Part shown: positions 1-64,000 of the stretch, piece after piece
Position numbering within the stretch: the first letter of the stretch is position 1
Layout of the letters: every line of letters begins with the position of its first letter
DNA from: Flavobacteriales bacterium
GTDB lineage: Bacteria; Bacteroidota; Bacteroidia; Flavobacteriales_G; Salibacteraceae
Length of the DNA stretch: 64,000 nucleotides
Direction: 5' to 3'
Assembly (NCBI GenBank): GCA_018660685.1
Contig: JABJJW010000002.1
Span: 1 to 64,000 of the forward strand
Translations under genes and position numbers: made by a program
Notes under the pieces: model-generated
Seen by the model: the letters and a program-made list of their open reading frames with translations, nothing else
Told to the model about the DNA's origin: nothing
Database searches by the model: none

Positions 1-1
1 C

Positions 2-82
2 AGCACCCTCAAGTACACGGATCGAATAATCGAACTGGAAAAAGGTAAAGTTCTTAGAGAAGTGACTTACGATCAAATTTGA
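2..82 (+). CDS. C-terminal end of an ABC-type ATPase (partial)
   Basis: An open frame enters from the left edge and ends in TGA, giving 26 residues that finish in DRIIELEKGKVLREVTYDQI. The pattern DRIIxLExGKVL is what usually closes the nucleotide-binding domain of ABC transporter ATPases, just after the H-loop. Only the tail is visible, so no Walker motif can be checked and the family call rests on about ten residues. It could equally be the end of an unrelated protein. Confidence 0.4.
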   Translation, partial: STLKYTDRIIELEKGKVLREVTYDQI

Positions 83-335
83 TCAAAATCAGTAGCCTAA
101 CTTCTCCAAATTGCTAGACTCAATAAGTTCATTGGATTTCTCAATTTTAATTAGCTCCGTGCAACTAGCCGTGGCAGCCATGCAGATTCGATTCGACCAC
201 TTTTAAAAAAACCTACCAATCAAGGGAATGAACTAGATCGAGATACTTTCAATAACCTTGGCGAATCGATTCGGGTATTAGAATTTGCCTTAGCCAAAAC
301 TGTCAGACTCAAGCTGAAGAGATAAAAGTGCGGCC

Positions 336-863
336 ATGAAAAATCAAATCGCGTTCCTAGCATCCTTACTAACTTTTAGCATTTGTCTTGCTCAGGAAGC
401 CGACACGTTGCAATTTGACGTGGGGCAGCCAGATGGATTTCAGCGTATTCGAGAGTTTCATACCAACGGCCAATTCAAAAAAGTAACAATCACTTCTTGG
501 AAAAAGAATGGTAACCAAGAAACGTCCTTCAGTGAGTACAATGCAGAAGGTGAACGAATCAGTGAAAAAGCCTTTACGTATAATGCAGGTGGAGCAATGA
601 TCAAATCAGCAAGGCAAATTGCCGATGGTATCGAAAGCGATGAACAATTTTTTAACAGTAAGGGTAAATTACTTCGGAGAAAAATTTCGATTTATGTGGA
701 TAATAAATATTGTGTTTTTGAAAAATCAAGATATGCTACATGGACTTTCCGAACGCTAGTTGACGGGAATCCACCGTATTATGAACCGCTTACTGAAGAA
801 CGGTTCGAAGAAGTCGTCCAACTGTACAACGACCTATTGTTACTTCATAAAATTGCTGATTAG
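336..863 (+). CDS. Secreted hypothetical protein with YwqK-like repeats
   Basis: A 175-residue protein with a clear signal peptide (residues 1-19, ending SICLAQ), so probably periplasmic or exported. The middle (about 35-115) has weak repeats of the type 'F-x-x-N-G/A-x-x-x-x', for example REFHTNGQFKK, SEYNAEGERISEK and YNAGGAMIKS. These resemble the MORN/YwqK-type repeats that are much clearer in the gene at 20250. The last 45 residues are different and hydrophobic-acidic. No catalytic motif is visible. It is a single gene converging on the nuclease-like cassette. Function is unknown; the repeat assignment is tentative. Confidence 0.6.
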   Translation: MKNQIAFLASLLTFSICLAQEADTLQFDVGQPDGFQRIREFHTNGQFKKVTITSWKKNGNQETSFSEYNAEGERISEKAFTYNAGGAMIKSARQIADGIESDEQFFNSKGKLLRRKISIYVDNKYCVFEKSRYATWTFRTLVDGNPPYYEPLTEERFEEVVQLYNDLLLLHKIAD

Positions 864-936
864 ATCAACTTAATAAACTGGCTGGGAAGCGTATGGCACA
901 ACAAGCGCTCATCTGGAATTTGACATTGCGGGTTCT

Positions 937-1488
937 TCAATCCCTTGAGTTAACAATCCACTCATCCATAATAAAGTCTTCAAACCCAGTTTTCCATTTC
1001 GGAGACAATTCACTGAAAAAAGAATAGCCAGACCTCTTCTCTACTTCTTTTAAGGTGACCGAAAAATCATATAAACTTGATGATTGAGTTGCCTCTTGAG
1101 GAAACAGGAAGCTAGCAACATTGGTATCGGCTGAAGCTTCGCAGATTAAAACTTTCCAGAGATGACTTGGTACGATGTGAGGTTCATCAGCATTTGGCAA
1201 CGAAGGCATTGTTTCTAGAGATTTTACAAGTGCCTTTCCGTAGTGATCCTTGATTTGGCCACTATGAAAGAATTTGCGCTTTTTGGTCGGTGATTTGTCA
1301 TTTGCTTTGGCACCTTTAACCTCCACATATAACCTTTTGCTTGATCGACTCGCCACAATATCAAACCCCCTTTGTTGACCGAGGCAATAGCTTTCAATCT
1401 CCCATGAATTAGAAATCAAGTGCTTAACAAGAAGTTCGACCGTTTCGTCCTCAGTTAACTTCGATTTTACCTTGTCATCTGTAATCAT
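937..1488 (-). CDS. PD-(D/E)XK nuclease-like protein
   Basis: A 183-residue soluble protein. Residues 13-60 match the restriction-endonuclease-like fold in outline: an N-terminal helix with acidic residues (E13/E15/E18), then GFD with Asp43, then a strand ending YVEVKGA with Glu56 and Lys58, giving the D-x12-ExK active-site pattern. A Lys/Arg-rich stretch follows (66-74). The last 100 residues are not recognised. Its start overlaps the stop of the upstream gene by four bases (ATGA), so the two are probably translationally coupled. The family includes restriction, repair and toxin nucleases; which applies here cannot be told from sequence alone. No methyltransferase or helicase lies nearby. 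Confidence 0.6.
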   Translation of the reverse strand: MITDDKVKSKLTEDETVELLVKHLISNSWEIESYCLGQQRGFDIVASRSSKRLYVEVKGAKANDKSPTKKRKFFHSGQIKDHYGKALVKSLETMPSLPNADEPHIVPSHLWKVLICEASADTNVASFLFPQEATQSSSLYDFSVTLKEVEKRSGYSFFSELSPKWKTGFEDFIMDEWIVNSRD

Positions 1489-1751
1489 AACTGAGTAAAG
1501 AAATCTTCCAGACCAACAGGAATCGAGTCCTGCTTGAAATTTTCATGATTCGCCCAGTTATGTGTGCCTTGCTTCGACTCGATAAACTGCCTAGCGTATT
1601 TGTTGGGAATTGTGTAACGACCTTTTGGATGATTGTTATTGTTTGGTAAACAATGAATAATCAGCGATGCATTGGAGCTTAAAAGAAGTGCTTCATAGTC
1701 CGCTTGTGTAACATAGAATCTAGTCGATTCACGTTCAACTACAGTGTTCAT
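1485..1751 (-). CDS. Small partner protein of the nuclease-like gene
   Basis: A hypothetical protein of 88 residues from the ATG at 1751. A GTG at 1775 in the same frame would add eight residues, but the ATG is preceded by the A-rich stretch (CAATAAAA) usual before Bacteroidota starts, so I prefer it. There is no signal peptide or membrane segment. Visible features are a hydrophobic strand (ASLIIHCLP), an Asn-rich turn, and a basic YTIPNKYARQF segment that could be part of a small DNA-binding or interaction domain. It overlaps the nuclease-like gene by 4 bp, so the two form a unit. I do not recognise the family; an antitoxin or specificity role is only a guess. Confidence 0.5.
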   Translation of the reverse strand: MNTVVERESTRFYVTQADYEALLLSSNASLIIHCLPNNNNHPKGRYTIPNKYARQFIESKQGTHNWANHENFKQDSIPVGLEDFFTQL

Positions 1752-1775
1752 TTTTATTGGTTTTGTGAAACTCAC

Positions 1776-2198
1776 GCTGCATACTAACAGTTCGATAGGT
1801 CAACAGCACTCTAAATATAGAAAATTGTCTGTGTAGATGTTGTGGGGGCATAATCAGTGGGTGATGGCGCACCGAGTGCTAAAAGAAAACGGGACTCCTA
1901 ACTATTTACCGCATACCCCCAATTCAGTATCAGTAAATTAGGCAAGTATGCAAGTGACTTACATGACCTATAACCCCTTCAATAAACTCTTGTTCTGAGT
2001 ACAGTAGTACAATACTCTAACGCTCTACTATAAATAAACTAGTTGGATTGGGGAGTAGAGGAGATTTTGGGGTGTATTATAGATCACGATTCTTGTCTTA
2101 ATACCTCAGAAGTGAAGAATTAATGCCTAATAATTGACTAAATCAACAAAAACAATTACTTAATCAGCTATATATCAATCCGTTACAATCTATAAATG
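1776..2198. other. 423-bp gene-free stretch
   Basis: No open frame of credible length on either strand and no RNA structure that I recognise. The left end (1776-1860) must hold the promoter of the two-gene cassette on the minus strand. The sequence reads TATATTTA near 1817-1824 on that strand, one mismatch from the TAnnTTTG box. The rest is AT-rich and looks like decayed DNA between the cassette and the tRNA gene. I found no copy of the tRNA 3' end that would mark an integration site. Confidence 0.5.
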
Positions 2199-2270
2199 TA
2201 GCCCCGCCAGGAATCGAACCTGGATCTAGAGTTTAGGAAACGCCTATTCTATCCGTTGAACTACGGGGCC
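2199..2270 (-). tRNA. tRNA-Arg (anticodon CCT)
   Basis: A 72-nt cloverleaf folds on the minus strand. The acceptor stem is GGCCCCG/CGGGGCT, with a G-U pair at the first position and A as discriminator. The D arm is GTTC/GAAT, the anticodon loop TTCCTAA gives anticodon CCT, which reads AGG, the variable loop is AGAT and the T arm is CCAGG-TTCGATT-CCTGG. CCA is not encoded. The anticodon stem GGCGT/ACTCT has one C-U mismatch in the middle and a G-U at its base, which is unusual but leaves the other arms intact. A tRNA-like relic lies just upstream. Confidence 0.9.
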
Positions 2271-2299
2271 AATATTTTTGAACTTTCTGCTTTTCCCGC

Positions 2300-2380
2300 C
2301 ATCCCACAACCTGGCTCGATTGTGCACTGGACAATCGCCCTCCGTTGAACTACTTGCCGGCCGAAGGTGGGCGGGGCCAA
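2300..2380 (-). pseudogene. tRNA-like relic upstream of tRNA-Arg
   Basis: On the minus strand this segment begins TTGGCCCCG, as at the intact tRNA-Arg. It then has about 19 bases of GC-rich insertion, then GTAGTTCAACGGA, identical to positions 7-19 of the intact tRNA. After that comes a perfect 6-bp stem with a 7-nt loop (GATTGT-CCAGTGC-ACAATC) where an anticodon arm would lie, and GCCAGGTT like the start of a T arm. It cannot fold as a working tRNA, because there is no paired acceptor stem and no T at position 33. The likely reading is a decayed tandem copy. Confidence 0.4.
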
Positions 2381-2385
2381 GACGG

Positions 2386-2393
2386 CAAATATA
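2386..2393 (-). promoter_or_regulatory. -7 box TATATTTG for the tRNA-Arg region
   Basis: A perfect match to the Bacteroidota -7 consensus TAnnTTTG on the minus strand. Transcription would start about six bases downstream, just before the tRNA-like relic, and then run through the intact tRNA-Arg. No good TTG -33 element was located at the usual spacing. Confidence 0.5.
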
Positions 2394-2454
2394 GCATGAC
2401 AAAAGACCGGTGTGCAACTAAAGTGTCCTGCACTATTAAGGGTTTTAGGCTAAT

Positions 2455-3579
2455 CTAACCCATGATGAAATAATTTCTCAGTCGAAGATTTGTGAAATGA
2501 AATATTATTTTCATTAATTCCACTTGACCGCCTTGAAACTCGCCATCCTTAATTCCTTGAAAAATCCCTTTGTCAATATTGAAGTATGTGAGTATGTCTG
2601 AGGTAGCTGGATCACAGATCTGAACGATTGGAATTTTAGATCGAGCATCGATCGACACGAGCCCGAAGTACCTCCCATTTGAACTCGCTCCATAATTGGT
2701 GAGCATCATGTTCGTTACAAAGCCACCTCTGTCGAGAAGACCTGTTTTGATATCGAACATCAGGATGTTGCCCTGATTGATGTTTGGAGTACCTACGCGG
2801 GTGTGCATCTTGGAAAAACAGTAAACCTTCGTTCCGTCATGATTTGATTTCAAGTCGTAGACGTTGTCAAATCGCTCGAGAAATACACGCTCTCTATTAA
2901 GGAGTTCAGAGTTGAACATTGAAACCCCTTGCTGAAATTTTATAGCGCTTTTAATTGCTTTTTTATCGTTCCGTAGGCTTGGAATTTCCGCGGCATCTTC
3001 TTTTGTCAACTTATGCGTGACAAAGAGGTTCTTACCATCCAGTGAATAGCAAAGTGCATTTTTAATTCCGACGATGTCCTTTTTGATCAGCTCGTTTCCT
3101 TGGGGAAGACCATAGACTACGAGTTTGTCTTTTTTGATTACTGCAATCCGTGATTCATCGGGTGATATCTGAGCATCTTGAGCATTTTCAATTTTCATGA
3201 TGATTTTCCCAGTCTTGGAGTCCATGACTTCATACTTTGTAGCCTTGTCTTTGTTCATGTGCCAGTCTGCATAAAACTGTTTTTCCAACAACAGATAAGT
3301 GCCACTGGAAGAATAGTCAATGATCGGTCCTGCGTAATAACCATCAACGTCATGGGTTGCGGTTGTCTTTTGAGTTGCAGCGTCCAGAATGTAGATGGGG
3401 TCGCCTTGAACAGTCGCGACTGCGAGATATTTCCCATCAGGTGAAACATCAATTGATGAAATTAGATGTCTCTGGTTTTCTAATTGAAACTTATCTACGT
3501 CCTCAAAGTGTCCTTGAGCAGATAGAATCCCTGTAGTTAGGCAGAACAGGGTTGTGAATATTGTGAGCCGAATCCCCAT
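2455..3579 (-). CDS. Secreted WD40-type beta-propeller protein
   Basis: A 374-residue protein with a signal peptide (residues 1-22, ending GILSAQ). The body is built of repeats in which a strand is preceded by S-x-D-G or S-x-D-E: ISSIDVSPDGKYLAVA, DAQISPDESRIAVI, ALCYSLDGKNLFVT, DLKSNHDGTKVYCFS. This is the pattern of WD40/YncE-like propellers that act as binding scaffolds. There are no enzyme motifs and no type IX sorting domain, so it is probably periplasmic. It is monocistronic and sits between the tRNA-Arg and the PNGase-like gene. TACATTTA on the minus strand upstream of the ATG is one base from the -7 consensus. The ligand is unknown. Confidence 0.7.
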   Translation of the reverse strand: MGIRLTIFTTLFCLTTGILSAQGHFEDVDKFQLENQRHLISSIDVSPDGKYLAVATVQGDPIYILDAATQKTTATHDVDGYYAGPIIDYSSSGTYLLLEKQFYADWHMNKDKATKYEVMDSKTGKIIMKIENAQDAQISPDESRIAVIKKDKLVVYGLPQGNELIKKDIVGIKNALCYSLDGKNLFVTHKLTKEDAAEIPSLRNDKKAIKSAIKFQQGVSMFNSELLNRERVFLERFDNVYDLKSNHDGTKVYCFSKMHTRVGTPNINQGNILMFDIKTGLLDRGGFVTNMMLTNYGASSNGRYFGLVSIDARSKIPIVQICDPATSDILTYFNIDKGIFQGIKDGEFQGGQVELMKIIFHFTNLRLRNYFIMG

Positions 3580-3724
3580 TGGCTATAGGCATTAAATGTA
3601 TAACACAATATTGGAGCAACAAAGACCTCACCCAAATAGGGCAATAGTCGTAATTACCAAATTCAGGGTTTCGGGACAGACTTTTCCTTATTAAGATGCT
3701 AGGCGTTGCGAAGAAAATTAGGCT

Positions 3725-6700
3725 CTATTGACCCACAACCATTTTTTGGGAACTGGCTCCCGAATCACTCTGAAGCGATATCGTATAAACTCCAACGGGC
3801 AGGTTTAAATTATAGCGTCGCGCGTACCCCGACTTTATGTTTAGCTTCTCAGAATGCACGATCTGTCCTGTCAAGTTGCGAATTTCCAGTTCATGCGAAC
3901 CATTGAAATTGAGCATCTCTAGATAGAATGAACCGTCATTTGGATTTGGGTAGACTTTCATTGAGCCAAGCTCAGTCACAACCTCTTCGAGTCCGGTGGG
4001 CTCATAGCCTTCGTATGATAGTGAGTCAACCGTGAAAGCATAGTCAATCTTATGGCCAAATTCACTCTCGAAGTTTTCTAGAATTGCTCCTGTTTGCGTC
4101 CAAAGACGAAGGAATCCGGAACCTTGGTTTGGATTTGCCCAATAGGACAAGCCATCATCATTGGCATCTGTAACTTCCAAACGATAACAGCCAGAATCTA
4201 AATCCAACGTATCCCAATACGTCGTATTTGCAACTAATTGTGAACCAATTCTTGAGAAGATTACGTTTTCGTTTGCATCGTAAACCTTCAAGTTGTTTTC
4301 ATTCTTGTAGTTGTTGGTCTTGAACTGCAATATGATCTTACCATTTGTGAGTTCGGGAAGTTCAAACTCTGTTGTGTACGAATCGTTGGCCGCATACTCG
4401 TCAGATAGATCATTTGGTGAAGAAACCGTAGCAATAAATTGATTGCTTCCATCACCAGCATAAAATGCACCATTCTCAAATGGAAGCACAACTTCTTCTG
4501 TTCCTAAAAACTCGAGGTAACCGAACCATTGATATTCCCAGACATTTCCACCAACGACCTGATATTGAATCTTCAAGCGTGTAATTGGCGCGCTTCCATT
4601 ATTTCGAATAATTACGGTGGGAGCACTGCACACAGGATTCAGTCGTGAATAATACTGGCGGTTATTTGGCCGTATCACGTCGTAAATTTCTGCGTCGAGC
4701 TCATAATGTGGGTCAGCATATTGAAGCGAGTGAAGCGCAACAACATAGTTTCCATTGCCCATTCCTTGGTTTTGTGATGGCACTGGATCGATCCTGTAGT
4801 CGAGTTCGAAATCAGTTCCGCTGACCTGATCAGTAATGTTGAACTTGTTGTCTTTTACCAAATCACCAGGACACCATCCTTCACGCGCGCCCGGCCATGT
4901 TCCTCCTTGAGGGAAAACAGGATTTGCGCCACAGTCGTGTTCTTGCCAAATTTCCCATTCGGCAGATTTGGTTCCATCAACATATAAATAATGGGTGTTT
5001 TCCCACCATTCGCAGCAGTGAGGGTAGGAACCCGTATTGCTATTGTGACCGTGACCGGTGAGACGGGTAATCACTGAATGGAAGGCCGCGTCTGGGTGAA
5101 CATCAACGGTCATCGGATCCAACACGATGTCATCATCCATTTGATTGTATCGATAAGATCTGGACTGACCCCACGGACGATCGAATGCGACGATGTCTGC
5201 TGGTGGTGTTCCTTCGATGAATTCAAAGCGTAAGTCGATCAGCTCTTGTTGATTTCCAGAAGAAAGATCTACAGAATCTATCAAAAGATGTGCGTAATCG
5301 GTTACATCATAAACCCAAGTAAATCCATTTGGCCCTAGCGACAGATTAATCCCGTATGGCGTGATAAAACGGCCAATTTCATAGCGATCAATCACGTCAA
5401 AAGGTGGATAGTAGAATGTTAGGTCAGAGTTGATCCAAGTTTGTGTGCTGGAGTATGAAGTAGAGTCAATGGCAACTCCATTTGGATCATAGACATACGA
5501 ACTTTCAACGCGCGATGGATAGGAGGCAGAAGTTGGTAAAACCATGTTTCCTACTACGCTGTAATCTACGATTGAATATGGCGCTTGGGCGACTGTATCC
5601 ATAACCGTATCCGTGGTACTTGTAGTCGACACAAATCCGTTGCTAAGCAATAAGCTCAAATTAGGGGCGATAGTCGTACGGTGCTGATTTTTAAAGAGAT
5701 CTTTGCCTCTGTATGAGCGTAATTGGGGCGATCCGTGTGAGTAAACAGCGGGTCCGCCAGTAATTTCATTTTGTACGGGATATCCATCGTCAAACTTCAG
5801 ATATACCACGAGGTCAGCATAGTCAGGATGGCTGCTCGTTACGTCTTTGTATAACCACTCTTGGATGTTGGCGGAGCTAAGTTCTTTCTTCCAAATTCGG
5901 AACTCATCCATTTTGCCTGGCCAGGCATTAGCGGCATTTCGATTTGTGCCAATGATGATTTTCTTAATCAATCCAATGCTTCGATTTTTGTCTGTTCCTG
6001 AATGCCAAAGATTTCCATCAAGATAAATCTTCATGGTGCCATCATTCGTGTTTTTAGTGAACGCCCAGTGCGTCCATTTGCTTGCATAAACCGAAACGCT
6101 TGATGCTTTGTTGATTCTGTCATATCCCGAACCTTCTCCGGCATCCCAATACACTGTTCCATTACTCCAAGGCAAGTGAGCGTTTAGTACTCGGTTTTCA
6201 TTAATATCTGAAGCTTCAAATGCTGAGGTATTAACTGGTAGCACGTTTTCATCACCATAAGCCCAGAAGCTAATGGTGATCTCATCTTCGAAGTCTATTT
6301 CTGACAAAGGAATTTCATATCGATTTGCGTTGTCAAACTCAACATAGGCGTCATTTCCGTGAGAATATACTGTATTGGAATCTTGTGCGATTGAATAGGG
6401 TGAATCGTAAGAAGTGCCAGTCGAATAATTTGTGAAACTGACATCAACAAGAACACCGGAACTTGAATCAAAAGCGAAAGGTTCGATTAAATCTATGTAG
6501 TAATAACCTCCGACCAAATTGCTAGAATCGAACGTTGTATTTTTTGCGTAGACAGTTGTGAAGCCTCCTTCCTGAAATTCGTCAATTATCGAAAGCGAGC
6601 TCTGTTTCATTCGGATGGTCAAGTCAGTCAATTGACTTCCAAGGCCATTAAATGGGAAGCCAATTCGATCTAAAGTGTCTGATGGTAAAGTCCAAGTAGA

Positions 6701-7222
6701 AGAGGACCACAACATTTGATATCTGGATGAATTACTTGCCGCTGGAAGAAAGTCTTCTGTGGAGTTCGTCAAAGATGATGCTTGGAGAGCGGTGTAATTT
6801 GAAAGATTGAAACTGTCAGTCTGCACGCTAGTCTCAACCCGTTGATAGAGATCAATCATTTCCGTACCGTGTGAATACGATGTGTCCAAGTCCAATCCTC
6901 CCGAAAGTCTCAAAGGATGAGATGATTCATTGGAGTCGATCTCGCCCGTGTGGTCATACACAAATGTGTATGTGAGATAATCCCACTCTCCACATGGAAA
7001 TTGATCTTGGGTGGTCGCATTGTCGCATTTCAATGTTTTGTACATCAGGATTTTTCGCCACTCATTTGTCGAGTCCGGAAATTCGAAGACATCCCGTCTT
7101 TTAGTGATGTCCCCAAACGTGAATGTTTGAACTGATGTCGTGTCTTGCGAGTTCACATTTGTGAATGCACCCAAGAAGATTGCAATTAACAAGACTCGAG
7201 TTAACTCATTTAAAGGCTTCAT
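3725..7222 (-). CDS. Secreted PNGase F-like protein with LamG domain and type IX sorting domain
   Basis: An 1165-residue secreted protein. In order: signal peptide (1-25); a conserved region with CGEWDYLTYTFVY (near 78-90); a LamG/concanavalin-like domain (about 290-450, with ITISFWAYG and MKIYLDGNLW); a PNGase F-like module (about 600-850) containing ITPYGINLSLG, WVYDVTDY, HGHNSNTG, CCEWWEN, WEIWQEHDCG and REGWCPGD; and a C-terminal type IX sorting domain (last 80 residues, MKVYPNPNDGSF to the end). PNGase F family enzymes cut N-glycans from glycoproteins; activity here is inferred, as the catalytic acids were not aligned. The type IX system, whose core protein SprA is encoded at 48 kb, would carry it across the outer membrane. 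Only 15 bp separate it from metG upstream. Confidence 0.8.
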   Translation of the reverse strand: MKPLNELTRVLLIAIFLGAFTNVNSQDTTSVQTFTFGDITKRRDVFEFPDSTNEWRKILMYKTLKCDNATTQDQFPCGEWDYLTYTFVYDHTGEIDSNESSHPLRLSGGLDLDTSYSHGTEMIDLYQRVETSVQTDSFNLSNYTALQASSLTNSTEDFLPAASNSSRYQMLWSSSTWTLPSDTLDRIGFPFNGLGSQLTDLTIRMKQSSLSIIDEFQEGGFTTVYAKNTTFDSSNLVGGYYYIDLIEPFAFDSSSGVLVDVSFTNYSTGTSYDSPYSIAQDSNTVYSHGNDAYVEFDNANRYEIPLSEIDFEDEITISFWAYGDENVLPVNTSAFEASDINENRVLNAHLPWSNGTVYWDAGEGSGYDRINKASSVSVYASKWTHWAFTKNTNDGTMKIYLDGNLWHSGTDKNRSIGLIKKIIIGTNRNAANAWPGKMDEFRIWKKELSSANIQEWLYKDVTSSHPDYADLVVYLKFDDGYPVQNEITGGPAVYSHGSPQLRSYRGKDLFKNQHRTTIAPNLSLLLSNGFVSTTSTTDTVMDTVAQAPYSIVDYSVVGNMVLPTSASYPSRVESSYVYDPNGVAIDSTSYSSTQTWINSDLTFYYPPFDVIDRYEIGRFITPYGINLSLGPNGFTWVYDVTDYAHLLIDSVDLSSGNQQELIDLRFEFIEGTPPADIVAFDRPWGQSRSYRYNQMDDDIVLDPMTVDVHPDAAFHSVITRLTGHGHNSNTGSYPHCCEWWENTHYLYVDGTKSAEWEIWQEHDCGANPVFPQGGTWPGAREGWCPGDLVKDNKFNITDQVSGTDFELDYRIDPVPSQNQGMGNGNYVVALHSLQYADPHYELDAEIYDVIRPNNRQYYSRLNPVCSAPTVIIRNNGSAPITRLKIQYQVVGGNVWEYQWFGYLEFLGTEEVVLPFENGAFYAGDGSNQFIATVSSPNDLSDEYAANDSYTTEFELPELTNGKIILQFKTNNYKNENNLKVYDANENVIFSRIGSQLVANTTYWDTLDLDSGCYRLEVTDANDDGLSYWANPNQGSGFLRLWTQTGAILENFESEFGHKIDYAFTVDSLSYEGYEPTGLEEVVTELGSMKVYPNPNDGSFYLEMLNFNGSHELEIRNLTGQIVHSEKLNIKSGYARRYNLNLPVGVYTISLQSDSGASSQKMVVGQ

Positions 7223-7237
7223 AGTTTCTCTATTACG

Positions 7238-9262
7238 TTATCTAATTCCACTTCCAGACTTGACGGCTTCATCAGGACTTACAAAAACCAATTTGCCACT
7301 TTCATCTTCTGCCATCAAAATCATCCCTTGACTTTCAATTCCTCGGATTTTTCGGGGTTGGAGGTTGGTTAGGACTGACACTTGTTTTCCAATAATTTCT
7401 TCTGAGCTGAAATGCTCTGCAATACCGGATAATATGGTCCTTACCTCACTGCCTATTTCGACCTGAAGCTGAAGGAGCTTGTCTGCATTCTCAACTTTTT
7501 CGGCTGATTTGATTGTGCCGACTTTGAGATCGAGCTTTGTAAAATCATCAAATGATATCATAGGTTTTTCTTCGGCTTTTGGTTCTTCATCCTTCTTCAG
7601 CTTGGCGACTTGTATGTCAATTTCTTCATCTTCAAGCTTCTTAAAAAGAAGGGTCGGCGAAATGATTTCGTGGCCATCCAAAAACCCTTTGAAGATTGGA
7701 TCAATCGCAAGCATCTCTCTGATATTTCGAGAGGCGTCTGGTAGAAATGCTTCGAATGCTGGGGCGAGATACGCACATATGTTGAGCGCGTTAAACATGA
7801 TCTCCTTCACCGCATCAGGGTCCGACTTTTGAAGCTTCCACGGCTCTGTATCTGCCAGATACTTATTCCCAAATCGAGCAAGATTCATCGCTTCAGCCAA
7901 AGCATCTCGGAACTTGAAGTTTTCTATGTGCCGCTCGGATTGTGTCAGGTGCTTCTGACAAGTTTCAACGATGTCAGGATCGACATTTCCAAACGGCACA
8001 ACTCCATCGTAGTACTTGTTTGTCAAAACAACCACCCGATTTACAAAGTTTCCTAGAATCGCGACAAGCTCATTGTTGACACGTGCTTGGTAGTCTTTCC
8101 ATGTAAACTCACTGTCTTTCGATTCGGGCGCAATAGAGGTCAATACAAATCTCAATTCATCAACACGTTCCGGAAAATCATCCAAGTATTCATGAAGCCA
8201 AACAGCGTGATTTCTAGAAGTTGAAATTTTGTCTCCTTCAAGGTTCAGAAACTCATTGGCCGGAACATTCGTCGGAAGGTTATACTCACCATGCATTTTC
8301 AGCAGAATCGGAAAAATGATGCAATGAAAAACGATGTTGTCCTTGCCGATGAAATGAACCATTTCGGTGTCATCATCTTGCCACCAACGTTTCCAATCAT
8401 CTGGATTGTCTTGTTCGATTGCCCACTGCTTAGTAGCAGAAACATATCCGATTGGAGCATCCAACCAGACGTAGAGTACTTTTCCATCAGCGCCTTCGAG
8501 CGGAACAGGAACGCCCCAATCGAGGTCGCGGGTCATTGCCCGATCACCTAGTCCGCCTTCAATCCAACTCAAACACTGACCAACAACGTGCTTTTTCCAA
8601 GTTTTGGCATCATGATGTGCGACGCCTTCTAAATTTCCATTTCGAATAAAGTCCTCAACCCATTCGCTATGGTCGCCCATGGGTAAATAGAAATGCCACG
8701 TTTCGCGCATTTCAGGCTTTGCTCCACTGAGTGTAGAATGAGGATTAATGAGTTCGGATGGACTTAACGCCTTGCCGCAATTCTCACATTGATCGCCATA
8801 AGCTCGATCACTGCTGCAGTTTGGGCAAGTTCCAACGATGAAGCGATCGGCCAGAAACTGCTTGGCCTCTGCGTCATACATCTGCTGGTTTTCGACCTTT
8901 TTGAACACGCCTTTTTCGTGAAGGTTTAAGAAGAATTCTTGAGATGTTTGATGATGTAAATCAGCAGATGTTCGATGGTAAACATCGAAATCGATTCCAA
9001 AATCCTGAAATGCCTTTTTATTGAGCTCGTGAAACTGATCTACAATGGCTTTTGGAGTCGTCTTATCCTTAATGGCCTTCATGGAGATGGCCGCTCCATG
9101 TTCGTCCGAGCCACAAACGTAGAGCACGTTTTCATGACCGTACTTAGCACGCAAATGCTTCACATATATATCTGCAGGCAAATATGCTCCTGCAATATGA
9201 CCAATGTGTAACGGTCCATTTGCATAGGGTAGAGCGGAAGTAACAAGGTGACGTTTAGGCAT
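7238..9262 (-). CDS. metG: Methionyl-tRNA synthetase
   Basis: A 674-residue enzyme that charges tRNA-Met. The class I signature HIGH is at residues 19-22 after YANGPL. A zinc-knuckle insertion with CPNC and CENC lies near 146-165. The KMSKS loop appears as KISTS near residue 347. An anticodon-binding helical domain follows, and a C-terminal OB-fold tRNA-binding domain (from about 570: FTKLDLKVGTIKSAE) makes the long dimeric form of the enzyme. The length fits that form. It is the first gene of an apparent pair with the PNGase-like gene. A perfect -7 box lies upstream at 9288-9295. Confidence 0.97.
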   Translation of the reverse strand: MPKRHLVTSALPYANGPLHIGHIAGAYLPADIYVKHLRAKYGHENVLYVCGSDEHGAAISMKAIKDKTTPKAIVDQFHELNKKAFQDFGIDFDVYHRTSADLHHQTSQEFFLNLHEKGVFKKVENQQMYDAEAKQFLADRFIVGTCPNCSSDRAYGDQCENCGKALSPSELINPHSTLSGAKPEMRETWHFYLPMGDHSEWVEDFIRNGNLEGVAHHDAKTWKKHVVGQCLSWIEGGLGDRAMTRDLDWGVPVPLEGADGKVLYVWLDAPIGYVSATKQWAIEQDNPDDWKRWWQDDDTEMVHFIGKDNIVFHCIIFPILLKMHGEYNLPTNVPANEFLNLEGDKISTSRNHAVWLHEYLDDFPERVDELRFVLTSIAPESKDSEFTWKDYQARVNNELVAILGNFVNRVVVLTNKYYDGVVPFGNVDPDIVETCQKHLTQSERHIENFKFRDALAEAMNLARFGNKYLADTEPWKLQKSDPDAVKEIMFNALNICAYLAPAFEAFLPDASRNIREMLAIDPIFKGFLDGHEIISPTLLFKKLEDEEIDIQVAKLKKDEEPKAEEKPMISFDDFTKLDLKVGTIKSAEKVENADKLLQLQVEIGSEVRTILSGIAEHFSSEEIIGKQVSVLTNLQPRKIRGIESQGMILMAEDESGKLVFVSPDEAVKSGSGIR

Positions 9263-9287
9263 TTTTATCCTCTGCTTTCGAAGAGGG

Positions 9288-9295
9288 CAAAAGTA
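9288..9295 (-). promoter_or_regulatory. -7 box TACTTTTG for metG
   Basis: A perfect TAnnTTTG match on the minus strand, ending 25 bases before the metG ATG. A TTG on that strand (9322-9324) lies 26 bases upstream, slightly beyond the usual spacing. Confidence 0.5.
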
Positions 9296-9311
9296 GTAAT
9301 ACCTTAGTCCT

Positions 9312-10211
9312 GTGAAACGGCCAAACTATCTGAAAACAGGAGACAAAATTGCCATTGTGGCTTCGGCCAAGAAAATCGAAGATGGTCAAATTAACGGCGC
9401 TCTTAAACAGATTGAGTCGTGGGGATTGGAAGTGGTTTTGGGATCGTCGATTCACCGATCTGACAGACAGTTTGCCGGAACCGATGAAGAGCGGATTGCG
9501 GATTTGCAGAAAGCACTTGATAATCCAGAAATCAAAGCGGTGATTTTTGCTCGTGGTGGATACGGTACAGCTCGAATCATTGATCAAGTTGATTGGAACC
9601 AGTTCAAAAAGAACCCCAAATGGCTTTGCGGGTTTAGTGATTTGACAGTATTGCACTCACATGTTAATCGAAACTTAGGGATCGAAACACTCCATTCTTC
9701 TATGCCAATATTCTTCGCCGAAGGTGCAGCCAACAAAGGGAGTGAGTCCCTGAAAAAAGCCCTTTTTGGTCAGCTTGAAGGCCTAGTATGGGAATCTCAT
9801 TCCCTGAATCGTCCAGGGCATACTGAGGCAATTATTGTTGGAGGAAATTTGGCTGTTCTTCATTCCATTTCAGGAAGTAACAGCGAACCAGAATATTCTG
9901 GTAAAATCCTGTTTTTAGAAGATCTTACGGAATACCTGTACCATCTCGATCGGACGATGATGTTCATGAAGCGCGCAGGGCATTTGGAAAACCTATCCGG
10001 ATTGGTTGTCGGCCAATTCACTGAGATGATGGACAATCCCATTCCATTTGGAAAGACAGTAGAAGAGATTATTCTCGAGGCTGTCTCAGATTATGACTAC
10101 CCAGTTGCATTCAATGCACCGATCGGTCATGTGGAAAATAACCAAGCTGTTTATTCAGGAAGAATTGGGGCTTTGATTGTTAGTGACGAGGGAGCCAGAC
10201 TGGACTACTAA
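9312..10211 (+). CDS. LD-carboxypeptidase (peptidase family S66)
   Basis: A 299-residue protein of the LdcA/MccF family. It cuts the bond between the L- and D-amino acids of murein tetrapeptides during cell-wall recycling. Motifs: ARGGYGTARI near 76-85; the nucleophile motif GFSD with Ser109; an acidic LFLEDLTEYLYHLDR segment near 197-211 that should hold the catalytic Glu; and PIGHVENN near 270 with the catalytic His. There is no signal peptide, as expected for a cytoplasmic enzyme. The start is GTG at 9312, chosen because the N-terminus MKRPNYLKTGDKIAIVA matches the family start. It diverges from metG with only 49 bp between them. Confidence 0.9.
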   Translation: MKRPNYLKTGDKIAIVASAKKIEDGQINGALKQIESWGLEVVLGSSIHRSDRQFAGTDEERIADLQKALDNPEIKAVIFARGGYGTARIIDQVDWNQFKKNPKWLCGFSDLTVLHSHVNRNLGIETLHSSMPIFFAEGAANKGSESLKKALFGQLEGLVWESHSLNRPGHTEAIIVGGNLAVLHSISGSNSEPEYSGKILFLEDLTEYLYHLDRTMMFMKRAGHLENLSGLVVGQFTEMMDNPIPFGKTVEEIILEAVSDYDYPVAFNAPIGHVENNQAVYSGRIGALIVSDEGARLDY

Positions 10212-10236
10212 TAGCCAAAGATTCTTAATCATTTTT

Positions 10237-10263
10237 TTGGAGGTAGAAAGGGTTTTACTTTTC
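10237..10263 (+). promoter_or_regulatory. Candidate promoter of the YraN gene
   Basis: TTTG (ending 10239), a 16-base spacer, then TACTTTTC (10256-10263), one mismatch from TAnnTTTG. It ends 21 bases before the ATG. Weaker than the perfect boxes listed elsewhere. Confidence 0.35.
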
Positions 10264-10284
10264 TTGAAAATCCAACTATAACCC

Positions 10285-10608
10285 ATGGCTGATCACAACG
10301 ACTTAGGAGATTTAGGCGAGGATTTGGCTGTTTCACATCTCATGAAATCAGGCTACTCCATCCTTGATCGAAATTGGAGATATGGTCGGGAAGAGATTGA
10401 CATCATTGCGCTGAAAGATAATGACCTCGCAATCGTCGAGGTGAAGACAAGAGCCTCAGACTACTTTGGAAATCCAGAAGAGTTTGTGAGCAGAAAGAAA
10501 CAAGCTCATTTGATCAGGGCGGCAAACGCATACGTTCAGCGGAATGATCTAGATGTTGAAGTGAGGTTTGATGTGGTTGGCATCATCCTAAACCAGGATG
10601 CCCAGTGA
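10285..10608 (+). CDS. YraN family protein (UPF0102, endonuclease-like fold)
   Basis: A 107-residue cytoplasmic protein of the UPF0102/YraN family, which has the restriction-endonuclease-like fold but no settled function. The family core is intact: GEDLAVSHLMKSGY near 11-24, then EIDIIA with Asp39, then AIVEVKTRA with Glu52 and Lys54, the D-x12-ExK pattern. Length is normal for the family (about 110-120). It stands alone between the LD-carboxypeptidase and the convergent DUF2279 gene. It is not related in sequence to the nuclease-like protein at 937 beyond the shared fold pattern. Confidence 0.85.
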   Translation: MADHNDLGDLGEDLAVSHLMKSGYSILDRNWRYGREEIDIIALKDNDLAIVEVKTRASDYFGNPEEFVSRKKQAHLIRAANAYVQRNDLDVEVRFDVVGIILNQDAQ

Positions 10609-10648
10609 CTCGAGCACATTGAAGGGGCATTTCAGCCCACTTGGTGAG

Positions 10649-11602
10649 CTAGAAGTAAATAGCATGGCCTCGCAGACCATTGTGTGAATTGATCTCAAGC
10701 GCCGGGAACGGAAATTTAACAAGACCAAAGACAGGTTTCACCCATGTTAAATAGGGTGGAAGATCCACATGTGACAAATCAATGTCCAACGACAATAGGT
10801 ATTGACGTTGACGGATCAGCGGAGAGGTGTATGGAAGTTCTTCAATGGATTGTCCCGCGACGGTGATGACGTCCCAAGAGTTCGATTCTGCACCAAGCAT
10901 ATTGTCGACACTGTAACCAACAGCGATGTTCAACCACTTCGGAAATCGATCAGGCTTACCTACAAGAGACCAAACATTGGCACTTAGCCAATATGTCTGA
11001 CCATTATAGTCTTTGAGCCATTGCTCGAAAACGGATTTCCCATAGAGCGTCCTAGCACGAGATCCCTCAAACCAAGGAGCATTGGTTAATCCACTTTGCC
11101 AAAATGAAAATTTGGTAATGATTCGTTGCTCACCCCACGCCTTCTGCTGTGCCCAGAATAGTCCTGACCCAACGGTGTTTGCCGCTTGGTCATACCAACT
11201 AAAACCCCAACCGCTCGAAAAGCCGTCCATGACTTCAAACGTGGTTTGAAATCCGTAGCTCATAATCAAGGCTTGATTCCGAGCCCGTTTTTCTGTCATT
11301 CCTGCCCAGCGGTTCATTTTGTAAAGAATCCAGCCTTCTTGATACGTCGCCGCCACATGACCAACCTTATCCATTTGCATCCAACCGGGCCAATCATTAA
11401 AAAAGTGAAAAGGTTCCTGGTCATATTGACTGTACCACGCCATGTACAATCCTGCTTGAGACCCAAGCCACAGACAGCTTTGACCGATTGTCAAGAAATT
11501 CGCACGTTGCTTATTCAGCGTGTCGCTGGGTTCATGCCATTTCTGAGCAGACCCGGACGTCGACATAAAAATGAGGCTATATACGACGACCAACCAGCGC
11601 AT
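10649..11602 (-). CDS. DUF2279 family envelope protein
   Basis: About 317 residues from the ATG at 11602; an upstream in-frame ATG at 11623 would put seven residues in front of the signal peptide and is less likely. The signal peptide is MRWLVVVYSLIFMSTSGSAQ. The family core DKVGHVAATYQEGWILY, followed by WAGM and a GFQTTFEVMDGFSSGWGFSW segment, places it in DUF2279 (YfiM-like, predicted periplasmic or membrane-associated protein). The C-terminal half is Trp-rich and beta-strand-like. The gene overlaps the stop of the methyltransferase upstream by 26 bp, suggesting coupling. Function is unknown. Confidence 0.75.
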   Translation of the reverse strand: MRWLVVVYSLIFMSTSGSAQKWHEPSDTLNKQRANFLTIGQSCLWLGSQAGLYMAWYSQYDQEPFHFFNDWPGWMQMDKVGHVAATYQEGWILYKMNRWAGMTEKRARNQALIMSYGFQTTFEVMDGFSSGWGFSWYDQAANTVGSGLFWAQQKAWGEQRIITKFSFWQSGLTNAPWFEGSRARTLYGKSVFEQWLKDYNGQTYWLSANVWSLVGKPDRFPKWLNIAVGYSVDNMLGAESNSWDVITVAGQSIEELPYTSPLIRQRQYLLSLDIDLSHVDLPPYLTWVKPVFGLVKFPFPALEINSHNGLRGHAIYF

Positions 11603-12248
11603 AGTAATTGAATATAAAGCCATTCTTGATCAGGATACTTCGCTCAACCTTGATTCCTTCATTCATCAATTGAGATTGATACTCGTCAAGATCAAATTGG
11701 TGTGGGTGCAGAATGTCAAATGGGAGAATTTTAAAAAGTCCCTTGAACAATTTGAAGTTGTGACAGTCAATGCTGACTATCATTCTTCCTCCAGGTTTAA
11801 GTGACTCACCTAGATTATGCAAGGCTTTGCTCATATCCTTCACATGATTGATTGCGTTGAGGCAAAAGATAAAGTCAAAATGTTCAATCATGAAATAATC
11901 TTCAATTCCCAGTGGTTTGAACGTGATGCGCTCCTTATATTCTTCTGAAGGAAGGTTAAGATCATTCTCGTATTTCTCGAGCAGCGGATCGATTGCTGTT
12001 ACATCGGCTTCGTTCAAAATCATGAAGACACCTGCTGGTCCACACCCGGCATCGAGAGTCCTTCCTTCGATTTTTGGAAGATTCAGTTGAGCCACAAAAT
12101 CCTGCCAGTATGCTTTCTTCCATGAAAGGTATTCTTCCAGGTTACGATTTCTCAAATAGCGTTTCCACCATCTCAATTCTAGCCGCTGGGCAATCTTCCA
12201 TCGCATTACCCCAAATGTAGTCCTGAATATTGACCAGATTAATCGCAT
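11577..12248 (-). CDS. Class I SAM-dependent methyltransferase
   Basis: A 223-residue protein. Motif I is LDAGCGPAG (about 65-73), the glycine-rich loop for S-adenosylmethionine. An acidic VTAIDPLLEKYE follows (motif II). FDFIFCLNAINHV and LKPGGRMIVSID are motifs IV and V of the Methyltransf_11 group. Residues 1-40 are Arg/Trp-rich and may bind membrane or nucleic acid. The substrate cannot be told; relatives act on small molecules, lipids or quinones. It starts divergently from rluB, with 25 bp between the start codons, and runs into the DUF2279 gene with a 26-bp overlap. Confidence 0.8.
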   Translation of the reverse strand: MRLIWSIFRTTFGVMRWKIAQRLELRWWKRYLRNRNLEEYLSWKKAYWQDFVAQLNLPKIEGRTLDAGCGPAGVFMILNEADVTAIDPLLEKYENDLNLPSEEYKERITFKPLGIEDYFMIEHFDFIFCLNAINHVKDMSKALHNLGESLKPGGRMIVSIDCHNFKLFKGLFKILPFDILHPHQFDLDEYQSQLMNEGIKVERSILIKNGFIFNYYALVGRRI

Positions 12249-12256
12249 TACCTTTG
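12230..12256 (+). promoter_or_regulatory. Promoter of rluB (TTG-N16-TACCTTTG)
   Basis: TTG at 12230-12232, a 16-base spacer, then a perfect -7 box TACCTTTG at 12249-12256, ending 17 bases before the rluB ATG. It overlaps the first codons of the divergent methyltransferase gene, so transcription of the two may interfere. Confidence 0.55.
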
Positions 12257-12273
12257 CACTTCAAGAATTTATC

Positions 12274-13338
12274 ATGGCTAAGAAGAGTACTTGGGAGAAG
12301 CGGGCGAAAAAGGTGCAGAAGGAAGAGTATATCGTCCTAGGCGGAACTACCAAAAAGAAGAAGAATAGCGGTGGATCCCCGACAAAGTCGGAGGACGAAA
12401 GAAAACCGCGAACTAGAGGTGGCAAATCTTTAGGAGGAAAAAAATTCAAAGACGGTTTTAAATCTCGTGAGTCTACCGAAGAAAGAGATGAGCGCGGAGA
12501 CAAATTCAAAGGCAAGGGCAACGCTAACAAAGAGTTCAGGCAAGGAGATAAGAAGAAATCCTATAAGAAGTTTACCAAGGATGAGCGTTTTACAGGATTT
12601 GAGAAAAAGGAGCCAGCACCACAAGATGGGGCGGTCCGGATCAATAAATATCTGAGTATGGCAGGGATTGCCAGTCGCAGAGAAGCCGACAAGTTCATAG
12701 AGCAAGGAATGGTTTCTATCAACGGCAAGGTCGTAACGGAATTGGGAACGAAGGTTCAACCAACCGATACGGTTGAATATGCTGGTGAACGTGTCAAAGC
12801 TGAGGCCATCAGATATTTGCTGCTCAACAAACCGAAAGACTGCATCACAACGTTGAGTGATGAACGGGGACGAAGTACCGTAATTGGCCTAGTCAAAAAT
12901 GCATGCAAGGAACGAGTCTATCCTGTTGGTCGATTGGATAGAAATACTACAGGCCTACTCCTGCTGACGAATGACGGCGACTTGGCCGACAAGCTTGCTC
13001 ATCCTAGTAACAATGTGAGGAAAGTATATCACGTGATTACCGATAAGAATGTGAGCATTTCAGATCTTAAAAAACTGGAAACTGGAGTTGAACTTGATGA
13101 TGGAATGGCGAAGGCCGACGCAGCCCTTTTTGCTGGAGATGGTTCGGTTCGAAACGAAGTTGGATTGGAAATTCACTCCGGAAGAAATAGAGTTGTTAGA
13201 CGCATGTTCGAGACCCTAGGATACAAGGTTACTAGGCTTGATCGTGCAGCATTTGCAGGACTTAGTAAGAAAGGTCTTCCACGTGGAAGGTGGAGATTTC
13301 TGACCGAAAAGGAAGTTGGATATCTCAAGATGCTATAA
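12274..13338 (+). CDS. rluB: Ribosomal pseudouridine synthase, RsuA/RluB family
   Basis: A 354-residue enzyme that converts a uridine in ribosomal RNA to pseudouridine. Residues 1-110 are an unusual Lys/Arg/Gly-rich low-complexity tail (KKKKNSGG, GGKSLGGKKFK, GDKKKSYKKF). An S4 RNA-binding domain follows (about 116-165, RINKYLSMAGIASRREADKF). The catalytic domain has GRLDRNTTGLLLLT with catalytic Asp222 and RNRVVRRMFETLGYKV near the end. The basic tail is common in Bacteroidota homologues and probably holds rRNA. Whether the target is the RluB, RluE/F or RsuA site cannot be read from sequence; the RluB name is by family. Confidence 0.85.
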   Translation: MAKKSTWEKRAKKVQKEEYIVLGGTTKKKKNSGGSPTKSEDERKPRTRGGKSLGGKKFKDGFKSRESTEERDERGDKFKGKGNANKEFRQGDKKKSYKKFTKDERFTGFEKKEPAPQDGAVRINKYLSMAGIASRREADKFIEQGMVSINGKVVTELGTKVQPTDTVEYAGERVKAEAIRYLLLNKPKDCITTLSDERGRSTVIGLVKNACKERVYPVGRLDRNTTGLLLLTNDGDLADKLAHPSNNVRKVYHVITDKNVSISDLKKLETGVELDDGMAKADAALFAGDGSVRNEVGLEIHSGRNRVVRRMFETLGYKVTRLDRAAFAGLSKKGLPRGRWRFLTEKEVGYLKML

Positions 13339-13438
13339 GCTAAGAAAGCCACGTTCATAAATCCCACTCAAGCTTCTTAATTAGACTACCTCCAAGCGTA
13401 GCTTCGAATATTCGGCGAATTGTTCCGTTTTATTCAAG

Positions 13439-16129
13439 ATGCGCAAATTCATCACATGGTTTTTTGGGTTAACTGCTCTCCTAATTCTAGGAGCAGTAGG
13501 TGCATACTATTTGGCTAAAAAGTATGAGGAGCCAGTTCGTAACTACATTGTTGGAGAAGTCAATAAACGACTCCAATCCCCAGTCCATGTCTCGGACATC
13601 AACTTTTCATTTCTCGAGAGATTTCCGTCAGCTTCATTGGTCATGGATAGTGTATGGGCAGAGGAAAACATTATAAAGATTGGAGATCCTGATACACTCT
13701 TTTTCTTCTCCAAGGTTTATTTGAACCTGAATGTATTTGACATCATCGATGGCCAATACAAAATCAACGAGATCGAAACTCGAGATGGTTTCATGAACCT
13801 ATTTGTGGATGAGAAAGGCTACGACAATTTTCACATCTGGGTTAAAAACCAGGATACGACAGGCTTTCTTCTGGAACTCGACAAAGTGCATGTCGAAAAC
13901 ACATTTCTGTCTTACCGGAACCTCAGTCGTGAACAGGAGTACTTCATGCTTGCGGATGATGTAGACTTTAAAGGACGGTTCTCGGATGAGAGTTACACCA
14001 TGTCTGTTGCGGGTGATGGTTTTGTGACCGACATCGTCATTAAGGGAACAAGCTATCTGCGCAACCGAGTTGTCAATGTGAGAACTGAAATGGACATCAT
14101 CAATTCTGAAGAGCACTATGTATTTCGTGAAGGGGAACTAAAAATTGATAATCTGCTCGAGTTTGAAGTGACAGGGGAGCTCAAAGGACAAGGAGCAGAC
14201 TTGCATGTCATTGGTCATGACTTGGACATCATCAAGTCTTTGGCTCTAATTCCCCAAGAAAGTCGCACAAGTTTAGATGCGTATTCGAGTTCTGGAACGC
14301 TGAGCTTTGAGTGTAATTTGGAAGGGGCATTTGGTAGGACAACCAATCCCAGTTTTCAGGCTAACTTTTCGGTTAACAATGCTTCGATTTCCAAAGAGGG
14401 AACGAACTGGAAGCTTAGCAACCTAACTGGATCTGGATCCATAGATAACGGTAGTAAGAGGAATTTCGCCACTTCCTCTGTTTCTGTTTCTGACCTCAAC
14501 GGCCAACTTAATGGCGACGCATTTACCACCTCATTTACCTATCGAAATTTCACCCAGCCTGAGTTGAGCGGCGATATTAACCTTCGAACAGACATTGGTG
14601 CTACGAAGGAGTTTTTTGGAATTGAGTGGATTGAGCAAGGTTCTGGAATGTTGACGCTGGATGCCAGCATATCAACGATTCTCCAAAACCCAGATAAACC
14701 TGAGGCTCGTGATTTTCTTAATTCTCAAGCAAGTGGTACCATATCAATTCGTGATGCTACTATGAAGTTGAAAGACGATGTGAGGAACTACTCCATTGAC
14801 AGCGCCAAGTTGATCATCGTGAATAACGCATTGGATATCCAATACTACAGTGGGAAAATTAATTCTTGCCAGATGGATCTTCAAGGAAGGGCGACTGGTT
14901 TTCTCGATTATTTCTTCAGTGAGAATGGGAAAGTCCAGGTGAATGGGTCAATTCAAGCAGGCGACATAAATCTGGAGGAATTGTTCCCAACTCGGAATAA
15001 AGCATCAGCAGAAGAGTCGAGTGTGGTGGTTGCATTTCCTTCTCGGGCGAGTTGGAACCTTGATTTTGAAGCCGAGACTTTCAAGAATGGCAAATTGGTA
15101 GCAACCGACGTTGTAGGTCAGCTAAGAATGAGCTCTTTCAAAGTTGAAGCCGTAAACCTCGAGTTTAATAGTCAAAGAGGAGAGGTGAAAGGAAAGGCTG
15201 GATTGTATCGTTTCTCTGATAATCAATATGGATTGAAGACGGAATTCCTGACAAATCAGGTCGACGCCAAAGAACTGTTTAAGACCTTCAATAACTTTGA
15301 TCAGGAGTATGTCATATCAGAAGTGTTGGAGGGTAAGTTAGATGCTGAAATCAGATTCCAGTCATTCTGTGATTCCTTGTTCAACATTGATAAACAAAGC
15401 ATTGTATGTTCGGCAGATCTGTTGATTACAGAGGGTGAGCTCATTGGATTTTCTCCCCTCATCGATGTCGCTGGGAAAATCAGGAAGCGAAAACTGATTA
15501 GCCTATTTGTGGCGGAGGATGAATTGACAAACCGCCTTCAACATATAGAGTTTGACTCCTTGACGAATCAGATCAGCATCAGAGATGGTGTAATTTCCAT
15601 TCCTCAAATGGCCGTGCGTTCATCTGCCATTGACATCAACATAAGTGGGACACATTCGTTTGAAGATGAAATCAACTATGAACTGGATTTTGCCTTGAGT
15701 GAAATTTTGGAGTTAAAAAATCGAAAGGAACCGTACAACGAGTATGTTCAGAGAGATTCAAAGGGCAATACGAGGATCTATTTGACGGTGAAGGGAACTG
15801 TTGATGACTTCGATGTTGATCTCAAAAAATCCGAATTGAGGAAGTCTGTTCAGGATCAAATCTCTACTGAAACCAAAACCGTGAAAGGCCTGTTGAATGA
15901 GGAATTCGGAATATTTGACAATGATTCAATTCTTCACGTTGAAGAAGAGCCGACGGAATTAAAAATTGAATTTAACCCCGAGGCCGGAACGGAAGCGGCC
16001 GATGATACTCTAACGAAAGACGCTGCAAGCCCGACTGAAGAGAAGAAGCTTCTAAATCGATTAATAAAGAAGACCGAATCGGATAAGAAAAAACTGAAGG
16101 ACGGAGATTTTGAGGACGATGACTTCTAA
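13439..16129 (+). CDS. AsmA-like envelope protein
   Basis: An 896-residue protein with one N-terminal membrane anchor (residues 7-26). A long beta-rich periplasmic body follows, typical of the AsmA/TamB-like superfamily, whose members form hydrophobic grooves that move phospholipids between the membranes. The opening YVxxxVNKRLQSPVHVSDINFSFLERFPSASLVMDSVW is the usual AsmA entry region: an amphipathic stretch, then 'the last residues of a strand before a Pro-Ser'. The C-terminus (about 830-896) is a charged Lys/Asp/Glu tail. It is a single gene between rluB and a sensor kinase. The lipid-transport role is inferred from the family. Confidence 0.75.
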   Translation: MRKFITWFFGLTALLILGAVGAYYLAKKYEEPVRNYIVGEVNKRLQSPVHVSDINFSFLERFPSASLVMDSVWAEENIIKIGDPDTLFFFSKVYLNLNVFDIIDGQYKINEIETRDGFMNLFVDEKGYDNFHIWVKNQDTTGFLLELDKVHVENTFLSYRNLSREQEYFMLADDVDFKGRFSDESYTMSVAGDGFVTDIVIKGTSYLRNRVVNVRTEMDIINSEEHYVFREGELKIDNLLEFEVTGELKGQGADLHVIGHDLDIIKSLALIPQESRTSLDAYSSSGTLSFECNLEGAFGRTTNPSFQANFSVNNASISKEGTNWKLSNLTGSGSIDNGSKRNFATSSVSVSDLNGQLNGDAFTTSFTYRNFTQPELSGDINLRTDIGATKEFFGIEWIEQGSGMLTLDASISTILQNPDKPEARDFLNSQASGTISIRDATMKLKDDVRNYSIDSAKLIIVNNALDIQYYSGKINSCQMDLQGRATGFLDYFFSENGKVQVNGSIQAGDINLEELFPTRNKASAEESSVVVAFPSRASWNLDFEAETFKNGKLVATDVVGQLRMSSFKVEAVNLEFNSQRGEVKGKAGLYRFSDNQYGLKTEFLTNQVDAKELFKTFNNFDQEYVISEVLEGKLDAEIRFQSFCDSLFNIDKQSIVCSADLLITEGELIGFSPLIDVAGKIRKRKLISLFVAEDELTNRLQHIEFDSLTNQISIRDGVISIPQMAVRSSAIDINISGTHSFEDEINYELDFALSEILELKNRKEPYNEYVQRDSKGNTRIYLTVKGTVDDFDVDLKKSELRKSVQDQISTETKTVKGLLNEEFGIFDNDSILHVEEEPTELKIEFNPEAGTEAADDTLTKDAASPTEEKKLLNRLIKKTESDKKKLKDGDFEDDDF

Positions 16130-16194
16130 GCTCGATTTCCGAATAATCCATAATTCAGTGAAAGCCCATAACTTGCAATCAGTATAATTGATTC

Positions 16195-17709
16195 GTGGCG
16201 AGATCTTTCAATATCTATTCTCAAAGACAGCGATGGAAATTGCTGTTGTTTTTAGTAGCGCTGGTAATCGTTGGCGTGTCGCTGGCCTACACCAAAACCT
16301 TAGTAGATAAAATTGCGCTAGAAGAACGGACCAAGGTTGAAATTTGGTCTGAAGCGGTTAAAAAGCGCTCTGCACTTGTTCACTATACAAGCAGGCTTTT
16401 TGACAAGCTTCAAGCAGGAGAACGTAAAAAGGTAGAACTATACCTAGAGGCGACGAACTATTTAGCGCGCCCGGATATTTCCGACGTGAGTTTCGCTCTC
16501 AATGTGCTGAACGACAACACAACCGTTCCTGTGATTCTCACCAATGAAAAAGGAGTGATCACATCTCATCGGAATATTATCATTCCAAAGGGTGAAAATG
16601 TAAAGGCATTTTTAGAGCAGGAATTGGAGTCGATGGCCTCACAATATGAACCAATCGAAATTGTTTATTACGGAAATGCGAAGGTCTATCTGTATTATAG
16701 AGACTCACGTTTATTTGCCGAACTGAAAACCACTTTTGATGATTTGCAGCAAAGCTTCATCTCGGAGCTCATGCTTAATGCTGCTTCGAGCCCACTAATT
16801 CTTTTGGATTCTGCTTCTGGAAAGGTAATCGAGGCTGGAAATGTTGAGCAGAGGGTTGTGGCGAATCCATTTTTACTCAAAGACAGACTTGCTTCGATGC
16901 GAGCTCAACATGATCCCATTTCTGTAGAGATAAATGGTCGAACAGCCTATGTCTATTACGAAGATTCCTATCTCCTGACCCAACTCACTTATTACCCTCT
17001 TGCTCAGTTTGGGGTAATCGGATTGTTCATGATGATTGCTTACTTGCTTTTCAGTACAGCGCGCAAAGCCGAGCAAAATCAGGTATGGGTCGGAATGAGC
17101 AAGGAAACCGCACATCAATTGGGAACACCACTTTCGTCTATGCTTGCCTGGGTTGAGCTGCTTCGTGAAAAAGAGGAAGGGAAGGCCATTGCAGATGAAC
17201 TTGAAAAGGACATAAACCGACTACAAGTTGTGACGGAGCGGTTCAGTAAGATTGGCTCCCAACCTGAATTGGTAGAACAGGATCTGGTACCTATTATCCA
17301 GGAAGAAGTTGAGTACTTCGAACACAGATTCGGAAAGAAGGTCGACTTTGAATTGATCTTGCCGAATTATCCAATCATTGTCACCCTCAATTCGTCCCTG
17401 TTTGAATGGGTTATTGAGAATCTGATCAAGAATGCGATTGATGCAATGGATGGAATCGGAAAGATTACCGTTGAGCTGGTTGACTTGGGTCATAAAGCTC
17501 ATTTGGAGGTTTCGGACACTGGAAAAGGATTGGCGAACACTCAATTTAAACGCGTTTTTGATCCGGGATTTACCACCAAAAAAAGAGGCTGGGGACTGGG
17601 TCTATCACTCAGCAAGAGAATCATTAAAGAGTATCACAGCGGTAAGATCTACGTACTGAAATCCGAAATTGGGAAGGGAACAACGTTTAGGATTTCACTG
17701 AGGAAGTAA
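16195..17709 (+). CDS. Membrane sensor histidine kinase without a linked response regulator
   Basis: A 504-residue kinase starting at GTG 16195. A transmembrane helix (about 14-32) is followed by a periplasmic sensor region of about 230 residues, a second helix (about 268-287) and a short linker. The H box AHQLGTPLSS contains the phospho-accepting His307. The ATPase domain has the N box ENLIKNAIDAMDG, the G1 box VSDTGKGL and the G2 box GWGLGLSLSKRI. All kinase motifs are intact. No response regulator gene is next to it (DUF2461 follows, AsmA-like precedes), so its partner must lie elsewhere. The stimulus is unknown. Confidence 0.9.
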   Translation: MARSFNIYSQRQRWKLLLFLVALVIVGVSLAYTKTLVDKIALEERTKVEIWSEAVKKRSALVHYTSRLFDKLQAGERKKVELYLEATNYLARPDISDVSFALNVLNDNTTVPVILTNEKGVITSHRNIIIPKGENVKAFLEQELESMASQYEPIEIVYYGNAKVYLYYRDSRLFAELKTTFDDLQQSFISELMLNAASSPLILLDSASGKVIEAGNVEQRVVANPFLLKDRLASMRAQHDPISVEINGRTAYVYYEDSYLLTQLTYYPLAQFGVIGLFMMIAYLLFSTARKAEQNQVWVGMSKETAHQLGTPLSSMLAWVELLREKEEGKAIADELEKDINRLQVVTERFSKIGSQPELVEQDLVPIIQEEVEYFEHRFGKKVDFELILPNYPIIVTLNSSLFEWVIENLIKNAIDAMDGIGKITVELVDLGHKAHLEVSDTGKGLANTQFKRVFDPGFTTKKRGWGLGLSLSKRIIKEYHSGKIYVLKSEIGKGTTFRISLRK

Positions 17710-17763
17710 AGCGGCCCATTTTATAGCTTTAGGATTACTTATCCTTGTATAAATCGCTCAGAT

Positions 17764-18435
17764 ATGGCCTGGTTCACAAAAGATTACGAGAAGTTCTTCA
17801 AAGAACTTTCATCGAACAATAACCGCGAATGGTTTACGGATAATAAGAAGAGATATGAGCAGCATGTCAAGAAGCCATTTTACGACTTCGTTGGCGACCT
17901 CATTCTTCGTATGCAGAAATACGATAAGGATTGTCGGATTGAACCGAAGGATGCCGTCTTCAGGATCTATCGAGATATCCGATTCTCAAAGGATAAAACG
18001 CCGTATAAAACTCAAATGAGCGCTATCATTAGTTCTGGAGGTAGAAAGAACATGACAAAGGCGGGGATGTATGTGGAAGTTGGTCATAAACATTTGAGGC
18101 TCTATGGCGGGCTTTATAGCCCAGATAAGGATCAACTGAATTCCGTGAGACAAGAAATTCTGTACAACCTCGAGGAATTTAATCGAGTCACGAAGGATAA
18201 GAAGTTCGTGAAGTATTTCGACAAATTAAGGGGAGAACAAAACAAGAGACTTCCTAAAGAGTACGCTGAAATTCAAGAGGAACAACCGCTAATTGCGAAT
18301 AAGCAGTTCTACTATTACACAGAATTAGACCCGGAACTTCTTCGCAGTGAATCGCTAATTGATGAACTATACCAAGCCTACGAAGCAAGTTTGAAGGTGC
18401 AAGCCTTTTTGTACGTGCCTGTTGCTGATAAATAG
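17764..18435 (+). CDS. DUF2461 family protein
   Basis: A 223-residue soluble protein of the DUF2461 (TIGR02453) family, of unknown function. The family signature is clear: an N-terminal FFKELSSNNNREWFTDNKKRYE segment, then FRIYRDIRFSKDKTPYKTQMSA, then GMYVEVG and a GGLYSPD loop. Its length is typical. It follows the histidine kinase by 54 bp on the same strand and may share its transcript; TATCCTTG upstream is one base from the -7 consensus. It ends one base before the stop of the convergent DUF3078 gene. Confidence 0.85.
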   Translation: MAWFTKDYEKFFKELSSNNNREWFTDNKKRYEQHVKKPFYDFVGDLILRMQKYDKDCRIEPKDAVFRIYRDIRFSKDKTPYKTQMSAIISSGGRKNMTKAGMYVEVGHKHLRLYGGLYSPDKDQLNSVRQEILYNLEEFNRVTKDKKFVKYFDKLRGEQNKRLPKEYAEIQEEQPLIANKQFYYYTELDPELLRSESLIDELYQAYEASLKVQAFLYVPVADK

Positions 18436-18436
18436 A

Positions 18437-19357
18437 CTATTTGATTTGGTATTGAACACCTAAGGCAAAAACCTCTTTGAACTGTGTGCGTGGTCCAGCA
18501 CCATCGACTATACCATCATCATTTCTGTCAACATCAAAGCGGATGTCATCATCGTAGATGAGATGAGTTGTGATACTCGCTGACAAGAAATCATTGATTT
18601 TCATTGCGATCAAAGTTTCCCAGTTAACATCAATGTTTTGAGGGTTGTTTAGGTAATTGGAAAACAGGTCAAGTTTCGAAGTGAGCTTGACATTCTTCAC
18701 AAGTTCCTTTTGATACTGAAACTTGACGAATCCTCCGATTTCTGCTCTGATTGTTTCTCCTGGTTCAACTCCGAACGCTCCTGCCGCCGACAGTCGCACA
18801 TTATCTACAATCGTGGTCTTGTTCGTCACCGGTGAAACGTATGCAGAGAAAGCATCACTTGGCTTATAGTCGATACCGATACCGGCAATGATATATGCTG
18901 GAGAAAATGGATCAGAAATTAATGGAGAAGGTGTTTGACCAAAGTCATAACCAGCGTCCCATTGTGTCCTGAACGTAAACATCGCTGCCCAAGAGGTATT
19001 TATAACTGGAGTGGTTCGTCCAAGTTTGGAGTTAAACTCGAATCGATCATCTGTCTTTTGAAAAACTCCCGCTTCACCCAATCTCGTTAGTCCGTAGGCA
19101 GCGTCTATTGAGTTGTCCCATGTCACCTTATCCTTCTTGTAGTTGAAGGTGTAGTTGAAAAGCGCAGTTCCATTGAAGGAGGATTGTCCACCGCCTTGCC
19201 AATTGTCCAAATAAGTTTGGGAGAAATTGAGGCCTATAACTCCAGTACGCGTCCAATTTGACGTCGCTTCGTCAGTAGTCTCGGCTTCATCTTGTGCGTA
19301 GGAATTAAATGAAAGCGTCAATAGTATAAATGAAATGGCGGTCAGTCTAATCATCAT
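18437..19357 (-). CDS. DUF3078 family outer-membrane-type protein
   Basis: A 306-residue protein, taking the ATG at 19357. The frame is open 24 codons further upstream, but that would put sequence before the signal peptide (MMIRLTAISFILLTLSFNSYAQ) and overlap the neighbouring gene. The mature part is rich in alternating aromatic-polar strands (VIGLNFSQTYLDNWQGGGQSS, LFNYTFNYKKDKVTWDNSID) and ends in a short aromatic strand FALGVQYQIK, as expected of a beta-barrel. These features match DUF3078, a Bacteroidota-specific family of unknown function. It starts 10 bp after the enoyl-CoA hydratase-family gene, so the two are likely cotranscribed. Confidence 0.8.
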   Translation of the reverse strand: MMIRLTAISFILLTLSFNSYAQDEAETTDEATSNWTRTGVIGLNFSQTYLDNWQGGGQSSFNGTALFNYTFNYKKDKVTWDNSIDAAYGLTRLGEAGVFQKTDDRFEFNSKLGRTTPVINTSWAAMFTFRTQWDAGYDFGQTPSPLISDPFSPAYIIAGIGIDYKPSDAFSAYVSPVTNKTTIVDNVRLSAAGAFGVEPGETIRAEIGGFVKFQYQKELVKNVKLTSKLDLFSNYLNNPQNIDVNWETLIAMKINDFLSASITTHLIYDDDIRFDVDRNDDGIVDGAGPRTQFKEVFALGVQYQIK

Positions 19358-19367
19358 TTGTAAGCTG

Positions 19368-20126
19368 TTATTTTGATTTAAATCTGCTGATTGCCTTTCG
19401 AGTGAATTCAGATAGAACAAGTCGTCCACTCACCTCTGCTCTTTCTGTCAGAAGGGTATCCCAGTGTTCCGTTCCTTCCCAAAAAATTCGTTTCATTTCA
19501 GCCATTGCAGCGGGGTTAAAGGTCTTTATTTTTTCTAAAAATCCAACTAACGTCGAATCCATAGCCTCAATATCTTCCGAAACACTGGCATACAGCCCTT
19601 TTTGTTTTGCCCAATCGGCATTTCGCCATTCAGTCGCATCTGTTGCCAATTCGCTGAAGGCGGAAGTTCCAATTTTTCGTTCTACTGCTGGACCGACTAC
19701 AAATGGTCCGATTCCAACTGCCAGTTCACTCAATTTGACAGAAGCAAATTTTGTGGCAAAACAATAGTCGGCGCTGGCCGCAACTCCGACTCCTCCACCA
19801 ACAGCTTTTCCCTGCACGCGTCCAACTACAAATTTTGGACATGTCCGAATAGCGTTTATCACCTTAGCAAACCCACTAAAGAATTCTTTTCCCGTCGACT
19901 CATCATCAATCGCAATCAACTCGTCAAAACTTGCTCCTGCACAGAAAGCTCGCTCACCTGCAGATCGGAGTAGAATGGCAACGATCGCTTCATTGTTGCC
20001 AGCTTCGGTAATCGTTTCGGCTAGTTGGCTGAGTATGAGTCCAGGAAGTGAATTGCTCTGAGGGTGAAAGAATTCAATTGTTCCAATTCCATCTTTAACT
20101 CTAAGCTCCACATACGCTTCGTTCAT
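19368..20126 (-). CDS. Enoyl-CoA hydratase/isomerase family protein
   Basis: A 252-residue crotonase-fold protein. The CoA-binding and oxyanion-hole segments are present: SAGERAFCAGASFDEL (about 53-69) and GRVQGKAVGGGVGVAASADY (about 101-120). In classical enoyl-CoA hydratase the loop reads GGGxELAxxCD with a catalytic Glu; here that position is Val or Gly (GGGVGVA). The second Glu is kept in KLSELAVGIGP. This single-Glu pattern is seen in methylglutaconyl-CoA hydratases and some isomerases, so leucine breakdown is one possibility. The substrate is unproven. Confidence 0.75.
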   Translation of the reverse strand: MNEAYVELRVKDGIGTIEFFHPQSNSLPGLILSQLAETITEAGNNEAIVAILLRSAGERAFCAGASFDELIAIDDESTGKEFFSGFAKVINAIRTCPKFVVGRVQGKAVGGGVGVAASADYCFATKFASVKLSELAVGIGPFVVGPAVERKIGTSAFSELATDATEWRNADWAKQKGLYASVSEDIEAMDSTLVGFLEKIKTFNPAAMAEMKRIFWEGTEHWDTLLTERAEVSGRLVLSEFTRKAISRFKSK

Positions 20127-20236
20127 CGTGCAAATTTTCGCAAAGAAACTATTTCAAGATAGAATTCAAGCACTTCAGTTAACATGCGTATTTGAAAACT
20201 TTCAACCTTGCCACACCTTCAAGCTTGTCCTCAATT

Positions 20237-20244
20237 TAGCTTTG
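20237..20244 (+). promoter_or_regulatory. -7 box TAGCTTTG before the YwqK-repeat gene
   Basis: A perfect TAnnTTTG match that ends five bases before the ATG at 20250. If used, the transcript would begin at or next to the start codon. It also argues against the upstream TTG (20208) as the start. Confidence 0.45.
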
Positions 20245-20249
20245 ATCTC

Positions 20250-21866
20250 ATGCGACCAATACTCATTATTTTCCTCTTCGCTGCGTTCACATCCACTGCT
20301 CAAGAGAACTCATCTCCTGTTGTGCCTAAGGTTCAAAAGCAACCTTATGTCGACTTCTATGATGATGATCAAACTCAGAAGTACAGTGAGGGAATGTTTC
20401 TCAATGGGAAAAAGCACGGTCCTTGGATCTACTATTACCAAAATGGGAAGAAGCAAGAAGAATCCAATTACAACAATGGCAAGCATAGCGGTAAGGTCAC
20501 TTATTGGTATGACGATGGCCAACGAAAGGCCGAAGGATATTTTAAATTATACTTTCAAAATGGTCTTCTTACTACGCTGAGAGACAGCATATACAGGTCA
20601 TGGTATCCGAATGGAAATCAATCAGAAAAAGGAGAATATGACTACGATGTGAAAATCGGTGAGTGGTCGACTTATTTTCCTGAAGGTGATCTGTGGAAGA
20701 AGGTTCTTTATGTTGGTGGGGCGATGCACCCATTCGAAGGTTGGAATAAGGAGTTGATCCAGACACTCAACAATGGGAATGGAATTCTATATGATTATTA
20801 TGAGGCCGGACCACTCAAGTCGCTTGTGACCATAAAGGATTCGATAATTAATGGGCTGACTCAGCATTATTGGGAAAACGGAAACTTGAAGTCGGAAGGC
20901 ACAACTGTAGATATCGAGCAGGTCGGCTTATGGAAGTATTTCTACGAAGAAGGCGAGAAGTGGAAAGAGATTGAATATGAAGGAGGGGAGTTGGATGGCG
21001 CCTACCGTAACTGGTATCCAAATGGTGAGTTTAGTGTGACTGGAACTTATTCAAAAGGAGCTAAGAATGGTAAATGGATCTGGTTTAATTCGACTGGTAA
21101 GTTATACATGCAGGGCGAGTTTCAGTCTGGGAAGCAACATGGTCACTGGCTTTACTATTTCGAAAATGGAAAAGTGGAAAGTGAAGGAGAGTTCGCTGAC
21201 GACCTTCGAGAAGGTGCTTGGAAAATGTTCTATAAGAATGGAGCGAAATGGAAGTTAGGTTCTTACAAAAAAGATAAGAAAGACGGTTTTTGGCAAACCT
21301 TTTTTGAGAATGGTACCAAGTTGCAAGAGGGTAATTATACCAGTGGAAAGGAGAATGGAAAGTGGAGTTCTTGGTATGAGAATGGTCAACTGAAAGATGA
21401 AGGTGTATACAAGGAAGGATTGATGCACGGTAATTGGGTCGGAAACTTCAACAATGGTAAGACGAACTATGAAGGCGTTAGAATGAATGGATTAAAGGAT
21501 GGCGCATGGAATTATGGCTATCTAAGTGGCAAGCCAAGGGAACAGGGGTCATATAAGGACGGAAAGAAGGATGGTGCTTGGGTTTACTACTATGAGGCCG
21601 GAAATGTTGACTATGAATGTTCTTATAAGGAAGGCTCAAAAAATGGGAAGTGCACGTACTATTTCCCGCATGGTTCCAAAATGAGAGAAGAGGCCTATGA
21701 AATGGATCGACTCAGCGGCGCCAGTAAAATGTGGAACAAGACGGGAACACTGATCAGTTTACGCAATTATAAGAACGGAGTACCTCATGGAAAGGCCGTC
21801 AATTACGATGACGATGGAAAGGTTCTAAACTCAATGACCTACAAAGAAGGAGCAAGGCAGAAATAG
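20250..21866 (+). CDS. Secreted YwqK/MORN-type repeat protein
   Basis: A 538-residue exported protein, starting at ATG 20250 (signal peptide MRPILIIFLFAAFTSTAQ). Nearly all the rest is a tandem array of about 20 repeats of roughly 23 residues with the form 'Y-x-x-G-x-x-x-G-x-W-x-x-Y-Y-x-N-G', for example KHGPWIYYYQNGKKQEE and KDGAWVYYYEAGNVDYE. Pfam places such repeats in the MORN_2 / YwqK 'toxin-antitoxin antitoxin' family, but no toxin gene is adjacent and a signal peptide does not fit a cytoplasmic antitoxin. A beta-solenoid binding surface in the periplasm or at the cell surface is more likely. There is no type IX sorting domain. Confidence 0.75.
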   Translation: MRPILIIFLFAAFTSTAQENSSPVVPKVQKQPYVDFYDDDQTQKYSEGMFLNGKKHGPWIYYYQNGKKQEESNYNNGKHSGKVTYWYDDGQRKAEGYFKLYFQNGLLTTLRDSIYRSWYPNGNQSEKGEYDYDVKIGEWSTYFPEGDLWKKVLYVGGAMHPFEGWNKELIQTLNNGNGILYDYYEAGPLKSLVTIKDSIINGLTQHYWENGNLKSEGTTVDIEQVGLWKYFYEEGEKWKEIEYEGGELDGAYRNWYPNGEFSVTGTYSKGAKNGKWIWFNSTGKLYMQGEFQSGKQHGHWLYYFENGKVESEGEFADDLREGAWKMFYKNGAKWKLGSYKKDKKDGFWQTFFENGTKLQEGNYTSGKENGKWSSWYENGQLKDEGVYKEGLMHGNWVGNFNNGKTNYEGVRMNGLKDGAWNYGYLSGKPREQGSYKDGKKDGAWVYYYEAGNVDYECSYKEGSKNGKCTYYFPHGSKMREEAYEMDRLSGASKMWNKTGTLISLRNYKNGVPHGKAVNYDDDGKVLNSMTYKEGARQK

Positions 21867-21891
21867 GGTGTAAAAATCCAATTGCAACGAC

Positions 21892-21899
21892 TATATTTG
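21892..21899 (+). promoter_or_regulatory. -7 box TATATTTG for rimP-nusA-infB
   Basis: A perfect TAnnTTTG match 51 bases before the rimP ATG. Transcription would start near 21905, upstream of the hairpin at 21916-21942. Confidence 0.5.
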
Positions 21900-21915
21900 C
21901 GGCGTCAAATGAATC

Positions 21916-21942
21916 TGAGGGGAAGTTCCCCTCATTTTTTTT
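21916..21942 (+). terminator. Intrinsic terminator or attenuator in front of rimP
   Basis: A perfect 8-bp stem TGAGGGGA/TCCCCTCA with a 3-nt loop AGT, followed by eight T residues: the classical rho-independent form. It lies 50 bp after the stop of the YwqK-repeat gene and 7 bp before the rimP ATG. It could end the upstream transcript. However, it also lies downstream of the perfect -7 box at 21892-21899, so the rimP transcript itself would have to read through it. Confidence 0.75.
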
Positions 21943-21949
21943 ACGTGTA

Positions 21950-22399
21950 ATGCCGATTTCTGAAGCACATATCAGAAACCTTGTTGAGGAGAAACTAGCT
22001 GATACTTCGATGTTTATCGTCGAACTCACAGTCGGATCTTCCAATAAGATTAAGATTGAATTAGACTCCTTAGACGGGGTCAATATCGATGATTGTGTAG
22101 GGGTAAGTCGACATGTTGAGCATCAGTTGGATCGCGATGAGACTGATTTTGAGTTGCAGGTGAGCTCAGCCGGAATAGACAAACCTTTGCGAGACAAGAG
22201 GCAATACACGAAAAACGTGGGTAGGGAAATAAAGGTGCGAACCCTTAGCGGTGATGAGTTGAAAGGAAAACTTGTTTCAGCAACAGAGGAGATCAAACTG
22301 GAATTGCCTGCAAACAAAAAGAAGAAGTTGCCAGTGCGTGAAGCAACGGTTGCTTGGGAAGAAATAGCGGAAACTAAAGTCATTATATCATTTAAGTAA
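21950..22399 (+). CDS. rimP: Ribosome maturation factor RimP
   Basis: A 149-residue protein that assists maturation of the 30S subunit. The family pattern is visible: an N-terminal domain with SEAHIRNLVEEKLADTSMFIVELTV, the conserved IELDSLDGVNIDDCVGVSRHVEHQLD segment, and VSSAGIDKPLRDKRQY (the 'SPGxDRPL' motif as SSAGIDKPL). A C-terminal Sm-like domain begins near 95. It is first in the standard rimP-nusA-infB operon, with 11 bp to nusA. The terminator-like hairpin directly upstream may control its expression. Confidence 0.93.
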   Translation: MPISEAHIRNLVEEKLADTSMFIVELTVGSSNKIKIELDSLDGVNIDDCVGVSRHVEHQLDRDETDFELQVSSAGIDKPLRDKRQYTKNVGREIKVRTLSGDELKGKLVSATEEIKLELPANKKKKLPVREATVAWEEIAETKVIISFK

Positions 22400-22410
22400 A
22401 GGAACAAGCA

Positions 22411-23646
22411 ATGAATGCTATAGAGCTTATTGAATCGTTTCAGGATTTTAAAGAATTCAAGAACATTGATCGGGTTACGATGATGCACATCTTGGAGGAC
22501 GTAATCCGCTCTATGATTGAAAAGGAGTTTGAAGATGATTCAAACTTTGACGTAATCATAAACCCAGATAAGGGTGACCTCGAGATCTGGAGAAACAGAA
22601 TCATCGTTGAAAACGGTGCTGTAGAAGACGACCTTCAAGAAATTGAGTACAAAAAAGCGATTCTCATCGAACCTGACTTTGAGGTTGGTGAAGAAGCGTC
22701 AGAAGAATACAAAATCGAAAACTTCGGTCGAAGAGCAATTCTCTCACTTCGTCAGAATCTTGTTGCTAAAATTCAGGAGCTGGAGAAAGATTCGATTTAC
22801 AAGAAGTACAAGGATAAGGTTGGCGATATTATCACTGGGGAGGTTTATCAGATCTGGAAGCGAGAAATTCTCGTTTTGGATGATGAAGGGAATGAATTGG
22901 TTCTTCCTAAGTCAGAACAAATTCCAACCGACTACTTCAAGAAAGGAGATACAGTTCGAGCGGTTGTGAGCAAGGTTGACATGAAGAATGCCAGCCCTAT
23001 TATCATTCTTTCAAGAACAAGTCCTTCATTCTTGGAGCGATTATTCGAAATGGAAGTTCCGGAGATCTTCGACGGATTGATTACAATCAAGAAGATTGTT
23101 CGTGAGCCAGGAGAGCGTGCTAAAGTTGCGGTTGAATCATACGATGACAGAATTGATCCGGTAGGAGCATGTGTCGGAATGAAAGGGTCGCGTATTCATG
23201 GAATCGTAAGAGAATTGAGAAATGAGAACATTGATGTGATCAATTTCACTGGCAATTCTCAACTATTCATTCAACGATCGCTTAGTCCAGCTAAGATCAC
23301 CAACATTACTCTGAACGATGATAATGGCCATGCCAGTGTTTATCTGAAACCAGACCAAGTTTCACTTGCGATTGGAAAAGGCGGACACAACATTAAGTTG
23401 GCTGGGAAGCTCACCGGATATGAAATTGATGTTTTTCGTGAATCCGAAGAGGATATTGAAGATGTGGATTTGGAAGAATTTGCAGATGAAATCGATTCTT
23501 GGATCATTGATGAACTCAAGACAATTGGATGTGATACGGCAAAAAGTGTTTTGGAAATCAGCCCTGGTGATTTGGTAAAACGAACAGATCTGGAGGAAGA
23601 AACGATTAAGGAAATCATGGGCATCCTAAAGGCTGAATTTGAATAA
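22411..23646 (+). CDS. nusA: Transcription termination/antitermination factor NusA
   Basis: A 411-residue protein that binds RNA polymerase and modulates pausing, hairpin-dependent termination and antitermination. An N-terminal polymerase-binding domain (1-125) is followed by an S1 domain (about 137-195, GDIITGEVYQIWKREILVLDD). The KH1 domain has GACVGMKGSRIHGIVREL (about 250-270) and KH2 has SLAIGKGGHNIKLAGKLTGYEI (about 310-332). The C-terminal end is a helical SWIIDELKTIGCDTAKSVLE segment. The length is normal for organisms without the full acidic repeats. It is second in the operon. A AAAGGA motif about 7 bp upstream of the ATG is one of the few Shine-Dalgarno-like sites in the window. 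Confidence 0.96.
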   Translation: MNAIELIESFQDFKEFKNIDRVTMMHILEDVIRSMIEKEFEDDSNFDVIINPDKGDLEIWRNRIIVENGAVEDDLQEIEYKKAILIEPDFEVGEEASEEYKIENFGRRAILSLRQNLVAKIQELEKDSIYKKYKDKVGDIITGEVYQIWKREILVLDDEGNELVLPKSEQIPTDYFKKGDTVRAVVSKVDMKNASPIIILSRTSPSFLERLFEMEVPEIFDGLITIKKIVREPGERAKVAVESYDDRIDPVGACVGMKGSRIHGIVRELRNENIDVINFTGNSQLFIQRSLSPAKITNITLNDDNGHASVYLKPDQVSLAIGKGGHNIKLAGKLTGYEIDVFRESEEDIEDVDLEEFADEIDSWIIDELKTIGCDTAKSVLEISPGDLVKRTDLEEETIKEIMGILKAEFE

Positions 23647-23688
23647 CCCAGACCTAAAACTTAAAATAACGAGATTCGCATATCATTT

Positions 23689-26553
23689 ATGGCAGAAGGC
23701 GCACCGATACGACTAAGTAAAGCACTACGAGAACTCAACGTGGGGATGAACTCCGTGGTCGATTTCCTTGATACCAAGGGGATATCTATAGATGCCCGTC
23801 CGAACACCAAATTGGATGTGGATACCTATGGATTGCTAGTTGAGGAATTTGCTCCGGATCGTGCTAAAAAGCAGAAGTCCGAAGCCCTTGCTGATCAAGT
23901 GGTTGTGCGTGAAACGATCACGTTAGCTGACCAGAAGAAATCTAAGATTGACAAGAAGCAGGATCAGGATGAAATCTTGATTAAGAACGTTGGAGGATTT
24001 ACTGAAGTCGAAGTTATTGCGCCTGAGCCCGTGGTAGAAGAGAAACCCGCGGAGTCTGAAAAGAAAGAAGAGCCCACAACCGAGGCTCCAAAAGAAACTC
24101 CAAAACAAACCACTCCCCCTGCGCCCAAGAGCGGACCTACTGTTGTAGGAACGATTGATCTAAGTACCGTTAAGTCGAATCGACCTACGAAAAAGGAAGA
24201 ACCGAAAGCCACAGAAAAGCCTGTTACTAAGCCGGCTAAAGCGACGGCTGAAAAGCCGGCTGATACGGCAGCCAAGGAAGTTCAAAAGGCTGAGGAAGCT
24301 GAGAAACCGAAGGAGACGAAGGAAGTTAAAGAGGTCAAAGAGACCAAAGAAGAAATTCCTGTGGCACCTGTTTCTACAAAACCTGAGTTCATCGAAACGA
24401 AGGTTAAGAAGCTTGATGGGCCAAAGTTTGTCGGAAAAATTGACCTTCCGCCACCCACTGTAAAGCCTGCGAAGAAGGTAGGAGAGTCAGCGGATGACAA
24501 AGGCAAAAGAAAGAGAAAGCGTATATCAAAGGTTGTTCCTGGTAAGCAGTTTGATCATGGAAAACCACAGAGAGGTGGTGCCGGTGGAGGATCCAGACCC
24601 GGACCCGGAGGCCGTAGAGGTCAGAGTACCGTTCCTAAACCCGAGTTAACCGAAGAACAAATTCAAAATCAGGTTAGAGAAACGCTCGCTGCTCTTAAGA
24701 GCAAGGGTAAGTCTAGCCGATCAAAGTATCGTAGAGAACGTCGTGAGGCGGTCAGCGAGAAAATGCAAAAGGAACTTGAGCAGCAGGAAGAAGATCAGTC
24801 GGTCCTTAAGCTAACCGAGTTTGTTACGGTGAGTGAGCTTGCTACAATGATGGATGTTTCGCCGACTGAGGTGATTTCAATGTGTATGTCCATCGGAATG
24901 ATGGTGTCTATTAATCAACGTCTCGACTCAGAAACACTGACTCTTCTCGCTGAAGAATTCGGATATACTGTTGAGTTTGTTGGAGCAGACATCGAAGAGA
25001 CTATTCAAGAAGAAGAAGATGATGACCTAGATTCATTAGAAGGTCGTCCACCGATTGTAACCGTAATGGGTCACGTCGATCACGGTAAAACATCTCTACT
25101 TGATCACGTCCGTAGAGAAAATGTTATCGCTGGTGAAGCGGGGGGTATTACCCAGCATATCGGCGCTTATAGCGTTGCTTTGGAAAATGGGAAGACGATT
25201 ACGTTCCTAGATACTCCAGGTCATGAAGCTTTTACCGCAATGCGGGCACGAGGTGCACAGGTCACGGATATCGCCATTATCGTTATTGCCGCTGATGATG
25301 CAGTAATGCCTCAAACTGTTGAGGCAATCAATCACGCGCAAGCAGCAGGCGTTCCTATGGTTTTTACATTCAACAAGATTGATAGAGATGGAGCTAACGC
25401 CGACAAGATTCGGGAACAGTTAGCGAACATGAACATTCTCGTAGAAGACTGGGGCGGTAAGTACCAGTGCCAGGAAATTTCTGCAAAAACTGGATTGAAT
25501 ATCCAGGAATTGCTTGAAAAAGTTCTTCTTGAAGCTGAGTTGCTCGAACTGCAGGCAAATCCGAACAAAGCTGCACGTGGAACGGTAATCGAGGCAACTT
25601 TGGACATCGGAAGAGGTTACACCACAACGCTTCTAGTTCAATCAGGAAATTTAAATATCGGTGATGTCATGCTAGCGGGCAGTCACTTTGGACGAGTTAA
25701 AGCCATGTTCAACGAGCGCGGAGCGCCAATCGAAACAGCGGGACCTTCCATGCCGGTTAGTTTGTTGGGAATGAATGGCGCCCCAAATGCAGGTGATTCA
25801 TTCCTCGTGATGGAGGATGAGCGTGAGGCCAAAAACATTGCGGCAAAGCGTCAACAATTGCAGCGAGAACAAAGTATTCGTACTCAGCGTCGTCAAACGC
25901 TTGAAGACATTGGTGAAATCTTACAGAAAGGGGATTACCATGAGCTCAACCTAATTATCAAAGGTGATGTGGATGGTTCAGTGGAGGCCTTAGCGGACTC
26001 TATGCTCAAACTCTCTACCGAGAATATTGCAATCAACGTAATCCATAAGTCGGTCGGACAAATATCCGAGTCGGATGTGTTGCTGGCCACTGCGTCAGAC
26101 GCTGTAATTATTGGTTTCCAGGTTCGGCCTGCTAGTCAAGCTAGAAAGAGAGCAGAAGGAGAAGGGATTCAAATCCGTCTTTACTCAATTATCTATGATG
26201 CCATCAATGATATGAAGGCAGCAATGGAAGGAATGCTCAAGCCGAAAATCGAAGAACAAGTCGTTTGCAACATTGAGGTTAGAGAAACTTTCAAGATCAG
26301 TAAGGTCGGAACTATTGCCGGTTGCTATGTGCTCGATGGTACGATAAGCAGAAACACAAAAGTTCGCCTGATCCGAGATGGCATCGTTCAGTACACTGGA
26401 TCATTGGGATCACTCAAGCGCTTCAAGGAAGATGTCAAGGAAGTAAAGACTGGCTTCGAGTGCGGTCTGAACATCGAAAACTACAACGACATCAAAGTCG
26501 ATGACATCATCGAAGGCTTTGAAGAAGTTGAAGTTGCCAGAAAGCTTGAGTAA
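23689..26553 (+). CDS. infB: Translation initiation factor IF-2
   Basis: A 954-residue GTPase that brings initiator tRNA to the 30S subunit. An N-terminal IF2_N domain (1-55) is followed by a long Lys/Glu/Pro/Ala-rich linker (about 60-350) with a [16 protein letters not shown] stretch, and a second IF2_N-type helix bundle (about 370-430). The GTPase domain has GHVDHGKT at 461-468, DTPGHEAF near 507 and NKID near 562. The beta-barrel and C-terminal domains complete it. It is last in rimP-nusA-infB. Its stop codon ends at the base next to the stop of the convergent SPOR gene. Confidence 0.97.
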
Positions 26554-27021
26554 TTACTTGCTTGAGTAATCCACTTTTATTTCATCCGTTACAATAAAAG
26601 AAGCTGGATAAAGCTCACGGATTTCCATGTGGAATTCTAAGGCAGCTAGATAGGTGCGGTAATCGCCTACTCGAACCACCCAACTAGGATAATTCCACAA
26701 CGTGTACGAGGTCGTTTTTTCAAACGTCTTCAGAAAGTCACTTTGATTCGTGATGGCATCTTTTTTACCGTTTGGGCCCGCTGCCGAAAAAATTTGAATT
26801 CGATATCCTTCCGGCACCAATGTTTTGGCATCAAGGCTATCCATCATGGAGACAAACTTGCTGAGTTCGCCGCTCATTTTTACTTGAGGAGTGTGAACTT
26901 TGTTGTCCTCAATTTCATGTCTACTTTGAACATTGGTGAGGGTCGTAGATGTATCTGACTGAGCTAGAATGGAATACGAATTCAAGCAAACTATGAGGAG
27001 AGTGAGTTGTTTGATCGGCAT
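26554..27021 (-). CDS. Exported SPOR-domain protein
   Basis: About 155 residues from the ATG at 27021; 15 codons of open frame upstream would precede the signal peptide and are rejected. The signal peptide is MPIKQLTLLIVCLNSYSILAQ. A short linker is followed by a SPOR-like domain (about 75-155): GYRIQIFSAAGPNGKKDA, then FLKTFEKTTSYTLWNYPSWVVRVGDYRTYLAALEF. SPOR domains bind denuded glycan strands of peptidoglycan, usually at division sites. No partner gene is adjacent. The perfect -7 box at 27027-27034 supports the shorter start. It ends exactly against infB. Confidence 0.75.
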   Translation of the reverse strand: MPIKQLTLLIVCLNSYSILAQSDTSTTLTNVQSRHEIEDNKVHTPQVKMSGELSKFVSMMDSLDAKTLVPEGYRIQIFSAAGPNGKKDAITNQSDFLKTFEKTTSYTLWNYPSWVVRVGDYRTYLAALEFHMEIRELYPASFIVTDEIKVDYSSK

Positions 27022-27026
27022 GACAT

Positions 27027-27034
27027 CAAAGGTA
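27027..27034 (-). promoter_or_regulatory. -7 box TACCTTTG before the SPOR gene
   Basis: A perfect TAnnTTTG match on the minus strand, only five bases before the ATG at 27021, implying a leaderless or nearly leaderless mRNA. No well-placed TTG was found upstream. Confidence 0.4.
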
Positions 27035-27132
27035 CTCGGACTCAGAAATTTAGAATTTCGGTCCAAATATTCCGATTATATAAAGCCTTGGAAAACAAGG
27101 TAATGCATCCTTTATTTAGAAGCATTTTAAAT

Positions 27133-27195
27133 TATCTTTGAGGGTCGCATTTTTAAAGAAATGTTAATCCTCTATATGCCATTCGATTAAATTTG
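27133..27195 (+). promoter_or_regulatory. Two -7 boxes before the act-cox operon
   Basis: TATCTTTG at 27133-27140 and TAAATTTG at 27188-27195 both match TAnnTTTG perfectly. The nearer one would give a leader of about 40 bases before actA. Neither has a clean TTG at 17-23 bases upstream. They may be alternative promoters for the respiratory operon. Confidence 0.45.
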
Positions 27196-27239
27196 CCTCG
27201 TTTTCAGACCACCCTACAGAATATAAACTGAAAGGACCT

Positions 27240-28511
27240 ATGCTAAATTTTTGGGTGAGCCTAACTAACCGGTTTCTGTCGACAACCGCTTTAGTTTCTC
27301 TGCTCCTATTGTCCTCTATAGCGTTCGCTCAAGAAGGCGAAGCTTTATACAAAGCCAACTGTACTGCATGTCATAAGATTGACAAGAAAATGATTGGGCC
27401 TGCCCTCCAGGGCGCTCGTCAAACTTGGGCTGATCGAACTGGCAGTGATGATGCAATTGTTGCTTGGATTAAAAACTCTCAAGGATACATTAAGGAGTCA
27501 GGTGATTCGTACGCTAAAGATCTTTTAGATCAGTACAACAACACCTTGATGACTCCGAATGCGCTGAGCACCGAAGAAGTGCTTGCCCTTCTTGACTTCG
27601 TTGATGCATGGCAACCGGAAGTAGCAGTAGCTGCTGATGGCGGTGCTGTGGCGAGTGGCGAAGGAGGATCAGGAGAGGCAGGTGATCCAACATTACTTCT
27701 GATCGTAACGATCATTATACTCTTCGTACTCTTCAGAGTGTTATGGGGAGTTCAACGAAACCTGAAAGCGCTCAATCAGCAAAAGGATGGCGAAGATGTA
27801 GAGCAAGGGCCATCGCTCTTTGAAGCGTTCCTGGCTTACTTCTCTAAGAACAAAGCAGTGACCGCAGTGGTCATAGTTCTTCTCTTCGGTTATGGAGCTG
27901 TAATTAGTTGGGATTGGGTAAATAGCATTGGTGTCTACCAAGGTTATCAGCCAACTCAGCCAATCTGGTTCTCGCATAAAATTCACGCTGGACAAAACGG
28001 CATCAACTGCGTTTACTGTCACAATTCCGCTGAGAAAGGAAAAGCTGCTGGCATTCCATCTGTCAACATTTGCATGAACTGTCATATGGGAGTTCAAGAG
28101 GGCAAAGTGACGGGGACCGAGGAGATCGCTAAAATCTACGATGCCATTGGATGGGACGCAGATAAGTTGCAATACATCGATGGTTACGAACAGAAACCCA
28201 TCGAATGGGTTCGTATACATAACCTGCAGGACTTTGTCTATTTCAATCACAGTCAGCACGTAGTGGTTGGAAAACAAGAATGCCAGACGTGCCATGGTCC
28301 CGTCGAAGAGATGGACGAGGTTTATCAGCATTCAGATTTGACGATGGGATGGTGTATCAATTGCCATAGAGAAACAGAAGTCGATATGGAAGGAAATGGT
28401 TACTACGAAGAGGTCCATGCCGAATTAGTTGAGAAGTATAAAGATCAAGGACTTGAGACGTTCAGCGTAGAGCAAAACGGTGGTCTCGAATGCGTTAAAT
28501 GTCACTATTAA
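27240..28511 (+). CDS. actA: Alternative complex III subunit A, multiheme cytochrome c with extra N-terminal heme domain
   Basis: A 423-residue heme protein that passes electrons within alternative complex III, the Bacteroidota replacement for cytochrome bc1. After a signal peptide (1-30) there is a monoheme class I cytochrome c domain with CTACH at 41-45. A Gly/Ala linker and a membrane helix (about 145-165) come next, and a second hydrophobic segment lies near 207-225. Then five more CxxCH sites follow at 257, 278, 348, 372 and 418 (CVYCH, CMNCH, CQTCH, CINCH, CVKCH). The usual ActA is pentaheme; the sixth heme comes from the fused N-terminal domain. It is first in the operon. Confidence 0.92.
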   Translation: MLNFWVSLTNRFLSTTALVSLLLLSSIAFAQEGEALYKANCTACHKIDKKMIGPALQGARQTWADRTGSDDAIVAWIKNSQGYIKESGDSYAKDLLDQYNNTLMTPNALSTEEVLALLDFVDAWQPEVAVAADGGAVASGEGGSGEAGDPTLLLIVTIIILFVLFRVLWGVQRNLKALNQQKDGEDVEQGPSLFEAFLAYFSKNKAVTAVVIVLLFGYGAVISWDWVNSIGVYQGYQPTQPIWFSHKIHAGQNGINCVYCHNSAEKGKAAGIPSVNICMNCHMGVQEGKVTGTEEIAKIYDAIGWDADKLQYIDGYEQKPIEWVRIHNLQDFVYFNHSQHVVVGKQECQTCHGPVEEMDEVYQHSDLTMGWCINCHRETEVDMEGNGYYEEVHAELVEKYKDQGLETFSVEQNGGLECVKCHY

Positions 28512-28529
28512 TCCAAGCGATTGAGCATT

Positions 28530-31500
28530 ATGAGCAACAAGAAAGTATACTGGAAAGGAACTGAAGAACTGATTCAGGAACCGACTTTCGTTAAGAATAG
28601 TCAGAAAGAGTTCTCTGAAGAGTTGCCAATAGAGCAGTTTCTTTCTAACAATGATTTGGACTCTACGAATACTAGTCGCCGTGACTTCCTAAAGTTCATG
28701 GGATTTGGTATCACTGCCGCTACGTTGGCAGCATGTGAGACTCCAGTAGTTAAAAGTCTACCGTACGTCGTGAAGCCTGATGAAGTGATGCCAGGTATCG
28801 CTAACTATTATGCGTCAACGCACTTTGATGGTTATGACTACGCAAGCATTTTGGTTAAGACTAGAGAAGGTCGACCAATTCATATTGAAGCCAACAAGAG
28901 GTCGGTAGTTTCAGGAAACGGGGTAAGTGCCCGTGTCAACTCTTCCATTCTTTCATTGTATAACAACAGAAGATTCAAAACTCCGCTCAAAGAAGGAGCT
29001 CCTTCTGATTGGACTACCGTGGACGGTGAATTAGCAAATGCTTTAGCAGCAGTGAAAGCGAATGGCGGGAATGTTCGAGTTCTCTCTTCGACGATGATTA
29101 GTCCTTCTTCAGAGGCACTGATGAACGAGTTTTCTGCTTGGATGGGTGAATCAACAGAATCATCAGATGGAGAAGATGCAGGTAGTGCATCCGTAAAACA
29201 CATTATGTACGATGCGGTTTCAGCTGCCGCCATGAGAGAAGCTAATAGTAGAACATTCGGTTCTGCTACGATTCCTTCTTACAATTTTGACAAGGCTGAA
29301 TCAATCGTTAGCATTGGAGCAGACTTTTTGACGAACTGGATTAATCCTCTTGGAATTTCAGCTGGGTATGCGGCAACGAGAAAGCCAGGTGGAACGATGA
29401 GCAAACATTTCCAATTTGAAACTGGATTAAGTACCACAGGATCGAGTGCTGATGTTCGAGGTGCAATCAAGCCTTCAGAAATGGGTGTGGTAGCCAAAAT
29501 GATTCACAGCGCTGTTGCTGCCAAACTTGGTCAAGCTGGTGCCGGTTCGGCGTCCTTGGCAAATGATGACAATAATGTTGCATCTAAAATTGATGAAGCT
29601 GCGGCTTCATTGGTTGGTGCCCGTGGAAAGTCAATTGTAATTTCTGGATCAAACGATCCAAATGTTCAGACAGTGGTTAACGGCATCAATCAAATGTTGG
29701 AAAACTATGGAACGACGCTTGACATGAACGTTCCTATGAACTTGCGTCAAGGTAGCGATGCCGATTTTGGAGCATTGATTGCGGAGATGAATTCAGGTGC
29801 CGTAGACATGCTCTTCATCATGGATTGTGATCCTATGTACAGCGCTCCAGCTTCGTTTGGTTTTGCCGATGCCCTCGCAAAAGTGAAAACCTCAGTTTCA
29901 TTTGGTGAGAAGCCAGATTTTACGTCACAGCTGACGACCTATGTATGTCCGGTAAACCATTACTTGGAAAGCTGGAATGATGCAAATCCTGCAGGAGTTG
30001 AAGTAAGCTTCACTCAACCTGCGATTGAAAAAATTTATGATACCCGTCAGTGGCAAGATTCATTTCTTAAGTGGATGGGAGCGGATGGCTCCTACTATGA
30101 TTACTTAAAAGGGAAATGGGATTCTGAAGTGAGCGTGGAGGACAATCCAGAAGCAATCTTCGCCTCTCGCTGGAATAAAATAATTCATGATGGAACTTCC
30201 ACTCTCTCCGCCCCGGAAGGAATGGAGTCAAACCAAATGAGCTTCAATACCGATGCTGTGGCACAGGCTGCTGGTTCAGTAGCGGCTGCAGGCGACGGTT
30301 GGGAGGTTGAGTTTTACGTCAAAACAGGAATTGGTCTTGGGACCAACGCAGACAACCCGTGGTTACAAGAGCTCCCGGATCCAGTTACCAAAGTGGTATG
30401 GGATCAATATGTGTGTATGAATCCTGCGGATATGAACGAGCTAGGTTTGAATACGCTCATGGGTGAACAGCAGAAATCGGGTATGGTTCGAGTAACCGTT
30501 GAAGGTCAATCAGTGGAACTTCCCGTAGTTGCTGTGCCTGGTCAAAAGAAACAAACGATAGCGGTAGCGCTTGGATATGGAAAAGGATATGAAGGCGATC
30601 GATTGATCGGATCAAATGTTTTCTCCATGTTGCCAGTAACAAACGGGTTTGTTCAATACAATTCTGCCGCTACGGTTGAGAAGCTTGAAATGCGCTACAA
30701 CATAGCATCTACTCAAACTCATCACACGATGATGGGAAGAAAGATGCTCAACGAAACAACACTTTCGGATTTCACAGACAATGGCAAGGAAAGCTGGAAT
30801 CCAGATGTTGCCATCGCTGATGCATATGGTAAAAAGACGGCAATTAAAGAATTAGACCTCTGGGCGGATCAAGACATAGATCTTGGCCACCGTTGGGGAA
30901 TGTCAATTGACCTGAATACATGCATCGGTTGCGGTTCATGTGTTACAGCATGTCACTCTGAAAACAACGTTCCGATCGTAGGAAAGGACGAGGTTAACAG
31001 AACCAGAACAATGAGCTGGATGCGGATTGATCGATACTACAGTAGCGATGCAGATCCAGAAATTCACGGAGGCATTAATCAAACAAAAGATTATGCGGCC
31101 ATGGAAGTTCCTGCGGATTATCCAGAGGTTGGCTTCATGCCAGTTATGTGTCAGCACTGTAACCATGCACCGTGTGAGACTGTATGCCCAGTTGCGGCGA
31201 CAACGCACAGTGATGAAGGGTACAACCAGATGACTTATAACAGGTGTATTGGCACACGTTACTGCGCGAACAACTGTCCTTATAAGGTAAGAAGGTTTAA
31301 CTGGTTCAATTATGTGGGTGATTCGAAGTTTACGGACATCAACCCAGCACAAGACGACCTAGCGAGAATGGTGTTGAACCCTGATGTTGTTGTTCGATCA
31401 AGAGGGGTTATGGAAAAATGCAGCCTTTGTGTACAGAGAGTACAGGCTGGTAAGTTGGATGCCAAGAAGAAAGGAGAGCCAGTTGCAGATGGAGTGGTTC

Positions 31501-31691
31501 AGACTGCTTGTTCTTCGGCGTGCCCGACAAATGCGATCACATTTGGTGATATCAATGATGCAAATTCATCTGTACGCGAACAAGCAATGGACGAACGGGC
31601 TTATAACCTACTCGAGGAAGTTGGAGTACAGCCAAACATTTGGTATCAAACTAAAGTTAGAAACGCCGCTAATACCGAGCAAACTGCCTAA
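28530..31691 (+). CDS. actB: Alternative complex III subunit B, iron-sulfur/molybdopterin-like protein
   Basis: A 1053-residue protein starting at ATG 28530; a TTG three codons upstream is in frame but less likely. A twin-arginine export signal SRRDFLKFMGF (Arg50-Arg51) ends in the lipobox-like LAAC with Cys69. Residues 70-740 correspond to the molybdopterin-oxidoreductase-like part, which lacks the cofactor in characterised complexes. The C-terminal part (about 780-1053) is a ferredoxin-like electron relay with CIGCGSCVTACH, CQHCNHAPCETVCP, CIGTRYCANNCP and CSLC...CSSACP. That is enough for four Fe-S clusters. It transfers electrons from quinol to the heme subunits. It follows actA by 18 bp. 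Confidence 0.93.
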   Translation: MSNKKVYWKGTEELIQEPTFVKNSQKEFSEELPIEQFLSNNDLDSTNTSRRDFLKFMGFGITAATLAACETPVVKSLPYVVKPDEVMPGIANYYASTHFDGYDYASILVKTREGRPIHIEANKRSVVSGNGVSARVNSSILSLYNNRRFKTPLKEGAPSDWTTVDGELANALAAVKANGGNVRVLSSTMISPSSEALMNEFSAWMGESTESSDGEDAGSASVKHIMYDAVSAAAMREANSRTFGSATIPSYNFDKAESIVSIGADFLTNWINPLGISAGYAATRKPGGTMSKHFQFETGLSTTGSSADVRGAIKPSEMGVVAKMIHSAVAAKLGQAGAGSASLANDDNNVASKIDEAAASLVGARGKSIVISGSNDPNVQTVVNGINQMLENYGTTLDMNVPMNLRQGSDADFGALIAEMNSGAVDMLFIMDCDPMYSAPASFGFADALAKVKTSVSFGEKPDFTSQLTTYVCPVNHYLESWNDANPAGVEVSFTQPAIEKIYDTRQWQDSFLKWMGADGSYYDYLKGKWDSEVSVEDNPEAIFASRWNKIIHDGTSTLSAPEGMESNQMSFNTDAVAQAAGSVAAAGDGWEVEFYVKTGIGLGTNADNPWLQELPDPVTKVVWDQYVCMNPADMNELGLNTLMGEQQKSGMVRVTVEGQSVELPVVAVPGQKKQTIAVALGYGKGYEGDRLIGSNVFSMLPVTNGFVQYNSAATVEKLEMRYNIASTQTHHTMMGRKMLNETTLSDFTDNGKESWNPDVAIADAYGKKTAIKELDLWADQDIDLGHRWGMSIDLNTCIGCGSCVTACHSENNVPIVGKDEVNRTRTMSWMRIDRYYSSDADPEIHGGINQTKDYAAMEVPADYPEVGFMPVMCQHCNHAPCETVCPVAATTHSDEGYNQMTYNRCIGTRYCANNCPYKVRRFNWFNYVGDSKFTDINPAQDDLARMVLNPDVVVRSRGVMEKCSLCVQRVQAGKLDAKKKGEPVADGVVQTACSSACPTNAITFGDINDANSSVREQAMDERAYNLLEEVGVQPNIWYQTKVRNAANTEQTA

Positions 31692-31697
31692 TTAGAT

Positions 31698-33077
31698 ATG
31701 CAACAAGAATCCGTCTTAAGAGAACCGTTGATACTTGGTGATAAGACCTATCACCAGATTACGGAAGATGTATGTGCGCCTGTAGAGGGGAAGGCCAATA
31801 AGTATTGGTATATCGTATTTACGTTGTCAGTCATTGTCGCACTTTGGGGTGTAGGTTGTATTCTCTATACCATCGGTCGTGGAATTGGAACTTGGGGATT
31901 AAATACAACAGTTGATTGGGCGTGGGATATCACAAACTTCGTTTGGTGGGTTGGTATTGGTCATGCTGGAACACTTATCTCAGCAGTACTTCTTTTATTC
32001 CGCCAGAAGTGGAGAATGGCAATTAATCGCTCAGCAGAGGCGATGACAATTTTTGCCGTAATGATGGCAGCACTTTTCCCTGGAATTCACATGGGCCGTA
32101 TCTGGATGGGTTATTGGGTATTCCCATTAACCAATACCTACGGTTCACTTTGGGTGAACTTCAATTCACCACTCCTTTGGGACGTATTTGCGATATCCAC
32201 TTACTTTTCTGTATCGCTTGTTTTCTGGTATATCGGTTTAATACCAGACTTTGCTACAATTCGCGATCGTGCAGTCAAGCCGATTCAGAAAATGGCCTAT
32301 AGCACGTTGAGTTTTGGATGGACGGGTGATGTGAAAGCTTGGATTCGATTTGAAGAAGTTTCATTAGTGCTTGCTGGTCTTGCGACACCATTGGTCTTTT
32401 CAGTACACTCTATTGTATCCATGGACTTTGCTACATCGGTAGTTCCGGGATGGCACACGACAATCTTTCCGCCCTATTTCGTTGCTGGTGCAATCTTCTC
32501 TGGATTTGCCATGGTAATGACACTTCTAATCATTGCAAGAAAGGTCTTGAGCCTCGAATCTTACATCACGATAAAACACGTCGAATACATGAACATCGTA
32601 ATCGTAATTACGGGTTCAATGGTGGGTGTCGCATATCTGAGTGAGCTGTTCATTTCGTGGTATTCAGGGGTTGAATACGAAGGCTACGCATTCTTAAATA
32701 GAGCTACCGGGCCTTATTGGTGGGCCTATTGGTCCATGATGACTTGTAATGTTGTCACTCCTCAGTTGTTTTGGTTCAAGAAAATCAGGACGAGTTTGGT
32801 TGCGTCCTTCATCCTGTCCATCTTCGTTAATATCGGAATGTGGTTTGAGCGATTTGTGATTATCGTGACTTCTCTCCACAGAGATTACATGCCATCGAAC
32901 TGGTCAATGTTCCACCCGACTTTTGTTGACATTGGAATCTTTCTGGGGACCATTGGAATCTTCTTTACGCTGTTCTTGTTATTCAGTCGATTCTTCCCGG
33001 TACTTGCATTGAATGAATTGAAGTCAATCCTGAAATCTTCAGGAGATAACTATAAAAACAACGGTACACATGAGTAA
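31698..33077 (+). CDS. actC: Alternative complex III subunit C, NrfD-like quinol-oxidising membrane protein
   Basis: A 459-residue integral membrane protein of the NrfD/PsrC family with about ten transmembrane helices. Characteristic segments include TNFVWWVGIGHAGTLISAVLLLFRQKWR, FPGIHMGRIWMGYW and SVHSIVSMDFATSVVPGWHTTIFPPYF. Members hold the quinol site of alternative complex III together with ActF. The first 30 residues are soluble. It lies 6 bp after actB and its last codons overlap actD by 8 bp, which fits stoichiometric translation of the complex. Confidence 0.93.
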   Translation: MQQESVLREPLILGDKTYHQITEDVCAPVEGKANKYWYIVFTLSVIVALWGVGCILYTIGRGIGTWGLNTTVDWAWDITNFVWWVGIGHAGTLISAVLLLFRQKWRMAINRSAEAMTIFAVMMAALFPGIHMGRIWMGYWVFPLTNTYGSLWVNFNSPLLWDVFAISTYFSVSLVFWYIGLIPDFATIRDRAVKPIQKMAYSTLSFGWTGDVKAWIRFEEVSLVLAGLATPLVFSVHSIVSMDFATSVVPGWHTTIFPPYFVAGAIFSGFAMVMTLLIIARKVLSLESYITIKHVEYMNIVIVITGSMVGVAYLSELFISWYSGVEYEGYAFLNRATGPYWWAYWSMMTCNVVTPQLFWFKKIRTSLVASFILSIFVNIGMWFERFVIIVTSLHRDYMPSNWSMFHPTFVDIGIFLGTIGIFFTLFLLFSRFFPVLALNELKSILKSSGDNYKNNGTHE

Positions 33078-33594
33078 GGCGATATATGCTCTTTACGATG
33101 ATGACGAGGTAATGATGGACGGTGCACGAAGCATCCTTTCCAAGAACCTCCGCATCAATGATGTTTACTCCCCTTTCCCTGTTCACGGGCTGGAGAATGT
33201 ATTGGGTATTAAATGGACCCGAATTGCAATCACAGCATTTCTATACGGGTTAACCGCTGCGACATTGGCTCTTTTGGGACTTTGGTACATTATGATTGAG
33301 GATTGGCCAATGAACATTGGTGGTAAGCCAAATGAGTTTTTGTATCAGAATTTACCTGCCTTCATTCCAGTGACTTTCGAATTCACTGTCCTCTGTGCTT
33401 CCCATGGTATGGCAATTACCTATTTGATTAGAAATCGGACATTCCCAGGGGCAAAAGCACGAAACCCACATCCTCGTACGACGGATGATCACTTCGCAAT
33501 TGAAATCATGAAGGAAGAAAATTCCGGAATGAGCGATGATGATATTCGAGACATTTTGAAAGAAACCAACCCGGTCGAAATATTTGAGAAGTAA
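33070..33594 (+). CDS. actD: Alternative complex III subunit D (DUF3341)
   Basis: A 174-residue membrane subunit. An N-terminal soluble domain (1-50) begins MSKAIYALYDDDEVMMDGARSI, then come two transmembrane helices (about 52-75 and 100-120), with the conserved DVYSPFPVHGLE near 37-48 and NEFLYQNLPAFIPVTFEFTVL between and into the second helix. This is the DUF3341 family, found only as a subunit of alternative complex III. Its role is structural. It overlaps actC by 8 bp and its stop precedes the actE ATG by one base. Confidence 0.92.
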   Translation: MSKAIYALYDDDEVMMDGARSILSKNLRINDVYSPFPVHGLENVLGIKWTRIAITAFLYGLTAATLALLGLWYIMIEDWPMNIGGKPNEFLYQNLPAFIPVTFEFTVLCASHGMAITYLIRNRTFPGAKARNPHPRTTDDHFAIEIMKEENSGMSDDDIRDILKETNPVEIFEK

Positions 33595-33595
33595 G

Positions 33596-34276
33596 ATGAA
33601 GAAGACAGCACTTTCATTTCTATCAAAACTGGGCGTTGTTGCACTTAGCTTCTACTTGGTATCGTGCAGCCCAAACCCACAAAGTCCGGGCATCGAGTAC
33701 ATGCCAGACATGTATAGAACTCAGGCCCTTGAACCATATAGCGGTAACACAAACTATGCTGATAGCATGGAGGCGAGGAAGCCAGCAGAAGGATCCATCG
33801 CGAGAGGCTACTTGCCTTACGGACTACCAAATACCAACGAAGGCTACGCAAAAGCGGGTGAATTACTAACGAATCCTTACCCGAATTCTGAAGAAGTGAT
33901 AACGGAAGGGAAGGTTATTTATTCCAAGATGTGCGTGCACTGTCATGGCAAGGAAGGTGCTGGTGACGGACCAACAGTCGCTGCAGGACACCCACCACCC
34001 CCTGCTTACAATAGCGCAGCCTTGGCTCGGTTAGTTGAGGGAAAGATGTTCCATTCAATTACTTACGGAAAGAACTTAATGGGGCCACACTCATCTCAAC
34101 TCAATGTAGAGGAGCGATGGAAGGTGATCCGATATGTACAGACTCTACAGAACCCTGACGGTGAAGGAGAGGCGAAAGAAAGCACGGACGAAGTTGAACC
34201 TATGGCAGAAGATGCTCCAGCAGACGGGAATGTAGAAGCTGCGAGCGAAGAAGCCGAACCTGAAATGACAAACTAA
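33596..34276 (+). CDS. actE: Alternative complex III subunit E, monoheme lipoprotein cytochrome c
   Basis: A 226-residue protein from ATG 33596; a TTG four codons earlier overlaps actD and is less likely. A lipoprotein signal ends in LVSC near residue 24, so it is anchored in a membrane by a lipid. A class I cytochrome c domain has CVHCHGKEGAGDGP with heme Cys113/Cys116 and His117, and a Met axial ligand likely in KNLMGPHSSQL. The last 45 residues are a disordered Glu/Ala-rich tail. It passes electrons from the complex toward the oxidase. It is fifth in the operon. Confidence 0.92.
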   Translation: MKKTALSFLSKLGVVALSFYLVSCSPNPQSPGIEYMPDMYRTQALEPYSGNTNYADSMEARKPAEGSIARGYLPYGLPNTNEGYAKAGELLTNPYPNSEEVITEGKVIYSKMCVHCHGKEGAGDGPTVAAGHPPPPAYNSAALARLVEGKMFHSITYGKNLMGPHSSQLNVEERWKVIRYVQTLQNPDGEGEAKESTDEVEPMAEDAPADGNVEAASEEAEPEMTN

Positions 34277-34290
34277 ACCGAACCGCTACT

Positions 34291-35493
34291 ATGGAATATG
34301 TTTTTAGTGATAAGACAAAGCGTTTGACATTCATCCTCATGGGGGTTGGATTGTTGTCTATCCTCCTGGGCTTCTTTCTAGGTGGTGATCATGCAAGCCA
34401 GCGAGTTTGGACGAGCATTCTCATCAGTGGATTCTTCTTTTTCGGAATAGCTCTCGCATCCACATTCTTCCTCGCATTACAATATGCTGCCGAGGCAGGT
34501 TGGGCAGTGGTGTTCAAGAGAATTTTTGAAGGGATCTCTGCATATCTTCCGGTTGCAGCCATCACCCTAATCTTGGTGTTTCTAGCGGGAACTTTCCACT
34601 TACATCACATCTATCACTGGATGGATCCGCAACTCTATGATCCAGCAAGTGAGCATTACGATGCGATCATTGCACACAAAGAACCATTTCTAAATCTGCC
34701 ATTCTGGTGGATTAGAACCTTGGCTTATTTGGGAATCTACATATGGTTTACACGTTTGTTTAGAAAGCGGTCGCTGGAAGAGGATGGCTTAGAACCGACC
34801 AACCGATCTTTCTTTGTGAAGAATCAAACACTCGCCGCCATATTCTTAGTTCTCTTCGGTTATACATCAACAACGTTTAGCTGGGATTGGATCATGAGCA
34901 TTGACACACACTGGTTCTCCACCATTTTTGGATGGTACATTTTTTCCGGAATGTGGATTAGCGGTTTGGTCATGATGTCACTCCTTGTGATCTACTTAAA
35001 GAGCAAAGGATTGATGGATTTCGTGAATGATAGCCATATGCAAGATCTCGGTAAGTGGGTCTTCGGAGTTAGCTTCTTGTGGACATACTTGTTCTTCTGC
35101 CAATTCATGCTTTACTGGTACTCTGATATCCCAGAGGAAATCATCTACTTCAAGGCAAGAATCGACGATTACACTTGGGTGTTCTGGGGAACATTCATTA
35201 TCAACTTCATTTTCCCAATGTTGCTGTTGATGTCAAAAGATGCCAAAAGAAATGCTGGCTTTATGACATTCGTGGGGTGCATCATTTTCTTTGGGCATTG
35301 GCTGGATGTGTTCATGTTTGTGACACCAGGTGCAATGAAGGATCACGGACATATAGGCTTGGTTGAAATCGGAACGTTCCTAGGTTTCTTAGGACTCTTC
35401 CTATTTGTTGTGCTGAATGCACTTTCAAAAAGATCATTACTGGTCAAAGGCCATCCATATTTACAGGAGAGTTTACATCACCACATTAACTAG
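34291..35493 (+). CDS. actF: Alternative complex III subunit F, membrane protein
   Basis: A 400-residue integral membrane protein with about ten transmembrane helices, the partner of ActC in quinol oxidation. Landmarks are ASTFFLALQYAAEAGWAVVFKRIFEGISAYLP near 62-93, then GTFHLHHIYHWMDP and FSWDWIMSIDTHWFSTIFGWY, the last two conserved in the family and carrying the His and Asp residues thought to be near the quinol. It lies 14 bp after actE and 30 bp before coxB, so the whole respiratory block is likely one transcript. Confidence 0.92.
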   Translation: MEYVFSDKTKRLTFILMGVGLLSILLGFFLGGDHASQRVWTSILISGFFFFGIALASTFFLALQYAAEAGWAVVFKRIFEGISAYLPVAAITLILVFLAGTFHLHHIYHWMDPQLYDPASEHYDAIIAHKEPFLNLPFWWIRTLAYLGIYIWFTRLFRKRSLEEDGLEPTNRSFFVKNQTLAAIFLVLFGYTSTTFSWDWIMSIDTHWFSTIFGWYIFSGMWISGLVMMSLLVIYLKSKGLMDFVNDSHMQDLGKWVFGVSFLWTYLFFCQFMLYWYSDIPEEIIYFKARIDDYTWVFWGTFIINFIFPMLLLMSKDAKRNAGFMTFVGCIIFFGHWLDVFMFVTPGAMKDHGHIGLVEIGTFLGFLGLFLFVVLNALSKRSLLVKGHPYLQESLHHHIN

Positions 35494-35523
35494 TTCGAAA
35501 GAATACAAAGAAGGATATAAGCG

Positions 35524-36738
35524 ATGATGACAATCTTAATAATACTAGCAGTACTTCTAGCCATATTGACCATTGGGCAGTTGTTGCGTGTATTTGAAGC
35601 TTCCTCAAAATTGAATGGGGGAACATCTTTACTGCCAACAGTAGCTGAAAACAAGTACCAAGGAAGGTCGATGTTCATTTTCATGCTCGGTTTCTTTGCT
35701 TTCTTCATTTGGTGCATGGTAGAGTATGGTCCCTACCTTTTGCCTGAAGCGGCCTCTGAACATGGCGTTTTACTCGATAGGCTTCTGAATTTCAACTTTG
35801 CGATTATTACACTGGTTTTCGTTATTACGCATGTCATCCTGTTTTACTTTGCTATGAAGTATGCATATCATCCGGAGCGAAAGGCTTACTACTTCACGCA
35901 TAGCAATAAATTAGAGCTCCTTTGGACTATCGTTCCAGCAATTTTCCTTGCGGTCATCATTGTATACGGTCTTTCCGCATGGATCTCGATCACGGATGAT
36001 GCACCTGAAGGTTCATTGACGATTGAGCTCTATCCAAAGCAATTTGATTGGACGGCACGATATTCTGGCGAGGACGCCCAACTCGGAGCTTCGAATTATA
36101 ACATGATTTCTGGGACGAATCCTCTCGGGTTAATTACCGATGGGTCTTTGGATCAAATGATGTCGGAGCTTGAAGCGGAAATTGCCGAGATTAAGGTGGA
36201 TTTGGAATCAGCGCCAGTCGATGGAATGAAGCAAGAAGATTTAACTGAAACACTCGGTAAAAGAGAACGACAGCTGAATCGAGTGAGGGGCTTTCGATCC
36301 TTCGAAGCGGCAAATAGAGCAAGTGGCAATGACGATATTCTAGTCAAAACAGAATTCTACATTCCAGTTGGAAGGGAAATTGACTTTAAATTCAGAAGTA
36401 GAGATGTTATTCACAGCGCTTACTTCCCTCACTTTAGAGCGCAGATGAATTGTGTTCCCGGTATGGTTACCCAGTTTCATTTTAAGCCAACCATCACGAC
36501 CGCACAGATGAAGGCGAAGACTCAGAATGATGATTTTGACTACCTCGTTTTATGCAACAAGATTTGTGGAGCTGCACATTACAACATGAGCATTGTAATC
36601 AAGGTTGTAGAGGAAGATGAGTACAATGCTTGGATAGCAGAGCAAAAGACTTTTAGTGAGACCATCTCTCCAGCAGATGAGTCCGAAGAGACTGCAAGCA
36701 TCGTCAGTGAGGATGCAATATCAATGATCGAAGAATAA
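35524..36738 (+). CDS. coxB: Cytochrome c oxidase subunit II
   Basis: A 404-residue protein with an extra N-terminal transmembrane helix and three more hydrophobic segments, then the periplasmic cupredoxin domain that holds the binuclear CuA centre. The CuA motif reads CNKICGAAHYNM (near 347-358), with Cys, Cys, His and Met ligands kept and the upstream His in VIHSAYFP. The usual Glu between the cysteines is Lys here; that residue binds copper through its backbone, so function should survive. A charged, helix-forming insertion of about 60 residues (about 205-265, SELEAEIAEIKVDLES) interrupts the domain. It receives electrons from the act cytochromes. Confidence 0.93.
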   Translation: MMTILIILAVLLAILTIGQLLRVFEASSKLNGGTSLLPTVAENKYQGRSMFIFMLGFFAFFIWCMVEYGPYLLPEAASEHGVLLDRLLNFNFAIITLVFVITHVILFYFAMKYAYHPERKAYYFTHSNKLELLWTIVPAIFLAVIIVYGLSAWISITDDAPEGSLTIELYPKQFDWTARYSGEDAQLGASNYNMISGTNPLGLITDGSLDQMMSELEAEIAEIKVDLESAPVDGMKQEDLTETLGKRERQLNRVRGFRSFEAANRASGNDDILVKTEFYIPVGREIDFKFRSRDVIHSAYFPHFRAQMNCVPGMVTQFHFKPTITTAQMKAKTQNDDFDYLVLCNKICGAAHYNMSIVIKVVEEDEYNAWIAEQKTFSETISPADESEETASIVSEDAISMIEE

Positions 36739-36744
36739 TTAACT

Positions 36745-38529
36745 ATGGCAACAACAGAAGCACATAACGATCATCACCACAAAGAGACCTTCATCCAGAA
36801 GTATGTCTTCAGTCAGGATCATAAGATGATCTCGAAGCAATTCTTGATCACAGGTATGACAATGGCAGTGATCGGAATGATAATGTCAACCTTGTTCCGA
36901 CTTCAACTAGGTTGGCAAGGAGAGTCATTTGCGATTCTAAACTTTTTCCTTGGAGACAAATGGGCTCCTGATGGCATTTTAGATCCGAATATGTACTTGG
37001 CTTTGGTAACCATTCACGGAACCATTATGGTCTTTTTCCTTCTCACAGGAGGGCTCAGCGGTACGTTCGCCAACTTGCTTATTCCACTACAGATTGGAGC
37101 GCGTGATATGGCCTCTGGCTTTATCAACTTGCTTTCCTACTGGTTCTTCCTTGCATCTAGTGTTATCATGATTAGTTCGCTGTTCGTGGAAACTGGACCT
37201 GCATCTGGTGGTTGGACGGTGTATCCACCACTAAGTGCTCTTCCTCAAGCCATGCCTGGATCAGGAATGGGAATGACGCTATGGTTAGTGAGTATGTCAC
37301 TTTTCGTCGTTTCATCTCTTCTTGGAGGCTTGAACTACGTAGTTACAGTAATCAATCTGAGAACAAAGGGAATGACTATGACGCGTCTTCCTCTGAGTGT
37401 TTGGGCGCTGTTTGTCACCGCTGTGATTGGAGTTCTTTCTTTCCCAGTTCTATTCTCGGCTGCGTTGCTTTTGATATTTGATCGAATGTTTGGAACAGCC
37501 TTCTACCTGAGTGATATTCATATTGCTGGAGAAGTCCTGGAAGCGACCGGTGGTAGTCCAATTCTATATGAGCATTTGTTCTGGTTCTTGGGGCACCCGG
37601 AAGTGTACATCGTTCTGCTTCCAGCTCTAGGAATAACATCCGAGGTGATCGCCACAAATGCGAGAAAACCAATTTTTGGCTACCGTGCTATGATCGGTTC
37701 CATATTAGCGATTGCATTTCTGTCCTTCATCGTTTGGGGACACCATATGTTCCTTACAGGAATGAATCCATTTTTGGGATCTGTCTTCACATTTACAACA
37801 TTGCTCATTGCAATACCGTCAGCGGTAAAGGCATTTAATTACATCACTACCCTGTGGAAGGGGAATGTTCGGTTGACGCCCGCAATGCTCTTCTCCATCG
37901 GAATGGTATCTACATTCATTTCAGGAGGTGTTACCGGAATTATTCTCGCGGATAGTGCACTTGACATCAACCTGCATGATACCTACTTCGTTGTAGCTCA
38001 CTTCCATATTGTGATGGGGCTTTCAGCAGTCTTGGCAATGTTTGCCGGGGTGTATCATTGGTTCCCTAAGATGTATGGAAGGATGATGAACCGAAAGATG
38101 GGCTATGTCCATTTTTGGGTCACATTCATCTGTGCTTATGGAGTCTTCTTCCCACAACACTTCCTAGGTTTGGCGGGAATTCCAAGACGATACTATACGA
38201 ATAGTGAGTTTCCAATCTTCGACGATTTGCTAGGCTTGAACGAATTGGTTTCCGTATTTGCCATCATCGGTGCAATGGTGCAGTTCTTATTCATTTTCAA
38301 CTTCTTCTATAGTATGAGAAGAGGTCAACGAGCTACTCAGAACCCGTGGGGTTCGAATACGCTCGAATGGACTACACCAGTGGAACATGTGCACGGAAAT
38401 TGGTATGGAGCACTTCCTACTGTTCACAGATGGCCGTATGATTACAGCAAGCCAGGTAAAGAGCAAGACTTTGTTCCGCAAGACGTTCCCCTTGAAGAAG
38501 ACGAGATGGACGGAGGAGAGGGTCACTAG
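36745..38529 (+). CDS. coxA: Cytochrome c oxidase subunit I
   Basis: A 594-residue membrane protein with about 12 helices, the catalytic subunit of the aa3-type heme-copper oxidase. The ligand histidines are all visible: TIHGTIMVFF for low-spin heme, FWFLGHPEVYIVLLP with the cross-linked His-Tyr pair, WGHHMF for CuB, and HDTYFVVAHFHIVMG for the hemes. The proton-channel residues fit family A. The C-terminus is a soluble acidic tail. It lies 6 bp after coxB and is followed by a strong terminator. No subunit III gene is present here; in this phylum it is often encoded elsewhere. Confidence 0.96.
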   Translation: MATTEAHNDHHHKETFIQKYVFSQDHKMISKQFLITGMTMAVIGMIMSTLFRLQLGWQGESFAILNFFLGDKWAPDGILDPNMYLALVTIHGTIMVFFLLTGGLSGTFANLLIPLQIGARDMASGFINLLSYWFFLASSVIMISSLFVETGPASGGWTVYPPLSALPQAMPGSGMGMTLWLVSMSLFVVSSLLGGLNYVVTVINLRTKGMTMTRLPLSVWALFVTAVIGVLSFPVLFSAALLLIFDRMFGTAFYLSDIHIAGEVLEATGGSPILYEHLFWFLGHPEVYIVLLPALGITSEVIATNARKPIFGYRAMIGSILAIAFLSFIVWGHHMFLTGMNPFLGSVFTFTTLLIAIPSAVKAFNYITTLWKGNVRLTPAMLFSIGMVSTFISGGVTGIILADSALDINLHDTYFVVAHFHIVMGLSAVLAMFAGVYHWFPKMYGRMMNRKMGYVHFWVTFICAYGVFFPQHFLGLAGIPRRYYTNSEFPIFDDLLGLNELVSVFAIIGAMVQFLFIFNFFYSMRRGQRATQNPWGSNTLEWTTPVEHVHGNWYGALPTVHRWPYDYSKPGKEQDFVPQDVPLEEDEMDGGEGH

Positions 38530-38549
38530 TTGAAAAGACATTGTTTGAA

Positions 38550-38574
38550 AAACCCGCCTTGTGCGGGTTTTTTT
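38550..38574 (+). terminator. Terminator of the act-cox operon
   Basis: A perfect 8-bp stem AAACCCGC/GCGGGTTT with a 5-nt loop CTTGT and a run of seven T. It starts 21 bp after the coxA stop and closes the respiratory operon. Its T-run also serves as the TTTG of the ruvB promoter. Confidence 0.9.
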
Positions 38575-38607
38575 GTGCCCGTACGCCTGCAGTAGTTCCT
38601 ACATTTG
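38572..38607 (+). promoter_or_regulatory. Promoter of ruvB (TTTG-N24-TACATTTG)
   Basis: TTTG at 38572-38575, a 24-base spacer (one more than the usual upper limit), then a perfect -7 box TACATTTG at 38600-38607. It ends 8 bp before the ruvB ATG, so the mRNA leader would be only a few bases. Confidence 0.5.
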
Positions 38608-38615
38608 TTTAATCC

Positions 38616-39644
38616 ATGAATTCATTTCTCGATCCAGAATCTTCCGATCTTAATCAAACGGATAAGGATATTGAAAAGGTCCTCCGTCCGGAGTTGTTTG
38701 ACGATTTTACTGGACAAGAATCTGTAATAGAGAATCTTAAAGTGTTTGTTCAAGCTGCCTCACAAAGGGATGAAGCCTTGGACCACGTTCTACTGCATGG
38801 GCCTCCTGGACTCGGTAAGACGACGTTAGCGCACATCATATCAAATGAACTGGGTGTTGGTATTAAATCAACGAGCGGCCCGATCTTGGACAAGCCTGGT
38901 GATCTGGCTGGCTTGCTTACCAACCTAGAAGAAAGGGATGTCTTGTTCATAGATGAGATCCACCGATTGAGTCCCGTGGTAGAGGAGTTTCTATACTCTG
39001 CTATGGAAGATTACATGATTGACATCATGATCGATACAGGTCCAAGCGCAAGAAGTGTGAAAATTGCCCTCGCTCCATTTACATTGATTGGTGCCACAAC
39101 GCGCTCAGGATTATTGACCTCACCTTTGAGAGCCCGATTCGGAATTAATTCTCGGCTTTCGTACTACAACGCAGACTTACTGGCAACCATTATCAAGAGA
39201 AGCGCCTCCATTTTGAATATTGAAATTGAAGACGCTGCTGCAGTAGAAATATCCAGAAGGAGTCGAGGAACACCGAGAATTGCTAATGCTCTTCTTCGTC
39301 GGATTCGAGATTTTGCTCAGATAAAGGGCGATGGGAAGATCAATCTCGACATCGCAACTTATGGGTTGGAGGCGTTGAATGTAGACGCTCATGGTCTTGA
39401 CGAGATGGACAACAAGATTCTGTCCGTCATCATCGATAAATTTCAAGGAGGACCAGTTGGACTGACCACTATTGCTACCGCGGTGAGTGAAGAAGCAGGG
39501 ACGATAGAAGAAGTCTACGAACCATTTTTGATCCAGGAAGGATTCCTTCATCGCACTCCCCGCGGGCGGATTGCAACCCCTGAGGCATTTGAGCACTTGG
39601 GAAGAAAGGCTCCACAAGGTCAGCAGGGATCCATGTTTGAATAA
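38616..39644 (+). CDS. ruvB: Holliday junction branch-migration helicase RuvB
   Basis: A 342-residue AAA+ motor that drives branch migration of Holliday junctions with RuvA (encoded 8 kb away at 47599, so the pair is unlinked). Walker A is [11 protein letters not shown] (about 65-75), Walker B DEIHRLSP (about 116-123), sensor [18 protein letters not shown] with the arginine finger region (about 167-184), and a winged-helix C-terminus with [18 protein letters not shown]. Length is normal. It is followed 7 bp later by queG on the same strand. Confidence 0.97.
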
Positions 39645-39651
39645 TCTTGCG

Positions 39652-40581
39652 ATGGACCTCAAGCTCATCTCTCGAACGCAACATGTCAAGCAGATGGCAA
39701 CATCCTTGGGATTCGATGATTGTAGAATTGCTGAGGCAACCAAGCTTGATACTGAGGCGAAATTTCTAGAGACTTGGCTTAAGAAAGAATACCATGGCAA
39801 AATGGCCTACATGGAGAATCACTTTGATCTCCGGACTGATCCAACAAAACTCGTCCCAGGTGCCAAAAGCGTCATTGTTTTAACCAAGAACTATTTCACA
39901 AGTGAGGAGCAGGACCAAACAGCTCCAAAAATTGCGAAGTATGCTTATGGAGAAGACTACCACAATGTGATTCGGTCACAACTGAATGCATTTCTAGAAC
40001 TGCTCAATGATCAAATTGGCGAGTGCCATGGTCGAGGATTTGTTGATTCCGCACCAGTCTTGGAAAAAGCATGGGCTCGACGATCTGGAATAGGATGGAT
40101 GGGTAAACATACCAACGTGTTGAGTAAACAGAAAGGCTCATTCTTCTTTCTTGCCGTCCTCATCGTTGATATGAAGTTGTCCGCTGATGATCCGGTCACA
40201 GATCATTGTGGGGATTGCACCGCATGCATTGACGCTTGTCCTACTGATGCGATCGTAGAACCCTATTTGTTAGATGCCTCCAAGTGCATTTCGTATTTCA
40301 CAATTGAATTGAAGGATCAACAGCTTCCATCTGAGTTTCAAGGCAAATTCAATGATTGGATGTTTGGCTGCGATATCTGCCAAGATGTGTGTCCTTGGAA
40401 TAGGTTTAGCGAACAACACAGCGAATCAAAGTTTGATCCGAAAGACGAATTGTTGAAGATGGATCGGGATGATTGGAATCAGCTAAGCCAGGAAAAGTTC
40501 AGCGAGCTTTTTGGTAAGTCTGCTGTCAAACGAACCAAGTATGGCGGGCTTGAACGAAATATTAAGTTCCTGAATTTTTAG
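39652..40581 (+). CDS. queG: Epoxyqueuosine reductase
   Basis: A 309-residue enzyme that performs the last step of queuosine synthesis in tRNA, reducing epoxyqueuosine with cobalamin and Fe-S clusters. I take the ATG at 39652; the open frame starts 27 codons earlier inside ruvB and lacks family similarity there. Visible are GRGFVDSAPVLEKAWARRSGIGWMGKHTN (substrate and cobalamin region) and two ferredoxin motifs, CGDCTACIDACPTDAI and CDICQDVCPWNR. The C-terminal KRTKYGGLERNI is typical. Its 3' end overlaps the convergent barrel gene by 20 bp. Confidence 0.93.
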   Translation: MDLKLISRTQHVKQMATSLGFDDCRIAEATKLDTEAKFLETWLKKEYHGKMAYMENHFDLRTDPTKLVPGAKSVIVLTKNYFTSEEQDQTAPKIAKYAYGEDYHNVIRSQLNAFLELLNDQIGECHGRGFVDSAPVLEKAWARRSGIGWMGKHTNVLSKQKGSFFFLAVLIVDMKLSADDPVTDHCGDCTACIDACPTDAIVEPYLLDASKCISYFTIELKDQQLPSEFQGKFNDWMFGCDICQDVCPWNRFSEQHSESKFDPKDELLKMDRDDWNQLSQEKFSELFGKSAVKRTKYGGLERNIKFLNF

Positions 40582-41215
40582 GTGTGAACACTCTGACCAG
40601 AGAGAAGTAGATCGAGTGGGCGAATGCGCCTCCATAAATGTTGTAGTTATTGACGAAGCCTAGTCTGCCTCCCGTTGGGCTAAACGCCTGATGGAATCGG
40701 ACGTTAAATTTCCAGGTTGTTCCAAGAGGCACATAGAGGCCAACATTTCCTCCAAGCTCATAGCGGTTAAAGGGAAACGGTGAAGTGCGTTCGAAAGGAC
40801 GCTGGACGTCACTCGAACGAACCAGTATGGCGTTGTTTAAGCCAAACTCAATTTCAAAGTTTCTAATGTGTGTTTTCAATAAAAGAGGAACATCGATATA
40901 GTCCCCGCTAATTTTCCTCTGGTAGATTTGACCCTTATCCGGACGTGCTGGTTTGCGACTACCACGGTTCGCAAAATTCAATTCGAATTGGAATGAAAGG
41001 TTTTCCTTGATGGGAGTAAAGATTCCAACACCGCCCCGAAAACCAAGCTTGTTGTAGCCTCCATATCCGTCTCCGAATATTTGAGATGTGCTTATTCCAG
41101 CATGTGCAATACCTGAAAAGACTCCTTTTTCAGTTTCTTGGGAATGCCCAATGAAGGCAAATGAAACTGCAATAAAAAGACCGACTGTCTTCCATTTAAT
41201 GCCCGACGTGAACAT
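40562..41215 (-). CDS. Outer membrane beta-barrel protein
   Basis: A 217-residue protein from the ATG at 41215; longer in-frame starts (41272, 41254) lie inside the Omp28 gene and precede the signal peptide. The signal segment is WKTVGLFIAVSFAFIGHSQ. The mature part alternates polar and hydrophobic residues with Gly and aromatics (GGVGIFTPIKENLSFQFELNFANRG, DVPLLLKTHIRNFEIEFGLNNAIL), and resembles the PorT-type or OmpW-type eight-stranded barrels (outer membrane protein beta-barrel family). It is last in the tlpA-DUF6029-Omp28 operon and overlaps Omp28 by 20 bp. Confidence 0.7.
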   Translation of the reverse strand: MFTSGIKWKTVGLFIAVSFAFIGHSQETEKGVFSGIAHAGISTSQIFGDGYGGYNKLGFRGGVGIFTPIKENLSFQFELNFANRGSRKPARPDKGQIYQRKISGDYIDVPLLLKTHIRNFEIEFGLNNAILVRSSDVQRPFERTSPFPFNRYELGGNVGLYVPLGTTWKFNVRFHQAFSPTGGRLGFVNNYNIYGGAFAHSIYFSLVRVFTPKNSGT

Positions 41216-42122
41216 GAACTTCTTCTGATTGAACGATCTCTTCAGTGTCCTCATCGATGAGCATCGAAACAATAATCATGTGATCGAGATCGACAATGTT
41301 TTCTGGAAGTTGGGCATTCAACTTGAAATCAATCCACTCACCTTGAGATATTCCACCAGAGATTACATTGTCTCCTACAAGTGAAGTTGAGGTCGATAGT
41401 GACTTTCGCATCACATGGCGATGCACATAGTCCGTAACGATTTTTCCAGGATATTCATTTTCATCCGCTGTTCCATCTAGCTGCGGAGCAACAACACTGT
41501 CTTCAACGCAGAAAGTTACCAATGAAAAATTCCCATTTATATTGGATAGCGCTTCAATGCTCGTCTGAATGTAGAAAAGATTGACACTGTCGTTGTAATC
41601 TGCCGCTAGACCAATCGCAAAATCTGTTTGACTATTTGTGTTTTCGAAGTCAATTGGATCTTCCCAGAATGTAGTGGCATTGTTGAATACCGTCAAGTCT
41701 CCGAAATTGGAAAACGCCCTTCTATTTATGACAGCACTTGGAATTGGCTGAGTCGACATATTGTGGTAAGTGAAAAATTCTGTGCCATATTCAGTATTGA
41801 AATCGGTTGGGTACTTCGGTGGATCAACTTGGGCAAACCCTCCTGCATGATGAGCCACAACTATCATTCGTATGGGGTTGTTGTCAAGCTGAGTCAATAG
41901 CCTCTTCGTGTTAAACGGACATGTGATGCACTTGTGGCCAGTGAACTCTTCAACCAGCGTCTTCTTGAATGACGCATTCATTGCTGACGTGTCGACTGTA
42001 GGAAACTCAATAGAATCGTTGGTGACAATGACTTCAGGTTCCGGTATTGGAATTTCGACTTTCTCGCACATTGTAAACACAATGAGAAAGATGATTGGGT
42101 ATGTCAGTTTCAAGGCTCTCAT
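41196..42122 (-). CDS. Omp28-family lipoprotein with thioredoxin-like CxxC
   Basis: A 308-residue lipoprotein. The signal ends in the lipobox FTMC with Cys19. A thioredoxin-like N-terminal region follows with VEEFTGHKCITCPFNTKRL, where Cys65-x-x-Cys68 sits where a redox CxxC would be, and a conserved cis-proline-like TQPIPSAVINRR downstream. This is the Omp28 family first seen as an outer membrane protein of Porphyromonas gingivalis. Its role is unknown, but the CxxC suggests thiol chemistry at the envelope. It is flanked by DUF6029 (10 bp upstream) and the barrel gene (overlapping), and the operon starts with a TlpA thioredoxin. Confidence 0.8.
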   Translation of the reverse strand: MRALKLTYPIIFLIVFTMCEKVEIPIPEPEVIVTNDSIEFPTVDTSAMNASFKKTLVEEFTGHKCITCPFNTKRLLTQLDNNPIRMIVVAHHAGGFAQVDPPKYPTDFNTEYGTEFFTYHNMSTQPIPSAVINRRAFSNFGDLTVFNNATTFWEDPIDFENTNSQTDFAIGLAADYNDSVNLFYIQTSIEALSNINGNFSLVTFCVEDSVVAPQLDGTADENEYPGKIVTDYVHRHVMRKSLSTSTSLVGDNVISGGISQGEWIDFKLNAQLPENIVDLDHMIIVSMLIDEDTEEIVQSEEVHVHVGH

Positions 42123-42132
42123 ATATTCTTGC

Positions 42133-43854
42133 TTAGAAGCTACTCGTGATTGCTACAGTTAAACCATTCGCTGCTGGTACGTTTCGACAGACACCACCAA
42201 CACAGAAAATTCCTGCTCTTTGACGCCCGTATCCAACACTTATGCGATTAGCCTTATTGACATAGACGACTTGCGCGGTAGGATAGTTAACTTGAAGTGC
42301 TTTGACTTTATTACCGTAGTTGTACTGATTGAGCACGCTTACAATCCAATGAGGCGAGTAGCTGTACTCTAAAAGGCCAAAGACCCAGTCACCCTGATCT
42401 TCTTCTGTTGACATATGTTGTACTTCCCATCTCAAACTGTGCTTTCGACTGAATTTGTTCAAGCCTTCCAACACAGCGATATGTGCTTTCACGTTGGGAG
42501 AAACTTTGAACTGGATCAATTCGATGTTGTATTCTAAAAACACGTACGTAGCTTTTAGCTTGAACTTCTTGTTGAATTTTCGATCGATCTCAATATTGTA
42601 ATCTCGGTAGTAGACTTCGTCACCGACATTAAACAAGTTCGTATTGTAACCAATTCTGTTGCTGTCAGTAGGGATGTAAACTTGCTGATCAAGAATTGCT
42701 CTTGCTGAGTCTGCATGTGAATGGACAATGTAATCCCGCTTCAATGAGTTAATTGCGCTCACATTAACTTGTATGGTCGTACCATATTTACCCCCAAGCT
42801 TCGAACCCTTTTTTATCTTGTAAATAATATCTCCTTGTAACCCAAACTCGCCATTCGGTTGAGTCGCATAAGGATATAATGTGGCGGCAAGATTGTAGGT
42901 GTGTTGACGGCTGAGAGCAGGAAGGTAATTGATAAATACATCGTTGAAGCCAGCTTCCCTATCGCTTCTGTATTCCATATTATCAATAGTCTTTGCACTT
43001 AGATTGACCCCGAAACCTTTTTGAGAATAGGTGGCTGTAAAAAACAATCCCTGACCATTCCGATAGATGTAATTATTGTTCTTATTCGGATCGTTGACCT
43101 TGTACGCATATTCGGCCTGCATTCCAAAATTCCCATAATTCAAAACGAGGCGTCCTGCTCCTCCGGCCACGTTTTCTGGAATGTCCATCGATGTATTCGT
43201 CGGAGCCGCTTGAAATTTACTCACGAAGCTTCCCCCTAAACTAAGTCTAAGCTTGCTTGACTCATACTTCTTAATCAATTCGTTGAACTGGATTTCCCCA
43301 TCAAATGCGCGAACAATACCTGCGCTCTTTTGCCAGTAAAACCGCTGATTACCAACCAAGGCCTTCAAGTATACTCCTTGATAAGGGCGATATTTGACTC
43401 TTAATCCGTCGAATGCATTGTCAATTCCAAGCGCGCGCTCTTCGTATGACCTGAGAATTAATCCGTTTCCAAATTGCTCATAGAAATTACCCACGGTAAC
43501 CTCTAGTTTTTCTTCCTTGAAGTTGGCGTATCGAAATGGAATACCGATTGGCTGGTTTCCGAACCTGACATCAAATCCTTGCACAGGCGGTAGGTAGCTT
43601 TCGAGCCGGACTCCTGCACTGAATCTTCCTTTGGTTACAATCAGGTTCGTGAAGGCATTGATCCCGCTTTTCTCAGGGATGGCTGCTGCGCCAATTATGC
43701 TGTCTTCATTGTATTGCTGGGCATAGAGGTCAAAATTGCCGTGAATTTGAGCACCATCTAGAATACCCGTACTACCTTCTTCGTCTTGTCCAAAAGCTTG
43801 GGTGACAAGTGCGATTAATAAGAGAGAGAAAGTAGATTTTAGGAAGTAGGTCAT
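42133..43854 (-). CDS. DUF6029 outer membrane barrel protein
   Basis: A 573-residue protein with a signal peptide (about 1-22, ending ALVTQAFGQ). The mature protein is made of alternating strands rich in Tyr, Gly, Asn and Lys (FRYANFKEEKLEVTVGNFYEQFG, RLVLNYGNFGMQAEYAYKVND, SVGYGRQRAG), the layout of a large outer membrane beta-barrel of perhaps 20 or more strands. It matches the Bacteroidota family DUF6029 in arrangement (name from memory of the family, not searched). It lies 10 bp after tlpA and 10 bp before Omp28. Function is unknown. Confidence 0.75.
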   Translation of the reverse strand: MTYFLKSTFSLLLIALVTQAFGQDEEGSTGILDGAQIHGNFDLYAQQYNEDSIIGAAAIPEKSGINAFTNLIVTKGRFSAGVRLESYLPPVQGFDVRFGNQPIGIPFRYANFKEEKLEVTVGNFYEQFGNGLILRSYEERALGIDNAFDGLRVKYRPYQGVYLKALVGNQRFYWQKSAGIVRAFDGEIQFNELIKKYESSKLRLSLGGSFVSKFQAAPTNTSMDIPENVAGGAGRLVLNYGNFGMQAEYAYKVNDPNKNNNYIYRNGQGLFFTATYSQKGFGVNLSAKTIDNMEYRSDREAGFNDVFINYLPALSRQHTYNLAATLYPYATQPNGEFGLQGDIIYKIKKGSKLGGKYGTTIQVNVSAINSLKRDYIVHSHADSARAILDQQVYIPTDSNRIGYNTNLFNVGDEVYYRDYNIEIDRKFNKKFKLKATYVFLEYNIELIQFKVSPNVKAHIAVLEGLNKFSRKHSLRWEVQHMSTEEDQGDWVFGLLEYSYSPHWIVSVLNQYNYGNKVKALQVNYPTAQVVYVNKANRISVGYGRQRAGIFCVGGVCRNVPAANGLTVAITSSF

Positions 43855-43864
43855 GTATTGTCAG

Positions 43865-44380
43865 TTAGTTGATGCTTTCTCCGCCCGATAATTTCTCCAC
43901 TAACTCATAGAGCTCTTCTTCATCACCTGGAGCATATGAATTGTGCTGCCAAACGATGTTGCGATCACCATCGATGAGAAATGTGTGGGGAACATTATTC
44001 ACGTTCATAGCTCTTTTGAAATCTCCGTTTGGATCAAGGTATACTTCGTATTCCCAGGATTGACCATCGATGTACGGTTTCACTTTGTGCATGTTTCGAG
44101 CGTCGTCGATGGAAATTGCGACCAATTTGACTCCTGTCTCATCAACCCAGTCTTCCCATTCGTCGGCAATGGTGTTGAGTTCTCTTTTGCAAGGTGAACA
44201 CCACGTTGCCCAAAAGCTAATGATGATGGGCTTGCCATCATTTTCGATCTCGCCTGTGCTGAATGCGCTCTGATCAAGATTCTTAATATCCACAGCTGGA
44301 ATTTTGCGTCCTCCATCTTGTGCGTTGATGGTTCCAGAAGTTGTAAGAGCTATAATTACTAGTAGTGTGATGATTCTCAT
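43865..44380 (-). CDS. TlpA-family thiol-disulfide oxidoreductase
   Basis: A 171-residue exported thioredoxin-fold protein. The signal peptide is MRIITLLVIIALTTSGTINAQ. The active site is FWATWCSPCKREL with Cys61-x-x-Cys64, and the cis-Pro loop is VNNVPHTFLID. Members keep periplasmic cysteines reduced, for example on apocytochromes, or reduce specific envelope partners. It is the first gene of a four-gene operon with DUF6029, an Omp28 lipoprotein that itself has a CxxC, and a beta-barrel. A perfect -7 box lies at 44401-44408. Its electron donor is not encoded nearby. Confidence 0.88.
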   Translation of the reverse strand: MRIITLLVIIALTTSGTINAQDGGRKIPAVDIKNLDQSAFSTGEIENDGKPIIISFWATWCSPCKRELNTIADEWEDWVDETGVKLVAISIDDARNMHKVKPYIDGQSWEYEVYLDPNGDFKRAMNVNNVPHTFLIDGDRNIVWQHNSYAPGDEEELYELVEKLSGGESIN

Positions 44381-44400
44381 GTCTCGTTATTTGAGGTTTG

Positions 44401-44408
44401 CAAATGTA
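44401..44408 (-). promoter_or_regulatory. -7 box TACATTTG for the tlpA operon
   Basis: A perfect TAnnTTTG match on the minus strand, ending 20 bases before the tlpA ATG. No TTG at the expected distance upstream. The rest of the 160-bp gap up to the sirtuin gene shows nothing else I can name. Confidence 0.45.
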
Positions 44409-44540
44409 CCAGTTAGCTATTGTTGTGCCATACTTCATGAGCTCTGAATAACATCGATTTAATGGGATTCCTATCTTATTTCAAACTTCGATAGATGACT
44501 GTTGTTAAGGGCTTAAACGAGTTGAATCATTTAAAAGCCA

Positions 44541-45233
44541 TTAATTCTTTATGGACGCAATGAGTTCATTAACGACCAAAGGCACTCCTTCCGTAGCAGG
44601 TTTCTGAATAGTCCGGAGATTTTCGATGCCTGGATTTCTGATTTCTGCCGGATCAACTACAATATGTTCCGCTTGAGGGGGGGCATAAGTGACTAAGCTC
44701 GCAGCAGGATAAACATTCAGACTCGTTCCAATGGTGAGTACGATGTCGGCATTTTCCATAATGTTAACCGCGTCGGGGAAAACAGGCACGCCTTCTCCGA
44801 ACCAAACTACGTGCGGTCTGAGTTGAGAACCCATTTCGCATTGGTTACCAATATTTAAGTCACCTTCAACAGGATAAAGTAGTGCCTCATCCACAGAACT
44901 CCTGGCAAGTCTCACATCTCCATGCAGGTGAAGTACGCTCTTACTTCCAGCCCGTTCATGCAGGTCATCAATATTCTGAGTAATGATGTGAAGTTCGAAG
45001 TGAGATTCCAATTCTTTGAGTGCAACATGAGCTTCATTGGGTTGCGCTTCAATAACCTGACGGCGCCGCATATTATAGAATTCAAGCACCATTTTTGGGT
45101 TGCTTTGCCAGGCTTCTGGCGTGGCAACTTCATGAATGTCATACTCTTCCCACAGGCCGTCTGAGTCCCTAAATGTTCGCAACCCGCTCTCCGCGCTCAT
45201 TCCCGCTCCCGAAAAAACTACAATTTTCTTCAC
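44541..45233 (-). CDS. cobB: NAD-dependent protein deacylase (sirtuin), zinc-less CobB type
   Basis: A 230-residue sirtuin. The NAD-binding motifs are GAGMSAESGLRTFRD (9-23) and TQNIDDLHERAG (85-96), and the catalytic His is His104 in HLHGDV. Tyr53 and Arg56 in FYNMRRR match the Tyr-x-x-Arg pair that lets class III sirtuins and E. coli CobB remove succinyl and malonyl groups. The usual zinc site of four cysteines is missing: the whole protein has a single Cys (Cys132). Removing acyl marks from metabolic enzymes is the likely job. It diverges from maeB, with a perfect -7 box in between. Confidence 0.9.
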   Translation of the reverse strand: MKKIVVFSGAGMSAESGLRTFRDSDGLWEEYDIHEVATPEAWQSNPKMVLEFYNMRRRQVIEAQPNEAHVALKELESHFELHIITQNIDDLHERAGSKSVLHLHGDVRLARSSVDEALLYPVEGDLNIGNQCEMGSQLRPHVVWFGEGVPVFPDAVNIMENADIVLTIGTSLNVYPAASLVTYAPPQAEHIVVDPAEIRNPGIENLRTIQKPATEGVPLVVNELIASIKN

Positions 45234-45250
45234 ACCGCTGTCGTGATTAC

Positions 45251-45258
45251 CAAAGCTA
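45251..45258 (-). promoter_or_regulatory. -7 box TAGCTTTG for the sirtuin gene
   Basis: A perfect TAnnTTTG match on the minus strand, 17 bases before the ATG. A TTG on the same strand (45284-45286) lies 25 bases upstream, slightly long. Confidence 0.45.
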
Positions 45259-45324
45259 TAAAAGCCGACAGTCTGGGCTAGGGCAACTTCAATATTTCTA
45301 CTTTTATCGCCCTTTCAAAGGAGC

Positions 45325-47589
45325 ATGGTAAAGATTAAAAAACAAGAGGCACTGGATTACCATTCCTCATTCCGTCCCGGAAAGATTGAAGTAATCCCCT
45401 CGAAGCCCTATTCTTCACAGCGTGACCTGAGTCTAGCATACTCCCCTGGAGTCGCTGAACCTTGCTTACGGATAGCTGAAGACCCAAACGAAGCTTATAA
45501 ATACACAACCAAAGGGAATTTGGTAGCTGTGATTTCCAATGGAACCGCTGTACTTGGCCTTGGTAACATCGGCCCCGAGGCGTCCAAACCAGTGATGGAA
45601 GGAAAGGGTCTTCTCTTTAAAATATTTGCTGATATCGACGTTTTTGACATTGAAATAAATGAAACAAACGTTGACAAGTTCATAGAAACGGTCAAGGCGA
45701 TATCACCAACATTTGGTGGGATCAACTTGGAAGATATCAAGTCACCAGAAGCTTTTGAAATTGAGGAGAGACTCAAAGAGGAGCTCAATATCCCGATCAT
45801 GCATGATGATCAGCACGGAACTGCGATCATTTCTTGTGCGGCATTGACCAATGCTCTTGAAATAGCTGAAAAGAAAATTGAGGGCGTCAAGGTGGTAGTT
45901 AGCGGTGCTGGGGCTGCGGCTATATCGTGCATCAGCTTGTACAAAACCTTGGGCGTTAAATCTGAGAACGTGATCATGGTTGATTCGAAAGGGGTTATCA
46001 ATGATCGCCGAAAGGACCTTGACGAATTAAAAAAGCGATTCAGCGCAGACACACCTCACAACACATTGGCAGAAGCCATGGTTGGTGCGGATGTTTTTCT
46101 CGGACTTTCTTCTGGGGGAGTCGTTTCTCAGGAAATGGTCAAGAGTATGGCCGTCAACCCAATTGTCTTTGCATGTGCCAATCCTGATCCCGAGATATCT
46201 TATCATGATGCCATGGCTGCTCGAGACGATGTGATCATGGCCACTGGAAGGAGTGACTTTCCTAATCAGGTCAACAACGTTCTGGGGTTTCCATACATCT
46301 TTCGGGGAGCACTCGATGTGAGAGCTACTGGAATAAATGAGGAGATGAAATTAGCCGCTGTTCACGCCTTGTCTAATTTGGCAAAAGAAAATGTGCCGAT
46401 CGAGGTAACGATTGCTTACGGGGAGACGAATATTGCTTTTGGACGAGACTACATTATCCCTAAACCTCTCGACTATCGGTTAATTACACATGTTGCTCCA
46501 GCTGTAGCGAAAGCTGCAATTGAAAGCGGCGTAGCGCGTGAACCAATCACGGATTGGGATGCATATTCCGAAGAACTCGATAAACGGTTGGGGTTGGATA
46601 ACAAGCTACTTCAAAGTATAACTGAAAGAGCTAGACGCCATCCGAAGCGTGTGGTCTTTGCGGAAGCCGATCACTACAAAATCCTTAAAGCGGCGCAGAC
46701 CGCGCGGGACGACGGTGTCGCAATTCCGATATTGCTCGGAAAGAAGGATCGAATCAAGAACCTCATTGAAGAGTATGGTCTTGACTTTGAAAATGTCGAA
46801 ATAATTGACCCTCGTAGTAGATCGGAAGAAGAACGCAGAAAAGAGTTTGCCAAGGTTCTATTTGAAAAACGTAAGCGAAGGGGCTACACGTTCTACGAGG
46901 CCAAGAAAATTATGCGGGAACGAAACTATTTCGGGGCTGCCATGGTGGAAAGTGGTGAAGCGGATGTCATGATTTCAGGATTGACGCGAAATTATCCAGA
47001 CACTGTGAAACCTGCGCTACAAGTCATTGGGACCGATCCTGAAGTAAATAAGATTGCGGGGATGTACGTCATCATCACCAAGAACGGGCCTCTCTTTCTT
47101 GCCGATGCAACGGTCAATTACAGCCCAACGGCAGAAGGCCTCGCAGAAATCACTGTATTAGTCGCAAAGGCGGTCGAACGTTTTCGACTTAAGCCTAGGA
47201 TAGCCATGTTGAGCTATTCAAATTTCGGAAGCAGTGACAGCGCCGAGGCCATTAAAGTGAGAGATGCGGTTTCGATTCTTCATCGGGATCATCCCGAATT
47301 AGTGGTTGATGGTGAGGTTCAAGCAAACTTTGCCATGAATAAGACCAGGATGAAAGAGATGTTTCCTTTTTCAAAGCTCTCTGGAAAGGAAGCCAACGTG
47401 CTGATTTTTCCAAACCTTAGTGCTGGGAACATCGCGTACAAAATGATCCAAGAAATGGATGTCGGTGAAACGATTGGACCAATTCTTCTTGGAATGAACA
47501 AGCCTGTGCATATTCTCCAATTAGGCAGCTCTGTCCGAGAAATTGTGAATATGGTGACCATTGCTGTTGCCGATGCTCAAACCAGATAA
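45325..47589 (+). CDS. maeB: NADP-dependent malic enzyme with phosphotransacetylase-like domain
   Basis: A 754-residue two-domain enzyme. Residues 1-425 are the malic enzyme: PSKPYSSQRDLSLAYSPGVAEPCL, the NAD(P) loop GAGAAAISC near 194-202, and HDDQHGTAII for the divalent metal. They oxidise malate to pyruvate with CO2 release and NADPH. Residues 430-754 are a phosphate acetyl/butyryltransferase-like domain, inactive but regulatory in studied MaeB proteins (acetyl-CoA sensing). The length is normal for this fused form. An AAAGGAG lies one base before the ATG, too close for normal Shine-Dalgarno pairing. It is first of a run with ruvA and sprA. Confidence 0.95.
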   Translation: MVKIKKQEALDYHSSFRPGKIEVIPSKPYSSQRDLSLAYSPGVAEPCLRIAEDPNEAYKYTTKGNLVAVISNGTAVLGLGNIGPEASKPVMEGKGLLFKIFADIDVFDIEINETNVDKFIETVKAISPTFGGINLEDIKSPEAFEIEERLKEELNIPIMHDDQHGTAIISCAALTNALEIAEKKIEGVKVVVSGAGAAAISCISLYKTLGVKSENVIMVDSKGVINDRRKDLDELKKRFSADTPHNTLAEAMVGADVFLGLSSGGVVSQEMVKSMAVNPIVFACANPDPEISYHDAMAARDDVIMATGRSDFPNQVNNVLGFPYIFRGALDVRATGINEEMKLAAVHALSNLAKENVPIEVTIAYGETNIAFGRDYIIPKPLDYRLITHVAPAVAKAAIESGVAREPITDWDAYSEELDKRLGLDNKLLQSITERARRHPKRVVFAEADHYKILKAAQTARDDGVAIPILLGKKDRIKNLIEEYGLDFENVEIIDPRSRSEEERRKEFAKVLFEKRKRRGYTFYEAKKIMRERNYFGAAMVESGEADVMISGLTRNYPDTVKPALQVIGTDPEVNKIAGMYVIITKNGPLFLADATVNYSPTAEGLAEITVLVAKAVERFRLKPRIAMLSYSNFGSSDSAEAIKVRDAVSILHRDHPELVVDGEVQANFAMNKTRMKEMFPFSKLSGKEANVLIFPNLSAGNIAYKMIQEMDVGETIGPILLGMNKPVHILQLGSSVREIVNMVTIAVADAQTR

Positions 47590-47598
47590 TCCAAGATC

Positions 47599-48201
47599 AT
47601 GATCGAGTATTTGACAGGAAAGTTTGCCGAAAAGAATCCCGCGTTTGTGGTGGTCGATGTGAATGGTCTTGGTTACATGGTTCAAGTGAGCTTAAATACC
47701 TACAGCGATGTCAACGGACTGGAAGAAGGAACGCTCTTAATCCAGTACAGCGTGAGTGTCGATGTTAGATCTGGAGAAAGCAAGCATCAATTATTTGGAT
47801 TTAGTACCAACCATGAGCGGCAGTTGTTTCGTCAGTTAGTGACTATTTCAGGTGTTAGTTCTGGAATTGCACATATGATCTTATCATCATTTAAACCAGA
47901 TGAATTTCAATCAATTGTATTTGAAGGAGACATCAAAACTCTCACCTCAGTGAAAGGCATTGGACCGAAGCTAGCGCAGAAAGTAATCGCCGAATTAGCG
48001 GATAAAATTGTGCGCGACGAATCGGACCCTGAAATAGCTTCTGGAGGAGGCAATAGTTTAAGACAGGAGGCGTTATCTGCACTCACAGCTCTTGGATTTG
48101 ATCGTGGCGGCTCTGCTAAGGTTATTAATCAACTATTGAAATCAGAATCTCCACCAGAATCGGTCGAAGATCTTGTGAAAACGGCCCTGAAAAAATTATA
48201 A
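47599..48201 (+). CDS. ruvA: Holliday junction DNA-binding protein RuvA
   Basis: A 200-residue protein that binds four-way junctions and loads RuvB. An N-terminal OB-fold (1-62, MIEYLTGKFAEKNPAFVVVDVNGLGYMVQVS) is followed by helix-hairpin-helix motifs (VTISGVSSGIAHMIL and LTSVKGIGPKLAQKVIAEL) and a C-terminal RuvB-contact helix bundle (about 155-200). It lies 9 bp after maeB and 13 bp before sprA. RuvB is encoded about 8 kb upstream on the same strand; no ruvC in the window. Confidence 0.95.
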   Translation: MIEYLTGKFAEKNPAFVVVDVNGLGYMVQVSLNTYSDVNGLEEGTLLIQYSVSVDVRSGESKHQLFGFSTNHERQLFRQLVTISGVSSGIAHMILSSFKPDEFQSIVFEGDIKTLTSVKGIGPKLAQKVIAELADKIVRDESDPEIASGGGNSLRQEALSALTALGFDRGGSAKVINQLLKSESPPESVEDLVKTALKKL

Positions 48202-48214
48202 TGTTCCGATACGC

Positions 48215-51200
48215 TTGAAGCCCCTTTATTCAAATAGCGCAATCCTCATTTTTTGGGCATCAGTAATGATGCCTTCGCTGCTTTTAGGACAAGACGATTC
48301 CACTCAATCCGATCTTCGATTCCCGATTCAACAATCCTATGATGCGTTAGACTTTGAAAGCCGCAGTCTATACGGGCCAGAACCAACTGGAACGGAGCCT
48401 CAGTTTGAATACAATCCAGAAACTGGGGAGTATGAATACAAGAGAAATCTTGGAGAACTCAACTATCGGCCACCGTCCTACCTGGATTTTGATGAGTACC
48501 AAGATTATGAGGCTGAAAAGTCCCTCAATGATTATTGGAAACAAATCAGAGAGGAAGCGGAAGAGAGTGAAGATGAGGATGGCGATGAAACAGGTGGATC
48601 CTTTCGACCTTCCATCAATGTGGAAGGTGAAGGCTTTGACCGAATATTTGGGGGGAACACCATTGAAATTCGTCCGAATGGATCTGCCGAATTGATTTTC
48701 GGCGTCAACAGTTCTAAAACGGAAAACCCAGCGATTCCGGTTAACCAGAGAAGAATCACCGTTTTTGATTTTAGAGAAAACATCCAACTGAATGTCATCG
48801 GAAACATTGGCGACAAGTTGAAGATTCAGACGAACTATAATACCCAAGCGACGTTTGATTTTGAGAATCAAATGAAATTGGAGTACACAGGATATGAAGA
48901 CGAAATCATCCAGAAGGTTGAACTCGGAAACGTTTCTCTTCCGCTTCAGTCTAGCCTGATTACTGGAAGCCAAGCCTTGTTTGGAGTAAAGACCAAATTG
49001 AAATTCGGAAAACTTGACATCACTACTGTGTACTCACAGCAAAAGAGTGAGCGGCGAGAAGTTAACACCGAGGGCGGTGCGCAGCAAGTAGAGTTTGAGA
49101 TGGGTGCAGATGAATACGAAGTTTACAAGCACTATTTCCTATCTCATTTCTTCCGGAACATTTATGAAAAGGCATTATCGTCTCCTCCTATCATCAATTC
49201 CAGTGTCAATATCACAAGGGTCGAATTGTGGATTACGAATACAAACTTCAGTACGGATCAAAACAGAAACATCATTGCTCTTCAGGATTTAGGAGAAGCA
49301 CAGAGAGTATATAATTCCGATTTCACAGGTGTTCAGAGTGGCGCAGCGAATCGTCCAGCGCACAACGGATCGAACAATGTTTACGAAGAGTTGTTTCGTG
49401 ATCCAAGTGTCCGAGGCTTCCAACAAGCCTCTCAAACTCTTGAAGTGAAGTATGACCTCGAGAGCCGCTTTGATTATCAAAAAGTTGAGTTGGCGAGAAA
49501 GCTGAGAGAGGGGAGAGATTTTATCATCAACAACCAACTGGGATATGTCTCTTTGGTTCAAGAACTCCAGCCAAATCAGGTCTTGGCAATCGCCTTTGAA
49601 TACACCTACAACGGCAAAACTTACAAAGTGGGAGAGTTTTCAAACGAGAACACAGGAGACGATGCCCTTCTCTTAAAAATGCTGAAGAGTACCGAGTTAA
49701 ACACACGGTTCCCGATGTGGGATTTGATGATGAAGAACGTTTATGCGATCGGGGCATACCAGCTCAGCAATTCAGGATTTGAATTAGGAATATGGTACTT
49801 GGATCGCAACAAGGGAATTGATATTAATTATTTACCCATTGATGCTAAAGGATTGAATGACAAACCCCTACTTCAGGTATTGGCCTTGGATAGAATCAAT
49901 AACAACCAAGCCCAGGTTCCTGATGGAATGTTTGACTTTCTCGCGTCTCCACAGATCACGGTAAATCCGACTAATGGACGTATATTCTTCCCAGTGCTAG
50001 AACCGTTCGGTTCATATCTGAGAGAGCAGATAGATGAGAAAACAGGGGATCCAACCATTGCCTCTCAATTCACTTTCGATTCGCTCTACACCAATACTCA
50101 GGCGAATGCGCAATACAATTTCCCGGCTTTAAATCGCTTCTCGATCAAGGGTAAGTACGAGAGTGCGAATAGCTCAGAAATCTCACTCAACGCCTTCAAT
50201 GTACCAGAAGGTTCGGTTAAAGTGACAGCGGCGGGTAGACAATTGACCGAGAATCAGGATTACACGGTTGATTACACATTGGGAAGAGTCAAGATTATTA
50301 ATCAAGGAATTCTTGAGTCAGGAGTTCCAATCTCGGTTTCTCTTGAAAGTAATTCAGCTTTTGGAATCAATCGCAAAGCGCTCTTCGCTTCGCGATTCGA
50401 CTACAAAGTGGATGACAACCTCAATTTTGGAGGAACAATCATGAATTTGAGCGAACGTCCGCTTACCCAGAAAGTAAATTTTGGAGACGAGCCTATCAAT
50501 AACACTGTGGTGGGCATAGATGGGAATTGGAGCACCGAATCACAGTTCCTTACGTCCTTGGTCGACAAGATTCCTCTCATCGATACCAAGGAAACTTCAC
50601 GCCTAACGTTTCAAGCAGAAGCAGCGAAATTGTTTCCAGGACATGCCCGGGCTATTGGCAATGAGGGTAATTCTTACATCGACGATTTTGAAGGAAGTCA
50701 AAGCACGATTGATCTGAGGACTTTTACCATGTGGTCGATTGCGAGTACGCCGCAAGGGCAGCCTGATTTATTCCCCGAAGGATATAATTCTGAGTTTAGG
50801 AATGACCTCACTTTCAACAAGAATCGAGCGCGAATGTCGTGGTACATGATCGATCCTTTGTTCTTTAGGGATGATAATACAACCCCTGATCATATTGCCG
50901 GAAACGAGGAGATTCAAGACAATCATTTAATGCGTCAAGTCTTCGAACAGGAGGTGTTCCCAAACAAGGAATTCTCAAATAATACATCGCTTCAAAACTT
51001 CATGACGACGATGTTTGATCTCTCGTTTTATCCTGAAGAGCCCGGACCGTATAACTACGATGTCGAGCCGGTTCCGGGGGCAACTTCGGGTATATCTGAC
51101 TTAGGTCAATTGGAAGATCCAGAAACTCGATGGGCGGGTATTCAAAGACGGATTGATCAAACGGATTTCGATGCAGCGAATATTGAATTCATCCAGTTTT

Positions 51201-54200
51201 GGATGATGGATCCTTATGCAGAAGCGAACATAGAAGGTATGCCCGGGGCGGAAGGCTATGAGACCGATGGAGCGTTATATTTTAACTTAGGTAGTATTTC
51301 TGAGGATGTATTGAAAGATGAGGTTAAAGGTTTCGAGAATGGATTTCCAACAACGGAAAAAGGATCACTCATCGATCCAAATAATCTTGATTCTTCTGAT
51401 TTTTCGATCTGGGGTAGAAATCCGAAAGGCCAGCAAATCGTCAATGCATTTGAGAACAACCCTGCCACTAGAGAGTATCAAGATGTTGGGCTTGAAGGCT
51501 TGAGGGATGAAGAAGAAAAGCTCTTCTTCAAAGAGGTTTACCTCGATCCATTGCAAGCGAAACTGACAGGATTTCCCGAGGCGCAGCCAAACCTGAACGA
51601 AATCTTGGATGACCCTTCACATGACAATTACAAATTCTATCGTGATGATACTTATGATTCAGAGGAACGAGATATTCTCTATCGCTATAAGAAGTACAAT
51701 GGCCTAGAAGGAAATAGTCCAACCTCAGAGCAAAGCCAAGCCCTCAATGCGCAAGGATATCCTACATCAGCGTCTACAATTCCGGATGCGGAGGACATCA
51801 ATAGGGACAACACACTGGATAACGTAGAGAGTTACTATCAGTATAAAATTGACATTTCGGAGGACGCTCTTGAAAGAGAAGGAAGGAATTATATCAACGC
51901 GATTCTCGAAGGTTCCCCCCAAGGAAATCCAAACAAGACGGTTCGATGGATTCAGTTCAAAATTCCAATTCGGGAATTCCAAAAGAAAGTTGGAAATGTC
52001 CAGGACTTTAGGAGCATCCGATTTATGAGGATGTTCATGAAGGGGTTTGAGAATCCTGTCTTTCTTCGCTTTGCCAGATTGGAGTTGGTTCGAGGCGAAT
52101 GGAGAAGATATCTAGGCGATCTCGACCAAGAGGGAGAAGCCATTGCTGATGACCCGAATGTCCTGTTCAACATTGGTGCGGTGAACATCGAGGAGAATTC
52201 ATCAAAGCAGCCTGTGAACTATGTTTTACCCCCTCAGCTTCAACGTGAAATACAGGCAGGTTCGCCCAACTTAGCTCGCCAAAACGAGCAGAGTCTTGCA
52301 CTGCAAGTCTGTGGATTAGAAGACGGAAAGGCTCAAGCAGCATTCAGAAATGTTCAGCTCGATATGCGTTCGTTCAAGAAGATGCAAATGTTCTTACACG
52401 CTGAGTCCACGGATGAAATTCAACCGGTTGACGGCGATGATATTCGGGTATTCATTCGAGTTGGTACGGACTTCACCAATAATTATTACGAGTATGAGAC
52501 GCCGGTGACGATCACACCTGAAGGCTTTTACAGGAACGATTATGTTTCAGATCAGGAAGTGGTGTGGCCGCTTGAAAACAACGTCGTTATCGACTTTGAA
52601 GAACTCTTCAAAGCAAAACGAGCTCGGAATGACAAACTCGGCAATGAAGGGAACATCCAACTCAATCAACGATTTGAGGTTGTATCGAGCGCAGGAAGAA
52701 AAATTTACGTTGTGGGTAACCCTAACCTAGCAGACGTGCGCGTCGTGATGATTGGTGTTAGGAACCCAGCTAAACGGAACAATCCTAACGATGACGGAAT
52801 GCCTAAGTGCTTGGAAGTTTGGGCAAACGAGCTCAGGCTGACACATTTTGATCAGAGTGGAGGTGAAGCTGCTATGGCTCGAATGTCTGCCACACTCGCC
52901 GACTTTGCTAACGTCTCTGTCTCCGGTCGTATCACCACTCCGGGATGGGGAAGTTTGGAGTCGAAAGTGAGCGAGCGTCAAAGAGAAACACTTAGCAATT
53001 TTGATGCTTCGGCCCAAGTTCAATTGGACAAGTTCATCCCTGAAGCAACTGGAATCAAACTACCAATGTATGTTGGATATTCACAGGCCGTGAGCAATCC
53101 GCAATTTGCGCCTGCAGAGCCAGATACGCCGATGGATATTTATTTAGATGACCGAGATTCCCCTTCAGAAAGAGACAGTTTGAGACATTTAAGCCAGACA
53201 GTCACTGAGCGGAAGAGTTTGAACTTCACCAATGTAAGAAAGGAAAAAACGAAGGGGGGGAAGGCTCAATTCTATGATGTATCTAACTTATCAGCGACGT
53301 ATGCATATACCGAGATAAATTACCGAGACTTTAATACTGAACACAATTTCACTCGTAATTACCGCGGTGGACTAGCCTATAACTTTTCAGGAACCCCAAC
53401 CATTGTGGAGCCTTTTAAAAAGGTAAAGTTCGTGCGTAAGTCAAAGTGGCTAAGATTGATCAGAGACATCAATTTCTCCTTAGCTCCAAAGTCAGTTGCC
53501 ATTCGAAATGACTTCAACAGGAGGTACGCGGAGCGAAAAATTAGAAATCTGAATCCTGAAGCTACGGTTGTATTGCCACCTTTCGTGGATAAGACCTTTA
53601 GCTGGGACAGAAATTACACTCTGGCCTACGACTTAACGAAGGCGTTGAAAATTGATTTCAATGCAAACAACCGTGCGCTGATCAGGGAGTTTGAAGGAGA
53701 AAGAATCAACCGAAAAGACAACGCAGGCGGAACTGTATTCGATCCAGAATTAAATGAGAATGTAACCTCATATGAGAATCACCGAGATTCTCTTTTGAAG
53801 AGTTTGAGAGATCTTGGTCTTAGTACAAATTACAATCAGAACACGAGTGTTTCCTATGCGCTGCCTTTGAATAAACTGCCACTGACCGATTGGATTAACT
53901 CAACGGTTCGCTACTCAGGAAACTACGAATGGACTAGAGGTCCCTTGCTTGATCCAACCACGCGAAAGGAGAATGTTGCCAATGGGGTCGGCCACAGAGG
54001 AGACACGCTGGGACACACGGTATCTAATGGCCAGCAAATTCAGTTGAATGCCACGCTAAATCTGCTTTCGCTCTACAATAAGGTGCCTTACTTGCGTGAT
54101 GTTAACCGTGGAAAATCGCGCTCTAAATCCAGAAAGAAGAGTTCGCAACTCAAAGCCAAGAAGGAAGGTGAAGAGAATCAGGCCGAACAGTCACCTGACG

Positions 54201-55612
54201 ACAAAAAGAAGGGCAAGGACAAGGATGGTCCGGCCAAGAAGGCCTTGAACAAGAGCTTGAAAGTGTTGATGGCCGTTCGAAATGTGAGTGGAACTTATTC
54301 ACGAAATCGAGGAATTACGCTACCAGGCTTTAAGCACGAAGCAACTTATCTGGGCATGGATCCTAGAGCAGGAATGGCACCAAGTGCTGGGTTTGTTTTT
54401 GGTCAGCAATCACAGTTTGGTGATACGGGAACTCACTTCGCTAATTATGCTGGAAATGAGCGAAACTGGCTAATCCAAAATGAGAATATTTTCAATCCAT
54501 ACTTAGAGACATTTACGCAGAACTTGAGTTTTAGGTCCAGCGTGCAGCCGATAAAGGACATGAGAATTGACCTTACAGCGAATGAGGCGATATCCTCGAA
54601 CACAACAAGGTATTGGAATTGGAGTGATTCTGCTCAAATGTTTTTAGATAATAATACGCTGCTCGAACAAGGAAACTACAGTGCTTCAATCTTGAGTATA
54701 TCAACCGCTTTCGAGCAGATTGATTCTGCCAATCGTCGGATTTACAATCGGTTCTTGAACAATCGGCGCGTGGTTTCTGAAAGACTTGGGGCAGACGCGA
54801 AAACATCTGTGACCGAATTGGATCACAACGGCTACATCAATGGCTATGATTCAATGCATCAAGACGTTCTCATTCCTTCCTTTATTGCGGCATATACTGG
54901 ACGAGGAAATCGGGATGTTGGATTGAATCCGTTGAAAGCGGTAGTACTGCCCAATTGGAGAATAAACTACACCGGATTGAGCAAGCTTAAAATTGCTCAG
55001 AAATACTTTAGGAGCGTGACTATGAATCACTCGTATCGCTCAACGTATACAGTCGGTGGATTTATTAAAAGCGCATCTCAGGACACCACTTTTCAGTTGA
55101 CCGATCGAATTCAGCCAGAATACATCATTTCTCAAGTGACCATCACTGAACAGTTTTCTCCGCTTGTCAATCTTGATATGACTTGGAAGAACAGCCTTCT
55201 GACAAGGGTTGAATTAAGAAAGGATAGAAATGTCACCCTGAGCACGAGCAATGGACAAATCACCGAAATTGGAAATTTGGAATATATCATTGGAACAGGA
55301 TACACCATAAAGGATTTGAAGATGCCCTTCGAGGTTAGAGGCTCTGCCATTAAAAGTGACTTGACATTGAGGGCTGATTTTAGCATTCGAGACTCGAAAA
55401 CCATCATTCGAAAAATTGTTGAGAATGAAACCCAGACAACGGCGGGACAGCGCGTATATTCATTGAAGGTGACTGGAGACTACGTGCTTACCAAGGCTCT
55501 TACGCTTCGGTTATTTTATGACTGGGTGGCTAACAGACCTGCCATTTCCAATTCCTTCCCAACCTCAAACATCAATGCAGGTTTCAGTCTGAGATTCACA
55601 CTTTCAGGATAA
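48215..55612 (+). CDS. sprA: SprA, type IX secretion outer membrane translocon
   Basis: A 2465-residue protein, the giant 36-stranded barrel that forms the type IX export channel in Bacteroidota and is needed for gliding in flavobacteria. The start is TTG at 48215, giving a signal peptide MKPLYSNSAILIFWASVMMP... ending LLLGQ; no ATG fits in that frame before residue 18. Family landmarks include GGNTIEIRPNGSAELIFGV (near 146-164), GNISLPL-like GNVSLPLQSSLITGSQALFG, and ADVRVVMIGVRNP. The protein ends in a strand NAGFSLRFTLSG, as expected of a barrel. A Lys-rich insertion lies at about 1965-2010. It would export the sorting-domain protein encoded at 3725-7222. Confidence 0.96.
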   Translation: MKPLYSNSAILIFWASVMMPSLLLGQDDSTQSDLRFPIQQSYDALDFESRSLYGPEPTGTEPQFEYNPETGEYEYKRNLGELNYRPPSYLDFDEYQDYEAEKSLNDYWKQIREEAEESEDEDGDETGGSFRPSINVEGEGFDRIFGGNTIEIRPNGSAELIFGVNSSKTENPAIPVNQRRITVFDFRENIQLNVIGNIGDKLKIQTNYNTQATFDFENQMKLEYTGYEDEIIQKVELGNVSLPLQSSLITGSQALFGVKTKLKFGKLDITTVYSQQKSERREVNTEGGAQQVEFEMGADEYEVYKHYFLSHFFRNIYEKALSSPPIINSSVNITRVELWITNTNFSTDQNRNIIALQDLGEAQRVYNSDFTGVQSGAANRPAHNGSNNVYEELFRDPSVRGFQQASQTLEVKYDLESRFDYQKVELARKLREGRDFIINNQLGYVSLVQELQPNQVLAIAFEYTYNGKTYKVGEFSNENTGDDALLLKMLKSTELNTRFPMWDLMMKNVYAIGAYQLSNSGFELGIWYLDRNKGIDINYLPIDAKGLNDKPLLQVLALDRINNNQAQVPDGMFDFLASPQITVNPTNGRIFFPVLEPFGSYLREQIDEKTGDPTIASQFTFDSLYTNTQANAQYNFPALNRFSIKGKYESANSSEISLNAFNVPEGSVKVTAAGRQLTENQDYTVDYTLGRVKIINQGILESGVPISVSLESNSAFGINRKALFASRFDYKVDDNLNFGGTIMNLSERPLTQKVNFGDEPINNTVVGIDGNWSTESQFLTSLVDKIPLIDTKETSRLTFQAEAAKLFPGHARAIGNEGNSYIDDFEGSQSTIDLRTFTMWSIASTPQGQPDLFPEGYNSEFRNDLTFNKNRARMSWYMIDPLFFRDDNTTPDHIAGNEEIQDNHLMRQVFEQEVFPNKEFSNNTSLQNFMTTMFDLSFYPEEPGPYNYDVEPVPGATSGISDLGQLEDPETRWAGIQRRIDQTDFDAANIEFIQFWMMDPYAEANIEGMPGAEGYETDGALYFNLGSISEDVLKDEVKGFENGFPTTEKGSLIDPNNLDSSDFSIWGRNPKGQQIVNAFENNPATREYQDVGLEGLRDEEEKLFFKEVYLDPLQAKLTGFPEAQPNLNEILDDPSHDNYKFYRDDTYDSEERDILYRYKKYNGLEGNSPTSEQSQALNAQGYPTSASTIPDAEDINRDNTLDNVESYYQYKIDISEDALEREGRNYINAILEGSPQGNPNKTVRWIQFKIPIREFQKKVGNVQDFRSIRFMRMFMKGFENPVFLRFARLELVRGEWRRYLGDLDQEGEAIADDPNVLFNIGAVNIEENSSKQPVNYVLPPQLQREIQAGSPNLARQNEQSLALQVCGLEDGKAQAAFRNVQLDMRSFKKMQMFLHAESTDEIQPVDGDDIRVFIRVGTDFTNNYYEYETPVTITPEGFYRNDYVSDQEVVWPLENNVVIDFEELFKAKRARNDKLGNEGNIQLNQRFEVVSSAGRKIYVVGNPNLADVRVVMIGVRNPAKRNNPNDDGMPKCLEVWANELRLTHFDQSGGEAAMARMSATLADFANVSVSGRITTPGWGSLESKVSERQRETLSNFDASAQVQLDKFIPEATGIKLPMYVGYSQAVSNPQFAPAEPDTPMDIYLDDRDSPSERDSLRHLSQTVTERKSLNFTNVRKEKTKGGKAQFYDVSNLSATYAYTEINYRDFNTEHNFTRNYRGGLAYNFSGTPTIVEPFKKVKFVRKSKWLRLIRDINFSLAPKSVAIRNDFNRRYAERKIRNLNPEATVVLPPFVDKTFSWDRNYTLAYDLTKALKIDFNANNRALIREFEGERINRKDNAGGTVFDPELNENVTSYENHRDSLLKSLRDLGLSTNYNQNTSVSYALPLNKLPLTDWINSTVRYSGNYEWTRGPLLDPTTRKENVANGVGHRGDTLGHTVSNGQQIQLNATLNLLSLYNKVPYLRDVNRGKSRSKSRKKSSQLKAKKEGEENQAEQSPDDKKKGKDKDGPAKKALNKSLKVLMAVRNVSGTYSRNRGITLPGFKHEATYLGMDPRAGMAPSAGFVFGQQSQFGDTGTHFANYAGNERNWLIQNENIFNPYLETFTQNLSFRSSVQPIKDMRIDLTANEAISSNTTRYWNWSDSAQMFLDNNTLLEQGNYSASILSISTAFEQIDSANRRIYNRFLNNRRVVSERLGADAKTSVTELDHNGYINGYDSMHQDVLIPSFIAAYTGRGNRDVGLNPLKAVVLPNWRINYTGLSKLKIAQKYFRSVTMNHSYRSTYTVGGFIKSASQDTTFQLTDRIQPEYIISQVTITEQFSPLVNLDMTWKNSLLTRVELRKDRNVTLSTSNGQITEIGNLEYIIGTGYTIKDLKMPFEVRGSAIKSDLTLRADFSIRDSKTIIRKIVENETQTTAGQRVYSLKVTGDYVLTKALTLRLFYDWVANRPAISNSFPTSNINAGFSLRFTLSG

Positions 55613-55646
55613 TTTTTTGCAAGTACCACAGCCTGCTGGCAAAATT

Positions 55647-55654
55647 TATATTTG
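55647..55654 (+). promoter_or_regulatory. -7 box TATATTTG for gcvH
   Basis: A perfect TAnnTTTG match 18 bases before the gcvH ATG. TTTTTTG at 55613-55619 is 27 bases upstream, longer than the usual spacing. The box supports the ATG at 55673 rather than the upstream in-frame TTG at 55652, which lies within the box. Confidence 0.5.
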
Positions 55655-55672
55655 TCCAAACTTTTCTTACAG

Positions 55673-56053
55673 ATGAACATCCCAGAAGATTTGAAGTACA
55701 CCAGCGATCACGAATGGATTCGTGTTGAAGGTGACACTGCTACAGTAGGTATTACGGACTATGCTCAAGGAGAATTGGGCGATGTAGTGTACGTTGAGAT
55801 TGAGACTGAAGGAGAATCTCTCGATCGAGAAGAGGTTTTTGGTACAGTAGAAGCAGTGAAGACAGTTTCGGATTTGTTTATGCCTATTTCCGGTGAAGTT
55901 GTCGCAGTCAATGAGTCATTGGCAGATGCTCCGGATACGGTCAACAAGGACCCATATGGAGAAGGCTGGATGATTAAGATTAAATATTCTGATTCCTCTG
56001 AATTAGACGCTCTTCTTTCTGCGGACGATTATAAGTCCGAAGTCGGGGCATAA
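55673..56053 (+). CDS. gcvH: Glycine cleavage system H protein
   Basis: A 126-residue lipoyl carrier that moves the aminomethyl group between P, T and L proteins during glycine oxidation. The start is the ATG at 55673; the open frame begins at a TTG seven codons upstream that overlaps the promoter box. The lipoylation site is Lys63 in FGTVEAVKTVSDLFMP, and the N-terminal YTSDHEWIRVEGD and C-terminal EGWMIKIK are typical. The other glycine cleavage genes are not in the window. A VanZ-family gene follows 9 bp later. Confidence 0.96.
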   Translation: MNIPEDLKYTSDHEWIRVEGDTATVGITDYAQGELGDVVYVEIETEGESLDREEVFGTVEAVKTVSDLFMPISGEVVAVNESLADAPDTVNKDPYGEGWMIKIKYSDSSELDALLSADDYKSEVGA

Positions 56054-56062
56054 TTTCAAAAC

Positions 56063-56440
56063 GTGTTTTTCAAATACAATTACTTGGGTCTGTCATGGGC
56101 GCTTGTCATTTTGGTGCTTTGTGGATTGCCAGGAAGCCAATTTCAGTCCGCTGAGATTAATGGAGCCGATATTGTCATCCACACCTTCTTGTTTTTTGTT
56201 CTGTTTCTGTTACTTGGAACTGGATTCATTAAACAAGGGACATACCCTTTTCTTCGGACCAGTACGCTTATGAAGGTCTTCGTCATTACTCTTTTATACG
56301 GAATCGCTATCGAGTTGCTTCAAGGTGCAGTCTTCGTTGATCGGAGCTTCGAACTTTCCGATGTTTTAGCAAATTCATTCGGGTCTTTATTGGGTTGGGG
56401 CGGCTTTTTGTTGATTTATGGAACAGAATCTTATACATAG
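56063..56440 (+). CDS. VanZ-family membrane protein
   Basis: A 125-residue protein with four transmembrane segments (about 9-25, 32-52, 70-88 and 104-120), starting at GTG 56063. The VanZ-like pattern is seen in GSQFQSAEINGADIVIHTFLFFVLFLLLGTG and in IELLQGAVFVDRSFELSDVLANSFGSLLGW, where the conserved E-x-x-Q and D-x-x-A/x-N residues lie. VanZ proteins give low-level teicoplanin resistance in enterococci, but the wider family has no settled role. It is linked to gcvH and precedes tonB, a common arrangement in Bacteroidota. Confidence 0.8.
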   Translation: MFFKYNYLGLSWALVILVLCGLPGSQFQSAEINGADIVIHTFLFFVLFLLLGTGFIKQGTYPFLRTSTLMKVFVITLLYGIAIELLQGAVFVDRSFELSDVLANSFGSLLGWGGFLLIYGTESYT

Positions 56441-56528
56441 CCATTCAATAACTTTCCCTAAATTTTAACGTTGTTCCACACACAATCCGACTTGAACTCA
56501 TTATTTTGGTCGCCTTAATAAGAATTGC

Positions 56529-57200
56529 ATGCAATTAAAGAAGAATCCAGATGTCAGTCTTGAGAAAAAAAAGGGACTCTATTTCCTAATGGGGTTGATG
56601 ATTTCCCTCGGCGTTGTTCTTGTTGCATTCGAGTGGGTTCAATACGAAGGTGAAGTTGGTTCACTGGGCGAATTGAATCTGGAACTGGATGAGGAGGAAA
56701 TGATTCCGATCACCCAACAGCAGCCACCACCGCCACCACCACCGCCACCACAAACTACGATCATCGAAATCGTCGAGGATGATGAAGAAATCGAAGAGGA
56801 GTTGGAAATTGAGGATACCGAGGACACAGATGATGAAATTGAATTCATTGATATTCCTGAAGAAGTAGCAGAAGAGCCTCAGATCTTTACGATTGTTGAG
56901 GAGAACCCAGAGTTCCCAGGTGGAGAGGTCGAGCTATTCAAGTACTTAGGAAAGAACACTAAATATCCTGCAATTGCAAAGGATGCTGGAATTCAAGGAA
57001 TTGTCTACGTTCAATTCGTTGTTATGGAAGATGGTTCAATCAACCCGAACATGATCACCATCCTGAGAGGTGTTCATCCGGCTTTGGACAATGAGGCAAT
57101 TCGCGTCGTTAAGAAAATGCCTAAGTGGAAACCTGGTCGTCAAAGAGGTAAACCAGTAAGAGTTTATTATAAATTGCCGTTCCGCTTCACGTTGAAATAA
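56529..57200 (+). CDS. TonB-type energy transducer
   Basis: A 223-residue inner-membrane-anchored protein that transmits the proton-motive force to outer membrane receptors. One transmembrane helix (about 17-36) is followed by a run of nine prolines (about 65-73), an acidic linker (about 80-115) and a C-terminal TonB domain: ENPEFPGGEVELFKYLGKNTKYPAIAKDAGIQGIVYVQFVV near 129-169 and LDNEAIRVVKKMPKWKPG near 191-208. The Pro-run lets it span the periplasm. A terminator lies 18 bp after the stop. Genes exbB and exbD are not in the window. A paralogue follows. Confidence 0.9.
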   Translation: MQLKKNPDVSLEKKKGLYFLMGLMISLGVVLVAFEWVQYEGEVGSLGELNLELDEEEMIPITQQQPPPPPPPPPQTTIIEIVEDDEEIEEELEIEDTEDTDDEIEFIDIPEEVAEEPQIFTIVEENPEFPGGEVELFKYLGKNTKYPAIAKDAGIQGIVYVQFVVMEDGSINPNMITILRGVHPALDNEAIRVVKKMPKWKPGRQRGKPVRVYYKLPFRFTLK

Positions 57201-57217
57201 GAAACCAAAACATTATT

Positions 57218-57259
57218 GAAGCCCCGCTTCCGAGAGTTATCGGATTGTGGGGCTTTTTT
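57218..57259 (+). terminator. Terminator between the two tonB genes
   Basis: The outer stem AAGCCCC/GGGGCTT encloses an inner TCCGA/TCGGA hairpin and is followed by a T-run. It separates the two tonB-like genes, so the second one needs its own promoter. Confidence 0.85.
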
Positions 57260-57364
57260 ATTGCCGTATTCTCAACGAGGTGTACCTCATCCTAACCCAT
57301 CGAGACTCTTAACAGTTCTTGGAGAAGTTTTTGGCTTTCTGTTGGAAACCAATAACAACTCAAA

Positions 57365-58036
57365 ATGAGAACAATAGATCCAATTAAAAGACTGACCGGT
57401 ATGTGTTTCGCACTCGGGCTTAGTCTATGTGCCTTGGAGTACGGGACACCACTCCCCGATGCGCATCAATTTTCTGGTGATCACGAAGTAATCGACTTGA
57501 CTGAAGTCGATGAAGTCCCCGTCACCATTCGTAAAACAAAAGTGGAGCCATTGAAGAGAACGGCTCAAATACAGCCTCAAGTTCAGACTGCGGCTGTGAT
57601 GCTTGACCCAACCCAGATCGTATCTGACTTGATTGATACTGAGTATCCAGATTTCGATTTTGATCTGGACATGGATTTCTTCTTTTCTAAAGATTCTGTC
57701 GAAGAAGAAGATCCGATTCCCTTCTATGATGCAACTGAGAAGCCAGAATTTCCTGGCGGAGAGAAGGCTTTGTATCGCTTTTTAGGGGAGAACTTAAAGT
57801 ACCCTCGAATTGATAGGACTCGCGGAACGCGGGGGAGAGTTCATGTTGAATTCGTCGTCGGTAAAAACGGCCGAATTAACCCCAACACAATAAAGGTGTT
57901 GCGTGCTCCAAGCGAATCTTTGGCTGCTGAAACAGTTCGAGTAATTGAATTGATGCCGAAATGGAAGCCAGGGAAGCAGCGAACGAAAAAAGTCCCGGTT
58001 ATATTCGTGTTACCGGTCAGCTTTAACGTCAAATAA
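57365..58036 (+). CDS. TonB-like protein, paralogue without Pro-rich linker
   Basis: A 223-residue protein, the same length as the upstream gene and sharing its C-terminal domain: KPEFPGGEKALYRFLGENLKYPRI and ETVRVIELMPKWKPGKQR. There is a weaker hydrophobic N-terminal segment (about 11-28), then a 100-residue linker with Asp/Phe-rich FDFDLDMDFFF but no run of prolines. It could be a shorter-reach TonB or a TonB-domain protein without energy coupling. The gene follows a strong terminator, so it is transcribed on its own, and it ends one base before the stop of the convergent cysN. Confidence 0.8.
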   Translation: MRTIDPIKRLTGMCFALGLSLCALEYGTPLPDAHQFSGDHEVIDLTEVDEVPVTIRKTKVEPLKRTAQIQPQVQTAAVMLDPTQIVSDLIDTEYPDFDFDLDMDFFFSKDSVEEEDPIPFYDATEKPEFPGGEKALYRFLGENLKYPRIDRTRGTRGRVHVEFVVGKNGRINPNTIKVLRAPSESLAAETVRVIELMPKWKPGKQRTKKVPVIFVLPVSFNVK

Positions 58037-58037
58037 T

Positions 58038-59315
58038 TTAGATCAACATACCCGCGCCAACAGTTTCGTTGGTCGCCTCGTCGATAAGTACTAAGCTTCC
58101 TGTATGGCGGTTTCTGAGGTATCGATCGGTGAACAACGGAACCGTTGTGCGGATTACAATCCGAGCGATGTCATTCATCTGAATGTTCTTGTCGTCTTCA
58201 ATTTTATGAAGAGTGTTGATGTCCACCTTGTAACGAATTTCCTTCACAATGCACCTTGCATCACGTGAAGTATGCTTAACTGCATATTTACCATTCAATT
58301 GAATTGGTCGCTGACTCATCCAACATACCATCAAATCATGGTCCTGCTCCACTCTTGGCTGATTGTTGACACGAGAGATCATATCTCCTCGGCTAACATC
58401 AATATCGTCTTCCAAGAGTATCGTGCATGACATGGGAGGAAAGGCTTCTTCAATCTCTCCATCCATTGTGTCGATTTTGGCAATCTTGGAATTGAATCCA
58501 GATGGAAAAACAGTCACCTCATCACCCTTCTTCAAAATGCCTCCTGCGACTCTACCAGCATATCCTCGGTAGTCATGATACTCCTTAGTCTGAGGTCTGA
58601 CTACATATTGAACTGGAAACCTTACATCAACATGATTTTCATCGCTGCCTATATGAACACTCTCCAAGGTGTACAGAAGCGTAGCTCCTTCAAACCAATC
58701 CATTTTTTTGGAACGATCAACTACATTGTCTCCAAGCAAAGCACTGATAGGAATGTAGCGGATGTCGCTAATTTCAAGCTTGGCCGTGAAATCCTCCAAA
58801 TCGGATTTTATCTGCTCGTATTTTTCTTGTGAGTAGTCAACAAGATCCATCTTGTTGATGCAGTATACGACGTGCTTAATGCCCAAAAGAGAGGCGATAA
58901 AGCTATGGCGGCAAGTTTGCTCAACCATACCGTGTCGTGCATCCACAAGGATGATTGCGAGGTTAGCCGTACTGGCACCAGTAACCATGTTTCTGGTATA
59001 CTGAATGTGACCTGGTGTATCGGCTATAATAAACTTCCTTTTTGGTGTGGCGAAGTATCGATAAGCGACATCGATGGTAATTCCTTGCTCACGCTCTGAC
59101 CTTAGACCATCCGTTAATAGCGCAAGATTCACTTCGCCATCTCCGCCCATTTTCTTACTTGCTTTCTCTACCGCTTCCATTTGATCTTGGAAAATGGCCT
59201 TGCTATCATAAAGCAATCTCCCTATCAATGTGCTCTTTCCATCATCGACACTTCCCGCTGTTGTAAAGCGAAGAAGTTCCATGTCTAGATATCCTGCTGT
59301 TGTTGTTTCGCTCAT
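58038..59315 (-). CDS. cysN: Sulfate adenylyltransferase subunit 1 (GTPase)
   Basis: A 425-residue EF-Tu-like GTPase that drives formation of adenosine 5'-phosphosulfate with CysD. G1 is AGSVDDGKSTLIGRL (about 16-30), G3 DTPGHIQYTRNMVTGAS and G4 NKMD. A beta-barrel domain follows from about 225. There is no APS kinase fused at the C-terminus, consistent with a separate cysC in the same operon. Order of transcription is cysC, cysD, cysN, with 9 bp between cysD and cysN. Confidence 0.95.
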   Translation of the reverse strand: MSETTTAGYLDMELLRFTTAGSVDDGKSTLIGRLLYDSKAIFQDQMEAVEKASKKMGGDGEVNLALLTDGLRSEREQGITIDVAYRYFATPKRKFIIADTPGHIQYTRNMVTGASTANLAIILVDARHGMVEQTCRHSFIASLLGIKHVVYCINKMDLVDYSQEKYEQIKSDLEDFTAKLEISDIRYIPISALLGDNVVDRSKKMDWFEGATLLYTLESVHIGSDENHVDVRFPVQYVVRPQTKEYHDYRGYAGRVAGGILKKGDEVTVFPSGFNSKIAKIDTMDGEIEEAFPPMSCTILLEDDIDVSRGDMISRVNNQPRVEQDHDLMVCWMSQRPIQLNGKYAVKHTSRDARCIVKEIRYKVDINTLHKIEDDKNIQMNDIARIVIRTTVPLFTDRYLRNRHTGSLVLIDEATNETVGAGMLI

Positions 59316-59324
59316 CGTAAATTC

Positions 59325-60227
59325 TTAGAAATAGCCTTGTTTTTTTCTGTCTTCCATCGCGGCTTCCGAACGCTTGTCGTCAGCTCTTGTTCCTCGTTCC
59401 GTCGTTCTGGTTGCGGCAACCTCCTCAATAATGGATTCGAGGTCTGAAGCATCTGAAGCAACTGCTCCGGTACATGTCATATCACCAATAGTCCGGAATC
59501 GTACAATGCGTTTTTCGAGTCCTTCTTCTGGTCTCTTGTTCATGAATTCACCATCAGAATAGATAACACCATCGCGCATGAATACTTCCCGTTCATGTGA
59601 GAAATAGAGCATAGGAAGCTCAATATTTTCCATGAGAATGTACTGCCAGACATCCATTTCCGTCCAGTTACTAATGGGGAATACTCTGAAGTTTTCACCC
59701 ATTTTCTTCATCCCATTAAAGATGTTCCAGAGCTCCGGACGCTGATTTTTTGGATCCCATTGACCGAATTCATCGCGGTGAGAAAAGAAGCGCTCTTTTG
59801 CGCGAGCTTTTTCTTCATCTCTTCTTGCGCCACCCATACAAGCATCAAACTTGTTTGATTCTATAGTTTCGAGAAGTGTTACAGTTTGAAGTCCGTTTCG
59901 ACTAGCATTAAATCCAGTTTCTTCGACCACTTTACCCTGATCAATGCTTTCTTGGACTGATCCCACGATCAATTCAACTCCGTTTTCTTCGATCAACCGA
60001 TCTCTGAACTCAATGGTTTCAGGGAAGTTGTGTCCAGTGTCGATGTGGACCAATGGAAATGGCACCTTGGCTGGGTAGAATGCCTTTTTTGCCAAATGGA
60101 AACACAGAATCGAATCCTTACCTCCTGAAAAGAGAAGCGCTGGATTTTCAAATTGGGCGGCTACTTCCCTGATGACGTACATCGCCTCAGATTCTAGCTC
60201 TCTTAAGTGCGTTAGGTTGTATTTCAT
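59325..60227 (-). CDS. cysD: Sulfate adenylyltransferase subunit 2
   Basis: A 300-residue ATP-pyrophosphatase-type enzyme that adenylates sulfate. The PP-loop is LLFSGGKDSILCFHLA (about 31-46). HIDTGHNFPETIEFRD and CMGGARRDEEKARAKER are the family segments near 81-96 and 130-146, and the end TTERGTRADDKRSEAAMEDRKKQGYF is a conserved tail. It overlaps the cysC stop by 4 bp and forms the heterodimer with CysN. Confidence 0.95.
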   Translation of the reverse strand: MKYNLTHLRELESEAMYVIREVAAQFENPALLFSGGKDSILCFHLAKKAFYPAKVPFPLVHIDTGHNFPETIEFRDRLIEENGVELIVGSVQESIDQGKVVEETGFNASRNGLQTVTLLETIESNKFDACMGGARRDEEKARAKERFFSHRDEFGQWDPKNQRPELWNIFNGMKKMGENFRVFPISNWTEMDVWQYILMENIELPMLYFSHEREVFMRDGVIYSDGEFMNKRPEEGLEKRIVRFRTIGDMTCTGAVASDASDLESIIEEVAATRTTERGTRADDKRSEAAMEDRKKQGYF

Positions 60228-60829
60228 TTCTTGATAAACTCGATCAGTTTGTCATAAAGTTCATTCCCGGACTCCTCGATTGATTTGTCCTTTGTCTCAA
60301 TTTCAATGGCTGCTTTTTCGGGGGCCTCAAAAGGGGCTGAGATGCCGGTGAAATCTTTAATTTCTCCTTTTCTAGCCTTGGCATAAAGTCCTTTGACGTC
60401 GCGCTTTTCACATTCTTCAAGTGGAGTGTTGATGAACACTTCTAAGAAGGAGTCCTCCCCGATGATGTCTTTTGCCATCTGCCTAATTGAATGAGTCGGG
60501 CTAACGAAGCAATTGATGCAAACAAGACCGCCTTGAGTAAAAAGCTTGGACACTTCAGCAATTCGGCGAATGTTTTCAATTCGATCCTCTTCACTAAAGC
60601 CAAGTCCATTGTTCAATCCGCTCCGAACGTTATCACCATCTAAAAGCTTTGAGAAATAGCCATTTTCGAGCAGCTTCCGTTCGAGAAATTTGGCCAACGT
60701 TGTTTTACCTGACCCCGAAAGCCCGGTCATCCAAACAACAAAAGCTTTTTGATTCAAAAAGGCCTCTTTTTCCTCTTTCGAAATGAGCTCGTCAAATACG
60801 CTGAAAACGTTATTACCCTCGTCCTTCAT
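60224..60829 (-). CDS. cysC: Adenylylsulfate kinase
   Basis: A 201-residue kinase that phosphorylates APS to PAPS. The start is the ATG at 60829. The frame stays open 29 codons upstream into the deoC region, but that part has no similarity, and the promoter box at 60840-60847 fits the shorter start. The Walker A is GLSGSGKTTLA (about 36-46), then DGDNVRSGLNNGLGFSEEDR and the lid with GLYAKARKGEIKDFTGISAPFE. No cysH (PAPS reductase) or sulfotransferase is in the window, so whether PAPS goes to assimilation or to sulfated products cannot be said. Confidence 0.93.
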   Translation of the reverse strand: MKDEGNNVFSVFDELISKEEKEAFLNQKAFVVWMTGLSGSGKTTLAKFLERKLLENGYFSKLLDGDNVRSGLNNGLGFSEEDRIENIRRIAEVSKLFTQGGLVCINCFVSPTHSIRQMAKDIIGEDSFLEVFINTPLEECEKRDVKGLYAKARKGEIKDFTGISAPFEAPEKAAIEIETKDKSIEESGNELYDKLIEFIKK

Positions 60830-60839
60830 TAATAGCGCG

Positions 60840-60847
60840 CAAATGTA
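60840..60847 (-). promoter_or_regulatory. -7 box TACATTTG for cysCDN
   Basis: A perfect TAnnTTTG match on the minus strand, ending 10 bases before the cysC ATG. A divergent box for deoC lies 41 bp away. Confidence 0.5.
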
Positions 60848-60870
60848 GTTATCTCTAGTGTGATTATAGG

Positions 60871-60896
60871 TTGGATGAGCTACTTTCATAGCTTTG
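60871..60896 (+). promoter_or_regulatory. Promoter of deoC (TTG-N15-TAGCTTTG)
   Basis: TTG at 60871-60873, a 15-base spacer and a perfect -7 box TAGCTTTG at 60889-60896, ending 8 bases before the ATG at 60905. Confidence 0.5.
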
Positions 60897-60904
60897 GGGC
60901 AAGC

Positions 60905-61819
60905 ATGAATTCTCACGAATTATTAGGACAACTCAGAGTCACTCCGGTGGATCAAATGGGAGTGATTGATCGGATCGCTCGAATCAAGTCCCGTAGCATC
61001 AAGAAAGAGGCTAAGCTCTCTGGACTTGAAAAGGTCCTAAGCATGATCGATCTAACAACGCTCGAGGGCGCTGATACGGAGAATAAGGTTCGTCAGTTGA
61101 GCTACAAGGCCATGCATCTTCATGATGGCTATGACGGTCTGCCAACAGTTGCGGCGATCTGTGTTTATCCAACCATGATCAAAGTTGCGAAGCAAACATT
61201 GGCTGGCTCAGGGGTGAAGGTGGCTTCAGTGGCAACTTACTTCCCAAGTGGTCAAGCTGACATGGATGTGAAGATCGCAGAAACACGATATGCCATCGAA
61301 GAAGGTGCGGATGAAGTGGATATGGTCATTTCCAGAGGTAAGTTTCTAGAAGGAGAATACAACTATGTCTTGGATGAAATCATTGGAATAAATGAACTCT
61401 GTCATGCTCATGATGTGAGATTGAAGGTCATCCTTGAAACAGGTGAATTGGGTTCTCTCGACGAGGTACGCAGGGCAAGCGACATTGCATTACTTGCTAA
61501 CCCAGATTTCATTAAAACAAGCACCGGAAAAATATCTCAGGCGGCTAACATGCACGTAACCTTGGTGATGTTGCAAGCTATTCGAGATCACTTTGATCGA
61601 ACCGGTGTTCAAGTTGGAATGAAACCGGCAGGGGGAATTTCAGATTCGAAATCGGCTCTGCACTATTTGAGAATGGTGAAAGAAATATTGGGGGAAGAGT
61701 GGTTGACCAACGAATGGTTCAGATTCGGTGCTAGTCGGCTTGCAAATGAGGTACTAATGCAAATCATTAAACAAGAAACTGGTAGCTATCAGGCCGCCCA
61801 ATATTTTTCAAAAGACTGA
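60905..61819 (+). CDS. deoC: Deoxyribose-phosphate aldolase
   Basis: A 304-residue aldolase that splits 2-deoxyribose 5-phosphate into glyceraldehyde 3-phosphate and acetaldehyde in deoxynucleoside breakdown. The start is ATG 60905; a longer in-frame ATG at 60860 would cover the promoter. Catalytic residues by comparison with E. coli DeoC are Asp139 (EVDMVI), the Schiff-base Lys174 (LKVILETGEL) and Lys204 (FIKTSTGK). An N-terminal extension of about 45 residues is typical of the longer eukaryote-like form. It is followed directly (2 bp) by two aldehyde dehydrogenase genes that could remove its acetaldehyde. Confidence 0.94.
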   Translation: MNSHELLGQLRVTPVDQMGVIDRIARIKSRSIKKEAKLSGLEKVLSMIDLTTLEGADTENKVRQLSYKAMHLHDGYDGLPTVAAICVYPTMIKVAKQTLAGSGVKVASVATYFPSGQADMDVKIAETRYAIEEGADEVDMVISRGKFLEGEYNYVLDEIIGINELCHAHDVRLKVILETGELGSLDEVRRASDIALLANPDFIKTSTGKISQAANMHVTLVMLQAIRDHFDRTGVQVGMKPAGGISDSKSALHYLRMVKEILGEEWLTNEWFRFGASRLANEVLMQIIKQETGSYQAAQYFSKD

Positions 61820-61821
61820 CT

Positions 61822-63258
61822 ATGTCAAACGAGTGGAATTTAGCACCAGCGGCGGAAAGCACCTCCTCGGCTGAGATTAAAGAGAGATATGAACTCTTCA
61901 TAAACGGCGAGTGGCAAGCACCTTCCGATGGTAATTATTTTGAAACAATCAGCCCAGCCTCGGAAGAGTCATTAGCGCAGGTAGCTGCTGCTGGACAAAA
62001 AGATGTGGATCGTGCATTCGAAGCTGCGAATGCCGCATTTAAACCATGGAGCGCCTTACCTGCTGCTGAACGAGGGAAGTACATCTACCGGATCGCACGA
62101 ATGATTCAAGAGAGAAGTCGAGAATTGGCAGTTGTCGAATCTTTGGATGGCGGCAAACCGATCAGGGAATCTAGAGATATCGACGTTCCTCTGGCGGCTG
62201 CTCACTTCTTTTACTACGCCGGATGGGCAGATAAACTCGAATACGCTTTCCCTCAGCGGGATCCAAAACCACTGGGCGTTGCAGCTCAGATTATTCCTTG
62301 GAATTTCCCGCTATTGATGGCAGCATGGAAAATTGCCCCAGCCTTGGCATGTGGAAATACCGTGGTATTGAAGCCAGCCGAGACAACACCCCTTACAGCT
62401 CTGAAACTAGCCGAGATAATAAAGGACGCTGGCCTTCCGCCTGGTGTGGTGAATATTATCACTGGGGCCGGTGAAACCGGGGCAATGATGACTGCTCATA
62501 AGATTCCAAAGAAACTTGCCTTTACTGGATCAACGGATGTAGGAAAGATGATTTACAAGGCTGCGCTACAAGGCAACAAGAAGGTCACCCTTGAACTAGG
62601 AGGAAAAGCGGCGAACATCATTTTTGATGATGCGCCAATTGAGGCTGCGGTTGAGGGCATTATCAACGGAATCTACTTTAATCAAGGCCACGTTTGCTGT
62701 GCAGGATCAAGATTGTTCGTTCAAGAATCGGTCTATGATCAAGTATTGATGAAACTAAAGAGGAGAATGGACCAACTGGTTGTTGGTGATCCTCTGGATA
62801 AGAACACGGACATCGGAGCGATTAACTCGAAATCACAACTCCAGACGATCGAGGAATATTTAGAAGTAGGAAGGGCAGAAGGATCAGAGATATACCAACC
62901 TGAATGTGAATTGCCGGAAATAGGCTATTGGTGCCGCCCGACGCTTTTCACCAATGTTGCACAGAGCAACCGGATTGCCCAAGAGGAGATTTTTGGACCG
63001 GTACTAGCCATTCAAACTTTCCGAACGATCGAAGAGGTGATCGATAAGGCCAATAACACGCCATATGGGTTATCGGCTGGTGTTTGGACGGATAAAGGCT
63101 CTAAGATTTTTCAGTTGACCAAGGCCATGAAGGCTGGCGTAGTCTGGGCAAATACCTTCAACAAATTTGACCCAACAAGTCCTTTCGGTGGATACAAGGA
63201 AAGTGGCTTTGGAAGAGAAGGTGGAATCCATGGATTATCAGCATACTTAGACTTTTAA
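61822..63258 (+). CDS. Aldehyde dehydrogenase family protein (catalytically complete)
   Basis: A 478-residue NAD(P)-dependent aldehyde dehydrogenase. The motifs are complete: IIPWNFPLLMAAWK (about 153-166), VVLKPAETTPL with the cofactor Lys, FTGSTDVGK in the nucleotide-binding fold, Glu258 in LELGGKAANI, the nucleophile Cys292 in GHVCCAGSRLF, and EEIFGPV near the end. It lies 2 bp after deoC, which suggests that it oxidises acetaldehyde released by the aldolase to acetate; this is context inference. It is followed one base after its stop by a second, degenerate aldehyde dehydrogenase. Confidence 0.9.
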   Translation: MSNEWNLAPAAESTSSAEIKERYELFINGEWQAPSDGNYFETISPASEESLAQVAAAGQKDVDRAFEAANAAFKPWSALPAAERGKYIYRIARMIQERSRELAVVESLDGGKPIRESRDIDVPLAAAHFFYYAGWADKLEYAFPQRDPKPLGVAAQIIPWNFPLLMAAWKIAPALACGNTVVLKPAETTPLTALKLAEIIKDAGLPPGVVNIITGAGETGAMMTAHKIPKKLAFTGSTDVGKMIYKAALQGNKKVTLELGGKAANIIFDDAPIEAAVEGIINGIYFNQGHVCCAGSRLFVQESVYDQVLMKLKRRMDQLVVGDPLDKNTDIGAINSKSQLQTIEEYLEVGRAEGSEIYQPECELPEIGYWCRPTLFTNVAQSNRIAQEEIFGPVLAIQTFRTIEEVIDKANNTPYGLSAGVWTDKGSKIFQLTKAMKAGVVWANTFNKFDPTSPFGGYKESGFGREGGIHGLSAYLDF

Positions 63259-63259
63259 G

Positions 63260-64000
63260 ATGAGTAGACTCAACATACAAAAGACCTACAAGCTCTTTAT
63301 AGGAGGAAAGTTTCCTAGGACAGAATCAGGCAGGTCGTATTCAATCGAGAACGACAAAGGCGCCTTGATCGCCAACATGTGTCATGCATCGAGAAAGGAT
63401 TTTAGAAATTCAGTTGTTGTCGCCCGAAAGGCACAAGCAGGCTGGGCAGGAAAAACAGCATTTAACCGATCGCAAATTCTCTACCGACTTGCCGAAATGC
63501 TTGAAGCTCGCTCGGCTTCTTTCTCAGAAGAGATTCAGCTGCTTGGTTCATCTAAATCTGATGCTGACAAAGAAGTGGTGGATGCAATCGACACGCTTGT
63601 TTACTATGCCGGCTGGTGCGATAAGTACACGGCCCTTTTCAGTTCTGTAAATCCAACAGCCAGCGCTCATTTCAATTTCACGGTCCATGAACCGACGGGA
63701 GTTGTGGCGGCGGTCGCTCCGGAACAAAATGGATTATTGGGTTTGGTTCAAATAATTGCTCCAATAATTTGTGGCGGGAACACAACTGTTGTGTTGGCGT
63801 CGAACACAATGGGAACGTCTGCAATCAGTTTCGCTGAAGTTGTTCAGAACTCAGATGTGCCAGGTGGAGTGATTAATATTCTCACAGGTGTGATGAGCGA
63901 ACTGACTCCACACATGGCTTCTCATATGGATGTGAACGCCTTAGTGATTGCACGAATCGGACTTAGCGACGAGTCGCGCGATGCCGTCATTGAAAACGTT
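63260..64000 (+). CDS. Second aldehyde dehydrogenase-like protein, probable pseudoenzyme (partial)
   Basis: An ATG at 63260, one base after the previous stop, opens a frame of 247 residues that runs off the window. It is clearly an aldehyde dehydrogenase fold (YKLFIGGKFPRTESGRSYSI, LVYYAGWCDKY, GVVAAVAPEQNGLLGLVQIIAPIICGGNTTVVLASN, VPGGVINILTG). Key cofactor positions have changed: PWN is PEQN (154-157), the Lys-Pro-x-Glu is Ala-Ser-Asn (180-182), and FTGSTxVG is VIARIGLSD. The catalytic Cys region lies outside the window. With its neighbour it resembles the two halves of ALDH16, whose C-terminal domain is non-catalytic. Confidence 0.8.
   Translation, partial: MSRLNIQKTYKLFIGGKFPRTESGRSYSIENDKGALIANMCHASRKDFRNSVVVARKAQAGWAGKTAFNRSQILYRLAEMLEARSASFSEEIQLLGSSKSDADKEVVDAIDTLVYYAGWCDKYTALFSSVNPTASAHFNFTVHEPTGVVAAVAPEQNGLLGLVQIIAPIICGGNTTVVLASNTMGTSAISFAEVVQNSDVPGGVINILTGVMSELTPHMASHMDVNALVIARIGLSDESRDAVIENV

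Follow-up and report, generated by a model that had tools for sequence, protein, structure and literature searches.

Genes and elements at the locus

We analyzed a 64,000-nucleotide stretch of DNA (the window) from a Flavobacteriales bacterium that contains the rimP-nusA-infB operon; all of the features described here are on the forward strand. The first gene of the operon, rimP (21950-22399; PF02576, PF17384, NF002531), is followed by nusA (22411-23646; TIGR01953), whose product has NusA_N, S1 and KH domains and is the effector that we propose below, and by infB (23689-26553; TIGR00487), which encodes IF-2. Upstream of rimP and co-directional with it is a gene with MORN_2 (YwqK-type) repeats (20208-21866; PF07661; start codon uncertain) that stops at 21866, 49 nt before the stem of the hairpin described next.

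The region just upstream of rimP contains a promoter box followed by a terminator-shaped hairpin. The box, TATATTTG (21892-21899), read from the window sequence, has the pattern TAnnTTTG, which in Flavobacterium psychrophilum serves the main sigma factor as its -7 box, at -12 to -5 (accessible text of PMC9723704). The same spacing would place the start of transcription of the rimP operon at 21904. The hairpin has a G-rich 5' arm, TGAGGGGA (21916-21923), a loop, AGT (21924-21926), and a C-rich 3' arm, TCCCCTCA (21927-21934), making a stem of 8 bp with a 3-nt loop (21916-21934) and a GGGG/CCCC core. Eight T (T8; 21935-21942) directly adjoin the stem and are the predicted 3' end of a terminated leader RNA of ~39 nt, and 7 nt separate the T-run from the rimP ATG (21950). 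The arms were evident in the sequence, in a terminator scan and in the predicted fold, the loop in the sequence and the fold, and the T-run in the sequence and the scan. An earlier reading of this DNA, made from the sequence only, had claimed the box, the 8-bp hairpin with its 3-nt loop, the T8 and the rimP ATG, and each was found at its position.

The predicted leader is short, ~46 nt from the start to rimP. The 39 nt from 21904 to 21942 fold at -13.7 kcal/mol (z of -2.38; 5 of 200 shuffles were equally stable) into the hairpin with a few additional pairs outside it, and no larger antiterminator element was visible in the ~46-nt leader or in the fold of the 39 nt. The window has no TTG at -33, unlike its relatives (below), and the stem found in its genus is without the AC/GT pairs that are common in other families.

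The combination of hairpin and box is beyond chance, and neither the hairpin alone nor the box alone is. There were 15 terminator-like sites in 19 kb versus 15.7 expected from shuffles, the rimP hairpin being listed first, and 22 occurrences of the box pattern in the window versus 42.5 expected. In a 937-kb sample of the same genome, a strong hairpin precedes 25 of 664 genes, and rimP is the only one of the 664 that has such a hairpin with a box within 50 nt. None of the 24 other strong pre-gene hairpins in the sample has a box within that distance, and two of the 24, read by eye, have GGG in the 5' arm and CCC in the 3' arm. The pattern GAGGGGN(3-12)CCCCTCWTTT has a single match in the 2.58-Mb genome, at the rimP leader. 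That the hairpin is this genome's general type of terminator was ruled out: the stem pattern is single-copy and the other hairpins are without a box within 50 nt.

Conservation of the hairpin and the box in Bacteroidia

The hairpin, its G-rich and C-rich arms and the promoter box are conserved together upstream of rimP. We oriented 192 rimP loci (30 and 22 from RimP searches, which gave more places than were taken, 60 picked from the same searches for family coverage, and 80 named) and dropped six near-identical leaders, leaving 186 distinct leaders that still include related genomes, so that the counts are not of independent events. A fixed test was applied in three steps: a stem of at least 6 pairs, at least 4 of them G-C, with a T-run; then GGG..CCC in the stem; then a TAnnTTTG box no more than 50 nt upstream. 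The strong hairpin with T-run was present in 182/186 leaders, compared with 7/930 shuffles and 41/1864 other windows of the same loci. With the GGG..CCC stem as well, the counts were 170/186, 2/930 and 4/1864, and with the box as well, 156/186, 0/930 and 0/1864. By family, the motif was found in 45 of the 46 sampled, with the box too in 43. Most of the leaders that failed the test still have a hairpin by eye, for example L067, which has a weak T-run, and L097 and L012, which have a different stem. The hairpin was missing from the expected place in two of the 186 leaders, L122, in which none was found, and L169, which has one further upstream.

The spacing of the elements is also constrained. 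The G-run was 12-34 nt from the box in the 154 leaders measured. With the box placed at -12 to -5, the predicted terminated RNA in these leaders is 32-53 nt long, with a mode of 47-51 nt; that in the window is 39 nt. Among 153 leaders, TTG peaked 21-23 nt before the start of the box (13, 50 and 28 occurrences at the three distances), which is the expected -33 position, and we therefore conclude that the promoter is conserved together with the hairpin.

The presence of the hairpin does not depend on the gene upstream of rimP. Orientation of the upstream neighbor was taken from mechanical calls of ORFs of at least 90 aa, some of the shorter of which may not be genes. The hairpin was present in 89/91 loci with a divergent upstream ORF (68/70 when that ORF was at least 180 aa) and in 85/87 loci with a co-directional one. 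In the remaining 8 of the 186 loci, a tRNA was nearest (four loci), there was no call (three) or the sequence was too short (one). In one relative (L106), the gene upstream of rimP has YwqK-type repeats, as judged from its translation, and points away from rimP, and the rimP hairpin is still there. Because the hairpin is equally present with divergent and co-directional neighbors, it is not merely a terminator of the upstream gene, and termination of the upstream transcript as its sole role is refuted as a general explanation by the divergent loci. The sequence-only reading had proposed this comparison, and the hairpin is indeed kept when the upstream gene differs. Its simpler alternative, that the hairpin only ends the transcript of the YwqK-repeat gene, fails in general and survives as a possible additional role here: the window hairpin may also end transcripts of the co-directional MORN_2 gene.

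Sequence and specificity of the stem

The flanks of the GGGG/CCCC core are paired far more often than expected. The commonest stem was GAGGGGAC-nnnn-GTCCCCTC, followed by T. Anchored on the core, flanking positions paired in 134/142 (-2), 134/142 (-1), 123/132 (+1) and 98/116 (+2) cases, each higher than the maximum over 1000 shuffles, and position -3 paired in 84/142, tying that maximum. This anchored count is the measure of pairing that we trust; a table of pairs from stems that had themselves been found by pairing is circular, the MAFFT alignment (A2) misplaced 5' arms and was not used for pairing, and a further alignment (A4) combines the two strands, and no pairs were counted in it. In two leaders the whole stem has been swapped with the T-run kept, to the paired GAGGCACGC/GCGTGCCTC in L097 and to the paired GAGGCCG/TGGCCTC in L012; both are natural compensatory swaps.

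The stem motif is largely confined to the rimP leader. The pattern TTTGC..GAGGGG..CCCCTC matched 37 times, in 34 of the 60 relatives, compared with 9 times for a reversed control pattern. By eye, 32 of the 37 were in the sense orientation before rimP, three were in rimP leaders in the antisense orientation, and two were elsewhere. Of the phylum's genomes, 395 in all, 53 had matches to a covariance model of the hairpin (R1), and 28 of the 30 best matches retrieved lie before rimP. Only 17 candidates were scored in each genome, and weak members, the window's own hairpin among them, were missed, so that the search speaks to specificity only and not to prevalence. Strong matches to the hairpin model at L206 (G080:C1:3348474-3348507) and L214 (G420:C53:26235-26268) have no rimP nearby. 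We found no relevant match to Rfam, which has a rimP family (RF01770), in 1 kb of the window or in five relatives, and no RimP relative was found in viral contigs.

A hairpin with a T-run also precedes rimP in other classes of the phylum. Allowing loops of up to 16 nt, since a stricter finder had missed several, we found it in 32/34 rimP loci compared with 12/340 control windows, and a box-like element was present in 18 of the 34 loci. Many of the stems at these loci (L224-L257) are unrelated to those in Bacteroidia, for example a long-loop AGTGAG...CTCGCT, and each is consistent within its family. Judged by the sequences, the feature that is kept at rimP is a predicted terminator at this place, and Bacteroidia strongly prefer a particular sequence for it.

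Relation to known rimP and nusA attenuators

The hairpin belongs to a kind of attenuator that is already known. The rimP-leader attenuator was described by Naville and Gautheret (2010), who name Firmicutes and Gammaproteobacteria (PMC2965389). According to the accessible text of that paper, it precedes rimP of rimP-nusA-infB, has a G-rich 5' arm, a C-rich 3' arm and a T-run near the start codon, is without an antiterminator, and has a stem motif essentially limited to this leader, all of which is common to the element described here. The published distance from terminator to gene start is 4-130 nt, into which the 7 nt between the T-run and the ATG in the window fit. The published logo is GGGc(...)gCCC, compared with GGGG(A)...(T)CCCC here; its c-g pair is in lower case, and we took it as not strictly defining. 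The pair next to the core is A-T in the window and C-G in 27 of 149 relatives paired there, a count that is circular in that it comes from stems found by pairing. Unlike the attenuator described in PMC2965389, the element here has a TAnnTTTG promoter fixed just upstream. The string 'Bacteroid' was not found in the main text of that paper.

Leader termination ahead of nusA has been reported in two other bacteria. In Streptococcus agalactiae, RNA-seq placed termination of the rimP-nusA-infB operon at an intrinsic terminator 31 nt downstream of its mapped start, with a short and a long transcript from one start, and feedback by NusA was proposed (PMC4448216, accessible text). That case is from another phylum, with another type of promoter, and was mapped by RNA-seq, whereas the distance here, 39 nt, is predicted. 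In Bacillus subtilis, the 5' leader of the nusA operon has an intrinsic terminator at which NusA stimulates termination and thereby regulates its own synthesis, as stated in a review (PMC12288461, accessible text). The B. subtilis leader is 180 nt long (PMC2965389), compared with ~46 nt predicted here. At the corresponding position, directly ahead of rimP, E. coli K-12 carries GGGC-TTTA-GGCCC-T7.

Within Bacteroidota, the closest report is from F. psychrophilum, in which transcript mapping identified a structured 5' element before rimP, one of several conserved 5' elements there, that is conserved in Flavobacteriaceae and has no Rfam match (PMC9723704). It concerns the same gene in the same phylum, and the accessible text gives no terminator, no role of NusA and no wider distribution for it. 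We found nothing closer on a rimP or nusA attenuator in Bacteroidota in the main texts of open-access papers, and the accessible parts of PMC7247131, PMC7366714 and PMC2864571 held no mention of nusA or, in some of them, of rimP or infB. We conclude that the element is a Bacteroidota member of the rimP-leader attenuators and not a new kind of system. What is new is its phylum-wide extent and its minimal leader, which are apparently undescribed at such breadth in Bacteroidota.

A model for attenuation of the rimP operon

We think it probable that the hairpin attenuates transcription of the rimP-nusA-infB operon close to the promoter, and that it is probably driven by NusA. RNA polymerase would start at about 21904, behind the TATATTTG box, and within ~39 nt would make an RNA with the G-rich/C-rich hairpin and a U8 tract, both of which can be read in the DNA. 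It would then either stop at the T-run (21942) or read on into rimP, nusA and infB. A leader of this length leaves no room for an obvious antiterminator to compete with the hairpin, so the decision probably falls to a protein that acts on the polymerase-hairpin complex. NusA would be the likeliest such protein: by analogy with other bacteria, ample NusA would cause more termination and less expression of its own operon, and when NusA is scarce polymerase would pass the terminator. The sequence-only reading had considered negative autoregulation by attenuation plausible; the leader role in that proposal is now strongly supported by conservation with the box and independence of the upstream gene, and the NusA part is drawn by analogy (PMC2965389, PMC4448216, PMC12288461). 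Points against the model are the missing -33 TTG in the window, the absence of the usual AC/GT pairs from the stem in its genus, and the two leaders with no hairpin where one is expected. NusA may also work differently in Bacteroidota than in Bacillus or E. coli.

It is unlikely that the hairpin attenuates the operon with termination set by a factor other than NusA, such as RimP, NusG or translation of the leader. The position in the leader is solid whichever the effector, and the window has a 13-codon ORF (21909-21950) that runs through the hairpin and T-run and whose TAA overlaps the rimP ATG (TAATG), a layout shared by L013. However, ORFs through the hairpin were present in 49 of 154 leaders versus 30% with shuffled spacers, no more often than by chance, which indicates that they are not selected, and a leader-peptide attenuator was dropped on these grounds. 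The evidence from other bacteria, in the accessible texts, also names NusA (PMC4448216, PMC12288461, PMC2965389).

We consider it quite improbable that the hairpin is a constitutive element, either an unregulated partial terminator that lowers output or a 5' hairpin that stabilizes the mRNA. Conservation by itself does not show regulation, and no antiterminator is visible. Against this, protection of an mRNA does not need a T-run, and the T-run has been kept. Moreover, terminators of this type are stimulated in other bacteria by the product of the operon's second gene, and in E. coli the rimP-nusA-infB operon has been reported to be under feedback (cited in PMC2965389, accessible text). Finally, the window hairpin could do no more than end the MORN_2 transcript in the usual way, rimP being transcribed from a promoter at some other place. 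This reading fits the orientation and proximity of the MORN_2 gene and is nonetheless very improbable, given the hairpins at divergent loci, L106 among them, and the box, which in the window lies between the end of the gene and the hairpin and in 156 of the 186 leaders is no more than 50 nt upstream of the hairpin.

Attenuation in the rimP leader would extend a known attenuator to Bacteroidota in a minimal form, with ~40 nt from start to stop and the phylum's own type of promoter, and would account, throughout the phylum, for the structured element reported ahead of rimP in one flavobacterium. It would also be a testable case of a general elongation factor that controls its own level. The hairpin is short and unique and the phylum's model species are amenable to genetics, making the role of NusA and the question of sequence versus structure simple to test.

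A more tentative idea, possible and in our view doubtful, is that the sequence of the stem is itself read by NusA or RimP, and that the G-rich hairpin is one ancient element common to Bacteroidota, Proteobacteria and Firmicutes. If it is correct, few transcription attenuators would be as widely conserved as this element. In its favor, the GGGG/CCCC core is near-invariant, which pairing alone would not demand, and is rarely found outside the rimP leader; the swaps of whole stems in L097 and L012, and the different stems of other classes, argue against the idea.
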